Assembly (NCBI RefSeq): GCF_037392515.1
Contig: NC_090291.1
Span: 40,159,501 to 40,223,500, forward strand
DNA length: 64,000 bases
Source of the DNA: Haliotis asinina
Taxonomy: Eukaryota > Mollusca > Gastropoda > Lepetellida > Haliotidae
Reading direction: 5' to 3'
In this document: positions 1-64,000 of the stretch, piece by piece
Layout of the letters: each line of letters opens with the position of its first letter
How positions within the stretch are numbered: the first letter of the stretch is position 1
Notes under the pieces: model-generated
The model's database searches: none
Seen by the model: the letters and a program-made list of their open reading frames with translations, nothing else
Told to the model about the DNA's origin: nothing
Program-made: the position numbers and the translations under genes

Positions 1-1130
1 TCCACAACTTCAATTACTGACCATTTACAAAAAGCTTTGGTGGCTTCCCATATGATGGTGTGGTCCTGGTTCTTGCTGATGTGTTCGGAAACAGCACATT
101 TGAGGTCAACTTTGTTGACGGATGCCTGATGTTCTTTCAGCCTGGTGTTGAGGGGCCTAACGGTTTTGCCAATGCATGTGTCACCTCAGTCACAGAGGAT
201 TTAGTATACGCATCCCCTGGGATTGGGCGTGGAACTCCTGGTGCCTCTGCCATTGGCGTGTAGGAGGGTTCTCATGATCTTGTTGCAGGAGAAGGTGACA
301 TCTATGTTGGCTTTGTTTTTCACTAGTCAGGACATCTGATGGCTGACAGGGCCTAGGTAGGGAGTGCTGATCCTGATGGGTGGTGAGACAGCTTTGGGTT
401 TAGGTTTTGAGGATTTGATGGTCTCGTTGATGATTCTAGAGGTGTGCAGGGTAACCACTGTTAGAGGTGAAGGTGTCCTTTAGGTGGTCCAGTCCTTTGT
501 TGAAAGCGTCGGGGTGGCAGATGGCTTTGGCACGTCTCGTGAGCGTTGTAATGATGGTTGCTTTATCTTGGGATAGTGGCATGAGCTGTAATGGATGTAC
601 TGGTCGGTTTGCGTAGGCTTGCAGTAGACAGAGTTCTTGAGTTCGTTTCCTGTATTTTGGAGGGACACATCCAGAAAGGTTAAGTGTTGATTTGCTTCTG
701 TTTCCATGGTGAACTGGATGCTTTGGTGCTGTGCATTGAGGTGATTGAGTAGTTCTGTGGGATCGTCCTGGGGGCTGTGATGGTATATGTGTCATCCACT
801 TTCCTATACCAACAGTGGGGTGTGAATGGTGCATTTGAGAGGGCTGATTCTTCGAATGTCATCATGAATATTTCGGTGATGAGTGGCGATAGTGGTGATC
901 CCATGGGTAGTCCATGTATTTGCTTGTAGATTTTGTCATTAAAGGTGAAGTAAGAAGTGTCAGAGCAGCTTGCAGTGAGGCTGATGATACTGTCTATGGT
1001 GAGTGAGGTGTCTAGGTCATCAGTTTTGGTCTGGAGCTTGTATCAGAGGATATCTACGGCTTCTTGTAGAGGGAAGTTCGTGAAGAGATCGATGTTCGTG
1101 TGGCTACTCTTACGAAGATCCAATTCACTA
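1..1130 (-). mobile_element. Penelope-like retroelement, broken, cut by the window edge
   Basis: Read on the minus strand, about 1100 to 480 encodes a reverse transcriptase fragment of Penelope-like type. It has IYKQIHGLPMGSPLSPL near 950-880, the catalytic strand as WYRKVDDTYTI near 815-780, then HLTFLDVSLQNTGNEL and VYCKPTQTDQYIHY near 690-590. A frameshift near 705 separates the catalytic-strand frame from the following frame. Between about 260 and 1 there are pieces of a GIY-YIG nuclease (GCVY, then GKTVRPLNTRLKEHQASV) with a deletion between them. RT followed by a C-terminal GIY-YIG domain is the layout of endonuclease-bearing Penelope elements. Frame breaks show it is dead. The rest of the 3' end is outside the window. 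Confidence 0.82.
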
Positions 1131-1822
1131 TTTCTTTTCATGCATTAATTACTCTGACATAAGACATAAAATGCACTTCCATATCAAAGGATATGATATC
1201 AAATCAATACTATACGGCCACTCTAATGGACCTGCTAACGATAACCATGAACTATTAGAATCTATCCATTCTTTCATTGTACTCTCAGGCAGATTTGTGT
1301 TGTAATGGTAAAATGAAATTGCACTTCCGACACTAATGATCTTAATGTCATAAGTGGCTATGTTATCAAGTTTTCATTGTTACACTCTCAGAAAGCTATT
1401 GTTTATTGTTTGATATTTGCATGCTTTTCTCCTCACGACTGCTTTATATAAATTATTTGTATCCTGGAGCGGTATTAACATAAGCAATATATTGCTTGTT
1501 TACCAATGCAATTCCCCTTCTGGAAATAAATATGTTTAAACCAAGAGATCGATGACATCGTAGCTGACCATGGTGCCTGTGAGGTTGGATTCCTTTAATA
1601 GATTGACAAATGTTGATCATCCACGCCTGGATTAACACTCCATGGTTTTCCTTGTCCATTATACCCCACCCCATCTGGCTTCCTATTGTTTGTCTTACCA
1701 ATGATGCCTGGGTAAACAACCCTCCTGGCTTCCACTCCTGTCCATCCACCAGTTAACTACTGGCTTCATTTGTCATACTGTTGTTGTTACATAATAGCTC
1801 GTTGTACTCCATTGTTTCATTC
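1131..1822. other. Non-coding stretch upstream of TTLL9
   Basis: No supportable exon. The part from about 1540 has the look of a dispersed repeat. It leads into the hammerhead-like motif that follows and may be the terminal region of the Penelope-like element or of an unrelated repeat. Confidence 0.4.
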
Positions 1823-1865
1823 ACCTTATGAAGAAGTAAGAATAGACTTCGAAACGTCATGACTC
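1823..1865 (+). repeat. Hammerhead-like motif of retroelement type
   Basis: The order cttATGA, a short stem (gaagt / acttc), then GAAACG followed by the self-complementary gtcatgac resembles the CUGAUGA ... GAAA core of hammerhead ribozymes carried by Penelope-like elements. The first core is CTTATGA rather than CTGATGA, so it is probably inactive. An AATAAAGAAG stretch follows at 1871. Confidence 0.35.
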
Positions 1866-1933
1866 TTCACAATAAAGAAGTTGTCATCCATAAAAAACTC
1901 ATGTCTTTATTTTTTTTTTTCACAATCACCAAT

Positions 1934-1996
1934 GCATTTTATATATCATGAACAAGTAATAACTGTGTTTTAATTATGTTTGATTTCTTGGTTGCA
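1934..1996 (+). repeat. Copy 1 of a short repeat shared with 4209-4290
   Basis: The core 'cattttatatatcatgaa' followed by 'ctgtgttttaattat' recurs almost unchanged at 4209-4290. This copy lies about 100 bp before the first coding exon of TTLL9; the second lies about 90 bp before exon 3a. Confidence 0.6.
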
Positions 1997-2093
1997 TGTG
2001 ACCTTAAATCTCTACTGTTTTCATTCTGATTAATTTGATTAAGTCCTTTTGATGTTCTTTTGATAAACATATTGGAAAGATTTCCTATTTCAG

Positions 2094-2130
2094 CAATGCC
2101 TCGTCCAAATGTGAAAGGTCGTAGCACAGG
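2094..2130 (+). CDS. TTLL9: TTLL9 exon 1 (first coding exon)
   Basis: Acceptor tttcag, then CA and ATG at 2096; encodes [11 protein letters not shown] and leaves two bases (GG) before the donor gtgagt. The acceptor directly before the ATG implies a spliced 5' leader whose exon I could not place. Confidence 0.85.
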
Positions 2131-3186
2131 GTGAGTGACATCACAACAAATAACATTTTGATTCAAGATAAGAGTTTTATTGGATGAGTGAAAAAAAACA
2201 AGGTATTAGCCATGACCATGTTTGCAGATATCTCCTGTAAACAGGCCTGTAGGAGAACTCGGTGATCGTCACAAATACTTAAACATTCTTTTAATGTAAA
2301 AATACTGATTTTTCATATCTATGTAAATAGCAATCAGGTTCAAGTAAAACGCGTTTTTCAAAAGTTCAAGAATAGTGGACTCTTGTCATTGTGAATAATG
2401 GTTTGAAGTCATGAAGGGATAGTGGCTCAATGCATGAAATACACCCATTAATCATAACAGCTCTAATTAATATGTAAATTCATGTGTTCATGCTTTCAAA
2501 TTTCATATGTCAGAGTAGCTACCCAATGCCTCAAACTTGTCAAAAGGTTGGACTGATCTGGGGATTGGGTGGTCAGATTCTATGACTGGTTGCCACACAC
2601 GTGTTTGAGCTGATACCCATGTTAAATAGTTTGCCACGTCCAAGCATGATTATTCAAACAGCTGTGATAAGGCTAAAATAATAATTACTGCGGCATCATT
2701 CCTTGTGATGTCATTAAAATTTTTTTGTGACTCCATTCACTGACTTGATAACTTCCAACTGTTTTTAATCATGTCATACTGCAGTGACCGTGTGATTCGG
2801 TTCAAGTGTTCACTGCAAAACACAATACTGGATGTGCTGCGTGCGAGACCAGGATGGCAGGAGGTTACAGGGTGAGTACTGCAACAGCTTGTGCCACAGT
2901 GTATATGTGCATGTGGTATGATATGCTGTGTTGTTATCTATACCAATATATGTTTCCTAACAAGGCCAACACAGTGGTCAGGTTCTCTGATATGGCGGCA
3001 TGTGTGATTATGCTCATACTCTCAGATATTGTACAGACTTAATTGTTTACAATGTGACATTGCTTATACACTTTTGACTGCAGCCTAAACAAAATATCAT
3101 AACATTCACTCAGTTAGACTACACTGTAACCATTGCGTCAAGTCGCATCGGAAGTTTGTCCCACAATAATTAATAACTTCTTTTAC

Positions 3187-3232
<46 letters not shown>

Positions 3233-6200
3233 TGCCATAAAAGGCGACTCAGCTTGTCGTAAGAGGCGACTAATGGGATCGGGTGGTCAGGCTCACTGAC
3301 TTGGTTGACGCATGTCATCGGTTCCCAATTGCGCAGATCGATGATCATGTTGTTGATCACTGGATTGTCTGGTCCAGACTCGATTATTTACAGACCGCCG
3401 CCATATAGCTGTAATATTGCTGAGTGCGGCGTAAAACTCAACTCACTCACTCATCATCATCATCATCATCATGTCCTGAGACCCACAGCTTGTCTTTCAC
3501 TATGGATTGCTTGATGTCGGCAGATAGGGAGGTTGCATTACCCTTACTCCTATGTCCTCATGCAGCATAAAACACAACATTGCAGATTCTGATCTTTCCG
3601 AAACAGCTCATCAAAAATGCCAATTCAACCTATAAATTTGAAAACAAACGCAATGATAAAAAGCCGGCAAAATCAGAGTTCAAACGTTTCACTAATCTTC
3701 CCCAAGCTGTTTCAAAAGCTATTCTGCGCAGTGCTCATAACGCATGCACAGGGAATAGGTTCGCAGAGTATGCCTGCCCAGGGTACAAGGTCATGAGCAG
3801 TAGTCTAAACTTGGTTGTATACACAAACAAGTAATTAATCTATGCGTTATATAAATGAAAAAAGTGTTGATTGTTATAATCACGCTGTGTCACAGAGAAA
3901 ACTCTGGCTTATTCACTGCTACATGTCTGCCTGCCTGTCTACTAATGACAATATGCAATGCACAACTTCAATCATTGACCACATCCAATTTGAAATCAGC
4001 ATCTAAATCAGAAACAAAGACCCAGCTGAGCGTATCAGCATATGAACCGCTGGCCAATGAAGAGGCTTACACATGAGTCCACACCCACAGGCTCTTGACT
4101 GGGTTCGGCTGCTTCTTTTTGAGGAAGGAAAACCCAAGGACAAAATATTGCACTTTTAATTTGCAATTATATGTTTATAATTCTATTTTTTTCTATGTTC
4201 TTAATCAGCAGTACATTTTATATATCATGAATAAGTGATATCTGTGTTTTAATTATTTTTTCTTTTTTGGTTTCATGTTACCTTTTACCCTGCTGATGTT
4301 ACATCAGTGATTGTAAGCATAGAAATGACCAGATTGTTGATGATGATGATGATGATGTGCACGGTAACTATGGTTGCAGTAGCCATGGCGACTGGGACTT
4401 CCTGTGGTGTGACAAGGAATGGGCTAGAGAACATTATGACTGTCTCTACTTCCCAGAGAATTCACGAGTTTCACACTTCCGAAACTATTATGAGGTCTAT
4501 TTACTGAATATTTTGCTGCTTGTATAGTAGTGCCAGTGTGGCTTGGAATCTCATGTTTATTCCTGTCATTGCTGCTTTGTTGCTTTGGTTACAGGAGTTT
4601 GTACATTGGGGGTTATTTTCATTTAGAAAGGTGGTGGTTAGGTCCTATAATGTGGATTAATCTGGCTTGTATTCGAAACTAAAAACAGTTGTGAAGAAAA
4701 CTTAAGCATCTTCCCATCTATTGGTGTGATGTGTGTACTATACACTCAAGTAACATTTACAGAGCAATAACAGAAGTTCGAACTATATGATGCTGGACAT
4801 CAAGCACTACATGTTATGTATATGCATGTGGTTACACCAAATAATGATTTCTCTTCTAACATGGGGAAACCAACGGCAAACCTTATGTAGATAAACTGCA
4901 CCAGGATCATGCATCAAATTGCTGAAAACATGTGCAAATATCATGCATATAAACAGATGAGTTTTGGTGTTAAGTTTTGACAAAGTAACAGGACATTGGG
5001 TCATGTAAGTTTCAGATGTCTGTCTGACCTACTGAAAACTCACAGGACCCACAGAATAAAGTTAAACAGACATTTCAGATTTAACATTTCTCATAATTAG
5101 CATTGAAATTATTAACATTATATAATGACAAACATTGTAAACATATATTATAAACAGTAAAAATGTGTCACATGCCACAAATAACAACTTCAGACAAAGT
5201 TATTGTGATATATTCAGTCAGACACTGAGGTCAGCAGGTTGGGGACTTCTGTCTAACCGTTGGCAAGTCTGCCGGATTTGTCAGAGGGTCAGTCTCAGAC
5301 ACTAATCTTGAACACTGCAGTACCATTAAACAGCATAGAATATTTTACAAATTTTTGTTTAGAACAGTTGCCTTAAGTAAATGGCTCTATTTACACAAGT
5401 GGGTAATCTTTTGATGGGAAGTATATTACCAAATTTGGCATTTTTAATTCTTATTCAGGAATTTCTGCTGACCTATATATTAGACCTGACTTCAAATATC
5501 TGCAGCTGAGCAGTTCTAAATAAATCTCTGTTAAAATGCTTATTTTCTTAATTCAAGGGCTACTTTTCCTCACACTGTTTAATATGGCTAAGCTTGATGC
5601 ACATTGTAATCTAATTCATGTGTATTTAGTAGATGGCTCTGATTTCTTTTGTTGTTATTATAATCTCAAAATGGTTTGAATCTCTAAACAAAATTTAACA
5701 GCTGCTTTCATAGTTTCATTTGGCTACCCATTATTTCATTTTTATGCAAATAATCTTTTCCTCATGAATTACTTCTTTATAGATATAAAATTATGTAGCT
5801 TGATTAAAGTTGGTCTTAGTCATGTACTGACAAGGAAAACAAGTACATGTACATAAAACCAGTAAAACTGGAGAGATTCTTCATCTTGCAAATGATAAGG
5901 CATTGTCTGACAAGGGCTCCTTTTTTTAAGGAATGTGCAAACCATTTAGAACTGTAATCAAAGTTTTCAGATGTTTCCTATGAATGAGAATTAAACTTTC
6001 TTCATTTCAACACATGCATATTTTGGACTTTTGACACTTATCAATCAAAGGCTTATTTTACATGTTTATGGGATGGATCTTTTAAATATTTGAGAGAATT
6101 TTAATGCTTGTTTTCACCTACAGATAAGAATAATAAACTTGCTCACTGATTCTCATAAAGTTTGAATTAATGGCTTTTTCACTCAACTTTGCCATATTTC

Positions 6201-9200
6201 ATCATGTCAGAGGTCTGAACTAACATTTCACATATAAATGAAAAATGAGGGTGATCATTAATCATTTGAAAAGGTCTGATAATATCAAGTACTAATTTCT
6301 CAAAGATTTTCTTGGCATTATTTGACAATCCCAGGAAACACACCTTGGCCTTTTCCTATTGTCTCCTTTGTTGTGCTTCTTGTAAACAATGTTCAGGCCA
6401 AACCAATTCTATTTTTTGTTTTACAGATCTGCTAATCATGTTGTTTTTTTTCACATAAAAAAAAATAAATATTAATTTTCCCCACTCAAAAAACTAAACT
6501 TCTAAAGTTTTTATTGGCCAAACATGTAAACTTACTAGAAACAATTTGGAAGATTACGTTTGGCTTCATATACACTTCGAAAATTGCCAAAAGTAGAATA
6601 CTTTTAGTATTTAAGGAGAATTATACTTTGACTGGTGATTTTTTATTTTTTTTCCCTCTTGCCTTTAGATTTTCTGAGGACAAAAATCCATAAAGCAAGA
6701 CATGAAATTGGTCTGGCCTTATATGAGAGTTATTTCTCTGCAGTGTGCACATGTCGTAGCTTTAGGATCATCCCACATACTGACATTTGCTGAGACAGTA
6801 GAAAAGGGTGCCAGCTTTGGTGAAAATGACAAATAGTAAATGAACTCAATACTTTCATAATCTAAGCCCCAAAGTATTGGTTGAATGTGTAAATGAATTT
6901 CTTTGCTCTCTATACTGCTTTGAACGAAGACTGGATGTGTTCCTGACTTGAGCCAATCACATTTCTGAAATCTTTCCATCGTATGTCTGAAACGTAAATT
7001 TTTGTAACATAAAGGAAAACCCACATGGAACAGGTATATTCTGTAGATGGTATCCATGTTTGGTCTACACTCTCGAATGACCAGGTGTATAATATATCGA
7101 CAGCAGTATAGTAACTGAGGTCTTTTTCCCTTACATTCTGTCTTAATTGTTGCTCATGGGTGTTTTTTACAGTTTTAGTCAATAAATAATTTCGTGGGCA
7201 CAGTGGAGTGGTGTTGACCAAAATGACCTAAAACCAGGGTTTGATTCCCCACATGGGTACAGTGTGTGGAGTCTGTTTCTGGTGTCCACCTCTGAAAACA
7301 ACAGAAAGTCATACTCACTCTTATTGTCATACTCTTTTTATGACAAAATGCATTTCTATCACAAACAAATTTATCTGAAAATACATGGTAGCACCACTGT
7401 CACTAAAAACGTTCTTAACGATCACATATACTCTATGGGGATATAAATACATCAATCATTTCTTGGTATCGTTACAAATGAAACCCCATCATTAAAACTA
7501 CTCATTACGACATTGTCTTAACTTAAATCAACCCTTTTGACAACACTACACAATTATCACCACAAACCAAATTTCAACCAATGAGAGGGGTGCGCCTCCA
7601 TGATGTAATGTGAGGTATACATATGAGGGCAGGTTTAGAAATGCTCTTGCTGGAATGACACACAGCTACTGATGTGTGTTTATTCTAAATTGTAAACCAA
7701 AAGTCACCGTGTTCTGTAATCTGATTGGTCGAAAAACATGATCAAATGGTATTAGATTCCCGGAAACTGAAAGACTATTCACTGCGTATTGACACGTAAA
7801 CAATTGTTTTGTTGTGTCATCAACAGTGGTGACGTCATTAAAATCATATTGTGACGTAAAATCAGAATGACGTCACAAATGAGCAACTCCAGATGCTACC
7901 ATGGGAACCAGCTGAAACGGCCTGCTGATGACACTTCACTGCTGTACCCGTACTCGAAGTAAACGAGTGCAGACAGTAAAACCCCTTGGTTTACTTTTGT
8001 GTTTACAATGTCGATAAACATCATGTGTTGGCCATTTTCCGGGTGTTATTGAGTATTTGAAGCACGGGAATATTTCATTTGAAACCTCCGCCTGACGCCG
8101 TCGGTTCCAAATGCATGCCCGTGCTTCAAATACTCAATAACACCCGGAAATTGGCCAACACATGATGTTTATCTCCTAAGAATCTCTTTAGTGGATGTCA
8201 GTATTTACAGGGTTAAGCTGAAGGGGTGCAAAAACTGGTCTCAGAACTTGGGGCATTATGTTCTCCATCAAACATCAAACCATTCCGTCTATTCCCCAAT
8301 CCAAGCTACCTATGTCTCAGCAGGTGTCAGTATCTGGGATGTGTTGTTGGGGTGGAGTTAGCTATCACTGTGCTGTGTGTGATATCTGCAGTGATGCGGA
8401 GTGGGACATCTACTGGTGTGACGTGTGGTGGATGAGGGAGACGTTTGACCACGCCTACCTTGACGAACATATGAGAATTAACCACTTTCGAAACCACTAC
8501 GAGGTCAGTTCTGGAAAAAAGTGTTCATGTTGCTATGTTTTGATGTAGTGCAGTTTTCTTTTGTTGTAGACATTTATTGTGGACTTTCTTTGTTGACTTG
8601 CATGTTTCATCGAAGAATTAACATCCATTTTGTGTGAGTGCATTGCAGTATGAACAAAAGTGAGTAAATGTTGAATTTTGCGATGCACTATGGATTTCCC
8701 TATGGAATAATTAATGTCTATCAATGTTTCCATCAAGTTAAAAAGATATGCATATCAAACTTTTTCATTCACATGGCTATGAAAGTCAGTCTTGGGGCTG
8801 TTAACCATTGTTTTAGATTAAGCATGGAACTCAATATTTCCTTGTTATGGTGCAAATACTTCAGAATTAAAGATTTTGGCCATCCCAAATTTCAAATACT
8901 ATAGGGGCAAATCTCAAAGACCTTTCTAAATTTTGGACACTAATTACATGTAAAAGTCTGGAGAAATGAATCTATGTCAGCAATATGAGATGAGAATATC
9001 ATGTTCTACTGATGGTCCTGTTGTTAGAATAGGAAAGGCCATACTATTTCTGGCACAATCACTTTTTTGATTGACTTGTGTCCCGTTCCTTTGATCAAAA
9101 GCTTTGAAACTTTAAACTTTATAATTGTATCAGTTATATGTTGGGATTTTCTAGACTTCAACTTCAGACCTTTTAAATTTGACTCGTGAAGGTTCCAGGG

Positions 9201-11708
9201 TAGAATAGGCCTTCAGCATCCCATGCCTGCTATAGAAGGTGACCATGCTTGTTGTAAGAGGCGACTATCAGGATTTGGCAGTTAGGCTTGCTGACTTGGT
9301 TTTCATCGATTAACAATTGCACAGATCGATTCTCATGTTGTTGATCACTGGATTGTCTTGTTCAGACTTGATTATTTACAGACCGCCGTCATATACCTGA
9401 AATATTGCTGAGTGTGGCATAAAACTGAACTCACTCACTTGACTATTAAATTCTTTTTTTAAGTCTTATTGTTTTCAGATTTACTCACTATCAGACAGTT
9501 TTACAAGTTTGAGGCTGAAGGGTCATATGCGCTTGTATATTTTCCCATTTTTGTAACGCTAACCAATTTTTAGTGCACATTAAGCCATTGTTTTCTTTTT
9601 CTGTCTTACACTGATTATCAGTGTTATCCTGACAAAGAGTGATTGAATGATTTCAATGTAATGTTGATGAAGCACGGCTCTTTTGTTTACATGTGTTAAC
9701 TGAATCTGCCAACCCTAAGATAATGAAAATAAAAGAAATCAGAAAAGCATTTACTAATCAAAGTCACTTTCTCACAAAAACAATTTTGTGAATACAACTG
9801 CAAGATTGACTCAAATGGCACTGCTCAAAGAACAAAATGTGAAGAATACTCAATTCTGAAACAAAATCTACAAACCAAAGAGTTGATGAAAGACATGAGA
9901 ACGATGTTGACAAAGTTTGAATCAGTCTGACTGAACGACTTGATGAACCAGTGTCTGATGTTACAGCTGACAAGGAAGAACCTGATGGTGAAGAACCTGA
10001 AGAGACTGAGAAGGCAGATTGAGAGAGAATCAGGGAAACTCGAGGCACAGAAGTATCCTTTAGTTACTTTCACCTACCACAACCACATTGTGCAGCTGGT
10101 AGCCTTAACAGGATTGTGGTGTGGAGCATTCCCAGGGTATGTTGTGACAATAGACATACTGCTTGTAATATCAACCTCTAGACAACAGTGTCTAGAGGAA
10201 GAAAGTATCCAATCACTCACCATTACAAGGGTTGAAACCTGTGAAAATCTGCGTTAGAATCGGTCCTCAGCAAACTCTGCTTGTTGCAAGAACTAAGAGG
10301 ACTATCCAGTGATATTTTTTAACTTTTCAAGGGCTCACTCAAGGATGCTGCAAGTTCTTGTATGCTGTATTCAGAAAAACATATGATTTGTGGACAATTA
10401 TAAGGCAGGTGAAATTACGACCCAAAATATAGATGTCAAACGCTTCCTGCGTATTTCATTATGATAGTATGAAAATAGACACTGGATAATCGTGGATATC
10501 TAGACTATGAATCCTTGTTTGCTAGCATCATACCAATGTGAAGTTTATAGACTCACTCACTCAAATCAGCTGACTTATTGTATGTTTATCATATGTTAAT
10601 TTCTATAAAATATAAAGAGATATTTGTGATGATTTTATGCAGCAATAATTCATCATAAAGCAGTACAACATATTCCTTAATCAGTGCCAGATGTGATTTC
10701 TTCCCTACTACATATGAGCTACCGGTAAGTAGTGGTAATTATCTCATGTTAGAGACTGGACTGGCATGTAACTGCATGCTGTTACTCGTCTTCCCACATG
10801 CGGTATATGGGTGTACTAGTCCACACTGATCTTCCTTACAGTTGCCATAATGTATCTTCAACATATCTCTGCTCCATCAGCTTTGAATGGACTTCTTAGT
10901 CTAGATGCACCTCTATTTGTGGGACTATTCTGGGTGTGACTGCACTCCATCTGTAAGGCATCTTTGTGGTACTGGTGTTTGGCTTTGGAATTAGCTGAAA
11001 TTCTCTCACTTCCTGCAATGGAGTCCCCCACCTAAGCTGCTCTTTGCTGAACTGTTCTGTAATCCGAGTCATACAGAATGACTCTAGGCCAAATGTATTT
11101 GGATGAAAGTCGACACACATTTCTCATGTATCATATGTAGTTATGAACCTTTTCAATGCCGGCTTCCTTCATATCAATCATTTCCTGCATATTACCCCAT
11201 TTCCAAAGTAACTGTGCCAAGTTTACTTTTGAGTTTGTTCAAATCAGTTGTCACTCCATCTTTCAGTTGTACAGAATCTGACTCACTGTCCATGGAATCT
11301 ATCCAGAGATGATCATATGTGTACCATTTCTTTGGCAGTTCACCTCAGCTTATAGTGGTTTCTCTCTGACCATCCAATGAATACTCCTCATTGCGTTGGC
11401 CTTGTTGGTGTTCGCCATTTTGTAATTTCATGCTGTTGACCTCTGTGGCATTTTCCGTAGCACATGCTCTTCCCTTCTTCTTTTTCAGTCTCCATCCCTC
11501 TGCCCTAGGCTTATTCTGTCAGTCCTGTAGTTTAAGCTTCATAATTCCTCCCACTCCGATTTAAGGTCACCTCAAATGCTCTGTGCAATTCTGCATTGGT
11601 CTTGTCAAGGTTCAACAGTGGTGAACATTGTAGGGTGGAAACATGAGATACATGTTCTAGCATCGACATTAATAGTGCCATACTGCGTAACATACATATA
11701 TTTTGTGT

Positions 11709-11755
<47 letters not shown>

Positions 11756-14700
11756 TGTACATTGGATATTGATTTCTCCGCTAACTTGTAGGAACCAACT
11801 CCAAACCTGAACTGTACATGTATCGTGCATCAAATTGCTGCTGTAAAGGTTCCTTTTCAGCAATGTTCACAGATTTTCATCATTTGTGGAACTCATAACA
11901 ATAATCTTTTCAGTGTTACAAATTTGTTTTACAATATATCCGTTCATGTGTAAACAGTACTTTTAAACAGTATTGTATAGTTTGCAAAATGTAGTTTAGA
12001 ACAGCTGGTTAAGTAAGCGGCTGTATTTACACTTGTGAGTCTGCACTTTTGATGGGAAGTATATTGAACCTGCACTTGAACCTGAAAAACATATATCAGA
12101 GTTCTGTTATGATAAAGATCTCTCACATGTTTTATGCAAATTCAGAAGCATGAGTCATAAACTTAAAATTCAACACAACACTAATAAGAAATGTGATAAA
12201 GGTAATTGTAATTTGATATAAGATGAGTATCATTTCTTGCTTGTATGTCCATTTTATTCACAATAACGTTCTTTGTACATTCCTGATTTTTATAATATAT
12301 CCCCCACCAGATCAAAGTTTATACAGTTGCTTGCAATGAAGAATGCAAAACTCCTAAAACATATTGCAACTTATCTTGAACTATATTTACCTTTATGATT
12401 GTAAAGTGTTCATGTGCTATATTTTGCTTATTGAATTGTACTCTTGGTCATGTGACCATAAATAGTGAATGAAGCTCTTCTTCTTCTCCTTCTTCTTGTC
12501 CTTTTTCTTCTTCTTCTCCTTCTCCTCCTCCTTTCTTTTTTTGTCTTCTCGTCTTCTTTCTTCTCCTTTTTTCTTCTCCTTTTCCTCCTTTTTCTCCTTT
12601 TTTCTCCTTCTCCCTTCTTTTTCTTCTTCTTTTTCTTTTTTCTTCTCCTCCTTTTTCTTATTCTTCTCCTTTTTCTTCTCCTTATTCTTCTCCTTATTCT
12701 CCTTTCTTTTCTTCTTTTTTCGTCTTCTCCTTTTTCTTCTCCTTTTCCTCATTTTTCTCCTTTTTTTCTCCTTCTTCCCTTCTTTTTCTTCTCCTTTTTC
12801 TTGTTTTCTTCTCCTTTTCTTGTTCTTCTCCTTCTTTCTTCTCCTTCTTTCTTCTCCTCCTTCTTCTCCTCCTCCTCCTTCTTCTATAGTAATATTTGCT
12901 GTATGAAATATGGCCAGGTTGATGATGTATCAGGGTACCTGGAGAATTTGCTCATTTTATAGACATTTAGTTTTCTTGGCCATGATATTGCTTATGGAAA
13001 CATAAAACAACATTCATTCACTTACAAGTATGACCTGACTTCTGTTCCAGTCTGAGTACCACATTTTCGTGGATGAGTTCCGACGTAACCCAGGATCCAT
13101 CTGGATCATGAAGCCAATTGCCAAGTCACAAGGCAAAGGAATCTTCCTCTTCAAGAGACTCAAAGACATCACTGACTGGAAAAAGGTTTGTGGAATCTGG
13201 TTTGGAACTATTGTCAAAACCATCACTGACTGGAAGATACTAATTATTGAGCAACGGAATGTTTGCTTAATGCTGCGTAAATGTTACCCGTAAGTGAGTT
13301 GTGTTCATTTGCTCACCGTATTTTCTACACACATATTTAGAATTGGGCTGCAACAATTCGGTTCGATTTATTGAAAATCAAATCTGACACCTCAGTTTCA
13401 ATTTTCAATAACCAGTATCACCATTTGAATACCTATTTGAATTAATTACACACAGACAGAACTATATTTGACTTGAGCAGTTTCCAGCACTGAAACAAAA
13501 CAAAATGTGATTGATTGATGTCAGGCTAATTATCCAATGAGAACTGTCGTTAGAAGACATCTTAAAGTTGCCAGTGAATGTCACCTTAACAAAGCTGATT
13601 CTAGAGTTAAATTAAATCTAATGTTTTTACTTGTATGAAAAATTTAATCAAAACTGATCAAATCAAGTGTCCAATATCAGAAATCATATCAAACTTAGGC
13701 CTGGGTGAATCATTGTAGCCCACATTTAGAACAGAGCAACAACAGAAACGTTTTGAGTTTTTTTTCTTTTGTACTGATAGATGACACTGGAATAATCTTC
13801 AGATTCCCTTTTATATAATCTTACCCCAGGGTACAGAGTACCAGCCCATATCAGATGCCAGCAAAGATGGTCCAGAGACATATGTTGTGCAGCGCTACAT
13901 CGAGAACCCATACCTCATAGGTGGACGCAAGTTTGACATCCGTGTCTATGTATTGGTCACCTCAGTAAGATTTTCTTTGACATTTTTGTGTATGTTTTCT
14001 ATTTACCTTGGTTTGGTTTTGTTTCTGCTGTCGCATCGGGGGCGGATACAGAAAGGGAGGTACACATTATTGAGGAAAGAGGGGAAGGGACTTCATTTTC
14101 ACACAAGTTTCAATGGCCATTGAACAAAATTTCAGGACAAAAAGACCTGCAGGCCCCATCCCTCTGGATTCTCCTATGCATATCTGACAGATTCAGAGGC
14201 GGACATGATGGTTGTATATGAAATGGTGATGAACAAAATACAGTACAAAGTGGTGTTTAGTCTCTCTTGCTCCTTCCACTGAATTCCTTCACTCACTCAT
14301 CAACACGCCCTGTACTGGTAACACAGTTGTGTCTCCTAACCATGAATGAAATGCGGTGTGGTGTACTAAAACAGACGGTATACTTGGGGGGGGTGACTTT
14401 CCCAAGAGATTTGTTTGCAAACAGCTTTTACTGCCCGTCAGAATAGTATCCATACACACCAACACTGAATGTTGGCTGTTACCTGTGACTAGCCAATGTA
14501 AGTTGCTGTATAACTATATATATGATGTATTTCAGTACAACCCTCTACGTGTTTGGCTGTACAGGGATGGATTTGCTCGCTTCTCCAACACAAGATTTTC
14601 TCTGGAATCTATAGAGAACAATTGTATCCTTCGAAGTTGAGTCTTCTCTAAACTGTCAGTTTAAACCGAGTCTTCCCTCTCAGAATTAAGAGTCTTCCCT

Positions 14701-17700
14701 TTCAAGCCTTAGTATTCCCATTCGAACCTTAGTCTTTCCAGAAGTACCTTCTGAAGTACTTTCCATCAGACCCAGGACACCCAAGCCAAGATCAAGAACA
14801 GAGAGTTTTCCTAGTCAGACAAGATACACTTCACCACCAGACCAGAAAAACTTCCCAGTCAGTCCAGAGAGTTTTCGTTATCAGACTTGAGACACTTCCC
14901 TCTAGATACAAGAGTGAACATGGTCATACCAAAGAAATTCTTTTCCAGATCCACAATTTGCAATAGAGTATCAAGTCTCTGACCTACAGCACCAATTAGC
15001 TTAAATACAGATTTGTAATAGCATCTTACCCAAGGATAGACAGTGTCAACAGAGACAAACATGTAGTGTTATTACCACTTAATTGGATACATTTTTGTTT
15101 TAAATATCATATCAAAATATTGTCAGCACTAACAAAGCAAAGACAGGATGTTGATAGTAGAGGCTCATAAAAGGATGATTCTCTAACAAAAATAGGGACC
15201 AAACTCAACTCCCTATAAAGAGCCATCTAAGTCTTCCTTGACAAGTCAAAAAGATGTTCACCTGACAAATGTGGCCATCCAGAAGACAGCCCCTGATTAC
15301 GATCCTGAGAAGGGATGTAAATGGTCAACACAACAACTGCGTCAGTACTTGACAGCAAGACACAAACGAGAAGATGTGAGTTCTTGTCATCTTCAAGCAA
15401 CAAAATCCCACAGACCTGATATATGTTGAATTTCGGCCTTATTTTAGTAACCTAAAAGGAGAGCTTACTTAACCTCTAACTGTTCTAAATCCATGGCTAA
15501 TATTCATATCACACCCTATGATATTTCATCTTTGCCCCATGGTGATTCTGGACTGAAATATGTTCCCCGGCAACTATAAGACAGCAACATCCTGCTTCAA
15601 GACTGGACTTACTGGATTAGGTGGTCAGAACTGTATGTCAACTCCAGACAAACAACTCCTTAATGTAAAATGTGACCTATGTGAGACAACTCTGTTAAGA
15701 ATACGGAAGCTGCTTACCTCCCTTGTTTACAGGTAGAGAAGATGCTGAACCAGATGCAAGAGGTGTTTATACTGAGCCTACAAAGTACACAGAAGATCAT
15801 GATCAATGACAAGCACTGCTTCGAGCTGTATGGCTATGACATCCTACTGGATGCCAAACTCAAACCGTGAGTGATTTGTTAAATACATGAGTTCATGATT
15901 TTGTGTATGGCTGTGTCTTATCACATCACTACTTGGTACATCTTGAGATGAAGATTCAGCTGAAAAGTCTAGAATCAGACAGTATGAGGAATACAGAAAT
16001 ATCGAGAATATGTTCCAGTGAGTTTACATTTTAACTGTGTGTTGGCTATTTCAGCTGGCTACTGGAGATCAATGCATCGCCTTCTCTCACAGCCAGCAGT
16101 AAAGAAGACTATGACCTCAAGTTTGGAATGCTCAATGATGTCATCAATGTCCTTGACATGGAAAGTAGGTGAGGAGGAAAACAAGGTTAACAATAAAAAG
16201 CTTCATCATAAACAAGTCATGCTATAGGTCATGGATAATTATCATCCATGAAGGTGGGCATCATGAGAAATAGGGATGTTCATTCTCTTTCATAAAAGTG
16301 AGAGCTTGTGAAGGATCATGGCTTGTGTATCATCTTGCTGTAGTTTATCATAGTTAATGATCCTTTAAATTATCATGGATTTTAGACATATTCTCAGGGT
16401 TGCCATCTGGATAAAACCAGGGAAGTTTCATGACCCCTTTGGAATCAGCATTTTCCTTCTTACAGTGTTGATTTCCAAATCTGTTACATGGATGATAGTA
16501 ATGCTCGAGGGTACAGTTCAGATATAAAACTACAGGGCTTTTTCAAAGTAGTCAAGAGGACTAGTGCAAACGTTATTACACGTTATTATTAAACGTTATT
16601 ATTATTATGGTCTTGACAGTTTGTGTAGTTAGTCCATTTGAGAAATGGAAAAGTGATCACTTTGTTTTGTTTGGTTTCAGTTTGTAGGAATAGTAAAGCA
16701 TCTAGAACTGATTCTGATTTTATGGCCCCAAGATGATACTGGTCAGTGAGATTTCAGTTTTCACTTGCCCTCCACACAAGTTAGAAGTCTTGGGCTCATA
16801 GACTAGCATGAATGTTGAAGTCTGTAATTACACTGATGTAATTACACTTAGTTGACTGTTGTACAGACTGACAGGGAAGGAGAAGCGTATCGGTGGGTTT
16901 GACTTCATCTGGGACGATGGCCCCGTCTACTCCGATGAGTCCATCAACTCTGACAGCATGATCAACAGCATGGGCACCACCATCAACTCCTTCTTAGGTA
17001 GGTACATTGTGGGTGTTCCATGTATCCCCAGGATTAAGTCGTAGCTCACCTTAGTGATGGTTTAGCAAACTCAGAACTGAGATTTCAATGCCTCTTTGGA
17101 TGGTAAATATCCTTGGTGTCATTGTACAAAGTGATTTTAGCGCTAAGGTGACCATGACTAACACACCTTAACATAGACGTATGGTAGTCTTAGCGCTAAG
17201 GTGACCATGACTAACACACCTTAACATAGACGTATGGTAGTCTTTGTGCTAAGGTTGTTGTGTACAACGACTCCTTGGTCTTGATCATTCAGCGATCTTA
17301 TTTTACAGCTTAGTTATTTCAACACTCGCTCATTCACAATGAATTTACTTGTGAACACCCAGCTTCAGGTTCGTCTTGAGCAAAGTATGCTTACCATAAG
17401 AGGATCAGGTGGTCAGTTAAATAACTGGAATACTGCTGAGTGTAGTATTAACAGCAAACAAACACAATAAATTTGATCTGTCCAGCTTGGGACTTGGAAC
17501 TGTCCCAACACAGTGACAGAGAATGTACCTTCTTGAACAAAGGCTTCAACTGCTAGGCAACATCAGCTCCACCAGACACAGACAAGGACGGACATGATGG
17601 ACCAATGACAGCACACAGAGTGTCTCTGTAACATGCAGCCTCTTGAACCACAAGGCTACCGCACTGCCCACCTGTTACATCTAGTGTGACAAAGTTATAT

Positions 17701-18377
17701 GTATGTGCTCACACTATCTACTATGGTTTTTATCACTTCTAGGGGTAGGCAATAATACCAGTTAACTGGTATGTTGCAATTCAAACTTCACAATATGATA
17801 TATTGCTGTACACTTTTTGCAAACCAGTTTACCTGATACAATCAGCAGTTTCCTTGACCATGCTCAGTGATTTTTTGTGATGTATTTCCTTTATGTTTAG
17901 TGGTCAAATAATTGCATTTGCATGACGTGTAAACCATGTAAATCAAAAGTTAGATTGGTACCGGCACACTTTGATAAACAAACCCAAATGGCGCTGCAGA
18001 CGCTTTTTCTCATGTTCTAAACTTTAGAGCGAAGTCTTAAATTTGGAAACATTTTCAGGTGATCTCTTGCACAATCACATCTGAGTCATGACAGTGTCCC
18101 CAGGCATTGCTCCAAAAGAAAGGGAACAGAAATTACATTACCTTAACCATGTGTTACACTGTCACAATATATTGCAGTAGTCATTGCAATACACCAGCAA
18201 TATATCGCAATATGAAACTTTTGGGCAATACCCAACCCTAATAACTGCTGGTGTATATCTTTTCACCACCATTATCTCCTGTATGAAGCATGGATGAATG
18301 TTACAGGTTGTCATAATGAACGTCGTCAAAACCTGAAGCAGATCTACCAGACAGCCAGCGTGACGAAGAAGCCATGA
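2096..18377 (+). CDS. TTLL9: Tubulin polyglutamylase TTLL9, complete gene span (exons listed separately)
   Basis: Thirteen coding exons join in phase to 427 aa (with exon 3b) or 428 aa (with 3a), close to the roughly 440 aa of vertebrate TTLL9 as I recall it. The family uses an ATP-grasp fold to ligate glutamate to tubulin tails; TTLL9 acts in cilia and flagella. Visible family motifs, with approximate residues: [19 protein letters not shown] (72-90), [16 protein letters not shown] (about 134-149), [19 protein letters not shown] (about 186-204), [11 protein letters not shown] (about 214-224), [11 protein letters not shown] (about 238-248), [11 protein letters not shown] (about 308-318) and the metal-binding stretch [11 protein letters not shown] (about 324-334). 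The start is ATG at 2096, giving [12 protein letters not shown]; it follows a good acceptor, so an upstream non-coding exon is likely. The stop is TGA at 18375-18377. No transmembrane or signal sequence is seen. TTLL1-type enzymes are the nearest alternative, but the 'FARFSNTRF' and '[19 protein letters not shown]' stretches fit TTLL9 better. Confidence 0.93.
2547..2620 (+). repeat. Fragment of dispersed element A in TTLL9 intron 1
   Basis: 'gattgggtggtcag' and what follows is a short, diverged piece of the family defined at 3238-3452. Confidence 0.4.
2785..2871 (+). CDS. TTLL9: TTLL9 exon 2
   Basis: Acceptor ctgcag, donor gtgagt. Encodes [20 protein letters not shown] then RPGWQEVT, the N-terminal TTLL9 segment. 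Leaves GG, which needs one T from the next exon to make Gly; both versions of exon 3 begin with T. Confidence 0.92.
3187..3231. repeat. (CAT)n microsatellite
   Basis: About 15 units of tca/cat, directly beside a dispersed element. A shorter (atc)n run sits on the other side at about 3450-3471. Confidence 0.95.
3238..3452 (+). repeat. Dispersed element A (SINE-like), near full length
   Basis: Reference copy for the family. It has 'aaggcgactcagcttgtcgt', 'gggatcgggtggtcaggctc', 'ctggattgtctggtccagac', 'tatttacagaccgccgccat', then a 3' tail ending 'aactcactcactc'. Strand is given with the (ACTC)n tail at the 3' end. No coding capacity; length and tail fit a SINE. Confidence 0.85.
4209..4290 (+). 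repeat. Copy 2 of the repeat at 1934-1996
   Basis: 'acattttatatatcatgaat' and 'ctgtgttttaattatt' match the copy before exon 1. Ends about 90 bp before exon 3a. Confidence 0.6.
4380..4494 (+). CDS. TTLL9: TTLL9 exon 3a (alternative to 3b)
   Basis: 115 bp. Acceptor ggttgcag, donor gtctat after TATGAG. Encodes [14 protein letters not shown] ... SHFRNYYE, 38 residues. It aligns with exon 3b at W-D-x-x-WCD-x-x-W, R-E-x-x-D and the end HFRN-x-YE. No stop or frame break, and same entry and exit phase as 3b. The (gat)n run at about 4335-4356 lies just upstream. Likely a mutually exclusive exon; it could be a silent duplicate, but its intact frame argues against that. Confidence 0.8.
4800..5430. repeat. 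Diverged repeat, partner at 11755-12070
   Basis: 'atcatgcatcaaattgctg' and 'tcttttgatgggaagtatatt' recur in the same order near 11830 and 12050, with the spacing between them different. Probably an old dispersed element with an internal indel. Confidence 0.5.
5431..6449. other. AT-rich intron 2/3 sequence, no feature seen
   Basis: Intronic between exons 3a and 3b; no repeat, exon or RNA that I can support. Confidence 0.5.
6450..6720. repeat. Dispersed repeat, partner at 25190-25452
   Basis: Shares 'attaattttcccc', 'tttgactggtgat' and 'ttttctgaggacaaaaatc' in the same order with 25190-25452. Unnamed old element. Confidence 0.65.
7225..7310 (+). repeat. Element B (tRNA-derived SINE), truncated
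   Basis: 'agggtttgattccccacatg' contains a B-box-like GTTTGATTCC, then 'tctgtttctggtgtcc', as in other copies of this family. Confidence 0.6.
8013..8173. mobile_element. Hairpin MITE-like inverted repeat
   Basis: Left arm starts 'gataaacatcatgtgttggc' and the right arm ends with its reverse complement at 8173. Arms are about 55 bp with a loop of about 45 bp and are almost perfect. It ends about 220 bp before exon 3b. A single-arm relative lies at 60868-60905. Confidence 0.85.
8392..8503 (+). CDS. TTLL9: TTLL9 exon 3b (alternative to 3a)
   Basis: 112 bp. Acceptor atctgcag, donor gtcagt after TACGAG. Encodes [20 protein letters not shown] ... INHFRNHYE, 37 residues, the version closest to vertebrate TTLL9. 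Starts with T and ends on a codon boundary, exactly as 3a. If 3a were spliced to 3b, the first codon read here would be TGA. Confidence 0.9.
9215..9440 (+). repeat. Dispersed element A, diverged copy
   Basis: Has 'gttgttgatcactggattgt', 'tatttacagaccgccgtcat' and the (ACTC)-type tail. In TTLL9 intron 3. Confidence 0.8.
9967..10052 (+). CDS. TTLL9: TTLL9 exon 4
   Basis: Acceptor ttacag, donor gtatcc. Encodes [20 protein letters not shown] then ESGKLEAQ, a basic helix conserved in TTLL1/TTLL9. Leaves AA for the next exon. Confidence 0.9.
10691..10724 (+). CDS. TTLL9: TTLL9 exon 5 (34-bp small exon)
   Basis: Found by searching for the expected joining peptide. Acceptor gtgccag, donor gtaagt. 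The first base completes Lys; then [11 protein letters not shown], matching the family's FFPKTF-type motif. In phase on both sides (AA + A; ends on a codon). Too short to show as an ORF. Confidence 0.88.
10860..11560 (-). mobile_element. Possible decayed retroelement gag-like remnant
   Basis: The minus strand reads in broken frames through a Lys/Glu/Gln-rich stretch and then [20 protein letters not shown], which resembles polyprotein fragments common in mollusc genomes. Several stops and frame changes; no RT motif is visible. Could be a non-coding coincidence. Confidence 0.35.
11703..11751. repeat. (GT)n microsatellite
   Basis: About 20 GT units in TTLL9 intron 5. Confidence 0.95.
11755..12070. 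repeat. Diverged repeat, partner at 4800-5430
   Basis: Shares 'gtgcatcaaattgctg' and 'ttttgatgggaagtatatt' with the partner copy. Confidence 0.5.
12465..12887. repeat. 420-bp polypyrimidine tract in TTLL9 intron 5
   Basis: Almost pure C/T on the plus strand, built from cttctt, ctcctt and cttttt words with only a handful of A or G. The Leu/Phe/Ser and Lys/Glu/Arg reading frames across it are artefacts of composition. Mirror-type purine-pyrimidine tracts of this length can form triplex DNA in vitro. Confidence 0.92.
13051..13185 (+). CDS. TTLL9: TTLL9 exon 6 (ATP-binding loop)
   Basis: Acceptor tgttccag, donor gtttgt. Encodes [18 protein letters not shown] then [19 protein letters not shown]. 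The lysine and glycine-rich loop is the nucleotide-binding element of the ATP-grasp fold. A 15-base copy of the exon end (catcactgactggaa) recurs in the intron near 13220. Confidence 0.95.
13346..13723. mobile_element. Possible hAT-type MITE
   Basis: 'gggctgcaacaattcggttc' at the left and 'gaatcattgtagccca' at the right are roughly inverted; the interior is AT-rich. Terminal match is imperfect. Confidence 0.35.
13830..13964 (+). CDS. TTLL9: TTLL9 exon 7 (catalytic core)
   Basis: Acceptor taccccag, donor gtaaga. Encodes [20 protein letters not shown] then [26 protein letters not shown] is the conserved TTLL core motif. Phase 0 on both sides, 45 codons. Confidence 0.95.
14536..14623 (+). CDS. 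TTLL9: TTLL9 exon 8
   Basis: Acceptor tttcag, donor gtatcc. Encodes [20 protein letters not shown] then FSLESIENN and leaves T. Degenerate 'gagtcttccct' repeats follow in the intron from 14640 to about 14900. Confidence 0.93.
15254..15375 (+). CDS. TTLL9: TTLL9 exon 9
   Basis: Acceptor caaaaag, with a weak pyrimidine tract, donor gtgagt. T + AT makes Tyr; encodes [20 protein letters not shown] then [24 protein letters not shown] is a TTLL hallmark. Confidence 0.93.
15733..15866 (+). CDS. TTLL9: TTLL9 exon 10
   Basis: Acceptor tttacag, donor gtgagt. Encodes [20 protein letters not shown], then [18 protein letters not shown], and leaves CC. FELYGYD is a conserved family motif. Confidence 0.95.
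16055..16168 (+). CDS. TTLL9: TTLL9 exon 11 (metal-binding motif)
   Basis: Acceptor atttcag, donor gtgagg. CC + C makes Pro; encodes [20 protein letters not shown] then [17 protein letters not shown]. The E-x-N pair of LLEINASPS coordinates Mg in ATP-grasp ligases. Confidence 0.95.
16867..16997 (+). CDS. TTLL9: TTLL9 exon 12
   Basis: Acceptor gtacag, donor gtaggt. Encodes [20 protein letters not shown], then a Ser/Asp/Asn-rich stretch ending INSFLG. LTG-x-EKR-x-GGFD matches the TTLL9 C-terminal region. Confidence 0.93.
17137..17255. repeat. Two 62-bp direct repeats with TTAGCGCTAAGG core
   Basis: 'ttagcgctaaggtgaccatg' to 'gacgtatggtagtctt' occurs twice back to back. The palindrome TTAGCGCTAA is also seen in the hairpin at 54303-54422. 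Confidence 0.85.
17394..17455 (+). repeat. Fragment of dispersed element A
   Basis: 'aagaggatcaggtggtcag' followed by a shortened tail 'ggaatactgctgagtg'; the middle is deleted. Confidence 0.5.
17741..18241. mobile_element. Possible MITE with short inverted ends
   Basis: 'taggggtaggcaata' at the left and 'ggcaatacccaaccctaat' at the right are inverted, and 'aatatattgc' words flank both sides. Sits in TTLL9 intron 12. Confidence 0.4.
18307..18377 (+). CDS. TTLL9: TTLL9 exon 13 (last coding exon)
   Basis: Acceptor tgttacag. G + GT makes Gly; encodes [20 protein letters not shown] then KP and TGA at 18375. C-(I/H)-N-(D/E)-R-x-x-Q matches the family's tail. Phase is consistent with exon 12. Confidence 0.9.
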
Positions 18378-20274
18378 AGAGGATGAAGACACTAAAGTCA
18401 GACAAAGTGACAGCTAAAAGTGGTTATGCTTTTTAGTATGTGTCGCATGTGTAACTAGTATGTTAACTGGATTTTCTCACTGAATGGAAATGTTACAAGG
18501 TGTGCAGAACACTCTACTGCATCTAGTGACATGGACAAATGCATCATTGTCTCATACTTTAGGCATATGGACTACTGTACAAGAACACGACAGAATACGA
18601 TCTGGTCATGTCTGGGACCTGGTATTAAATACATATTTTAGATAAAATGCAACATATTTAATAATGATTTGTACTATTTAACAAATTTGTCATACTTTGA
18701 GCAAAATTGACATAATTGTTTGGCAGAAATCTACTCCTTAGAGATGGATATTTTACCACAGACAAGTAATACATGGACTTCATCTTCCCTACTTCATTAA
18801 TAACGAGGACAAATTATATCTAGGTGATTTACACCATTCTCACACCTTTACCTGTTTACAGCAAAATCACGGACTGATTTTCATTTTACAGAAAGCTCTT
18901 CTTTGGTCTCTATCCTTTAGCAATGTTATATATATTTCCGGTTGTAGAAGGGATTCATTTGTTTATAGTGCTCAAGAAAAGATGAAATGTCTGTTTTTAG
19001 AGTAGATGTAGAGAAGATATGATCTATCTTAGGGCCACCAGCAGTGTATCAGTTGGACAACTTGAACTCCAAGCAGGGTTAATTGTTATGTGACAAACAA
19101 ATTACTTCATTCCAACAAGAGGACATTATGATTTTGGTACGGATGGGCCACTTGAATTTAAGTTTTTACAACTGACTAGTCAGATGACAGGATACCTTCT
19201 CAGAAATTTTACAAGTTAAAGATTTACTGATATTGACATTTAGTTAGTTCTAGCTCACCAGAATCTTTGACCAGTATGTGAACTTAGTTACAAGGCACCT
19301 TATGTATCATTAAGTTGTATAACTCACTTTTGGAATGGGATTTAGCAATTTACTACTTCCATGACACCCACATGCATGGGGATGGTGGAGAAACAGCTAG
19401 ACACATAATCCAAGCAAAGTGATATCGTGGTGGTGTGTGGTCCTGTGCATGGAGCTTGGGTCTCAAATCAGTAGAAGTTAACCACTGTTGACGGCTTGAC
19501 TCCTGAGAGTTTCTAGGACTGTAGTCCTACACCACAACAAAGTACATTTGGTACATGTGGTCTCACCTCAGGCAAGTGAGTTTTCAAAATTGCCTCTGTT
19601 CACCCAGCAGAAAATGGGTACCCGGTGGTATAAGTCATGTGAATATAACAGGCAGCATGGGTTATCCGTGGTATTAATATGCCTGCTTTGACTGTTAGCG
19701 CTATGAGCATTCACGTCATGAATGGAGTTTGGATATAAATATACATATTCTTATTATTAGATTTAGCACATGATCATACCTGCAAGAATGCCTAGAGACG
19801 TATATCTGCAGAGAAAACTGCCAAGGACTGGTGCCCTTCATGTATCATGTGAACAAACAGAAGGTACACCCATGACTCTTTGATAGGATATTGATATTAG
19901 TACCCCAGTCTGAATATCCATTTATATGGCACCAAGTTAATCCTCAAAGACACTTTACGTTATTGTCACAATGATCAGTTGATCCCTTTGAATTTGACCT
20001 ATATATTTTCAGCTCCCAAAGGAGTGTACAATGAGGTAACTAGTAGGAAAATAGGTTTTTCTGTCCATTTTATTTCAAGTCCTCATTGGTAAGCTGTAAA
20101 ACAGACAGGAGAAATAGTATAGTGTGATGCCATGTTTATCTTTGCCCTCAATATAGAGCAAATTCATACTACGCAGCCCCCTTAATGTGAGAATATTGCT
20201 GACTGGCATCTGTTTATCTTCTTGCTGTTGAATGTTGTTGGTGCATGTTTCTCTTTGTCTGCATACACTATAAG
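18378..20274. other. Intergenic, no feature seen beyond the TTLL9 3' end
   Basis: AT-rich; short frames only, no family resemblance. The first part is presumably TTLL9 3' UTR. Confidence 0.5.
18624..18629 (+). terminator. Possible polyadenylation signal of TTLL9
   Basis: ATTAAA, the common variant signal, 247 bases after the TTLL9 stop in an AT-rich stretch. No stronger AATAAA is seen close by; this is a guess from position. Confidence 0.3.
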
Positions 20275-20485
20275 GACCAGATGAAGGTCTGGGTTAGAAC
20301 TGGTCCTCAAGAACCCATGTTTTTCATGGGCTGGGCCGTGTTATGAGGTGATGTGAGACAGGGTGGATGACTTTGTTAAGATATCCCAGTTACATCGGTG
20401 CTCATGATGTCAGTAACTGGATTATCTGTTCCAGTTTGACTGTATACAATCTGCTGGAATATTCTGAGAGTGGCATTAAACCGCA
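20275..20485 (+). repeat. Dispersed element A, strongly diverged
   Basis: 'ctgggttagaactggtcctc', 'taactggattatctgttcca' and 'gctggaatattctgagagtg' keep the family order. Confidence 0.6.
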
Positions 20486-23400
20486 TGTATAAAGATACAT
20501 TGTCTTGACGGTGTCTTAATTGTCAACTGCTTTCTCTTTAATAGTTTAGGGCCATCCGTGGTAAGATAAGTTTTAATCCTCTATAACAGTCAAATATATA
20601 AGTGGAAAAAAATATTTTAAAATGGTTTTTGTGATCTGTTATAGAAATGGTGGCGAACTAGAATATCTCCTTTCACATGATTATTTGTTTAGAACAACAC
20701 CAGATGTAGAGATTTCATAACAACTGCATCCTAGGCTCTTTGCAGAACTTTTCAGAAACAATTTTGTATCAAAGACTATATAATATACCATTAAAAATAG
20801 GGAATATTCCATTTTGAGAACATAACGCTAATCAATGCCAGTGCATATGAGAAAAAGTAATATATAGCCATGCAGACGAAACATTTCCAAAGGAATGGAA
20901 TTTATTGTCACATTTTCCCATAATTTCTATCCATCATCTGTTTCTCCTCCTTGGCCTCATCATTTGCATATGTATCAATCATGATAATCCAGTGTCACCT
21001 ACTGTTTTAAATGGTATAGATGAACTCTGGTATTTCTTAAATGTGTCCTTGAACAATGCTGGTACCTTAACCAAATACAGGCCTAGACCAAACACTAATG
21101 AAAAACTGATTTTGGCTCAAAGACTTGCTTTTAGTTAATTTGCCACGTGGCAAATACCTTGCCACTTTGAAAGGTTATGAGAAATGGAAAATGTATAGAA
21201 AACAGTCTTCCAAACATGTCTGATAATTACATCACAATTTTGAAATAATCAACGACTTTTATATTTTCAAGTTCCAGTTTTGCAAGAAAGGCTCACATAC
21301 CTTTCTGAACCTTGTTTTTATAAAAAGAATAAACATACAGCCAGATATCCTCAAAAACAAACTGTTTGGTTAAATGAAGATACACAGTTGTTGTTAATTT
21401 GTGGTTTAAGGTTGTGCTTGAGAAAATTTAGTCTCAATTTTTTACTTTCACAGACTGAAAAATTTGATTAAATTTTCAGTTCATTTGGAAATTCATTATT
21501 ATGGAAACTATTCTTGAGTAAATTACTGAAATAATAGTGTTGATATTTTTTATTTTGTTATGGTGCATCTTGTAGTGAAATGCATGTCTCCATGTTTTAT
21601 GTGTATTGCCTGATCACAAGTTGAACTAGTCCGTCCATAGGCGCCATGTCTATATCTTATGGTTTACGGGTATTTATATAGGTATATACATAAGATAAGT
21701 TGACATAGAAATATGTTTGTATGTCTAAGTCTGTCTATATTTTTAGCCAGCAGAGATTTGGGTCTGCCAAATTATTTAAAATCATTAACTCTTAAAGACA
21801 ATTAATGCTTCTAATAGGTGCAGTGGCAGGGGATCAGCAGCCTTTTACATAGTTGCTTGTTAGTTGTTTGTTAGTAGGTTTTCACAATCTAGCATTGATA
21901 GTGTTTGGGCAAATTTGGTATTTCTTTTTCTGTCCTTTTCTGATAGTGGTTTTGGCTCTAATTGGTCAAATCTGTAATCATAATAATAAACAAAGTGTGA
22001 TGTTAATTGGTTATCCTTGATGTTCCAGGGTTTAATATCTTCATCCCATTATTGTAAAATCCCTTGACACAGTGCCAACCCATGGCTATGTTTTGAGTTG
22101 GCTTTAAATGAAAAACATTTTGGAAACAGCCATCCAGTTCAACTGCAATCTAACTCCATTTTCCAGGAATATTGCTAGAAGAGATTTAATATCAAACCAA
22201 CTCATAGTCAAATTGTATTGAATGAGTGTCGATTTTAAGCTCAATGCAAAAATTGCTGCGATAAGTAAATTAGTGACAGATGACATGGAGATGGTGTCAC
22301 ATCAAAATGAATAACTACAAATTTGTCCTTAGTCAGCAAGGGAGATACATGTATCAGATGCTGAGATATCAGACACGGTTCTAATTGTTACCTTGTATTT
22401 TTGTCACATTGAAGATGTTATATATGGTATATGTCATAACATGTTGTGATATAGATATATATTGCTGAAGATAAGCTGATCTCTTAGATAAGCTGACCCC
22501 TAAATTGACCCTTAAAATCAGTATCAAAATGGTATGTTTCGTACATAAGCTGAACCCCTGCAATGGGGTCTGAAACGCGACCAAGACACTTGGCAGTTAC
22601 TGATAATTGTATCTTCCGTCTGCATTATTCAACAAAATCATCTTTTAGATGTCATCCCATGCATGCACAGGGTGCAGCTGTTTGTGGGCACACACTGTCT
22701 ATTCACTACAGCATTGTTCCTTGTCCTTTGGAGCTCTGATCTCCTGAAAAACTTGTGTGCATAAACCTGGAAGTACAATTTATTCAGTGACAGCTATTAA
22801 ATTCCATCAAACGAAACTTTGCATTTAATGTTGGATTTTGAAACTTCTATCAGTGTAAATAAAACATCTCAAATACCCGGGCATTTCCAACATCAGACAG
22901 CCAACTTCCACAGATTCAATCTTGCTGAAGAAAATGTCATATACATATGGGACCATGTTGTAATTTATGATTCTGTTGCTACGCAGTTTTGTCATGTATA
23001 TTGTAAATAAGTAACACTTCACTGGTGTAAACTTTGAAGCGTTTCATTTGTTTGTTGATTCATACTATTGTTCTTTTCACTTTCTTTGGTTATGTTTGAA
23101 TAGATTTTATAGTCAGTGTTCATAATTTTAAACACTGGTTGTCACTACCTGTGCCAAACAGCCATAAGTTATTCAGGCTTGATGATAATAGTATTCAGTA
23201 TTGAAAGAGCCCTAATCAAAAGTGATTTGTTGGTGTTGATGAATAAACTCTTCAAATCTCTGACAGTGTGTCGGTTCTTTGTTCAAATTCCAACTAACAA
23301 AGAGACTTCATTTTTCAGATATGTAGAAAAACCTTTGTTTACAGTATAGAGAACAAGTTTAGTATTTTAACCAGTCATATTTGCAGCTGTCACACTCTAT

Positions 23401-23883
23401 ATTTTATTATTTCCTGGTGACATTGAGAAAGCTGATCTTGATACATATAAGTTTGCTGGAGCATGTATACTGCTCAACAGAAGTTAAGGAACATTATCCT
23501 ACCTCATGCAGGAATAGGATGGTCCACATGACCTTGAACAAATTACCAGCAAAATATACCCTGTGCACTGCCAAACACCACCCATGAATCTGCAATAAAA
23601 CCTAAATCATTTATACCCCGCACCATGGAAAAAGCATGCATCCACAGCAGAGAACCATGAACCAGTGGTTCATATCAATGTGTCAACCATATCAGTAAAA
23701 CTATAGTAAAACAATATTCAGTTTGTTTTAATGTTACATTTACATAATGAGAGATTTCAACATTCGGTAAGATAAATTCTTTGTAGCACTATGATTTGGG
23801 GTTTACAAGGTTTTATGCTGACCCCACTGGTGGATAAAACCATGGGATGCATTAAACCCTGTATACCCCTCCTCCCAACACTA
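20486..23883. other. Intergenic AT-rich stretch, no feature seen
   Basis: Only short chance frames. I see no exon, RNA gene or recognisable repeat. Confidence 0.5.
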
Positions 23884-24146
23884 GTGAGTTTAGTTTTACC
23901 CCACTCTCAGCAATACTCCAGCTATATGGTGGCGGTCTGTAAATAATCGATTCTGGACCACACAATACAGTGATCAACAGAATGAGCATTGATCTGTGCA
24001 ACTGGGAACCGATGACACGAGTCAACCAAGTCAAAGAGCCTGACCACCCGATCCTTTTAGTCGCCTCTTACGAGAAGCATAGTCGCCTTTTATGGCAAGC
24101 ATGGGTTGCTGAAGGCCTATTCTACCATGCATCTTCACTGGTCCCC
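23884..24146 (-). repeat. Dispersed element A, near full length
   Basis: 'gtgagtttagttttacccca' to 'atgggttgctgaaggcctat', complementary to the 3238 copy and longer at the head. Confidence 0.88.
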
Positions 24147-24202
24147 AATGCTAAAACTGACACTGTTCTTCACATGACTGTAGTTGATCTGTAATAGCCA
24201 CG

Positions 24203-24264
24203 CCATAAGTCTGGTGCTCCTTACCCCATTGACGCCATAAGTCTGGTGCTCCTTACCCCATTGA
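24203..24264. repeat. 32-bp tandem duplication
   Basis: 'cgccataagtctggtgctcc' and its flank occur twice in a row. Confidence 0.9.
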
Positions 24265-24544
24265 GTGTAAACGTTATTTGTATATTATTTGTGTCCTGAA
24301 ATAGATCTGGATTCTTAGTGTTACAAAATGCATGTTTAGTAATGTGAGGCTATGTAAGAACAACATATGTGATATGAAAGAATATGTTTATTGTACAAAA
24401 ACATGGAATGATGGACGGATGATACCATGAACATCAAATCACAGATCAAACTTTACATGAGAGTAGAAGTCTGCATTGCAAACATGAAGACTGATGCTAA
24501 TCACACTCTTACGCCTCACTTGTGAACAAAGTATAGTCAGTGAG

Positions 24545-24710
24545 AAAGTTGAGTTTTTAGTCCACTTTTAACAATATTCCAGCAGTATCACGTCAAGGAA
24601 ACCAGAAATAGGCTTCATACACAGTAGCCATGTGGGGAATCGAACCTTTTTGACGTGACAAGCGAACACTTGAACCACCAGGCTACCACACCTTCCCACC
24701 AGGCTACATC
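24545..24710 (-). repeat. Element B (tRNA-derived SINE)
   Basis: On the minus strand 'tggtagcctggtgg' is A-box-like and GGTTCGATTCC is a perfect B box, followed by a short unique body and the tail shared with element A. Best tRNA-like head in the window. Confidence 0.75.
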
Positions 24711-24819
24711 TGGTACTGCTGTCTATAGCAGGGCATGATGTCATTGTACAGACTCACTCAGTCACCCATGCAAGAGGCTAAACTCTCTCATTTGCCCACT
24801 CACCCTCTCATCCACCCAC

Positions 24820-24960
24820 GCCGAAGTCCCGGGTTTGATTCCCCACATGGGCACAATGTGTGAAGCCTATTTTCTGGTGTCCCCCGCCGTGATATCGCTG
24901 GAATATTGCTAAAAGTTGCATAAAACTTAACTCACCCACTCACTCACTCTCATCCACCCA
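24820..24960 (+). repeat. Element B, 5'-truncated copy
   Basis: 'gggtttgattccccacatgg', 'tttctggtgtcccccgccgt', 'tggaatattgctaaaagttg' and an (ACTC)n tail. Confidence 0.75.
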
Positions 24961-25189
24961 TCTACCCATCCACACACTTTCTATCACTCTCTTTATCAAC
25001 TACTTGGCTTATCGACTGATTTTCATGGAGTTGGTGGTCAAATTTTTTTTTCGTAAATGTGATCTTTTAAAGGTAGTATTGGTGAAGAGCTAAAACAGAA
25101 ATGATTCAATATTTGTTTTTCATTCAAAGGCCAGAATTATATTTCTTGTTTTAAAGATACCTCGGCCATATTTTTTCAAGAACAAGAGC

Positions 25190-25452
25190 AAAAGTAAAAA
25201 TTAATTTTCCCCGCTCCAAAAAGGTAAATTCCTATTACTGATGTGATATAAATGAATTATTTTTTAAATCAGAGTGAAACCTAAACGCACTCAGTTTATT
25301 TTCAGATGATATAAACAGACCAAAAGAGTAAAATAGTTGACATAGAAACTCATGTGGTTTTTGCTTTGACTGGTGATCTTTTTTTCCCTCCTGCTTTTAC
25401 ATTTTCTGAGGACAAAAATCAGTAAAACAAGAAATCAAATTGTTCTGACCTA
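25190..25452. repeat. Dispersed repeat, partner at 6450-6720
   Basis: Ordered matches listed at the partner copy. Confidence 0.65.
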
Positions 25453-26267
25453 AAATTATACTTGCTACATTCAAAGTAGGAAGACAAGATTTCAATCAAG
25501 ATGTATTCTTGTTCCACTTTGTGAAATGTTTGACTGATCCATCAGCCAAGTAAATAAAGAAAATTCCTGCTGATAGGATTGAATAAGTAAGGACAGGCCA
25601 CAGACAACAGAAAATAGATAAATAAATAAATAAATACATGATGAATTTTTGCTTGATCCAATCTGCGTCATATCATAATCTTTACATGTTAATACAACTT
25701 CAAACATCAGATCATAAATAAAACATTCATAAAACATGAACTTGTTATTGTTGACAGCTTGCATACGTAAAACATAATAACATAAATACAGTATCTGGTT
25801 ACCACCCCCACAATGCATGGAGGAGCAGGCACAAAAAGATCAAATAAGTCAATTTCCTCAAACATCTGAGTGTTAATGTAATTATGAAACGTGAAATTGT
25901 GAATATGCAGTAGTCTCTTAATCTGTTCTATCTCCAGGGAATGCATTCATTTATACTGATGGTTCTTGCAGTCTTAGATCACGCCCTTGATTTTCTTCAG
26001 CCAATTTGCAACAGATTTGGCTTTTGATTTTCAACATGATTATTGGCTTAAAAGGTGCAAAAAAGTATATCATAGATGAATGGCAGAAAAAAGTTTGGAA
26101 TACAGAGTAATCAATGATAAAAAATGAGATTGAACAATACGTCTCCACATTGGCTCTACAATATTAGAAAAAGCAATGGAAATACACAGTTTCATATCAT
26201 GATGCTTGACTTAAAATAGCATACAGCATACAGCTCACTGCTCAGCACACTGACTAGATTATGCATG
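25453..26267. other. Intergenic, no feature seen
   Basis: AT-rich; only a short (aaat)n run near 25618. Confidence 0.5.
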
Positions 26268-26306
26268 TGTGAGTTTAGTTTTAAGCCACACTCAGCAATA
26301 TTCCAA
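26268..26306 (-). repeat. Tail fragment of element A/B
   Basis: 'gtgagtttagttttaagcca' and 'ctcagcaatattccaac' only. Confidence 0.6.
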
Positions 26307-26506
26307 CTTGGCAGCTTCAAACATGTTCTAATACATGGTAAGTTGTCAGGTGAGGGAGGACTACGGAAACAGTTTGTAGAAGTGGCCATAAGATGGACAC
26401 GTTCTAATTTCATGGTTTGCCATCTATAAGTCTGTGACCCATGTCACAAAGCAATCTTAGCAATGAGACTTTCATAAGGCTATGTTAAAGAACTGGAGCT
26501 ATGATC

Positions 26507-26672
26507 ATCCTAGCACAAGATGATATTTGCATATGATAATCTTAGTACAAGATCATCCTAGGACAAGATCATCCTAGCACAAGATCATCCTTGCACAAGA
26601 TCATCCTTGCACAAGATCATCCAACCACCAGATCATCCTACCACCAGATCTTCCTACCACAAGATCATCTGG
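26507..26672. repeat. 16-bp minisatellite
   Basis: About ten units of 'agatcatcctagcaca' with variants (ttgc, ccac), about 310 bp past the TBC1D32 stop and so possibly inside its 3' UTR. Confidence 0.85.
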
Positions 26673-26984
26673 TTCGATACAGGCATCACATTTTCTGCTT
26701 TACAAGAGACAACTTCCAAACACCTTACAGACGACTGATTCTTCAGCATAAACCTGGACTCAAACCCTGAGACACTTGTCTCAGATACAGCTGGCATTGT
26801 AAATCACCAACAACAGACAAGTCTCGAAACTACCACATGACCATGGTAGCTAACTGCATCATGTCACATCGCTGAAACTCTAACATCATGTCTCACAAAG
26901 GTAGTACGGTCAAGAAAGCTGGTCCCCCATCCTCTTCTGGTCACGGCAACTATGCTCAGCAGGTCCTCCACCAATGTGAGGACA

Positions 26985-27098
26985 TCATGGCTTGGTGATG
27001 TTCATCATGTCTGGCAGGATAATCCGGCGGAACTTCTTCTCAAGCTCCTGCATGTAGCGGATGTTCTCCGCCATCCGGAATCCGGTGATAGGCTCCTC
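26985..27098 (-). CDS. TBC1D32: TBC1D32 e32 (last coding exon)
   Basis: Acceptor tgttcag. Encodes [20 protein letters not shown] then [17 protein letters not shown] and TGA. Confidence 0.95.
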   Translation of the reverse strand, partial: EEPITGFRMAENIRYMQELEKKFRRIILPDMMNITKP

Positions 27099-30000
27099 CT
27101 GAACAACATCAGATAATAGCAGTCACAGAGGGACACAGAAAAACTACCAGGACACACAGTCAACTCCTGACACAATAAGTGAGACATAGTAAATTAATCT
27201 GGATGATTAATCTTAAACATTACCCAGAATACCTTCACCCAATCTCAGCAGACGTCCCCATGGAAAAAATGCAATGGGACAACTAGTTTTATGATTTCTG
27301 CTTTACTGTTCTGTAGAATAAAAAATACAAAAACAGTGTATTCAGAGCAATGAAACTGACTCAACAGACCCAGGAAGTATGATAAATACACAAGGGATAA
27401 AAGTTTATTAATTTACTAGTCCTTTCTGTTTTTTCTGCATATTTTTAATCATTGCTTATGTCAAATCTTATATACGAGCTTGCATGAATCATCTTGCAAG
27501 TATGCATAATTTTGGATAAAAGGGTTTGCTAATAGGAAGACAATGAAGCTTGTCATCATACTGTAATTAATAGACATTGAGGATCTGGTGGCTATAAGAT
27601 TATCTGTGTCCTACTTTTGTTCTGAAATAATCATATCAGGACCAGACAATCCAGTGATCAACAGCATTAGCGTTGATAAACACATCTGGAATATGATGAC
27701 GTGTCAGCCATGTCTACAAGCCTTGCCACCCAATCCTCTTAGTCACCTCTTACATAAACATTGGGTTGTTGAAGATGAGTTCTAGACTGGCGTACCAACA
27801 TGTCACTACAACATATCTTAAAAATCACCAAGACAAAAAAACAGCAACTCTGTAGGCAATTTGCAAACTCCATCTAACTTAGTTTCTGCACATATTCTGT
27901 TTTTGAACTGACCTTGAGGAAGAAGATGAGTTCCTGCGTCTGCATGTGCTGCAGGATGTCGCGTTGCAGATGACGCAGGATGGCGACGCATGTATACACC
28001 TGATAGTCTGCACCGAGCACAATGCAGGTGCACACATAGTGGCAGATGTCGCCCCAGTCAAGGAAGTTCCAGAAACACTGCTTTAGCCAGTGCACACATA
28101 TCTGTTGTCAACAATAACATGATCTTAATACATGCATGTTTCCAGATGTGAATTCAGTTCACTATTATATTGGAGTGTGGTGGGATGAAACCTGAGGTCT
28201 TGAACATTTATCAGATAGGAGAACTCCATGAGCAAAATCCATATACATCATGTACTGTGATATGAGTATATGTGAGATTGAAACCTAAAGCAGACCCTGC
28301 TATGACAAAGGGATGTCACTCTTGTAATTTTGTGCCACAGATGACTGAGGCACCCTTTGGGAATGGTTGTTAAAATACTCAGACTATGTGTTAAAACAGC
28401 AAGTGAGTGAGTTTAGATTTACAAAGCTGTTAGCAATATTCCAGCAATATCAAAATAGGGGACACCAGAAATGGGCTTCAAACTATGCTGGTCTTTGGCG
28501 TGATGAGCGAACACTTTAACCCCTTTTAGAATACAGTAGGATTATGAAGACAACTAGGCACTGTGTTCATTGTCTACCAACAGTGTGTTATGATCCAATG
28601 GTCAAACAGACAAATATCACCTTAATTTAAACAACCTCATGTCAGCTTCAGTCACAAACCAATACTAAATCTGTGTTATCTCCGTATTCAGACCTAAGGA
28701 GATGGACTCTTGAAGCATACTTACATTTCTACATTCAGGAATGTTATCAGTGAACTGAACATTACATTTTTAAAAAATCACAACCGGTTTGTGTAATTCT
28801 ATTAAAAATATTTCATCAATCAAAGAACACAAACTGCCATATTGTCTTGTATTTTCAGCAGTATTTCACAATTGCTCAGAAAAAGGTTTCCCCACCTTTG
28901 CCCGAGCTGTATTCAAACCTGCTCACCTGGAAGTCAAACATAGATTTCAGCCTAGAGCATGCTGATCTACAAGAAACAGTTATTTGATATATAATTGTTA
29001 TTTTAACACGATGTGGTATATTGTCAGAGTACCTGTGCAGGTGTGTATCCAGACATCTTGAAAGCGGAGGCCACCAGAGGGAGCTCTGTCTGGAGGATGA
29101 ACTCGATGTTGTGTGCCGTACTGGAGAAGACTGGGTGTATCCCGCTCATCATTAGCGGAGGCGGTAGGTGCACCTGTCAACATCAACACAGGCTCTTTAC
29201 ACGGAGTCTTTACATGGGCAGTCTCCTTATAAATGTGAGCAGGTAACTGCCTGTCTATACAAAGGATGTAAGATTTATACCAACACTACATTCCATGGAA
29301 GATTTTTAATTATTGTTTGTAATGATGTCACAGAGGAACTTCTTGTCCCTTCACCTGCAGATGTCAAAACATTGTCATACAATGCAGAAGTTGTTATCAC
29401 TAAAACTTCATAATAATATTATGTTATTTTTCTATCAACATATTAACACAATAAAGTCGTTAATGAGAATGTTGATATGTACAGGTAGAAAAACATTTGT
29501 TCATTCATGCATTTATTCGTTCTTTTGTTCCTCTATATATATCCTATCTATATATCAGAGTTCTGTGTCCTCACAGACAAGTGATCCACAATGTAATTCA
29601 TTAGTTTGTTCACTGTTCATTCATTCATACATGCATTTGCTCCTCTCTCTATATATACACCATCTATATCCTAGAGTTCTGTGTCCTGACAGACAAGTTG
29701 ACAGAGAACAACACTGTGGTCATTGTAAGTACAATGACATGCAATCATCAAATCATCAAGCCAGACCATTTGGTTGACCTTTATGACCAGCATAATGACC
29801 TCTTCTGGCCCTGAATCACTGTGATGCAACACAACAAATGTCAAACACTGACACTCAGTCTTACAGAAAGAAGTACATACATCAACCTGACCATTTGGTT
29901 GACCTTTATGACCAGCATAATGACCTCTTCTGGCCCTGAATCACTGTGATGCAACACAACAAATGTCAAACACTGACACTCAGTCCTACAGAAAGTAGTA

Positions 30001-33000
30001 CATACATCAACCTGACCATTTGGTTGACCTTTATGACCAGCATAATGACCTCTTCTGGCCCTGAATCACTGTGATGCAACACAACAAATGTCAAACACTG
30101 ACACTCAGTCCTACAGAAAGTAGTACATACATCAACCTGACCATTTGGTTGACCTTTATGACCAGCATAATGACCTCTTCTGGCCCTGAATCACTGCGAT
30201 GCAACACAACAAATGTCAAACACTGACACTCAGTCTTACAGAAAGTAGTACATACATCAACCTGACCATTTGGTTGACCTTTATGACCAGCATAATGACC
30301 TCTTCTGGCCCTGAATCACTGCGATGCAACACAACAAATGTCAAACACTGACACTCAGTCTTACAGAAAGTAGTACATACATCAACCTGACCATTTGGTT
30401 GACCTTTATGACCAGCATAATGACCTCTTCTGGCCCTGAATCACTGTGATGCAACACAACAAATGTCAAACACTGACACTCAGTCCTACAGAAAGTAGTA
30501 CATACATCAACCTGACCATTTGGTTGACCTTTATGACCAGCATAATGACCTCTTCTGGCCCTGAATCACTGTGATGCAACACAACAAATGTCAAACACTG
30601 ACACTCAGTCTTACAAAAAGTAGTACATACATCAACCTGACCATTTGGTTGACCTTTATGACCAGCATAATGACCTCTTCTGGCCCTGAATCACTGTGAT
30701 GCAACACAACAAATGTCAAACACTGACACTCAGTCTTACAGAAAGTAGTACATACATCAACCTGACCATTTGGTTGACCTTTATGACCAGCACAGTGACT
30801 TCTTCTGGCCCTGAATCACTGTGATGCAACACATTAACAAATGTCAAACACTGACACTCAGTCTTACAGAAAGTAGTACATACATCAACCTGACCATTTG
30901 GTTGACCTTTATGACCAGCATAATGACCTCTTCTGGCCCTGAATCACTGTGATGCAACACAACAAATGTCAAACACTGACACTCAGTCCTACAGAAAGTA
31001 GTACATACATCAACCTGACCATTTGGTTGACCTTTATGACCAGCATAATGACCTCTTCTGGCCCTGAATCACTGTGATGCAACACAACAAATGTCAAACA
31101 CTGACACTCAGTCCTACAGAAAGTAGTACATACATCAACCTGACCATTTGGTTGACCTTTATGACCAGCATAATGACCTCTTCTGGCCCTGAATCACTGT
31201 GATGCAACACAACAAATGTCAAACACTGACACTCAGTCCTACAGAAAGTAGTACATACATCAACCTGACCATTTGGTTGACCTTTATGACCAGCATAATG
31301 ACCTCTTCTGGCCCTGAATCACTGTGATGCAACACAACAAATGTCAAACACTGACACTCAGTCCTACAGAAAGTAGTACATACATCAACCTGACCATTTG
31401 GTTGACCTTTATGACCAGCATAATGACCTCTTCTGGCCCTGAATCACTGTGATGCAACACAACAAATGTCAAACACTGACACTCAGTCCTACAGAAAGTA
31501 GTACATACATCAACCTGACCATTTGGTTGACCTTTATGACCAGCATAATGACCTCTTCTGGCCCTGAATCACTGTGATGCAACATAACAAATGTCAAACA
31601 CTGACACTCAGTCTTACAGAAAGTAGTACATACATCAACCTGACCATTTGGTTGACCTTTATGACCAGCATAATGACCTCTTCTGGCCCTGAATCACTGT
31701 GATGCAACACAACAAATGTCAAACACTGACACTCAGTCTTACAGAAAGTAGTACATACATCAACCTGACCATTTGGTTGACCTTTTTGACCAGCATAATG
31801 ACCTCTCCTGGCCCTGAATCACTGTGATGCAACACAACAAATGTCAAACACTGACACTCAGTCTTACAGAAAGTAGTACATACATCAACCTGACCATTTG
31901 GTTGACCTTTATGACCAGCATAATGACCTCTTCTGGCCCTGAATCACTGTGATGCAACACAACAAATGTCAAACACTGACACTCAGTCTTACAGAAAGTA
32001 GTACATACATCAACCTGACCATTTGGTTGACCTTTTTGACCAGCATAATGACCTCTCCTGGCCCTGAATCACTGTGATGCAACACAACAAATGTCAAACA
32101 TTGACACTCAGTCTTACAGAAAGTAGTACATACATCAACCTGACCATTTGGTTGACCTTTATGACCAGCACAGTGACTTCTTCTGGCCCTGAATCACTGT
32201 GATGCAACACATTAACAAATGTCAAACATTGACGATCAGTTTTACAGAAAGTAGTACATACTGAAGCATGCAGTCTGGGCATCCACAGATAGCCAGACAC
32301 CCCCAGGGAGGAGAACTTGTACAGGAACTTCCATGCTCGCTCCATATTGCCATGGAAGATAAGGAACACCGTGGCAGCAAACCAGTCAAATCCAGGATAG
32401 CCGCCATGAAGATAACCTGGGTCTCGTTCAGGAACTAACCAGTTGTCATGGTCACAAGACATCATTCTGTATTATCATACATCTGAATTTAACATCACAG
32501 AATTTACTACAAATGAGTGGATGTATGATTTAAAATGTGCAGTCAAGAATACTCTATCTATAGGATGATGGTTTGTGAAAAAATAAATCTGGATTAGACA
32601 AACCAGAAACTACTAGGCAATAAGGGTAAGTTGGAACGGCACAAAGAATGCGTTTACAAGACGTAATCAGTGCATAGCAATGAGCAAACCCATTTGGTTT
32701 GTGAAAGGGAGAGCAGATGTAGGCTAGTGCACATGCAGTGCATGATGATGAAATTGATTCTGTGCATTGCTACACCTGCCTAGCCTACATATAATGACTC
32801 TCATATGATCAAACTTGATCACGGACATCCTGAGGCCCCTTCGCTCACAATGGCAAGCACCAGTGGGCAGCACTCAAACATGATAATACAAGTCAATTGT
32901 GAGGGTGAGGTCAACTTATCCTTGTTTGCCAGTAGAAGCAGGTGCAATGATTCTCATGATCAGATCACTACTGTGGTTGAGCAGATAAAGCATCTGCCCT

Positions 33001-36000
33001 GAGAGTGGCAGGTCTCTGGTTCAATCCCTGAACAGATAGTATTTGTTGTCACCTACAGCATCAATGACAAGAACTTGCCAGTCAGGGAAATCAAATTATC
33101 TGAGTAGGGTATTCATGTTACATTGAAGGATGGTATCTCACTTGTCTAGCACAATAAAGCCAGCATAAGTCTTGACTAGTACAAACATTTACACATATAT
33201 TTTGTATGCTTTATATGAACATAAATCATTTACCTCACCTCACATTATTTGTTTGTTTTCGTGCATTTGTTGTTTAACACGCAGCGATATTCCAGCTAAT
33301 AGTGGTAGACTCAGAGTCAGCGAGCCTGACCACCCGGTCAAGTTTGTCACCACTTACAGGTTACTGAAGATACATTCTAACCCAGATCTTCACAGGTCCA
33401 CATTATCAGTGTACAATGACATTCACAAGCAAGGAAAAAGAAGAGTCTGAACAAACTGAAACTACATACAAACTATTCTACCACAAGGGAGATATGAATC
33501 CCACATGGTAGATGAAAAGGTGTTCAGATAATGCACTGAACTGTAAGCCGAGCCAATGATCATCAGATTGACTACTCAAGCCCCTCAACCAGTGGTTGTC
33601 AAGGATACGGAGTGACGACCTGAACACTTTCTGCTGCTGTTTCAGGAAGTAGCCGGTCTGTTTGAGAAGCTGGGTCAGGCCATCCGTGGCAGCGGCTGAG
33701 GTGTTGATAGCCTTGAGGTGCATTCCATACCTGTTTAACAATACTCGCATCCTTTGATCTCATACAAGCATATTGATAAACTTAAAAAACAATAGATATC
33801 ATTGTCAATCATTGTACCAGTACAACATCTATGATATCACTGCCACAAATACTGTATTTCAACTGTAACAGTACACAAATCTTTGGAATTTTCAACAGAA
33901 GTCCTCTTCATTCTCAAGGACACACAACTAGTTGTCAAGAGAAGAGTACTACCAAACAGCATCAAACTCTTCAACTTGTCAAGGTGGAAAAAAATAATTT
34001 CCCTGTTGTATGTACATGAGTCGACATAAAGATTTCTTCCAGTTTCTATCTCCACACAAAGGTAACACAAGTTAACTAAGATTCTTTCTAACAGTAGTTG
34101 TTGATATTAGTAGTTACTGCTTGACAAGTACTAGATGAGTCAGCACAGTAAACACACTTGTGACAATCAGAAGGGGCAAGTAATCTGGACGAAAATACTT
34201 GTTTGCTACAGGTAGATTGGCAATTAAGCATGTGCAATACATGTTGACTGTGGAATGAAATCAATACCGCTACTGTTTAACACACGTCTCATAGAGCAAT
34301 TTAGTTCAGCAAAATACCATCACGAAATGATTTGCACGAGGAAATTGAACTTTTCAATATTTAGACAACAACCTGTTTCCCACTTGTTTCAAATGGAATG
34401 TTTTTGACCACATGTCCTTGTCAAGCAGTAACTATTATTCATATGTACTACATAACCAGGCATATTCCACAAATGAAGTGATCAGGATCAAATAAGCTGA
34501 CTTTGATAATCAGAACAAAAACTCTGAAACAAAGACTTTGATGTACTGTGAATCAATGTAATTGTGGCAGAATGTGCTCAGTTAACAAATGTGACCAAAT
34601 TAATTACATGATTAACTGTTACCAACACTGATTTGGCAGATCATACCTACCTAATAACTCTTACTGCTGTTGTCCTGGCAAAAAACACATACTTACCTCA
34701 CAACTGTTCCCAATATTGACCTGGCAGGTCATAGTTCCCCAACAAATGTTACTCACAACTGCTACCACTGCTGATCTGGCAGATCATACTTACCTAACAA
34801 CTGTTACCAATGCTGATCTGGCAGATCATACTTACCTAACAACTGTTACCAATGCTGATATGGCAGATCATACTTACCTAACAACTGTTACCAATGCTGA
34901 TCTGGCAGATCATACTTACCTAACAACTGTCTTAATGCCCAGCAGCTGTAGAGGTGACAGAGTGAACTTCTTCATCCCAGTGTCATCAGCTGTTTCAAGA
35001 GGAAACAAAAAATCTGGTACAGAGATGATGATCAATACAAGTTTTAATCCTCTGGAAAATATGTATCATGCACATTCTATTGCTTATGAAGTTGCCACCT
35101 ACTGACCAACCTAAACTGCCCACACATGATTCTACAACATAGTTTATCATCCAACTGGAATTCATCAATTATTTTTACAAGTGAATTAACAATGATTTAT
35201 TATTTTTATATATGATAAATATCTTCATGTACATGTCTAAATTTTAGTCCGACACCGTCAGGCAGGTGAATTTAGAATCTGGGTGTCCATGTTAAAAAAA
35301 TAACACATCCCGGGCTGTCGGGCAGGCAGGTAATTCGCATGCTGCATCATGGACATTCCACGAGTAGATATATGAGTATATCATCTGCACAAACAGACCT
35401 TTTCCTGTGTTTAACACAGAGGGTTTTAGTATTCCAGATACATGACCACAATCTGTAAATAATCAACAAATCAATGATTGACATTTTGGAGACTTCCATC
35501 ATATAACTGGAATGCCACAGTGCACTTGAGTGCAGTGTAAAACAACAAACAGACCAACATACGTGAGAAGTCCAGCAGAGGGAAGATGGCCTCCTCTGGG
35601 ATGTTGCTGAGGGTGTTGACCGTCTGCTCCAACAACTGCTGCATCACTGGAACAGACGAACAAACACTTACTGGAAGAACTAATCTTGAATATCAATTCT
35701 AAAATGGATAGACACATTTTCATAAAATAAAGCAGACCAGTGTCCAGTTTGGACTGGTAGTGCATTTAAAGTAACTGTCGCACGATAACAACTATGGATG
35801 TGCTTCTTTTAGGGTCGGATTATACACAGGGTATATACACTAGCATTGACACTACATTCTATACAATGGGTCTGACTATACTCAGTAATATACTATTCTT
35901 TTGTATTTTTTTTCTTTTTATTATTTTGTATTTTATAAATATAGCTAGGTGTATCTATTTTAGCATCCAGACACCTCTCAGTAATGTACTCTGCTGGATA

Positions 36001-39000
36001 AGGGAGGTCCCAGATGTCAAGAATATAAAAGATATCATATCTCTGCAAACCCTCAAGACTTTACACACACATTGATGAGATATTCATACTGAAAAAACTC
36101 AACCACATGTACAAAAATACTTTACAACACCCTGGGTGATCATAAAGCTCTTGCCTTTGCAGTTACTCTGAGCATTATCTCCCTTTAGCCTGATATAACA
36201 TTTATCTTCAATGTGTCTGTACTCAACAGAGTGACTACTGAGGGGGAAATAAATATTGCCATAACGATAGTCTATTGCAACAAACTATTGAAACAGCAAT
36301 AGTAAATACAATCATTTACTGCAATACTATTGCTATAGTTTTTGTTTCATTGAATTGTCTCATTCGAAGTCATTTCCCAAATGAATGTATAGTTTATATG
36401 AAAAAAAATCAAGTGCAAATAGTCTCTGCGTCTTTTGATAATGACAAGAAACTTAAAACTCCGATCAAGTTCGTTTAAGAGGTAACAGGGGCAGATAACT
36501 CTAAATCAAAGTGAACGAATTTGGTACTTCTTGTATCTTGCACTGTACACTAATCACTGGAAGTCAATTACTACAATATTGATAGTCACACATACATCTA
36601 ATGATTCGATAGTTTTCATTTCAATAATCGATTAATTGCTATTGGAGACTCAACAATTGCAGTCCATAAAAAGTTCATTTCATCATTACAGCCCTAATAC
36701 TCACAGCTCCCCTTGGCTTGTTCTGGTTTGTTGGTGAGGAGTTTCACGAAGATGTTGCGGCCTTTCTCCATCCACGGCATCTTCCTATCTCCTTTCCCTG
36801 TGAGGAACTTGCTGAGCTCATTGTCTGTGTAGACATGCAACACGAACTCAGCATACATACAGGCTGCACATGTTACATACATCAGGTGGCATCAAAAACA
36901 TTCCAGCTTTATCAACAGTCAGACTGTATATCTCTCTCCTGTGTTTAGAATGTAACGAGTACACTAGAGGGTAGAAGGAAGGGAACAGTTTATGAATGAC
37001 CCTTATATATCACTGCCCTAGACATCACAGTCCTAGATGTCCAGCCCTTATACATCACAGCTCATATAGATCATAGCCTTTATGTATTAAAGCTCCAGAT
37101 ATCACAGAAATTATACATCACAGCCCATATATATCAGAGCCCTTATACATCACAACCCTAGATATCACAGCCCTTATTCATCACAGCCCATATATATCAC
37201 AACCCTAATACATCACAGCCCTTATATATCACAGCACTTATACATCGCTGCCCTTATATCACAGCCTCTACATACAGCAGCACCTGCATACCACAGACCT
37301 AGATATCACAAGCCTTATGTATCATAAGCCCTTATATACAACAGCACCTGCATACCACAACCATATATATCACAGCCCTTACATATAGCAGCACTTGCAC
37401 ACCACAGCCCTCGATATCACAGCCCTATATGTAGCAGCACCTGCATGGATTCATATCACAGCCTTTATATACAGCGACACCTACATACCCTAGCCCTATA
37501 TATCACAACCCCTAGATATCACAGCCTTTATATACAGCGGCACCTACATACCCTTGCCCTGTATATCACAACCCCTAGATATCACAGCCTTTATATACAG
37601 CGGCACCTACATACCCTAGCCCTATATATCACAACCCCTAGATATCACAGCCTTTATATACAGCGGCACCTACATACCCTAGCCCTATACATCACAACCC
37701 CTAGATATCACAGCCTTTATATACAGCGGCACCTACATACCCTAGCCCTATACATCACAACCCCTAGATATTACAGCCATTATATACACTACAGTTGCAC
37801 CTGTACACCAAAGTTCATATCACAGTCCCTATAAATCAGGGCGCTTATATATCCTAGCCCTATATATCACAGACCCTACAGACAGCAGCACCTGCATACC
37901 ACAGCCCTAGATATCACAGTCTAGAAAAATCACAGCCATTACGTACACTACAGCAGCACCTACATACCACAGCCCCTTATATCACACACAATCTTCCATT
38001 TTAGCCACATAATCCTCATTTTAATTGACTTTTGAGCATAGTAGACTTACATATCTTGGAAAGCCCTGTGGGAAAACAAGTGTGTACTGAAACACATTTC
38101 TTCTAGCTGTAAGTTTAATGTTCCCTAAAGCAGGTAGGGTTCATCGTGCTTCAGACAGTGCTTATATCACTGCATGTCTGCTTAATACAGGAAAACATTA
38201 TTGAAGGTCTTGTACATTAATATGTGGAACACAGAGACTGAAATCTGGAGTTGAAACATTTAACCATAGGATCCTTCCATGCTCAAGGGACACAACTCTA
38301 CACAGTGAATTGTTGTGCATAACTTGATAAGACTAGCTGCAATGTAATTAACACACATTCTAATACAACAAAGAGATTATACTTAACTGAATACAACAAA
38401 AATAAACATTCTGGAATATTGTTCCCTTAACTTTGTGTATCAGTTTATATTGTAATTAGCTCATTTTCATTTACTGAACGGCAGAAGAAACACAACTCTG
38501 GCCTTTTGTCAAGTCTTGGAATAGAAGACATAAACATGAACGCTTACTTTTATTTTCATTTCATCTTGTAGAAATTTGTGTTTCTTTTGCTGTTCAGTAT
38601 GTGAGATGTCTTCCAATGCTAATATGTCTGATTTTATGTGAGACAGTTGTCACACTTCAAAAAACCTAATCTTGGTCTTCTTATATATAGAACATTCATA
38701 ATTACTGTAATAAAATCAATATTTCTCTAAAGCACCAAATCAGATGAACAAGACACTAACAAGAATGTCGAGTACATACTAGACCACTAAATCATAGCTG
38801 ATAAAACGTTTTCATAATCATATTGGATGTATATGACTAGGAATGATAATTTATTCAGACAATGTGCACCTTAACACAGGACATGTCAACAACAAGTGGC
38901 GGATCTCCATGAACGGTGCTCGCATGCAGTGCCAGTGTACAACAAAACAGCAAGCAAATACAAATAGATGGTTTTCATCTTTAGTAATTAAACAAAATTT

Positions 39001-42000
39001 AGTGATACAGCTCTATTAAGTAGCGAGATACTTAAGTCGAAAGTTTGCAAGCTCAATCACTCAAACTGTGTGCGACAAAGGTTCAGTCAGCTCAACGTGT
39101 TGATGTGGGGTAAGGGATGTATTGGGGTTCAGGATTTCAATCTCACTCAAATCAGCTCTTTTAGTCTGACACTGTCTGTGAGTAAGGATCTATCACCTCC
39201 ATGGAAGCTGACTCTGGTGAGCTTTTGAGCTTCGAAATGAATGTTGGTCAGTCAGGAGACCTTTGGTTCTGAGAAGACTAATGCTTAGTCTCTGAATACA
39301 TAATTTTGATTGTAGCAAATAAACCTGTTTAAATTGGAAAGGAGCCCCAGGGAGACCAGAGATTCAGAACGTGAGGAAATCTAGCCCTGCTTCATCTAGG
39401 GTTTCAGCACTGCAGAGAGGGTAAAGCATTAGGGATAATAATGTGGTTCAGGGACTGTTATACAGACTACCACCAGTAGGTCCTGAGGTGATGCCTGACC
39501 TTCACTCACTGACGTACAGCATCAGCTAATGATCTGATTTGAATGATTTTGGCGGAATGTTTCATCAATCAACACTTCATCAAGGTCAATCTCCACAACT
39601 CATCATGCCAGACAAACCTTCAGCAGTTGGTTCTAAGGCTGAAATGTTTATCTCATGTGTTACACAGCTGCCAAACAGCCTCATCATTCATCATATAAGC
39701 CATCAACAATGTTAAGTCCCCTCTATAACAAGCATTTGGACCTAGTCTGCCCTGAAAGCCAACAAAGGACATAAAGGTAGGACAGGTCTGTCACTAAATG
39801 TGCACCCAGAATGAGAGTTGTTTGTCATGTTGATATCATGCCCTGCAATAGGCAGTATCTGATCACTGGACTTTGTACTCTGCAGATATCATTGGATCAT
39901 GGTATTTTCATCTTATGTTCATGAAAAAACTATTCATGATGTGATCTGCAGGTGTTCATGATATGCTCACAGATGCACATATGAAACATGAGTCATGATA
40001 TGCTTGTCACATGCACATATGAAACATGAGTCATGATATGCTTGTCATGTGCACATATGAAACATGAGTCATGACATGCTTGTCACATGCACATATGAAA
40101 CATGAGTCATGACATCCTTGTCACGTGCACATATGAAACATGAGTCATGACATGCTTGTCACGTGCACATATGAAACATGAGTCATGACATGCTTGTCAC
40201 GTGCACATATGAAACATGAGTCATGACATCCTTGTCACATGCACATATGAAACATGAGTCATGACATGCTTGTCACGTGCACATATGAAACATGAGTCAT
40301 GATATGCTTTCAGATGCACACATGAAATATAATTCACGGTATACTCAAAAGATACGTCAATGACTTTCAAGCTCTACAAGTCATCACCATCACCATCACC
40401 ATGTCTACATCTGCATTTCTGAACACCCACAACTTGCATAATAAATAAAGGACATAAAAAACATATGATCGTGTTACATCATGAACGTGCATCTGTAGTA
40501 ATACAACATTCACAAATAAACTTGTACATCAATGACTAACCTATCCTTCACATTCTCAGCCATAAGAAATTAGCTGCTTAATTTCAAACATCTTAATTAT
40601 TCCATGATTATCAACTGAAAAAGCCCAAATAGCAATGAAAGACATGATTTTGTGAATATGTGGTTATTTTCACTACATACACACTTTCAGCAGTTTGAAA
40701 GAGAATGACATTTGAGATTAACACAAAGTCTCATTTGTTCAAAATGTCAGTCAACAGCCAGTAAGGAGCAGTAACTCTGGATGTATTGATTCTACCACTA
40801 AAGAATTTCTTTCACTGGAAAACCTCCCAGAATCAAAACAAATAATAAGATATAACTGACGAATTATTTTAGCCCATTTCGGCATCGAACTTCTTATGGC
40901 ACCATCTGCATGTGTGGGAACATCACAGTGATTAATGTTGCCAGTGACATGTCCATGAGCTCACCTTGTTTCATGGCTGACCGGCCAGCCAGGTTGGGGC
41001 AGTACTCCCTGGGGAGGGGGTAGGCAGAGAACAGAGGGTACGGGTACACCCCGTCACGTGTCTGGAGGATGAGAACCAGGTATCAAATATTCAACAAAAT
41101 AATGTGGGAACCCCCAAAACAGGCCATAAATACTGTAGAATGGAGACAATATTTATTGATACACTCCTTTATTCTGCATAGGCAAAGTTTTGACATAGAT
41201 TCTACATTAGAATGACAATAGAATCTACATTGAAATTTTGCATATACAGAATAAAGTTGAATATCCATAAAAATTTTCCTCATTCTTCATCTCCTCAACT
41301 CCTAAACTCCAATCAAAGAAGCATATATACTGCAATCTTACAAAAAATATTGACCCTCACTGTAGCTCACCTGAATTTGCAACCAACCATAAAAATGTTA
41401 ACAACAAATGCAAGACAAAACGTTTCTTTGTCCACACTGATATCAAAATGTTTCCTGCATTTAACTAACACTCAAATCCTACTGATTTCAACCAAATCTG
41501 ACATCATCATTACAAGATTCCAAACTGCCAAATTCCAGCTCTACAGAGAGAAAATCAGAACATTATGAGATAATTTAAGAGTGTGGTCAAAACTGAAACG
41601 TCAAAAACAATGTCAGTTTTGTACATAGAATTCAAACAAGATTTGAACAAACTGTGGTGTCAACTTTAGTAGGACTGACAGCCAACCTGGCTATATCATA
41701 TGCTAACTTCCATTCAATCAAGTGAGTGAGTTTAGTTTTATGCCACACACAGCAAAATTCCAGCTACATAATGGCGGTCTGTAAATACTCGAGTCTGGAC
41801 CAGACAAACCCGTGATCAATATCATGAGCATCGATCTGTGCTATATGATGACATTTGTCAACCAAGTCAATGCAACCTACTGATCCTGTTTGTGGCTTCT
41901 TATGACAAACATGGGTTGCAGAAGCCCAACTCTAACCCTGGTTTCACTGGTCGAAGCATATAATACTAGATGGAATTGTATCAGTCGTCTCCCGCAACCA

Positions 42001-45000
42001 CACGGCCTGCTGTCATAATGAAGTGCATGATGATCACAGATGCTGTGCTCTCACCTGTTCCAGAGACCGAGGGGGGATCATCCTCTCCGTGGGTCCACCA
42101 ATCAGGTGAGTCTTGACCAGCAGGAAATTCCTCTCTACAGACAACACATCCACTATTGTCTGGTCACTGAAACAGAACTGAGTGAGTGAGTTTAGTTTTA
42201 CACCACACTCAGCAATATTCCAGCTATATGGCGGCGGTATGTAAATAATCGAGTCTGGACCAGACAATCCAGTGATCAACAACATGAGCATCGATCTGCG
42301 CAATTGGGAACCAATGGCATGTGTCAACCAAGTCAGAGAGCCTGACCACCCGATCCCATTAGTCACCTCTTACGACAAGCATAGTCGCCTCCTATGGCAA
42401 GCATGGGTTGCTGAAGGCCTATTCTACCCCGTGACCTTCATGGGTCCACTGAAACAGAAGACATACACACAAGGGTCACTCTCTTTGTCATCACAAAACC
42501 CAAACCTGTACTCATGCCATCAAAAAGACAAACGGCATCAGGAAATTGTTAACAATAGGTTTTGTCTATCACTTACATTAAGTAAGGTAAGCATAATCAC
42601 TCAGCTGTCTATATACTACCTAAATCCAGCAAGCAATATGAAGAGGAGTGATAAAAAATTCAGCGGTCTATAGTTTAACCCATTTACATCTCACTCAGGA
42701 ATATCTCAAAGACACATTTTCCACTATATTTGTGATAAAAGATATTGAACTGGTGACATCACTTCTGAAATGAGGCTATGGTGGTCAATGGGTCCAGGGT
42801 ATATAATACAAACATGGACAAAAAAGGATGGTACAGTTTCAGTGAAGTGTGTACCTGAAATGAGGCTATGGTGGTGAATGAGTCCAAGGTATATAATAGA
42901 AACACAACACCCTGGACAACAGAGGATGATACAGTTTCAGTGTGAAGTGTGTACCTGAAATGAAGCTATGGTGTAGAATGGGTCCAAGGCATATATTAGA
43001 GATATAACACCCTGGACAACAGAGGATTATACAATGTATGTGAAGTGTGTACCTGCCATCCGTGACGTTGTCAGCCTGGGCCTGGAGCAACAATTCCTGG
43101 AACTTATACTGGGACTGCAGCAAGAGGTATGTATCCAGGCATGATGTCATCACACACAGCACCCTGCAAAACAGCATCAGCATCAAGCAGTGTAGAGGTG
43201 GGAGGGGGAAGGATGAGGGAGTGAGGTAATAAGGACGAAGAAATGATGAGTGAGTGAGTGAATTCAGTTTTACACTGCACTCAGCAATATTAAAGCCATA
43301 TGGCGGCAGTATGTGAGTGAGTTCAGTTTTACACCGCACTCAGCAATATTCCAACTGTATGGTGGTGGTCTGTAAATAATCAAGTCTGGACCAGACAATC
43401 CAGTGACCAACAACATGAGCATCGATCTGCGCAATTGGGAACCGATGACACTTGTAAATCAAATCAGCGAGGATGACCACCAGATCCTGTAAGTCAACCT
43501 ACGACAAGCATGGGTTGCTGAAGATCAATTCTAACCCGGATCTCCACAGCCGGGAAGGAATGATGTGTGATGGAGGGAGGAGATCATAATGTAATGGAGG
43601 GAGGAGATCAGGAGGGAGAGTGTGAGCATTGTGAGAGAGGGAGGAATTTCCTAAAGGAGCAGAGAAAAGGCAAAAGAATAGAGTGGAAAGGAGGGAAAAA
43701 TAGACAAAAGAGCAGAGGGAGAAAAGGACAAAGGGGAGTGGAGGGAGTGAGGAATGATGTGTGGATGGAGAGAGGAAAAGGAGTGGAGAAAAGAAGAGAG
43801 AGGGGGGTGAGAGCAAGTAGAGTAGGGAGAGAGGAATGAAGACTGAGAGAGGGAGGAAAGATGGGAGAAAAGTAGACGGACAGGGAGGTTGAATTATGTG
43901 TGGGAGGAAGGGAACATGGGAGAAAGATGGCAGGGGGAAAGGAAGTAAAGGAGAATGACTACTGCAGGAGACCAATTCTAGCAGAGAATGTTTCACTGCA
44001 GTGGCCTTTCCAGAGTCACTTAATTTCCATTTTACAATTTCATTTAATTGTCACAGTATGAAAATATGAACAAGGTAAAAATATCCCTTTTGATTAGAGT
44101 GATTGTAGGCAAGTAATCTGTATATCTGTATCTACCTGAGCCCAAAGGAATGAGACTGCTCATAGTTAAAAAGAGAATGAATCTTGGCTGGACTGTCTAT
44201 CATCACCAACCGGTCCATCAGTGCCTGCAACATACAGGTGACACATATATACAGGTGAAGTAGCATTCAGGTGAAGCAACACACAGGTGAAGAAACATTC
44301 AGGTGAAGTAACATACAGGTGAAGTAACATACAGGTGAAGTTCTGTAGGTCAAGGTGAGTTCTGAAACAACTTACATCAACAGTGTCCGGGATGGTACGG
44401 AAGCTATAGCTGTCCCGCACCGGCAGGGGTTTCTCAGCTAGCACCTCATACACGGCTGGAAAGCCTGACAGGATGTTCAACAGTCGGCTCAGATGCTGAA
44501 AGCATGAAACGTGATATACCTGATCATGACACACCGTCTAAAAAATAATCCCCTCATAACAAACTAAACAAGTCAACAATGATACTGGCATCCTAGGATG
44601 ATTCTGTTTTCACCACTGGCTTAATGACCAGCTGGTTGTTTAAGATGACTTAAAAACAGTTGCATATGCTCAGTTTGTCAATAGTAAATACCAATGGTAT
44701 CCTTATTCTGTCTTGGGATCAAGGCCAAATGTCATTCACTGACCTTGTGCGAGAGGCGGTCTATCGCATCCACCGGCCAGCTCTTGGGGGTGAAGACAGG
44801 TTCATCTGAGGGTCCACACTCCAGGGATGACCACAGTTCTGTCATCAGAGCCTTGATATAACCTGGAAGAGTGACAAAAAACGAATGATTGCATTCCTAA
44901 ATTGTTCATACTTGCAAAATGTTCAAAACATATGTTTGTATTTTAATCAACTGACCAGTGTTCTGTAGGGCCACGATCCCTGGTGCTGTGGCAGCCATCT

Positions 45001-48000
45001 GAGTCACCATCACTCCATATCCAAACTTCTCGCATTTGCTGACCTGTAACATACACAGCTTATGCTTCAGAGTTATCTCCCCTACAAAGATAGTGCTTCA
45101 GAGTTATCTCCCCTAACTTGAAGCAACCTGGTTCGCTTGCGTGTTTGCTTTTCAATGCCACCACTCAGCAATAATCACTCAGCAAATAATCATGTCAGAA
45201 CTAGAAATGCAGTGAGTGACATCAGGGGCATTGATCCACATAGCTGGGATACAATGACGTGTACAATGACAAACTGGGATACGACGACCACCTGATGCTT
45301 TTAGTCACCTTTCACAAGAAGAATAGGTTGCTAAAGATCAGTTCAACTAAGATCTTCACTGGTCTATGATCTTCATGAGTCTAATTAAGATCTTCATGGA
45401 TCTAACAAAGATCTTCATGGGTCTACCTAAGATCTTCGTTGGTCTACCGCTTTAAACTGTAGGGGCATCAAATACAAATAGTGATGGTTGATTGTTTTGT
45501 TTGTTATCAGCAATATCAATTCCCCTCAAAATGCATCAACAATGAATGACTGCTATTTCCACCATACTGTTCTACAGTCAGGTTGGAAATACACTCAGTG
45601 CGCAGTCATGTTCTTCATCTTGGCAATTCACTAAAACAATTAGGTGAGTTTATGAGAATCTATGGAACATTGATGAGAAGCAACCACAATCTATCTGAAC
45701 TACTCTATCTATCTTTACTCCGATGCCCCTTTACGTGACGACAACTGATGGCCATTCATAAAGCCCCTGTATCCACACACATGCGCATGCTCAAGGAAGT
45801 AACACACTATTACCCCTGTTATATCAAGCTTCCTGTGAGGCACTCGAATGTTAATAGTCATATGACTTATCCCACCGGGTACCCACTGGGTTCACTGCTG
45901 GATGAAGAGAGGAAAGTTTGCCTATGGTGAGTGTCCTCCTATTTCTGTGTCGTTTGAACATTTCTGCCATAACTTTGTACCATAATTCATCTACCTTGAC
46001 AGAGATTTGTTTTGTAATCTCACCTCAAGTCTTTTAGTAAGGCCTACGGTGTTAATAACTATTTTTATGACAATTCTGTCATTGATTGATTGTTTCTCTG
46101 TATCTGAGAACTGTTGCTAATACGCTCCTCATCTGACAGACATTGTAACAGTTGTTTCTGACTACAGCCATGCTTGGTTGACAAGCTTGTAACCTGATTT
46201 TGCTGGAATATAAAAATAAGTTAAATAAGGTACCCATTCCCTGTTGGATGAACAGAAGAAATTTTATTATGGTGAGATCTGATGACACTTGTAGAAGCAA
46301 ACACTGACTGCCAGATCATAACGTGTGGGTGACTGTAATTCTGTGGTGTTTATATTTATGCACACATGTTTTCTGATGCAAAGAACCAAATATGCTTGTT
46401 ACCTGTAGTTTCTTCTCATATCTGGTGTACATGTAGGACACACACTCATTGATGGCGCCAGTCAGCTGGAGAAGAAGGATCCCCTTGGCAGTGCTGGCGA
46501 AGTTCAGTAGGTTGTCCCGCAGTGTGTCTTCCCAGAACAACCTGCAAATGTTAAGTGACAAATCTTTGAAACCTATAGTGTGTCACATCTAACTAGTATT
46601 GATAAAAACCTTCTGAATTGAACCAAATGATAAAATATTAATCTGTTATGAATAAAAATATTACTGGGGAAAACCCAATTCCTCCATATTACTACAGTTA
46701 ATCAGTCACACCATATCACTTTAGTCAATCTGTAAGAGATATTATGACAGCTAACCTGCCACGCCATATTACCAAAGTCAATCTCTCACATACGGTACTA
46801 CAGCTAACCTGTCACAACATATTACTATAGTCTGTCTGTCATACATATTACTACAACTAACCTGTCATGGCATATGTACTATAGTCAATCTGTCACACAC
46901 ATTACTACAGTCAATCTGTCACACATATTACTACAGCTAATCAGTCATGCCATATTACTACAGTCAATCTGTCACACATATTACTACAGCTAATCTGTCA
47001 CCCCATTTTACAATAGTTAATCTGTCATGGCATATTACTACAGTTAATCTGTGCTATAGCAAACTAACTACACTCATATGAAATAAGGAAAGTTTTCTCT
47101 AAGTTATTTTGAGCAGTATATAGCATTTGTTTAGCAAGTTCATGTATTCACTTGCATTTATTTTCTGGGTTGGTTTCGTGACCCAAAGCTCAACATAATG
47201 ATTAGCCAAAATAATAAGGGCTATGCTTTGTAAAGTTATTTCAAAGGCATATATTTGCCTTCAGTTTGCTGGAACAATTAAATCAAAAGGTGTCACCTTA
47301 GGCATGGGTCAACACATCCAGAAGTTGGGTACAGAGGCCTGAAGGTCAACCAACACATCACCATGGTTACTTACACACTGACTTCCTTGTGAGACTTGTT
47401 GATGTCAATACTGGAGTCTGATGGAGTAGGTGTGGCAGCACGGTCAGCTGCTTGAGAGGCCTGGGAGGTAAAATAATCGGTTTATATGTTGGATGATTCC
47501 TTGGTTAGACCTCTCATTCATTCATTCATTCATTCATTCATTCATTCATTCATTCATTCATTCATTCATTCATTCATTCATTCATTCATTCATTCATTCA
47601 TTCATTCATTCATTCATTCATCTATCTATCTTATGGTGTATAAAACTAGAAGTTGACATTAAGAACATACTAACAACACTGATATGACAGCAAAATTCCC
47701 CCCTCCATCTGCTTTAGCCACTGTATTGTGCAGATCATACTGCTGTAGCACCAGCAAGCCCTGACATGTATTCTACAGCTGATACACTCACCTCCCTACA
47801 CACTGTAGCCACTGGCATGTATCATACAGCTGATACACTCACCTCCCTACACACTGTAGCCACTGGCATGTATCATACAGCTGATACACTCACCTCCCTC
47901 CACACTGTAGCCACTGGCATGTATTATACAGCTGATACACTCACCTCCCTACACACTGTAGCCACTGGCATGTATTATACAGCTGATACACTCACCTCTC

Positions 48001-51000
48001 TCCACACTGTAGCCACTGGCATGTATCATACAGCTGATACACTCACCTCCCTACACACTGTAGCCACTGGCATGTATCATACAGCTGATACACTCACCTC
48101 CCTCCACACTGTAGCCACTGGCATGTATTATACAGCTGATACACTCACCTCTCTCCACACTGTAGCCACTGGCATGTATTATACAGCTGATACACTCACC
48201 TCCCTCCACACTGTAGCCACTGGCATGTATTATACAGCTGATACACTCACCTCCCTCCACACTGTAGCCACTGGCATGTATCATACAGCTGATACACTCA
48301 CCTCCCTCCACGCAGTAGCCACTGGCATGTATTATACAGCTGATACACTCACCTCCCTCCACACTGTAGCCACTGGCATGTATTATACAGCTGATACACT
48401 CACCTCCCTCCATGCTGTAGCCACTGGCATGTATTATACAGCTGGTACACTCACCTCCCTCCACACTGTAGCCACTGGCATGTATTATACAGCTGATACA
48501 CTCACCTCCCTCCATGCTGTAGCCACTGGCATGTATTATACAGCTGATACACTCACCTCTCTCCACACTGTAGCCACTGGCATGTATTATACAGCTGATA
48601 CACTCACCTCCCTCCACACTGTAGCCACTGGCATGTATTATACAGCTGATACACTCACCTCCCTCCACACTGTAGCCACTGGCATGTATCATACAGCTGA
48701 TACACTCACCTCCCTCCACGCAGTAGCCACTGGCATGTATTATACAGCTGATACACTCACCTCCCTCCACACTGTAGCCACTGGCATGTATTATACAGCT
48801 GATACACTCACCTCCCTCCATGCTGTAGCCACTGGCATGTATTATACAGCTGGTACACTCACCTCCCTCCACACTGTAGCCACTGGCATGTATTATACAG
48901 CTGATACACTCACCTCCCTCCATGCTGTAGCCACTGGCATGTATTATACAGCTGATACACTCACCTCCCTCCACACTGTAGCCACTGGCATGTATTATAC
49001 AGCTGATACACTCACCTCCCTACACACTGTAGCCACTGGCATGTATTATACAGCTGATACACTCACCTTCCTCCACGCTGTAGCCACTGGCACGTATTAT
49101 ACAGCTGATACACTCACCTCCCTCCATGTTGTAGCCACTGGCATGTATTATACAGCTGGTACACTCACCTCCCTCCACGCTGTAGCCACTGTATTGTGCA
49201 GGTCATACTGCTGTAGCACCAGCAAGCCCTGGCATGTATTATACAACTGCCTACATATATACAGGTAAGCTCCCACTACAGTACAGGATGGCTGTGATCC
49301 AGAGCCACATGGTAGAGATGACATCAGGGCCTTCTTTGTGAACTCAGCAATAACATGGGCTGGTGAGGACCTACAGAAACACAGATGTGCTATGTAGTGT
49401 TAAAAATTAAGCAGTGGTAATAGTGAGAATTGAGGGACCTCTAGACTTAAAAAACACTGCATGTAGCCACCTTTACATTTGCGATGAAATAAGGAGATTG
49501 TATAAGTCTCTTACAAGGACTGACAAACCTTAGCATTCTCATATTTTTGGGTTTGGAGTGGCAGCTGTGGGTTGTTGGTTGTACATTGTGGGATGTAGTA
49601 GCATTGCAGTTAAAGGTTGATGCTGTTGGTGGCAATTGTGGGATGGAGTGTGAGTTTAGTTTTATGCCGCACTCAGCAGTAATCCAGCTATATGGCGGCG
49701 GTCTGTAAATAATCAAGTCTGGACCAGACAATCAAGTCCTCAACAGCATGAGCATCAATCTGCACAACTGGGAACAGATGTGGGAACATGTGTCAGCAAC
49801 CCTGACCACCCAATCCCGTTAGTCATCTCTTACAACAAGCATAGTCGCCTTTTATGGCAAGCATGGGTTACTGAAGGCCTATTCTACCCCAGACCTTAAC
49901 ATGTCTTGTGGGATGGCGTTTTGGAAATTAAAATAAATAATAAAAAAAATAAAAAAATAAATTCAACATGTGTCATGAAATGTGAATCTGAACACTTCCT
50001 CTGTCTGTATTGCATCAATAGAAAGCCAAAGTGAGTGCATATGCCGAATAAATATAATATATGCCAAAATCTGCCAAAAATGTTTGACATTGTGCCTTTA
50101 AACAACTGGAACAGTGGAGTCACCTTATCCCAGAAAATAAAGTTCACTTGACAAGCTGATTTGTTTGTACATATGTCTCAAAAGGATTGTAGTAATGAGC
50201 ACTGACAGCCAGATAGTTTCTACAACTTACTTGGAGCGATTCTGTAAGTCTCGACCTTCTCCATACATGAGGTGACAACGCCCCCTGCTGTTGGAGGCAA
50301 GGATGGACAAGATGTCAGCCACATGTAGCAGTGTGCCCTCACTGGGAGGATGGTTGCCCTGTGTAAAAACATGGCTGTCAGTGAAAAGGAAATTGTGAGG
50401 AACTACATGGAAAATTATCTACTCACAAATCAATCGCAAGACTTGGCAAGCAGCTTCAAACATTAGGTCTTAATATACATTTTTCCAAATATTATCCAGT
50501 CTGTTTCACTTTTCTTTTAAAATATAGAAAAGAAACTGGCTTCTTCCACTTTTCTCATCAGTTCAATGCCTTGTCCTAAACTTTTGACCCCATAAACAAT
50601 GAACCAAGTCATCTTCATCTTCAAAGCTATGCAACAGCTATGCAAGGTCACACAAATAAAGGGTGAGACATTGCCAGTCAGCATAAAGCTCGAACAATAA
50701 CATCCATGTCAATATGGGTAATATATCGAATACATTATACAGACGCAACATGATCATAAACACAGGTTTCCAACATTTCTTTGATTAATATCAAGGCGTA
50801 TGATAACTTAATCAACGTAATAGTCATTTTAATTCAGAAAGAATTTTGTTAAACTTACATCACTTGTGACCAGTCATAACAGGACAAAAATAAATGTTAC
50901 AGACATTTATTTGAATTTCAAAAAAACAACTGCATAATATATTGGAAACAACTGCCTGATCTCCACTCAGTGTCCACTCAGTGTACACCCACTCTCAATC

Positions 51001-54000
51001 AACATATAAAGGGAGGTAACTCCTCCATATTGAAATGCTGTAAATTGAGCAAGACTGATGGAAGTGACCCCTGTTGCTACAAAGTCACATGACTGGTCAC
51101 ATGATTACATTTATCAGAAATATAGCCAGGTTCTAACGAAGTCACCATGGTATGCAAATTTGGATAACATTGACACTACATTCACTTGAAGCTTGTGATA
51201 TATTTGGAAAGTCTTAACATATATATTTTGGCAGCTTGAGCCGATACTTGTTTCAGTCACTATGCACATCATGGCTCTAAACCCCTTTTCAGTACAGCTG
51301 AGTACATCAGATGGCTGAACTAGCTTACTATGGCAGCTGGTGGTGATGGGGTAGCCTAATGGATAACGGTTTAAATCATCTCGGGTGTGACGCTCATTTC
51401 TGGTGTCCCCGCCATGATATTGCTAGAGTATTGTCAAAAGCACCATAAAAAAACTCACTCACTACCAGATCAAACAGAATTTTACTAGATTCAGGCGTCT
51501 TGATTAAACTCAAGACATCATGAACTGGGACTTATTCTATTCCAATGGGGAACTGTTACTGTTATTTACAGAATCCTAGGCATATGAGAAAGCCTTGATA
51601 GATCTAGGACATACTACCATTACATTCAGGAATTTTCAGGAATCATGGCATCAAAACCTGTTGCTATGATACACGTCTGACTCACCAAGTTGTTGTCGAG
51701 GAACTTGAAGACAGGGGACAGGAGGGAGTCAGTGATGTCATCATTACACAGACAGATCTGACACACCTGCTCCGACTTGCACAGATCCTTCAGCACCATC
51801 GTCACAAACGTTGCAGGCTCGTACTGGTCTGGACATACCCACATTTACATTGCATTGTTTATCTAAAATAGTATAGTGTTCACTCACATTCACTTCGCTC
51901 ATGCTGCCATGTCCATGTTTCAGAAATCATCCCTCTCTCATTCTCAATCTTGTAAATAAAACGACGTATGTGCCTTTTTCATGCATGAGATAGAAATGAT
52001 TAGACATTCCAGTGACGACATTTACATGAGCTCACATGAATATTTGCTATCCATCTTCAAACTGGTGAATGTCTCTTCATACTCTATGTGAAACCCCATG
52101 GATCTTTTTCACCATCAGGTTTCAGCTAGAGTTTCAAGTGACATTCAACCGTCGTCTATTTTGGGTAATTTGGTTCAAAATCGAACAAGAACAAATGTAA
52201 ATACATCATTAGGATCTGAACCATTCAACTGGCACTCTCATACAAGGATTTCCAACACTGCAATAGGGTGTGGCTTCTCGGGCAAAATGGTTCTGTTTTC
52301 CCATGGAATTCAAACTAGAGTGAATTACTCAGACGTTTGGAGCATGATATTTCAAATTTGGACCAGACTATCAAGCTGGCTAGCTGTAAATTTAATCCAT
52401 CCATCAGAAATCTAGCCCGTTTCAAGCGGTCGGATGGGCCTTATGCATAAACTTAAAGTGTGCTTCTCACTATATGTTAGGTCATCTCTGGTTTTCCCGG
52501 AATAACCGCATTTGAGGTTTTTGTTTTGGAGGGACAGGTTTTACTTTTCGCTAGAAAGACCTCTTCCCAGGTTGTACTTTTCGCTAGTAAGACTGCTTCC
52601 CAGGTTTTACTTTTCCTTTAACTTTATACGAACATCAACATTCAAATGATACATGAGTGTTTGAAATCAATTGAAAATTATTGTTCAAGATTAAACTCAC
52701 AATACAAAAGTGTTCTCCAAGTGGGATTGGAACCGCAATTCTCAGATACCTAGGCAGACACTCTACCACACGGCCACCGGACCAACAAAAGTGGTGGGGT
52801 TAAATTGTCTACTCATAGTTACTGTCCTTAAATTGATTTTAAGCACACTTCAGTTATTGTTGTGTAGCTTCATTAAATGATCATCTACATTGTAATTACC
52901 TATCATTGACGGTATATATATGATAGAGAAAACACTTCTCCCCCCTGGTTTTGGTAAACAATGTAAAACCACTGGGGTCGGGAAATACCTCAGGGCTCCG
53001 CTCCTCGGGATTTCCCTCCCCCTCCAGTTTTACATTGTCTACCAAAACCTTGGAGGTGTGTTTTCTCCTGTACTTGATACACTGCTAAAGGTTAACATCT
53101 TCACTCACTACTGGGGGACTTGCTGGAGGAGGTACTTCCTGGATCAACTATCAGCAAAACTAGAGCCTTCAGCAGTCGGTTAATGGTCACGCTTTCTGTA
53201 AACATGGAGATACATGATGACACAATCACAGGCAGTATCACAGTTTTCACATTGTAACTCACAGAGTGGGCATTTTAGGGAAATGAAAAGAAAACACAGG
53301 GGACAGTTAGAGTAATGCGGAAATGAGGGAAATCAGCTACAGCTGAGATTTAGAATATATAAGTCAGAGATTCACAAACTGATGAAATAATATAGTCTTA
53401 ATGCATCAACAATGCTTCTTGAATTAAAATGCACTACTAAGTTCCTCTTTCAATTTTGGATATATACAAACAATTTTAGGGTTACTCTAGTTTTAACCAA
53501 CAAATCGAGGCAGAGACTAGTTTCAGATGAGAGATGGTTCCTATGGCAACATAAGGCATCAGTGGAGTTCACTCACAGCCGACAGACGGTGTAGGGCACA
53601 TTTGACATTTTTATATATACATACCTGAAGTCAGATTCATGTCACAAGTACCACACATAGCATCATACTCGTCTGTAAGGTGGATATTGGGTGCTTTACG
53701 CTTTACAAATGTATTGATCAATATATATACGTGCCATCTTTAAGCTTGAGGGGAAAGAACTTGCGCCCATTCTGGAAGCACAGAAGTCTACCCAGGATAC
53801 ACACGCAGTGGATGAAGTATGCGTAGTCTAACTCTGGACCAGTGTAGAACATTCGCTGATCACTTGATGATATATCTGTAATGGCAAAATAATTACATAC
53901 ATCGTCAAGGAAAATCAAGTTTTAAGGATAGTCAACTTCACCAGGGCTCCAGGTAATTTTTCGTCATCAGGAGTAAGTAAGGCTTATTTTGTCAATATAG

Positions 54001-57000
54001 AAGTGCTAGAAAATCTTTAATTTAGTAACAGTAATGTTGTTTTTCGTTTATATATGCACCACAACATTGCTACTCTTGGGTAAACAGGTCCATGAACAAT
54101 GAAACAACATGTTTTCAGATAAATATGTCCGTAAATGATTCTTATGCTGTGATGCGTATCTGCTGCGTTTTCAAAATTATCTCCTACCATATTTCCTGCA
54201 TATTTTTTATCCGTACATACGCCAATATGGTCCTTATCTAGAGCCCTGCTTCTCTATTGCAATGAGTGCTACATTTCGGTATAGGTACTAACACCATTAT
54301 CAAGTCCATGGACTAGATTTTCGAAGCTCTCTTAAGCGCTAAGATAGTTGTAAGTGCCATACATTAACATTAACTTACGACTATCTTAGTGCTAAGAAAG
54401 CTTCGAAAATATAGGTCCATGTTGCTAAGTTTATTGATGGTGTTAATTGCCCTGTCTCAATGTAGAAGTTGAATAAGTTCTTTGAGAGGCATCTTAGAAG
54501 TCGTAAAGACGAGTCACACTCACTGCAGTAACAGTCTAAGTAAACTTTGTCTCAGTGTATTTCGTTACACTCCACCACTGAGTCTAACAAAACCTAGTAG
54601 AAGGTCGCGTCAGGTAACCTTTGAGCAACCAACAACAGTCCAATCAAATGCGAGACTGTTAAATAGATTTAACCAATCAGACAATGGCTACTATTTAGTG
54701 ATCGGAGGGACTTTCAAAATATTCAGGTCACCGACACAGATCTCTCCACAAACAAAAATCAGCATATAACACTGTTATTTGATCTGCAGTATATACGCTT
54801 TGGGGGTTCTGTTGACATGGTTACCATTAGCTAATATAACATTAGCAAGATAACATCCTTGAATATTGTCAAAAACACTATTGTCAGCGACTGTTTACTC
54901 AGCATTGTCATGGCAGTACGTACGCCGTGTGCATCACCCGGAAGCGATCGTACCCTAAATGGCATTCGGAATCGTTCGGGTACAAACCTTTTGCAGATAA
55001 AAAGTTCATAAGGGATGTGTGAATGTGCACTTTTGCGATTTGGTAAGCTGTGTTCTGATTGGTGAATCTCAAAGGTTACCTGACGCAACCTCCCATAAGG
55101 TTTTGTTAGACTCAGTGGTGGAGTGTAACGAAAAGTACTGAGGATAAGTTTACTTCGACTGACTGCAATAAAGAAGTTGACTATCCATACAACTTAGTTT
55201 TCATTCATCTTTACAACATTACAAGAATATATACAGCGTTACTAAATCCCCTGATTAAACAAATATTAATATTTATTGCATCTTCACCTAAACACAAAAG
55301 CAGACACTATTCTTGTTTCGATTAACTGGCAAGCCAACACTAATCTTTCATACCTCACTATACAGTAACCAGTGAAGATCCCGGTTAGAACTGATGTTCA
55401 GCAACCCATGCTTGACATTACAGGCAACTTACAAGATCGGGTGGTCAGGCTCATTGACACATGTCATTGTATTCCAATTGTGTAAATCGATGCTCATGCT
55501 ACTGATCACCGGATTGTCTGCTCCTGACTCATTTATTTACAGACAGCTGGTATATTGCTGAGTGCTGCATAAAACTAAACTCGCTCACTCACAACACAGT
55601 ACTTATCAAACATACTGATGGACAACTTGGACACCGAGTCAGACATCTCACTCGTCACATCCTGAGGGAACTTGCGAGCAGCAGAAAACTCCAGACAGTG
55701 CCTGACTGTGTTCTCCACCTAGAACACAAACAAACAGCATCTCAACATCTGTCTCCAAACTACCAGGCAACGGAAGACTATAACAGAGTCATGTGTGAGT
55801 GAATGCAGTATCTCACCTAATCTGTACAAGAGTGAAATAACAAGATTCTAAAAGAGAGGACAGCACGAGATGTATGACATCATAAGGGAGAGAGACCAGA
55901 CTGTCAAGGGAAAGTAAAAGTGTGACAGTTGTTAAGAGTTAGAGAGTGAATATGACAGCAAATTAGTGAATAGTACAGGGAGAGACAGATGAAATAAGAG
56001 TCACATAGAAGAAAGTCAGAGAGAGAACAAGATGCAGAGTGAGTCAGGGAGGACATGAGAGTAGGAGAGAGCATGGTGGATAACATGAGAACACAGTGAA
56101 TCTGGAACTGGCATATTTACAACATCATTACACGTGAGAGAAAATAAGTGCAGTTAAAATGACACAGTCCTAAGTTTCCCAACAGTGTGATCTCAGTTTT
56201 CAATCAAGTTCGAAATATTCAATCAAGTATACAGTCTGACTAGTTACTACTGTAGTCCCTTGGCTTCCTACCATAACACTGAGTCTATATACTTACAACA
56301 GGTCTGTACTTCTCTAGAGTCTGCAGTAGAACCTTCCTGCTGTAGTTGCCATGCTGGAACAAATATCTCACTTTGAATGGAACAGTATTCAGTTATACAT
56401 TTACCAAGAAACGCCAGCATCACTGAGGGAAGGAAGTCTATCAAAAAGCAGATTTTACATGTTTACCTGGCATCATAGCCAGTACAAATCTGGGATTTAA
56501 ACACATTAAAACCAAACTAGGGCAGAGATATGAGAATCAGTTCCAGGCAACAAACTGATGCACTTTCATCACACTACTTATACATCCGTGATGTTTACAA
56601 CAAATCTTCAGTTTACTGCATCAGAACCTTTATCGTAATTTACATACTAGAAGAAATAATGCTGAATCTTTTTTTGAAAATTTGCAATATTTTACATTAC
56701 ATAATAGGATATTTATAGCACACACATCTGTGCAACTGGTATGTGCTCCGGGGTGCTGATATTTTTTCCCTCAATCACTGGAAGTTAATCTCAATGGCAC
56801 ATCGTATTATCAATCTCAGCTCCCTGTGGATTACACAGTTCTTGCAGCCACTATGTGCACCAATATTGGGCAATATTGGGATTAAACATCATAATAATAT
56901 GGAAATAGAGAACCATGACAAATTAAGATGGCTCCCGTTCTAAACTAGATGAGAATCCTGAAAGTATTCCTCAAAGACATCAGTGCTGGGATCGTCCTTG

Positions 57001-60000
57001 CAATGTTTCATAGGCATTATAAATACAGAGAAGATGGTAAAAATGCTAAAGTTTTATGCAAAAATGAGGTAGGTTAAGACAACAGTTACACCATTATCAT
57101 TGTCAGCTAAAAATAGTAGCTCTTACCATCCATTTGATGAACCACTGTGCCTTGGGGTCAATGAGAGCAATGAAGTGTAATGGTGTGAGTCTCTGAGTGG
57201 GCCCCGACTGGGGGACAGATATGAGGTTCAGAGTGCTCTCGACAATCTCTTCTACATACCTGAACATAAAGAAATGCTATATGCTATTTGTTCCAATGTC
57301 TTACAAAACAACTTGCACAAACCACTGTCACAAAGTTATCAATAATAAGATGAAGTAAAATGACCAATTCAACTAAGAATGGATCTGTCAATTGTGAGTA
57401 TTCATTTTCACTATAAAACTTGTTCTTTAAGCTGCTGGAATGTTAACTTTCCGTGATGTTTGATAACATCTGGATCATTCAAACTAATTCATATGTTAGA
57501 GTTTTTGAGTCTTCTGTGATGAACGTCTTGGCAAGAACCTCCTACAATGAGTATTTTTATCCCAGAATTCCCCCAAGGTGAACACAGGAGGAAGTCACTC
57601 ACCTATCAGGGTATCGTATCCAATAATTTGGTGCTTCCTGCTGGAACTCATTCATCAGGCGTAACTAAGGAAGATAATTCACAATAAGTAGGTGTAAGGT
57701 CAAGGTAACTAAGGGAAGACGATCTAGACAAGAGACTGCAGCTGTCATCTTTCAATGAAGTCATTCAACAAAAATAAGAAAAGAGGAATATGATTCAGTG
57801 ATGCAGTGATATAGGAGACATTTCATGCATTGTTCTGTGTTGCTGATTAACGCCCATTCAACAACATTCCAGCTATATCAAAGTAGTCTGTAACAGAAAT
57901 AAGAATGACAAACGTCATCATGGTGAGATGACATAAAATTAATCAGTCCAAGGCTGACCACATCTTGAAACCAACAAAACAGAAAATCTAACTTACAGCT
58001 TTGAGGAGTTTGCTGATCTCTGGTCGGGCACAGTCGAGACCCGCCTTCACATGGGGGATGGAGCTGTTAGGGGACTGGAACTGCTCTAGAAGATATTCCG
58101 CTATAACAAAAACACTCTGTCAGTTGGTTTTGGTGTGTAAGGCTTTTTTCTTCTCAATACCCATTACTGTAATGTCTATGAAGTCATCATTTCCCACGTA
58201 GTGAAACATGACCAGGGTCATATATACGTCATATGTGCACATTCACTTTTGCCTAGCAACCATTGTTTCTGTATTTCGTCATCTGTGACAACATTAAACA
58301 ACTGAATGTGACATCAACAAAGAGGGCAATCACAGTTCCTTACAGTGTTTTACTGCACAAATGTACATGAATATACAAGACGATCAAAAAATATGAACAA
58401 CCTGTGGAGGTTTCTGATTCTTTGAAAAGAGTCCACCTTAGGGTTCTCATAAGCATTAAATGTCCATTTTAAATCCCACAACAGGTGTAATCATATTTTA
58501 GAATGAAATATTTACAAAACAAAAAATTTGTTTCTTTCTTGTGAGACCGCCCCTACAGGTACTCATAGGGCCCCCCATAGCCAAGAGCAGATAGCTCTAA
58601 GCGTGAACCTCTTTTCGTGCTGTTGTGAATGAGATCAGACATCTGCATGGTTCCTCTAAGAATTACCTAGACCGAATTATGAGTGTTAAGGAAGATAAGA
58701 TCAGAAATAATCTCATTCATGTGTTATTCCCTTTCACAGTAAGTAACCATGTCTGTTTCACATCTTTTATTAATCGTCTGTGGAAGATACTGCAGTGTAA
58801 TATTTTTATGGCAATATTACACTAGTGTAATACCACTTGACATATGACATCAAAGTGGTTCAAAGTCAAGACGTCACAATGCTAATGTCGCTGTCACAAT
58901 TTTACTAGACCTTGCTTGACTCATGGAAAGCTGAGTCCTCACACTGTAGGCAATTTCACTGCAGTGTCTGTTAATTTATGTTGGCTTGTAATAAACAGAA
59001 TACTAAACTTGCTTCCTTGAAATAGCATTTTTATTAAACTCATTACAGATTTAGTGTAGTGGAAGCTGTTAAAACCAGAATGAGTCCAATCTGGCAAGTT
59101 GTCAACACTGTTATACAATCTCAGCCCCATCCATGGCTAAACATTTACCATCAATCTACAATCCAGCACTTTGTCTAAACCATATTTTTGTTCAGTCCCA
59201 ATGAGTGCCGGTTTAGACATCTTCCACTGTATCTTTACCAGATCATTTACTCGTTTAATGAAAATGGTATTACACGGAAGGTCGTTTAGTATCCTCTATA
59301 CATTTGAAAATAATGACTTCTTTCAAGGTAAAGAATTATGCCAAACACATTAATGTCTCTCCTATTTAAACCACAGGTAACATCATCTCCATTTGAATCT
59401 ATAACCTATACAGTATTTGCTCTAATTAAGAACAAGCATCTTGTCATGTCATATGAACTGAAATCAGTCTTTCAAAACATGACAGCTCTGTACCTTGAGA
59501 GTTTGTTACCACGGTTACTAAGTGCTACTTACTCAGCAGGATGTAGATCTCCCTTGTCTGATGAGTGGTGCTGGTGAAAGCCTTGGCGATGAATTTTACA
59601 CTCAGGGCCTACAGCAAGACATCAGACACAGGTCAACACATATATACTGAAGTTAATGGGTACCCGGTAGTATCATGATGCTAACAATACTGTTACTCAT
59701 ACAATAGGTTCAGATGTATTTCCTCAGTGAACTGAGAATAAAATATAAGTGATTCACAGACAGGTAGTTATGATTTAGTGCCATGAACATTCACTAAGTA
59801 ACTGAACTATGTATACAAAACTAGCAAAACTATTATTGCCGTTATCATTATTATCAATTAGTATATTAAGGTGAACGGTTTGTACATATACTATACCGTG
59901 GAAATAAAAATGGTAAAAAAGTAAACTAAAAAAATATTATTATTCATAGTTTATTCAAATACATTCCAGTCACAGTTTTAAGAAAACTGCAAGTACACAT

Positions 60001-60691
60001 TTATTCTTGCTTTTTACATAGACTACAGACCCATACACATCTCCTCAGGATCAGCATCTCAGGATGTTTTGTGATGCTGATCATGACAACAACCATTGGT
60101 TTGACTGGTCCATATTTGATGATTTACAGGTCTCTGTCATAAGGGTTTACTATTGCTATAACAACCACTATCAACACCATTTACCTATGTCATAAACAGA
60201 CATGTCACTGGTTGATCATGTCCAAACTCAGTATTTTCTTGACTATGCCATTAAACAACATTTGTTCTCTCTGACTCAGTGAGTGAGTAGGTTTAGTTTT
60301 ACACGACTTTCAGCTATATTCACGTTCAAGCAATATCCAGGCAGGAAACACCAGAAATGGGCTCCACACATCGTAACTATGTGGGAAATCAAACCATGGT
60401 CTTTGGCATGACAAGCGACCACTTTAACCACGAGGCCACCCCTCCGCCAAATCTGAACTCAAGATGTGTGACAGTAGGAACAATGGCAACACACCCAATC
60501 ACCAGTCGACTTTAATTTCTTTATTCTATACGTACCGAGAGTTGTTCATCGGGATCGGACATGACTTGTTGTAAGTTACGTTTCAACTGAAGCCAGTGGT
60601 CAGAGTTCACAGAGTCGGCAGACATGATCTGGTTCAGCTTCTGGAGAGCATCCCGTCGTGTCTGCAACACCATCACCATCATGTTCATGTC

Positions 60692-60723
<32 letters not shown>

Positions 60724-62843
60724 CACCATCATCATCACCATCATCATCACCATCATCATCACCATCATGTTCATGGATATTTGTTATGTCTTTCATAATC
60801 AAAGGAAAGTGAAATATGACTGGATGTGTATCTTAGGAGACAACCATTACTTGATGGCCAATTTCCAGGTGTTATTGAGCATATGAAGCACAGGAATTCC
60901 TTTGGTACCAACAGTGTCAACAGTTTCATGCAGAATCCTCATGAAAATTCATCTGCATAGGGTTTGCAGGTGTTCCCCCAAGTTAGAAGAGAAACCAATC
61001 TTTGATGTAACCATAGATATACATAACATATAGTGAGTGTTTTAAGTGAGTATAGCTTCTGATAGGTAGTATATGAACCTGAACATCAAATCTATTTAAG
61101 TCTTCTCCACTTATGGCCGAAACTTAATCCTTGCAAGATTTGAGTCCAACCTTGTCCCCTACAACCCTGCTTATTTATAGAGTTAGTTTGGCTCGCTGAC
61201 TCAGTTGATGAAAATCATTGTGTCCTAAACATGTAGATCAGTGATCAGTATAGCAGCCACAGGCTGGTCCAGAATAATCATCCTCAAACTGTCAACTAGC
61301 TGGAATATGTTGAGTGCAACAACTTAAAACAAGAAAGAGATTGAAACCTACTTGTGTGGGTTTGCTCTTGCTGAGACTGTCCGCTACATGCTTCATGTAG
61401 TCATGGTCAAACATGATCACACTTCCCTGAAAACAAGTTACACATACAAGTGAAAAGTTTTCCGTCAATGTCCACAGAATCAACAACACCAAAGATACAC
61501 GATTCTCAAAAATCCGACATTAGGCATCAACAACCGGCATGCTATAAATCTTGAAATACATGTGTATCTTGAACTAGCTCACATGCCTAAGGTGAGTCCA
61601 CTTTTGCTGTAAATGTTTCGTTGTTGGGAAGGACAGAAGTCTGAGAAATTCAAAGGAGTCACACTGCCAAAGTCAGCCATGCAAGGACTTACCATGACAA
61701 ACGTTGATTAACTTCACCTGATTTTTATATGGCACAATCTCCCTGTTATGAACACATAAGTATGCATTTGGCTGTGTGAAAATTTTAAAATTTTTATTCA
61801 GAACTTCGCTTTGGGTCAGCCATTCTACAAACCAATGCTCCTAGAGAGCATCAGCCCTCCTCCTACAAACCCATCTGACTTAAACAATCACATTCATTCA
61901 TAAACGAACGAAAAAAAAGAGGAAAGAAACGTCAGCTACTTCACCTCCTCATCGTCTGTAACGATATTTTCCCTGCGTGTCTGAAAACCAGCATCGCCAT
62001 GACGACCTCCTGAGAATTCCTGTTCGAAGTTCTGCTGCAGTTGGTCAATAGCATCAGTCATATTACGCTTCAGCTTCTTGTTGAAGTCATGATATCTGAA
62101 AAAAGATGGAGAAAAACACACATTGTTATTATCATCCCATGAGCAGATGAGCATTTCGTCTAATTAACATCATCAGACATACATAATTTTCTTTCATCAT
62201 TTGATATGTATTACTGAATTTTCTTCAAAATAATGAAAACACATTTGTGTTTAATAAATATCCTTGAAATACTTTTTGGTAGTCAGTTTGCATCCGGATT
62301 TCAATGATTATGATCATGGTATAAAGCCACTTGTATTTCAGATCTAAGAATTCTTGTTTATTTGACTGGGGGCCGTCTGTAAATAATCTGGACCAGAGAA
62401 ACAAGCACATGAACATGGACCTGTGGTCATATGATGAAATGTGTCACCTGAGTCAATGAGCTTGACCACACAATCCCATTAGCTACCTCTTACACAACCA
62501 TGGGTGCTGAAGACCAAATCCAACCCGGATCTTCACTGTGGCTAACATGACTCAACTAGTCAAAATAGTCACAATTTAGCTAAAATCGGCAATTTGTGTT
62601 CCATGGGTGATAGAAGAGTTTTTAAGATGTACAAAGCCTCTGAGGTAATGACACGTCATAAACATGACACGGCAAATGATGAGGACAACTCACTGCTGAG
62701 ACTGCAGGATGCGATCAGTGATTCGACTGACCACAGTCTCCTGCCCGTTGGTCCCAATATGCGAGAATCGCTCAATTTCATCATCAATCAAAGGTCCCAG
62801 AAGCTCATCAATTTTCCGTTTCAGTAACTTTATGATTTCATAT
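26985..62843 (-). CDS. TBC1D32: TBC1D32 (broad-minded, BROMI), 32 exons, 5' end not found
   Basis: Thirty-two exons, numbered e1-e32 from the right, join in phase to about 1,261 residues and a TGA at 26985-26987. I recall vertebrate TBC1D32 at about 1,257 residues, so little is missing. Recognised segments: [16 protein letters not shown] (e5), [20 protein letters not shown] (e7-e8), [19 protein letters not shown] (e8-e9), [20 protein letters not shown] (e17), [18 protein letters not shown] (e21), [17 protein letters not shown] (e23) and, at the C terminus, the TBC-like domain with [18 protein letters not shown] and [17 protein letters not shown] (e31). I do not see the usual IxxDxxR and YxQ GAP fingers, in line with a TBC fold without clear Rab-GAP activity. 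Known role of the family: ciliary assembly with CDK20/CCRK and CILK1, and Hedgehog signalling. The e1 frame needs two bases from an upstream exon. WASH-complex strumpellin was considered and dropped. Confidence 0.92.
27637..27785 (-). repeat. Dispersed element A, partial
   Basis: 'aggaccagacaatccagtga' and a diverged head part; in the last intron of TBC1D32. Confidence 0.6.
27913..28101 (-). CDS. TBC1D32: TBC1D32 e31 (TBC-like core)
   Basis: Acceptor gacaacag, donor gtcagt. Encodes [40 protein letters not shown], then [18 protein letters not shown]. 63 codons, phase 0. Clearest match to vertebrate TBC1D32. Confidence 0.97.
28398..28520 (-). repeat. Element B, partial
   Basis: 'gtgagtgagtttagatttac' tail, then 'ggggacaccagaaatgggct' and the decayed tRNA-like head. 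Confidence 0.65.
29033..29173 (-). CDS. TBC1D32: TBC1D32 e30
   Basis: Acceptor gttgacag, donor gtactc. Encodes [20 protein letters not shown] then [20 protein letters not shown] and SGYTPAQ, 47 codons. Confidence 0.93.
29761..32261. repeat. 125-bp satellite array, about 20 copies, abutting the e29 donor
   Basis: Unit contains 'gaccatttggttgaccttta', 'tgacctcttctggccctgaa' and 'gaaagtagtacatac'. Copies differ at only a few positions (c/t in 'cagtcytaca', c/t in 'cactgygatg'). In gene sense each unit carries 'gtatgtactactttctgtaa', which is also the first 20 bases of the intron after e29. The unit touching the exon has 'cacagtgacttc' and an 'attaac' insertion; a copy with the same two changes sits near 30790. 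Confidence 0.97.
32262..32434 (-). CDS. TBC1D32: TBC1D32 e29, exon at the edge of the 125-bp array
   Basis: Acceptor ctggttag, donor gtatgt. Encodes [20 protein letters not shown] then [20 protein letters not shown] and WMPRLHAS. Start of the TBC-like region. Confidence 0.95.
32966..33050 (+). repeat. tRNA-like SINE head or tRNA pseudogene
   Basis: 'tggttgagcagataaagc' is A-box-like and 'ggttcaatccc' a B box at roughly tRNA spacing. The ends do not pair into an acceptor stem. Confidence 0.5.
33268..33400 (-). repeat. Dispersed element A, partial and diverged
   Basis: 'agcgatattccagctaatag', 'agcctgaccacccggtcaag', then 'cccagatcttcacagg'; the middle is lost. Confidence 0.6.
33537..33730 (-). 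CDS. TBC1D32: TBC1D32 e28
   Basis: Acceptor ttaaacag, donor gtgcat. Encodes [20 protein letters not shown], then [20 protein letters not shown] and [15 protein letters not shown]. The donor is weak but is the only one giving the single leftover base e29 requires. Confidence 0.87.
34615..34919. repeat. 42-bp array abutting the e27 donor
   Basis: Four good and two or three worn units of 'aactgttaccaatgctgatc' + 'tggcagatcatacttaccta'. The 42-bp register runs unbroken into the exon. In gene sense each unit ends ACAGTTGTTAG|gtaagtatg, the exact end of e27 with its donor. Confidence 0.93.
34920..34989 (-). CDS. TBC1D32: TBC1D32 e27, exon at the edge of a 42-bp array
   Basis: Acceptor gaaacag, donor gtaagt. 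Encodes [20 protein letters not shown] then TVV; leaves AG. The last 11 bases and the donor are repeated in the adjoining array. Confidence 0.92.
35470..35545 (+). repeat. Tail fragment of element A
   Basis: Diverged 'ttccatcatataactggaat' and 'agtgtaaaac'. Confidence 0.4.
35563..35646 (-). CDS. TBC1D32: TBC1D32 e26
   Basis: Acceptor gttccag, donor gtatgt. Encodes [20 protein letters not shown] then IFPLLDFS; leaves C. Confidence 0.93.
36705..36863 (-). CDS. TBC1D32: TBC1D32 e25
   Basis: Acceptor tgtgcag, donor gtgagt. Encodes [20 protein letters not shown], then [20 protein letters not shown]; leaves T. The intron to e24 is 4.1 kb and holds two minisatellites. Confidence 0.9.
36999..37990. 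repeat. Degenerate array with an inner 62-bp higher-order repeat
   Basis: Whole stretch is built on 'atatatcacagccctta'-like words of about 18-26 bp. From about 37465 to 37775 a 62-bp compound unit ('cctagatatcacagccttta', 'cagcggcacctacatacc') repeats five times nearly unchanged. The long reading frame here is the array's translation. Starts about 135 bp upstream of the e25 acceptor, so it is not at a splice site. Confidence 0.92.
37991..39959. other. TBC1D32 intron sequence, no feature seen
   Basis: AT-rich intron between e24 and e25, nothing I can support. Confidence 0.5.
39960..40318. repeat. 38-bp array, about 9 copies
   Basis: Unit 'cacatatgaaacatgagtca' + 'tgacatgcttgtcacgtg', at 38-bp steps (39981, 40019, 40057 and on). 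In the middle of an intron. Confidence 0.94.
40965..41061 (-). CDS. TBC1D32: TBC1D32 e24
   Basis: Acceptor cctccag, donor gtgagc. Encodes [20 protein letters not shown] then [12 protein letters not shown]; leaves G. The Y-P-x-P-x-F-S-x-YPLP motif is typical of the family. Confidence 0.95.
41719..41955 (-). repeat. Dispersed element A
   Basis: 'gtgagtgagtttagttttat' through 'acatgggttgcagaagccca'; moderately diverged. Confidence 0.82.
42055..42166 (-). CDS. TBC1D32: TBC1D32 e23
   Basis: Acceptor tgtttcag, donor gtgaga. Encodes [20 protein letters not shown] then [17 protein letters not shown]. Confidence 0.96.
42182..42445 (-). repeat. Dispersed element A, full length, young
   Basis: Close to the family consensus; begins 16 bp from the e23 acceptor, so it forms the branch-point region of that intron. 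Confidence 0.9.
42750..43052. repeat. About 99-bp array, three copies, abutting the e22 donor
   Basis: Units contain 'aatgaggctatggtggt', 'gggtccaaggtatata', 'ccctggacaacagaggat' and end 'gaagtgtgtacctg'. In gene sense the last words read CAG|gtacacacttcac, identical to the true donor at 43052. Confidence 0.92.
43053..43163 (-). CDS. TBC1D32: TBC1D32 e22, exon at the edge of a 99-bp array
   Basis: Acceptor tttgcag, donor gtacac. Encodes [20 protein letters not shown] then [16 protein letters not shown]; leaves AG. Its donor is repeated in the adjoining array. Confidence 0.94.
43250..43552 (-). repeat. Dispersed element A with duplicated tail
   Basis: A tail fragment (43250-43312) is followed directly by a full copy, so the 'gtgagtgag' end occurs twice 66 bp apart. 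Confidence 0.85.
43560..43960. repeat. Purine-rich (GA) tract
   Basis: G/A-rich plus strand, 'gagggaggag' words throughout, directly after element A. Frames across it are composition artefacts. Confidence 0.8.
44136..44224 (-). CDS. TBC1D32: TBC1D32 e21
   Basis: Acceptor gttgcag, donor gtagat. Encodes [20 protein letters not shown] then YEQSHSFGL; leaves AG. Confidence 0.96.
44225..44345. repeat. 17-bp array filling the e20-e21 intron up to the acceptor
   Basis: About six units of 'acatacaggtgaagtaac'. In gene sense they read 'acttcacctgtatgtt', and the last runs into the e21 acceptor tgttgcag, so the pyrimidine tract is made of the repeat. The intron is only 151 bp. Confidence 0.88.
44376..44495 (-). 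CDS. TBC1D32: TBC1D32 e20
   Basis: Acceptor ctttcag, donor gtaagt. Encodes [20 protein letters not shown] then [20 protein letters not shown], 40 codons. Confidence 0.95.
44744..44862 (-). CDS. TBC1D32: TBC1D32 e19
   Basis: Acceptor cttccag, donor gtcagt. Encodes [20 protein letters not shown] then [20 protein letters not shown]. The intron to e18 is only 93 bp. Confidence 0.94.
44956..45043 (-). CDS. TBC1D32: TBC1D32 e18
   Basis: Acceptor gttacag, donor gtcagt. Encodes [20 protein letters not shown] then PGIVALQNT; leaves G. Confidence 0.94.
45150..45450 (-). repeat. Diverged element A followed by a 22-bp array
   Basis: 'atgacgaccacctgatgctt' marks element A; from about 45355 'aagatcttcatgggtctaac' repeats four times. 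Confidence 0.6.
46403..46541 (-). CDS. TBC1D32: TBC1D32 e17
   Basis: Acceptor atttgcag, donor gtaaca. Encodes [20 protein letters not shown] then [20 protein letters not shown], among the most conserved TBC1D32 stretches. Confidence 0.95.
46690..47060. repeat. Degenerate array of 'acagtcaatctgtcacacat' words
   Basis: About ten variable units of 25-35 bp. Lies about 150 bp from the e17 acceptor and 300 bp from the e16 donor, touching neither. Confidence 0.85.
47375..47460 (-). CDS. TBC1D32: TBC1D32 e16
   Basis: Acceptor cctcccag, donor gtaagt. Encodes [20 protein letters not shown] then NKSHKEVS and leaves GT. Low-complexity linker; the frame is fixed by e17. Confidence 0.82.
47512..47621. 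repeat. (ATTC)n microsatellite, about 27 units
   Basis: Uninterrupted attc repeat in the intron between e15 and e16, 50 bp from the e16 acceptor. Confidence 0.98.
47718..47783 (-). pseudogene. Decayed second copy of the e15 3' end
   Basis: In gene sense it reads [18 protein letters not shown], identical to e15, then diverges to KADGGG where e15 has TAWRE and its donor; no gtgagt follows. Marks the far end of the 51-bp array. Confidence 0.85.
47784..49168. repeat. 51-bp array, about 28 copies, derived from e15 and its splice donor
   Basis: Unit: 'atgtattatacagctgatac' + 'actcacctccctccacact' + 'gtagccactggc'. Because 51 is divisible by three, both strands show long open frames (500 and 307 codons). 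In gene sense each unit is the end of e15 with about 40 internal bases deleted, then GGAG|gtgagtgta and a few intron bases. An 8-unit (408-bp) higher-order repeat is visible: the variant 'ccacgcagtagcc' occurs at 48311 and 48719. Confidence 0.97.
49169..49370 (-). CDS. TBC1D32: TBC1D32 e15, exon at the edge of the 51-bp array
   Basis: Acceptor tctgtag. Encodes [20 protein letters not shown], then [18 protein letters not shown], then [19 protein letters not shown], 67 whole codons. The donor gtgagt follows AGGGAG and ends on a codon boundary, as e16 requires. The last ~86 bases of this exon and its donor are the template of the minisatellite that starts at 49168. A small internal intron cannot be excluded, but the frame is open throughout. 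Confidence 0.85.
49650..49897 (-). repeat. Dispersed element A
   Basis: 'tgagtttagttttatgccgc' through 'catgggttactgaaggccta'. Confidence 0.87.
50231..50358 (-). CDS. TBC1D32: TBC1D32 e14
   Basis: Acceptor tacacag, donor gtaagt. Encodes [20 protein letters not shown] then [20 protein letters not shown]; leaves AA. Confidence 0.92.
50359..51344. other. Intron sequence, no feature seen
   Basis: Between e13 and e14; AT-rich, nothing supportable. Confidence 0.5.
51345..51460 (+). repeat. Element B
   Basis: 'ggggtagcctaatggataac' (A-box region), 'tttctggtgtccccgccatg', then a shortened tail. Confidence 0.65.
51686..51828 (-). CDS. TBC1D32: TBC1D32 e13
   Basis: Acceptor tgtccag, donor gtgagt. 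Encodes [20 protein letters not shown] then [20 protein letters not shown] and FKFLDNNL. Confidence 0.9.
52700..52800 (-). repeat. tRNA-like SINE head
   Basis: Minus strand 'gtggtagagtgtctgcc' and 'ggttccaatccc' match A and B boxes at tRNA spacing; flanks do not form an acceptor stem. A third SINE family or a pseudo-tRNA. Confidence 0.5.
52924..53068. mobile_element. Hairpin MITE-like inverted repeat
   Basis: 'gagaaaacacttctcc', 'ggttttggtaaacaatgtaa' and 'ggaaataccxcagg'-type words are mirrored to 'gtgttttctc' at 53068. Arms about 65 bp with little loop; some mismatches. Confidence 0.8.
53625..53672 (-). CDS. TBC1D32: TBC1D32 e12 (48 bp)
   Basis: Acceptor ccttacag, donor gtatgt. Read with one incoming base it gives [16 protein letters not shown] and passes one base to e13. 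The intron before it is only about 62 bp. Confidence 0.7.
53735..53875 (-). CDS. TBC1D32: TBC1D32 e11 (donor probably GC)
   Basis: Acceptor attacag. Encodes [20 protein letters not shown] then [20 protein letters not shown] and PLKLKD. The nearest GT donor (53733) leaves two bases and forces a stop in e12. A GC donor at gcacgt, ending at 53735, leaves one base and restores the frame. Confidence 0.8.
54303..54422. mobile_element. Hairpin MITE with AAGCGCTAAGATAGT arms
   Basis: Arms 'gattttcgaagctctcttaa...gtaagtgccat' and complement, meeting around 'attaacatta'. Shares the GCGCTAAG core with 17137-17255. Confidence 0.8.
54529..55172. mobile_element. Non-autonomous DNA transposon with terminal inverted repeats of about 130 bp
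   Basis: 'ttcgttacactccaccactg', 'agtctaacaaaacct' and 'cgtcaggtaacctttgag' on the left recur inverted at 55022-55172. The interior of about 380 bp has no transposase. Sits in the e10-e11 intron. Confidence 0.85.
55370..55592 (+). repeat. Dispersed element A
   Basis: 'agatcccggttagaactgat' head to 'aactaaactcgctcactcac' tail; ends only 24 bp from the e10 donor. Confidence 0.85.
55616..55718 (-). CDS. TBC1D32: TBC1D32 e10
   Basis: Acceptor gttctag, donor gtatgt. Encodes [20 protein letters not shown] then [15 protein letters not shown] and leaves A. The donor choice is fixed by the phase of e11. Confidence 0.88.
56297..56353 (-). CDS. TBC1D32: TBC1D32 e9
   Basis: Acceptor gttccag, donor gtaagt. 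Encodes [19 protein letters not shown], 19 codons, phase 0. Confidence 0.93.
57127..57259 (-). CDS. TBC1D32: TBC1D32 e8
   Basis: Acceptor gttcag, donor gtaaga. Encodes [20 protein letters not shown] then [20 protein letters not shown]. Confidence 0.95.
57603..57664 (-). CDS. TBC1D32: TBC1D32 e7
   Basis: Acceptor ccttag, donor gtgagt. Encodes [20 protein letters not shown] and leaves AG. Confidence 0.94.
57840..57895 (-). repeat. Tail fragment of element A
   Basis: 'acattccagctatatcaaag' and 'gtctgtaaca' only. Confidence 0.45.
57997..58100 (-). CDS. TBC1D32: TBC1D32 e6
   Basis: Acceptor gttatag, donor gtaagt. A + CG makes Thr; encodes [20 protein letters not shown] then [14 protein letters not shown]. 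Confidence 0.93.
58101..59532. other. Intron sequence between e5 and e6, no feature seen
   Basis: AT-rich; short chance frames on both strands. Confidence 0.5.
59533..59608 (-). CDS. TBC1D32: TBC1D32 e5
   Basis: Acceptor tgctgtag, donor gtaagt. Encodes [20 protein letters not shown] then IYILL; leaves A. Confidence 0.92.
60280..60450 (-). repeat. Element B, near full length
   Basis: 'gtgagtgagtaggtttagtt' tail, 'ggaaacaccagaaatgggct' body, and a tRNA-like head 'gtggcctcgtggttaaagtg' on the minus strand. Confidence 0.72.
60536..60661 (-). CDS. TBC1D32: TBC1D32 e4
   Basis: Donor gtacgt. Encodes [20 protein letters not shown] then [20 protein letters not shown], 42 codons, phase 0. A (cat/cac)n run abuts the acceptor side. 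Confidence 0.9.
60669..60772. repeat. (CAT/CAC)n trinucleotide tract
   Basis: Starts 8 bp from the e4 acceptor, so the acceptor region of that intron is largely made of it. Confidence 0.93.
60868..60905. repeat. Half copy of the hairpin element at 8013-8173
   Basis: 'ccaggtgttattgagcatat' + 'gaagcaca' matches one arm. Confidence 0.6.
61180..61322 (+). repeat. Dispersed element A, strongly diverged
   Basis: 'ggctcgctgactcagttgat' and 'agctggaatatgttgagtgc' keep the order. Confidence 0.55.
61352..61426 (-). CDS. TBC1D32: TBC1D32 e3
   Basis: Acceptor ttttcag, donor gtaggt. Encodes [20 protein letters not shown] then SKPTQ, 25 codons, phase 0 both sides. Confidence 0.85.
61945..62095 (-). CDS. 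TBC1D32: TBC1D32 e2
   Basis: Donor gtgaag after GAGGAG; CA + A makes Gln. Encodes [20 protein letters not shown] then [20 protein letters not shown]. Helical and charged. Confidence 0.85.
62365..62545 (-). repeat. Dispersed element A, partial
   Basis: 'ccgtctgtaaataatctgga' to 'caacccggatcttcactg'. Confidence 0.6.
62694..62843 (-). CDS. TBC1D32: TBC1D32 e1 (first exon seen)
   Basis: Acceptor gattccag, donor gtgagt. Encodes [20 protein letters not shown] then [20 protein letters not shown]. Begins with one base completing a split codon, so an upstream exon with the start codon must exist. Leaves CA. Similar in sequence and entry phase to e2. Confidence 0.8.
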
Positions 62844-63195
62844 CTGGAATCATACAGAAATAACTGATTTGTGGCTGAAATATTATAGAAAAATCCACTC
62901 TCACGAACACAATGAAATACAGAAAACCATTTGCCTTGTCGTAGTGCTAGCAGCCCCTCATGGTCTTATAATAAAATGACAAACACTTATGAAAAGGCAA
63001 GTACAAAGTGGAAATGACAAATATGAAATGACAAGTCTCTGCAACTGGTGATCTGTTTTTCATGGGTGTTTAAGGATCGAACTCTTTCCTGATTGCAACC
63101 TAAGGTTGCATAGACCGCTTAAGGTAAAGTTATATACATGCACAGTTTGGGTATTCATGATTTGAAACATCATTATAACAAAATAATTGAGAAAG

Positions 63196-63418
63196 TGAGT
63201 GAGTTTAGTTTTATGTCGCACTAAGCAATAGTCCAGGTGTATGGCGCCGGTCTGCAAATAATCATGTCTATAACAGGCAATCCAGTGATCAACATCATGA
63301 GCACCAATCTGCACAAGTGGCAAAGGATGACGTTTCAACCAAGTCAGCGAGCTTGACCATGTGATCCTGTTAGTCGCCTCCTACAACAAGCATAGTCACC
63401 TTTTATGGTAAAAGTTAC
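63196..63418 (-). repeat. Dispersed element A
   Basis: 'gtgagtgagtttagttttat' to 'catagtcaccttttatgg'; upstream of e1 in gene sense. Confidence 0.82.
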
Positions 63419-63658
63419 GAGACCTTAGGCTTACGAGAGTTTTGTGAAAGGGGCCCCTGCTTCCCAGCTGAAGATCATGTTCAACATATTGTATCCAGCG
63501 GAGATAAACATGAGGTTGCATTTTGCAGTTTCAAGATGCACCGGTGCAAGTTCTAATTCCCTCATCAGCCCCTGAATTGTCAGAATATTGTTAGTATCTG
63601 TCTGAGTGCAGTACAATAGGAAAAATTACATTGCATCATTGACCTACATCACAGACAA
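63419..63658. other. Unassigned stretch upstream of TBC1D32 e1
   Basis: Minus-strand frame GLMRELELAPVHLETAKCNL ... FSWEAGAPFTKL ends at a GTAAGC and would even have the right phase for e1. However, 'gagttttgtgaaaggggccc' is typical of MITE ends, so I did not call an exon. Confidence 0.3.
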
Positions 63659-63960
63659 ATTGTAGCGCAAATGGGTTGCGCAGCATAGAGAAAATGACCA
63701 GACTTCATACATGCGAGCGAAGCGAGCAAAGGTTGGCAACATTCTTTCCTCGCTTCGGTTCGAAAAATATTTTTCAAGTCAAAATAAAATATCGCCATCA
63801 TCAGAGTGTACTTTTTGATGGCAGCAATATTTTATTTTGACAGGAAAAATATGTTTCGAACCTAAGCCAGGAAAGTGTGTTGCCAACCGTTGCTCGCTTT
63901 GCTTGCATATAAGAAGACTTGTCACATTCTCCATGCTGCGTAACCCCATTTGTGCTACAG
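63659..63960. mobile_element. Hairpin MITE, about 300 bp
   Basis: 'ttgtagcgcaaatgggttgc' at the left mirrors the right end near 63960. Arms of about 140 bp meet near 63812; 'gcgagcgaagcgagcaa' words lie in both arms. Confidence 0.88.
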
Positions 63961-64000
63961 TTTGCCTGTGCCTACATGAACTTATGCTGATATATTTCAT

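Follow-up and report, generated by a model that had tools for sequence, protein, structure and literature searches.

A predicted, old pair of mutually exclusive exons in a gastropod TTLL9 gene

The TTLL9-A gene of Haliotis asinina carries two alternative forms of its third coding exon, 3a and 3b, within the window (the whole 64,000 nt stretch of DNA analysed here). The two are predicted, with considerable confidence, to be a genuine and old pair of mutually exclusive exons, produced by a tandem duplication of exon 3 that would have occurred before vetigastropods and heterobranchs separated. A sequence-only reading of the same DNA had proposed mutually exclusive splicing, and this is now supported, as the exons are homologous, adjacent and phase-locked, are productive only when used singly, and replace one another in predicted proteins.

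Gene model and frame relationship of exons 3a and 3b

The TTLL9-A model was completed to 13 coding exons, with a stop at nt 18377. The introns following exons 4 and 8 are presumably U12-type, by comparison with the U12 consensus. The gene and its associated features are as follows.

2096..2130, + strand, coding exon 1 (ATG), 3' end GG/gtgagt
2785..2871, + strand, exon 2, 3' end GG/gtgagt, two bases left over by phase
3187..3232, + strand, (CAT)n tract in intron 2, complementary to 4335-4357, role speculative
3451..3472, + strand, second (CAT)n tract in intron 2, role speculative
4335..4357, + strand, (GAT)n tract, 23-45 nt upstream of exon 3a, at the expected pyrimidine tract/branch site
4380..4494, + strand, exon 3a (a-type), 115 nt, 38 residues, donor GAG/gtctat; segment also in proteins P0001, P0007, P0010 and P0014
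8392..8503, + strand, exon 3b (canonical b-type), 112 nt, 37 residues, donor GAG/gtcagt; resembles P0002 and human P0116
9967..10052, + strand, exon 4, then a putative U12-type intron (gtatccttt; branch site ttccttaat)
10691..10724, + strand, exon 5
13051..13185, + strand, exon 6
13830..13964, + strand, exon 7
14536..14623, + strand, exon 8, then a putative U12-type intron (gtatcctt; branch site ttccttgac)
15254..15375, + strand, exon 9
15733..15866, + strand, exon 10
16055..16168, + strand, exon 11
16867..16997, + strand, exon 12
18307..18377, + strand, exon 13, carrying the stop codon

Judged by its sequence, TTLL9-A belongs to TTLL9, a family of axonemal tubulin polyglutamylases. Thirteen of the 428 residues of the 3a form are unlike those of P0001, and 11 of the 427 residues of the 3b form are unlike those of P0002; P0001 and P0002 both contain the TTL domain, PF03133 (1.3e-84 and 2.4e-86, respectively), and in a tree built from the rest of the protein the window gene clusters with annotated TTLL9.

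The positions and lengths that the sequence-only reading gave for 3a and 3b were found to be accurate, as were the cag/T acceptors, the GAG/gtctat and GAG/gtcagt donors, and the frames. Both exons are internal neighbours sited between exons 2 and 4, and no whole known exon peptide was matched in the interval between them. They share the same phase, differ in length by a multiple of three, are both open, and have GT-AG splice sites. Their peptides are 49% identical, and the homology claimed for them stands above chance (tblastn E = 4.8e-13 in 74 kb, i.e. the window plus 10 kb upstream). Spliced singly, each exon gives the intact protein that had been expected of it (428 aa with 3a, 427 aa with 3b), while 3a joined to 3b does read TGA at the junction. 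Joining exon 2 to exon 4, with neither 3a nor 3b, also produces an immediate TGA, a feature absent from the earlier reading. Since the 'both' and 'neither' forms each carry a premature TGA, frame failure applies as a mechanism of exclusivity; transcripts of either kind would be expected to enter nonsense-mediated decay.

A whole-genome search with 3a returned one match each to 3a, 3b and exon 3 of a second gene, TTLL9-B, along with two weak matches containing stops (E 0.25 and 0.62), all counts from whole-genome exon searches being lower bounds. TTLL9-B is on the same chromosome at a distance of 11 Mb, and its presence could raise the suspicion that 3a is an assembly error or a stray piece of that gene. 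This is extremely unlikely, as TTLL9-B exon 3 differs from both window exons (56% identity to 3a, 54% to 3b), the genome search gave a single 3a match, and Haliotis rufescens has the same exon within the same protein.

Occurrence of the a-type segment and age of the duplication

Conservation in other gastropods had been suggested as a check on the exon pair, and both types are indeed present in predicted proteins. TTLL9 'isoform X2' of H. rufescens (P0001) carries 3a, with 37 of 38 residues the same, and outside exon 3 differs from the window TTLL9-A at 12 of 390 positions. Among the Haliotis proteins compared, the two isoforms were not found annotated together in any single species, the 3a form being that of H. 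rufescens (P0001) and the 3b form that of H. cracherodii (P0002). Each type without the other is found in one species in Biomphalaria glabrata, where two predicted TTLL9 proteins, P0007 (a-type) and P0029 (b-type), are identical in the 43 residues upstream of the segment and in all 352 downstream. Their extreme N-termini are also unlike (29 and 12 residues), and the pair may differ in its first exon as well. Aplysia californica TTLL9 'isoform X2' (P0010) is a-type, as is P0014, whose 439-aa frame runs without interruption on a contig of 2,876 bases, presumably a spliced transcript. Isoforms with the a-type segment in the same place are thus annotated in three named gastropods (X2 in each of H. 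rufescens, B. glabrata and A. californica), all of them predicted isoforms, and annotation software may have its own preference for frame-preserving models.

Among the matches listed (120 of 494), four homologues are a-type, and the segment is absent from the vertebrate, hemichordate, annelid and ctenophore entries among these 120. The signature FPENS[RK]VSHF occurs in 5/5 a-type sequences and, as FPENS, in 4/120 proteins among the matches listed. Narrow searches with a 40-residue region gave no further a-type proteins, the candidates (2/2 and 1/1) being already known. The TTLL9-A entries aligned from caenogastropods (four) and limpets (two) are b-type; in these groups the a-type exon may have been lost, be unannotated, or be masked by clustering.

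Synonymous sites between 3a and 3b are saturated (NG86 dS undefined, dN 0.44, 35 aligned codons), and the sole strong match between their flanks, 1.5 kb per side, is a common interspersed repeat. Together these indicate that the duplication is old. In an exon tree built on just 37 columns, the a-type peptides, five in all, cluster together (SH-aLRT 90.9, UFBoot 97). A tree made from the remainder of the protein places every a-type protein inside gastropod TTLL9-A (UFBoot 100) and outside TTLL9-B (UFBoot 100). Could the a-type exons instead be independent duplications in each lineage that have grown alike? The small number of columns leaves some room for this, and a separate heterobranch origin is kept by the SH test (p 0.07), but AU tests rejected separate duplications (p 0.011, 0.037 and 0.0026) and the ten-residue a-type signature is common to all five sequences, so that convergence of this kind appears improbable. 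The AU results place the origin of the exon pair before the split of Vetigastropoda and Heterobranchia.

Splice sites and candidate mechanisms of exon choice

Among the 21 U2-type donors of TTLL9-A and TTLL9-B, that of 3a pairs least strongly with U1 (-4.2 kcal/mol, against -4.5 for the next), and the pyrimidine run of 4 at the start of 3a is the shortest of the 25 exon starts scored (five others have 5). The splice-site margins are small, and exon 13 scores below 3a when pyrimidine fraction is used. A donor that is weakest by a small margin fits a regulated 3a beside a default 3b: 3b would be the exon ordinarily used, and 3a would be picked where an activating factor is present.

The weak donor, together with the TGA formed when 3a and 3b are joined, would also suit a poison exon, in which 3a serves mainly as an off-switch and its regulated inclusion alongside 3b leads to a stop, decay and less TTLL9. 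Such a role would not require an open, homologous peptide to be kept in place across gastropod subclasses, and a-only protein models exist; we regard it as unlikely. Less likely again is that 3a is an unused relic of the duplication, as its poor donor and pyrimidine tract might suggest, since only 1 of 38 residues has changed relative to H. rufescens, the segment is recognisably conserved in heterobranchs, and isoforms carrying it are annotated.

Several other ways of enforcing exclusive use were considered besides frame failure. Steric hindrance needs a donor-branch site distance of <50 nt, and was rejected as the intron between the two exons (4495-8391) is 3,897 nt long. Incompatibility of U2 and U12 splice sites was likewise dismissed, because the donors of exons 2, 3a and 3b are off the U12 pattern and U12-type donors follow exons 4 and 8. 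With regard to competing RNA pairing, long (CAT)n and (GAT)n stretches next to 3a are complementary (in one genome), and a role for these tracts in exon choice is speculative. A foldback with 59-nt arms lies 218 nt upstream of 3b (fold -111 kcal/mol). It was discarded as a cause of exclusivity because it is a high-copy element: a first look gave 2,020 candidates, and the 40 that were scored comprise the window copy and 39 full-length copies that are 98-99% identical. The high number and near identity of the copies point to a recent insertion rather than an old control element.

The swapped segment and comparison with known exon pairs

The segment exchanged is 37-38 residues long and lies at the ligase's N-terminal edge. 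It takes in the H of HFRNHYE, a motif otherwise nearly fixed; in the a-type this H is replaced by F or Y. In alignments with TTLL6, exon 3 lines up with the TTLL6 region that holds WTLYWTD and INHFPG, a placement that is uninformative on contacts, and the AlphaFold models were unusable (mean pLDDT 42.5 for P0001, 36 rows; 43.0 for P0002, 33 rows). By changing this edge, exon choice probably adjusts how the enzyme binds tubulin or its partners, with no change to the ATP-grasp catalytic core. TTLL9 proteins with a single type of exon 3 (human P0116, Patella P0003, Saccoglossus P0046) have the 3b type, and their HFRNHYE motif and remaining protein are conserved as in TTLL9-A.

Variation in tubulin glutamylation is usually attributed to choice among TTLL enzymes. 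It is possible, though we put it forward tentatively, that a splice switch older than the vetigastropod-heterobranch split, and kept since then, swaps part of the N-terminal region of one such enzyme, and that different ciliated cells or sperm set their own glutamylation through the exon chosen and not through the enzyme gene. Two naturally occurring TTLL9 proteins, unlike at 37-38 residues, would permit a direct test of the segment in partner binding, tubulin choice or activity. An old exon pair with a weak and a stronger donor and a frame lock would also be a model for exclusivity that lasts over very long times.

Mutually exclusive exons are a known kind of arrangement, of which the TTLL9 pair is a new instance. 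The sequence-only reading knew of no such pair in TTLL9, and a limited search by title found no paper describing one, but a-type isoforms are already in public annotation. A word search of the main text of Hatje et al. (2017; PMC5740500), on human clusters of such exons, gave no hits for TTLL, tubulin, mollusc or gastropod. According to that text, joint inclusion breaks the frame in 60% of human clusters, and many clusters have one dominant exon. The present case differs from the clusters described there in concerning a gastropod tubulin polyglutamylase and in that exclusivity is read from sequence, not RNA. It resembles them in having adjacent, internal, homologous exons that encode similar peptides in the same frame with GT-AG splice sites, in lengths that are apart by a multiple of three (115 and 112 nt), and in joint inclusion being non-functional.

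The third-exon pair of TTLL9-A

TTLL9-A, the TTLL9 gene of the window (itself taken from a 1.14 Gb assembly, G000:C12:40159501-40223500), was modelled with 13 exons spread over approximately 16 kb of the + strand, and has two candidate third exons.

2096, + strand: start of exon 1 (gene model)
4380-4494, + strand: exon 3a, candidate third exon between exons 2 and 4
8392-8503, + strand: exon 3b, candidate third exon between exons 2 and 4
18377, + strand: end of exon 13, stop codon (gene model)

Exon 2 ends in GG, and the borders claimed in the sequence-only reading were found in the window sequence: both third exons begin with T and end with GAG at a codon boundary. Its proposal that either exon, used singly, leaves an intact protein also holds (428 residues for 1-2-3a-4..., 427 for 1-2-3b-4...), as does the proposed block to double inclusion, the join of 3a to 3b being read as TGA. 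Skipping of both gives GGC TGA, a stop. Because the both-used and none-used forms each run into TGA, the TTLL9-A protein needs exactly one of the two exons, a frame lock that arises from their lengths each being 1 modulo 3. The frame lock alone is no evidence that 3a and 3b are used.

Approximately 220 nt 3' of 3a, a 21 nt stretch (4715-4735) is 90% identical to part of 3b and translates in one frame as IYWCDV (E 0.11 and 0.02), either by chance or as what is left of a third copy of exon 3. An interspersed repeat occurs on both sides of the exon 3 region (3232-3451 and 9227-9439, the two copies being 77-89% alike), and explains the sole strong match between the flanks of 3a and 3b. A high-copy foldback element (8013-8173; 59-nt arms, 97% complementary) was probably active recently, since the 39 other full-length copies scored in the genome are 98-99% identical. 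Introns 4 (10053-10690; donor gtatccttt, branch site ttccttaat) and 8 (14624-15253; donor gtatcctt, branch site ttccttgac) look U12-type when set against the U12 consensus. Upstream of the gene, on the minus strand, an open frame (680-1042) carries the motif GLPMGSPLSPL, resembling a Penelope-type reverse transcriptase fragment.

Distribution and age of the a-type exon

A protein search with residues 13-112 of the 3a form gave 494 matches, and among the best 120 listed, four were a-type (resembling 3a):

P0001, H. rufescens X2: contains FPENS
P0007, Biomphalaria glabrata X2: contains FPENS
P0010, Aplysia californica X2: contains FPENS
P0014, unnamed protein: contains FPENS

The top match, P0001 (TTLL9 'isoform X2'), carries 3a with a single substitution among its 38 residues (Y to F), and outside exon 3 differs from the window protein at 12 of 390 positions; the second, H. 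cracherodii TTLL9, has the b-type exon (3b). P0014 is an unbroken frame of 439 aa on a 2,876-base contig, which we infer to be a spliced transcript, as TTLL9-A of the window extends across 16 kb. TTLL9 isoforms are already present in public annotation and, judged from these proteins, exon 3a is real. For caenogastropods and limpets, the apparent absence of a-type proteins counts for little, because the protein database is clustered at 90%, which may conceal a-type isoforms of other species.

Both types occur in Biomphalaria, where the predicted proteins P0007 and P0029 are identical at 352 of 352 residues downstream of the segment and at the 43 residues directly upstream, while the segment itself is TNDWDFCWCDKDWLNNPDECNFFPENSKVSHFLNFFE (37 residues) in P0007 and a different sequence of 39 residues in P0029, both lengths keeping the frame. 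The two proteins are also unlike at the extreme N-terminus (29 and 12 residues), so the first exon may differ too.

For 41 proteins of the database, the exon 3 peptides were aligned with window 3a, 3b and TTLL9-B, the second TTLL9 gene, 11 Mb away on the same chromosome (44 rows, 37 columns). In the resulting tree, five a-type peptides form one clade (SH-aLRT 90.9, UFBoot 97). Constraining Haliotis 3a with Haliotis 3b was 20.3 log units worse (AU p 0.011), and heterobranch a with heterobranch b 18.5 log units worse (AU p 0.037; not rejected by the SH test, p 0.07); both constraints together cost 30.3 log units (AU p 0.0026). When the rest of the protein was used, the window gene grouped, together with all four a-type proteins from the database, inside gastropod TTLL9-A (UFBoot 100), and outside the separate group of molluscan TTLL9-B (UFBoot 100). 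H. rufescens belongs to the Vetigastropoda and Biomphalaria to the Heterobranchia; since the a-type clade, the AU results and the TTLL9-A placement span both, the sequences date the 3a/3b duplication to before their split. The best reading, and very probably the correct one, is that 3a and 3b are a true, old mutually exclusive exon pair.

Choice between the two exons

Steric hindrance is an unlikely mechanism of exclusivity, as the intron between 3a and 3b is 3,897 nt long. A U2/U12 conflict is ruled out, the splice sites flanking both exons all being U2-type. Frame failure does apply. The 3a donor has the weakest U1 pairing of 21 U2-type donors in TTLL9-A and TTLL9-B (-4.2 kcal/mol; exon 7, -4.5; 3b, -6.6), and the pyrimidine run of 4 at the start of 3a is the shortest of 25 exon starts scored (five others have 5), with exon 13 lower in pyrimidine fraction. 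The weak pairing and short run suggest, with small margins and a small sample, that 3b is the default and 3a is used through activation. A (GAT)n tract upstream of 3a (4335-4357) could pair with two (CAT)n tracts that also lie in this intron; in the 64 kb, exact matches of 18 bases were found at only 4 places, 3 of them being these tracts.

TTLL9-B and the exchanged segment

In TTLL9-B (G000:C12, about 51.4579-51.4614 Mb, minus strand), intron 8 retains a gtatcc donor and intron 4 is U2-type. Immediately upstream of its real exon 3 lies a minisatellite (78-bp unit, approximately 40 copies, then approximately 4 copies of a 66-bp form) that repeats the acceptor of exon 3 together with roughly 30 nt from the start of the exon, so that its copies may be decoy splice acceptors. 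The unit length is a multiple of three, and one frame, other than that of exon 3, is open for 1,129 codons. In four bivalve TTLL9-B proteins (P0034, P0048, P0059, P0071), a low-complexity stretch of approximately 62-65 residues is inserted near the junction of exons 2 and 3, where TTLL9-A has its exon swap; Pinctada P0028 is without it.

The a-type signature is FPENS[RK]VSHF. Segment column 35, the H of HFRNHYE, is F or Y in all five a-type sequences, and H in 37 of the 39 others (Y in two). Exon 3 supplies residues 42-79 when 3a is used and 42-78 when 3b is used; most of them precede the Pfam TTL match, which begins at residue 69 in P0001 and 67 in P0002 (the H. cracherodii protein). The swap leaves the ATP-grasp part and the remaining TTLL9-A protein unaltered, and the segment may determine partner or tubulin recognition. 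By sequence alignment, exon 3 corresponds to the N-terminal part of TTLL6 (WTLYWTD...INHFPG). A passage of one review places TTLL9 under axonemal glutamylation (PMC12376688), and a reference within PMC10883266 has FAP234 as essential for the axonemal localisation of TTLL9 in Chlamydomonas.
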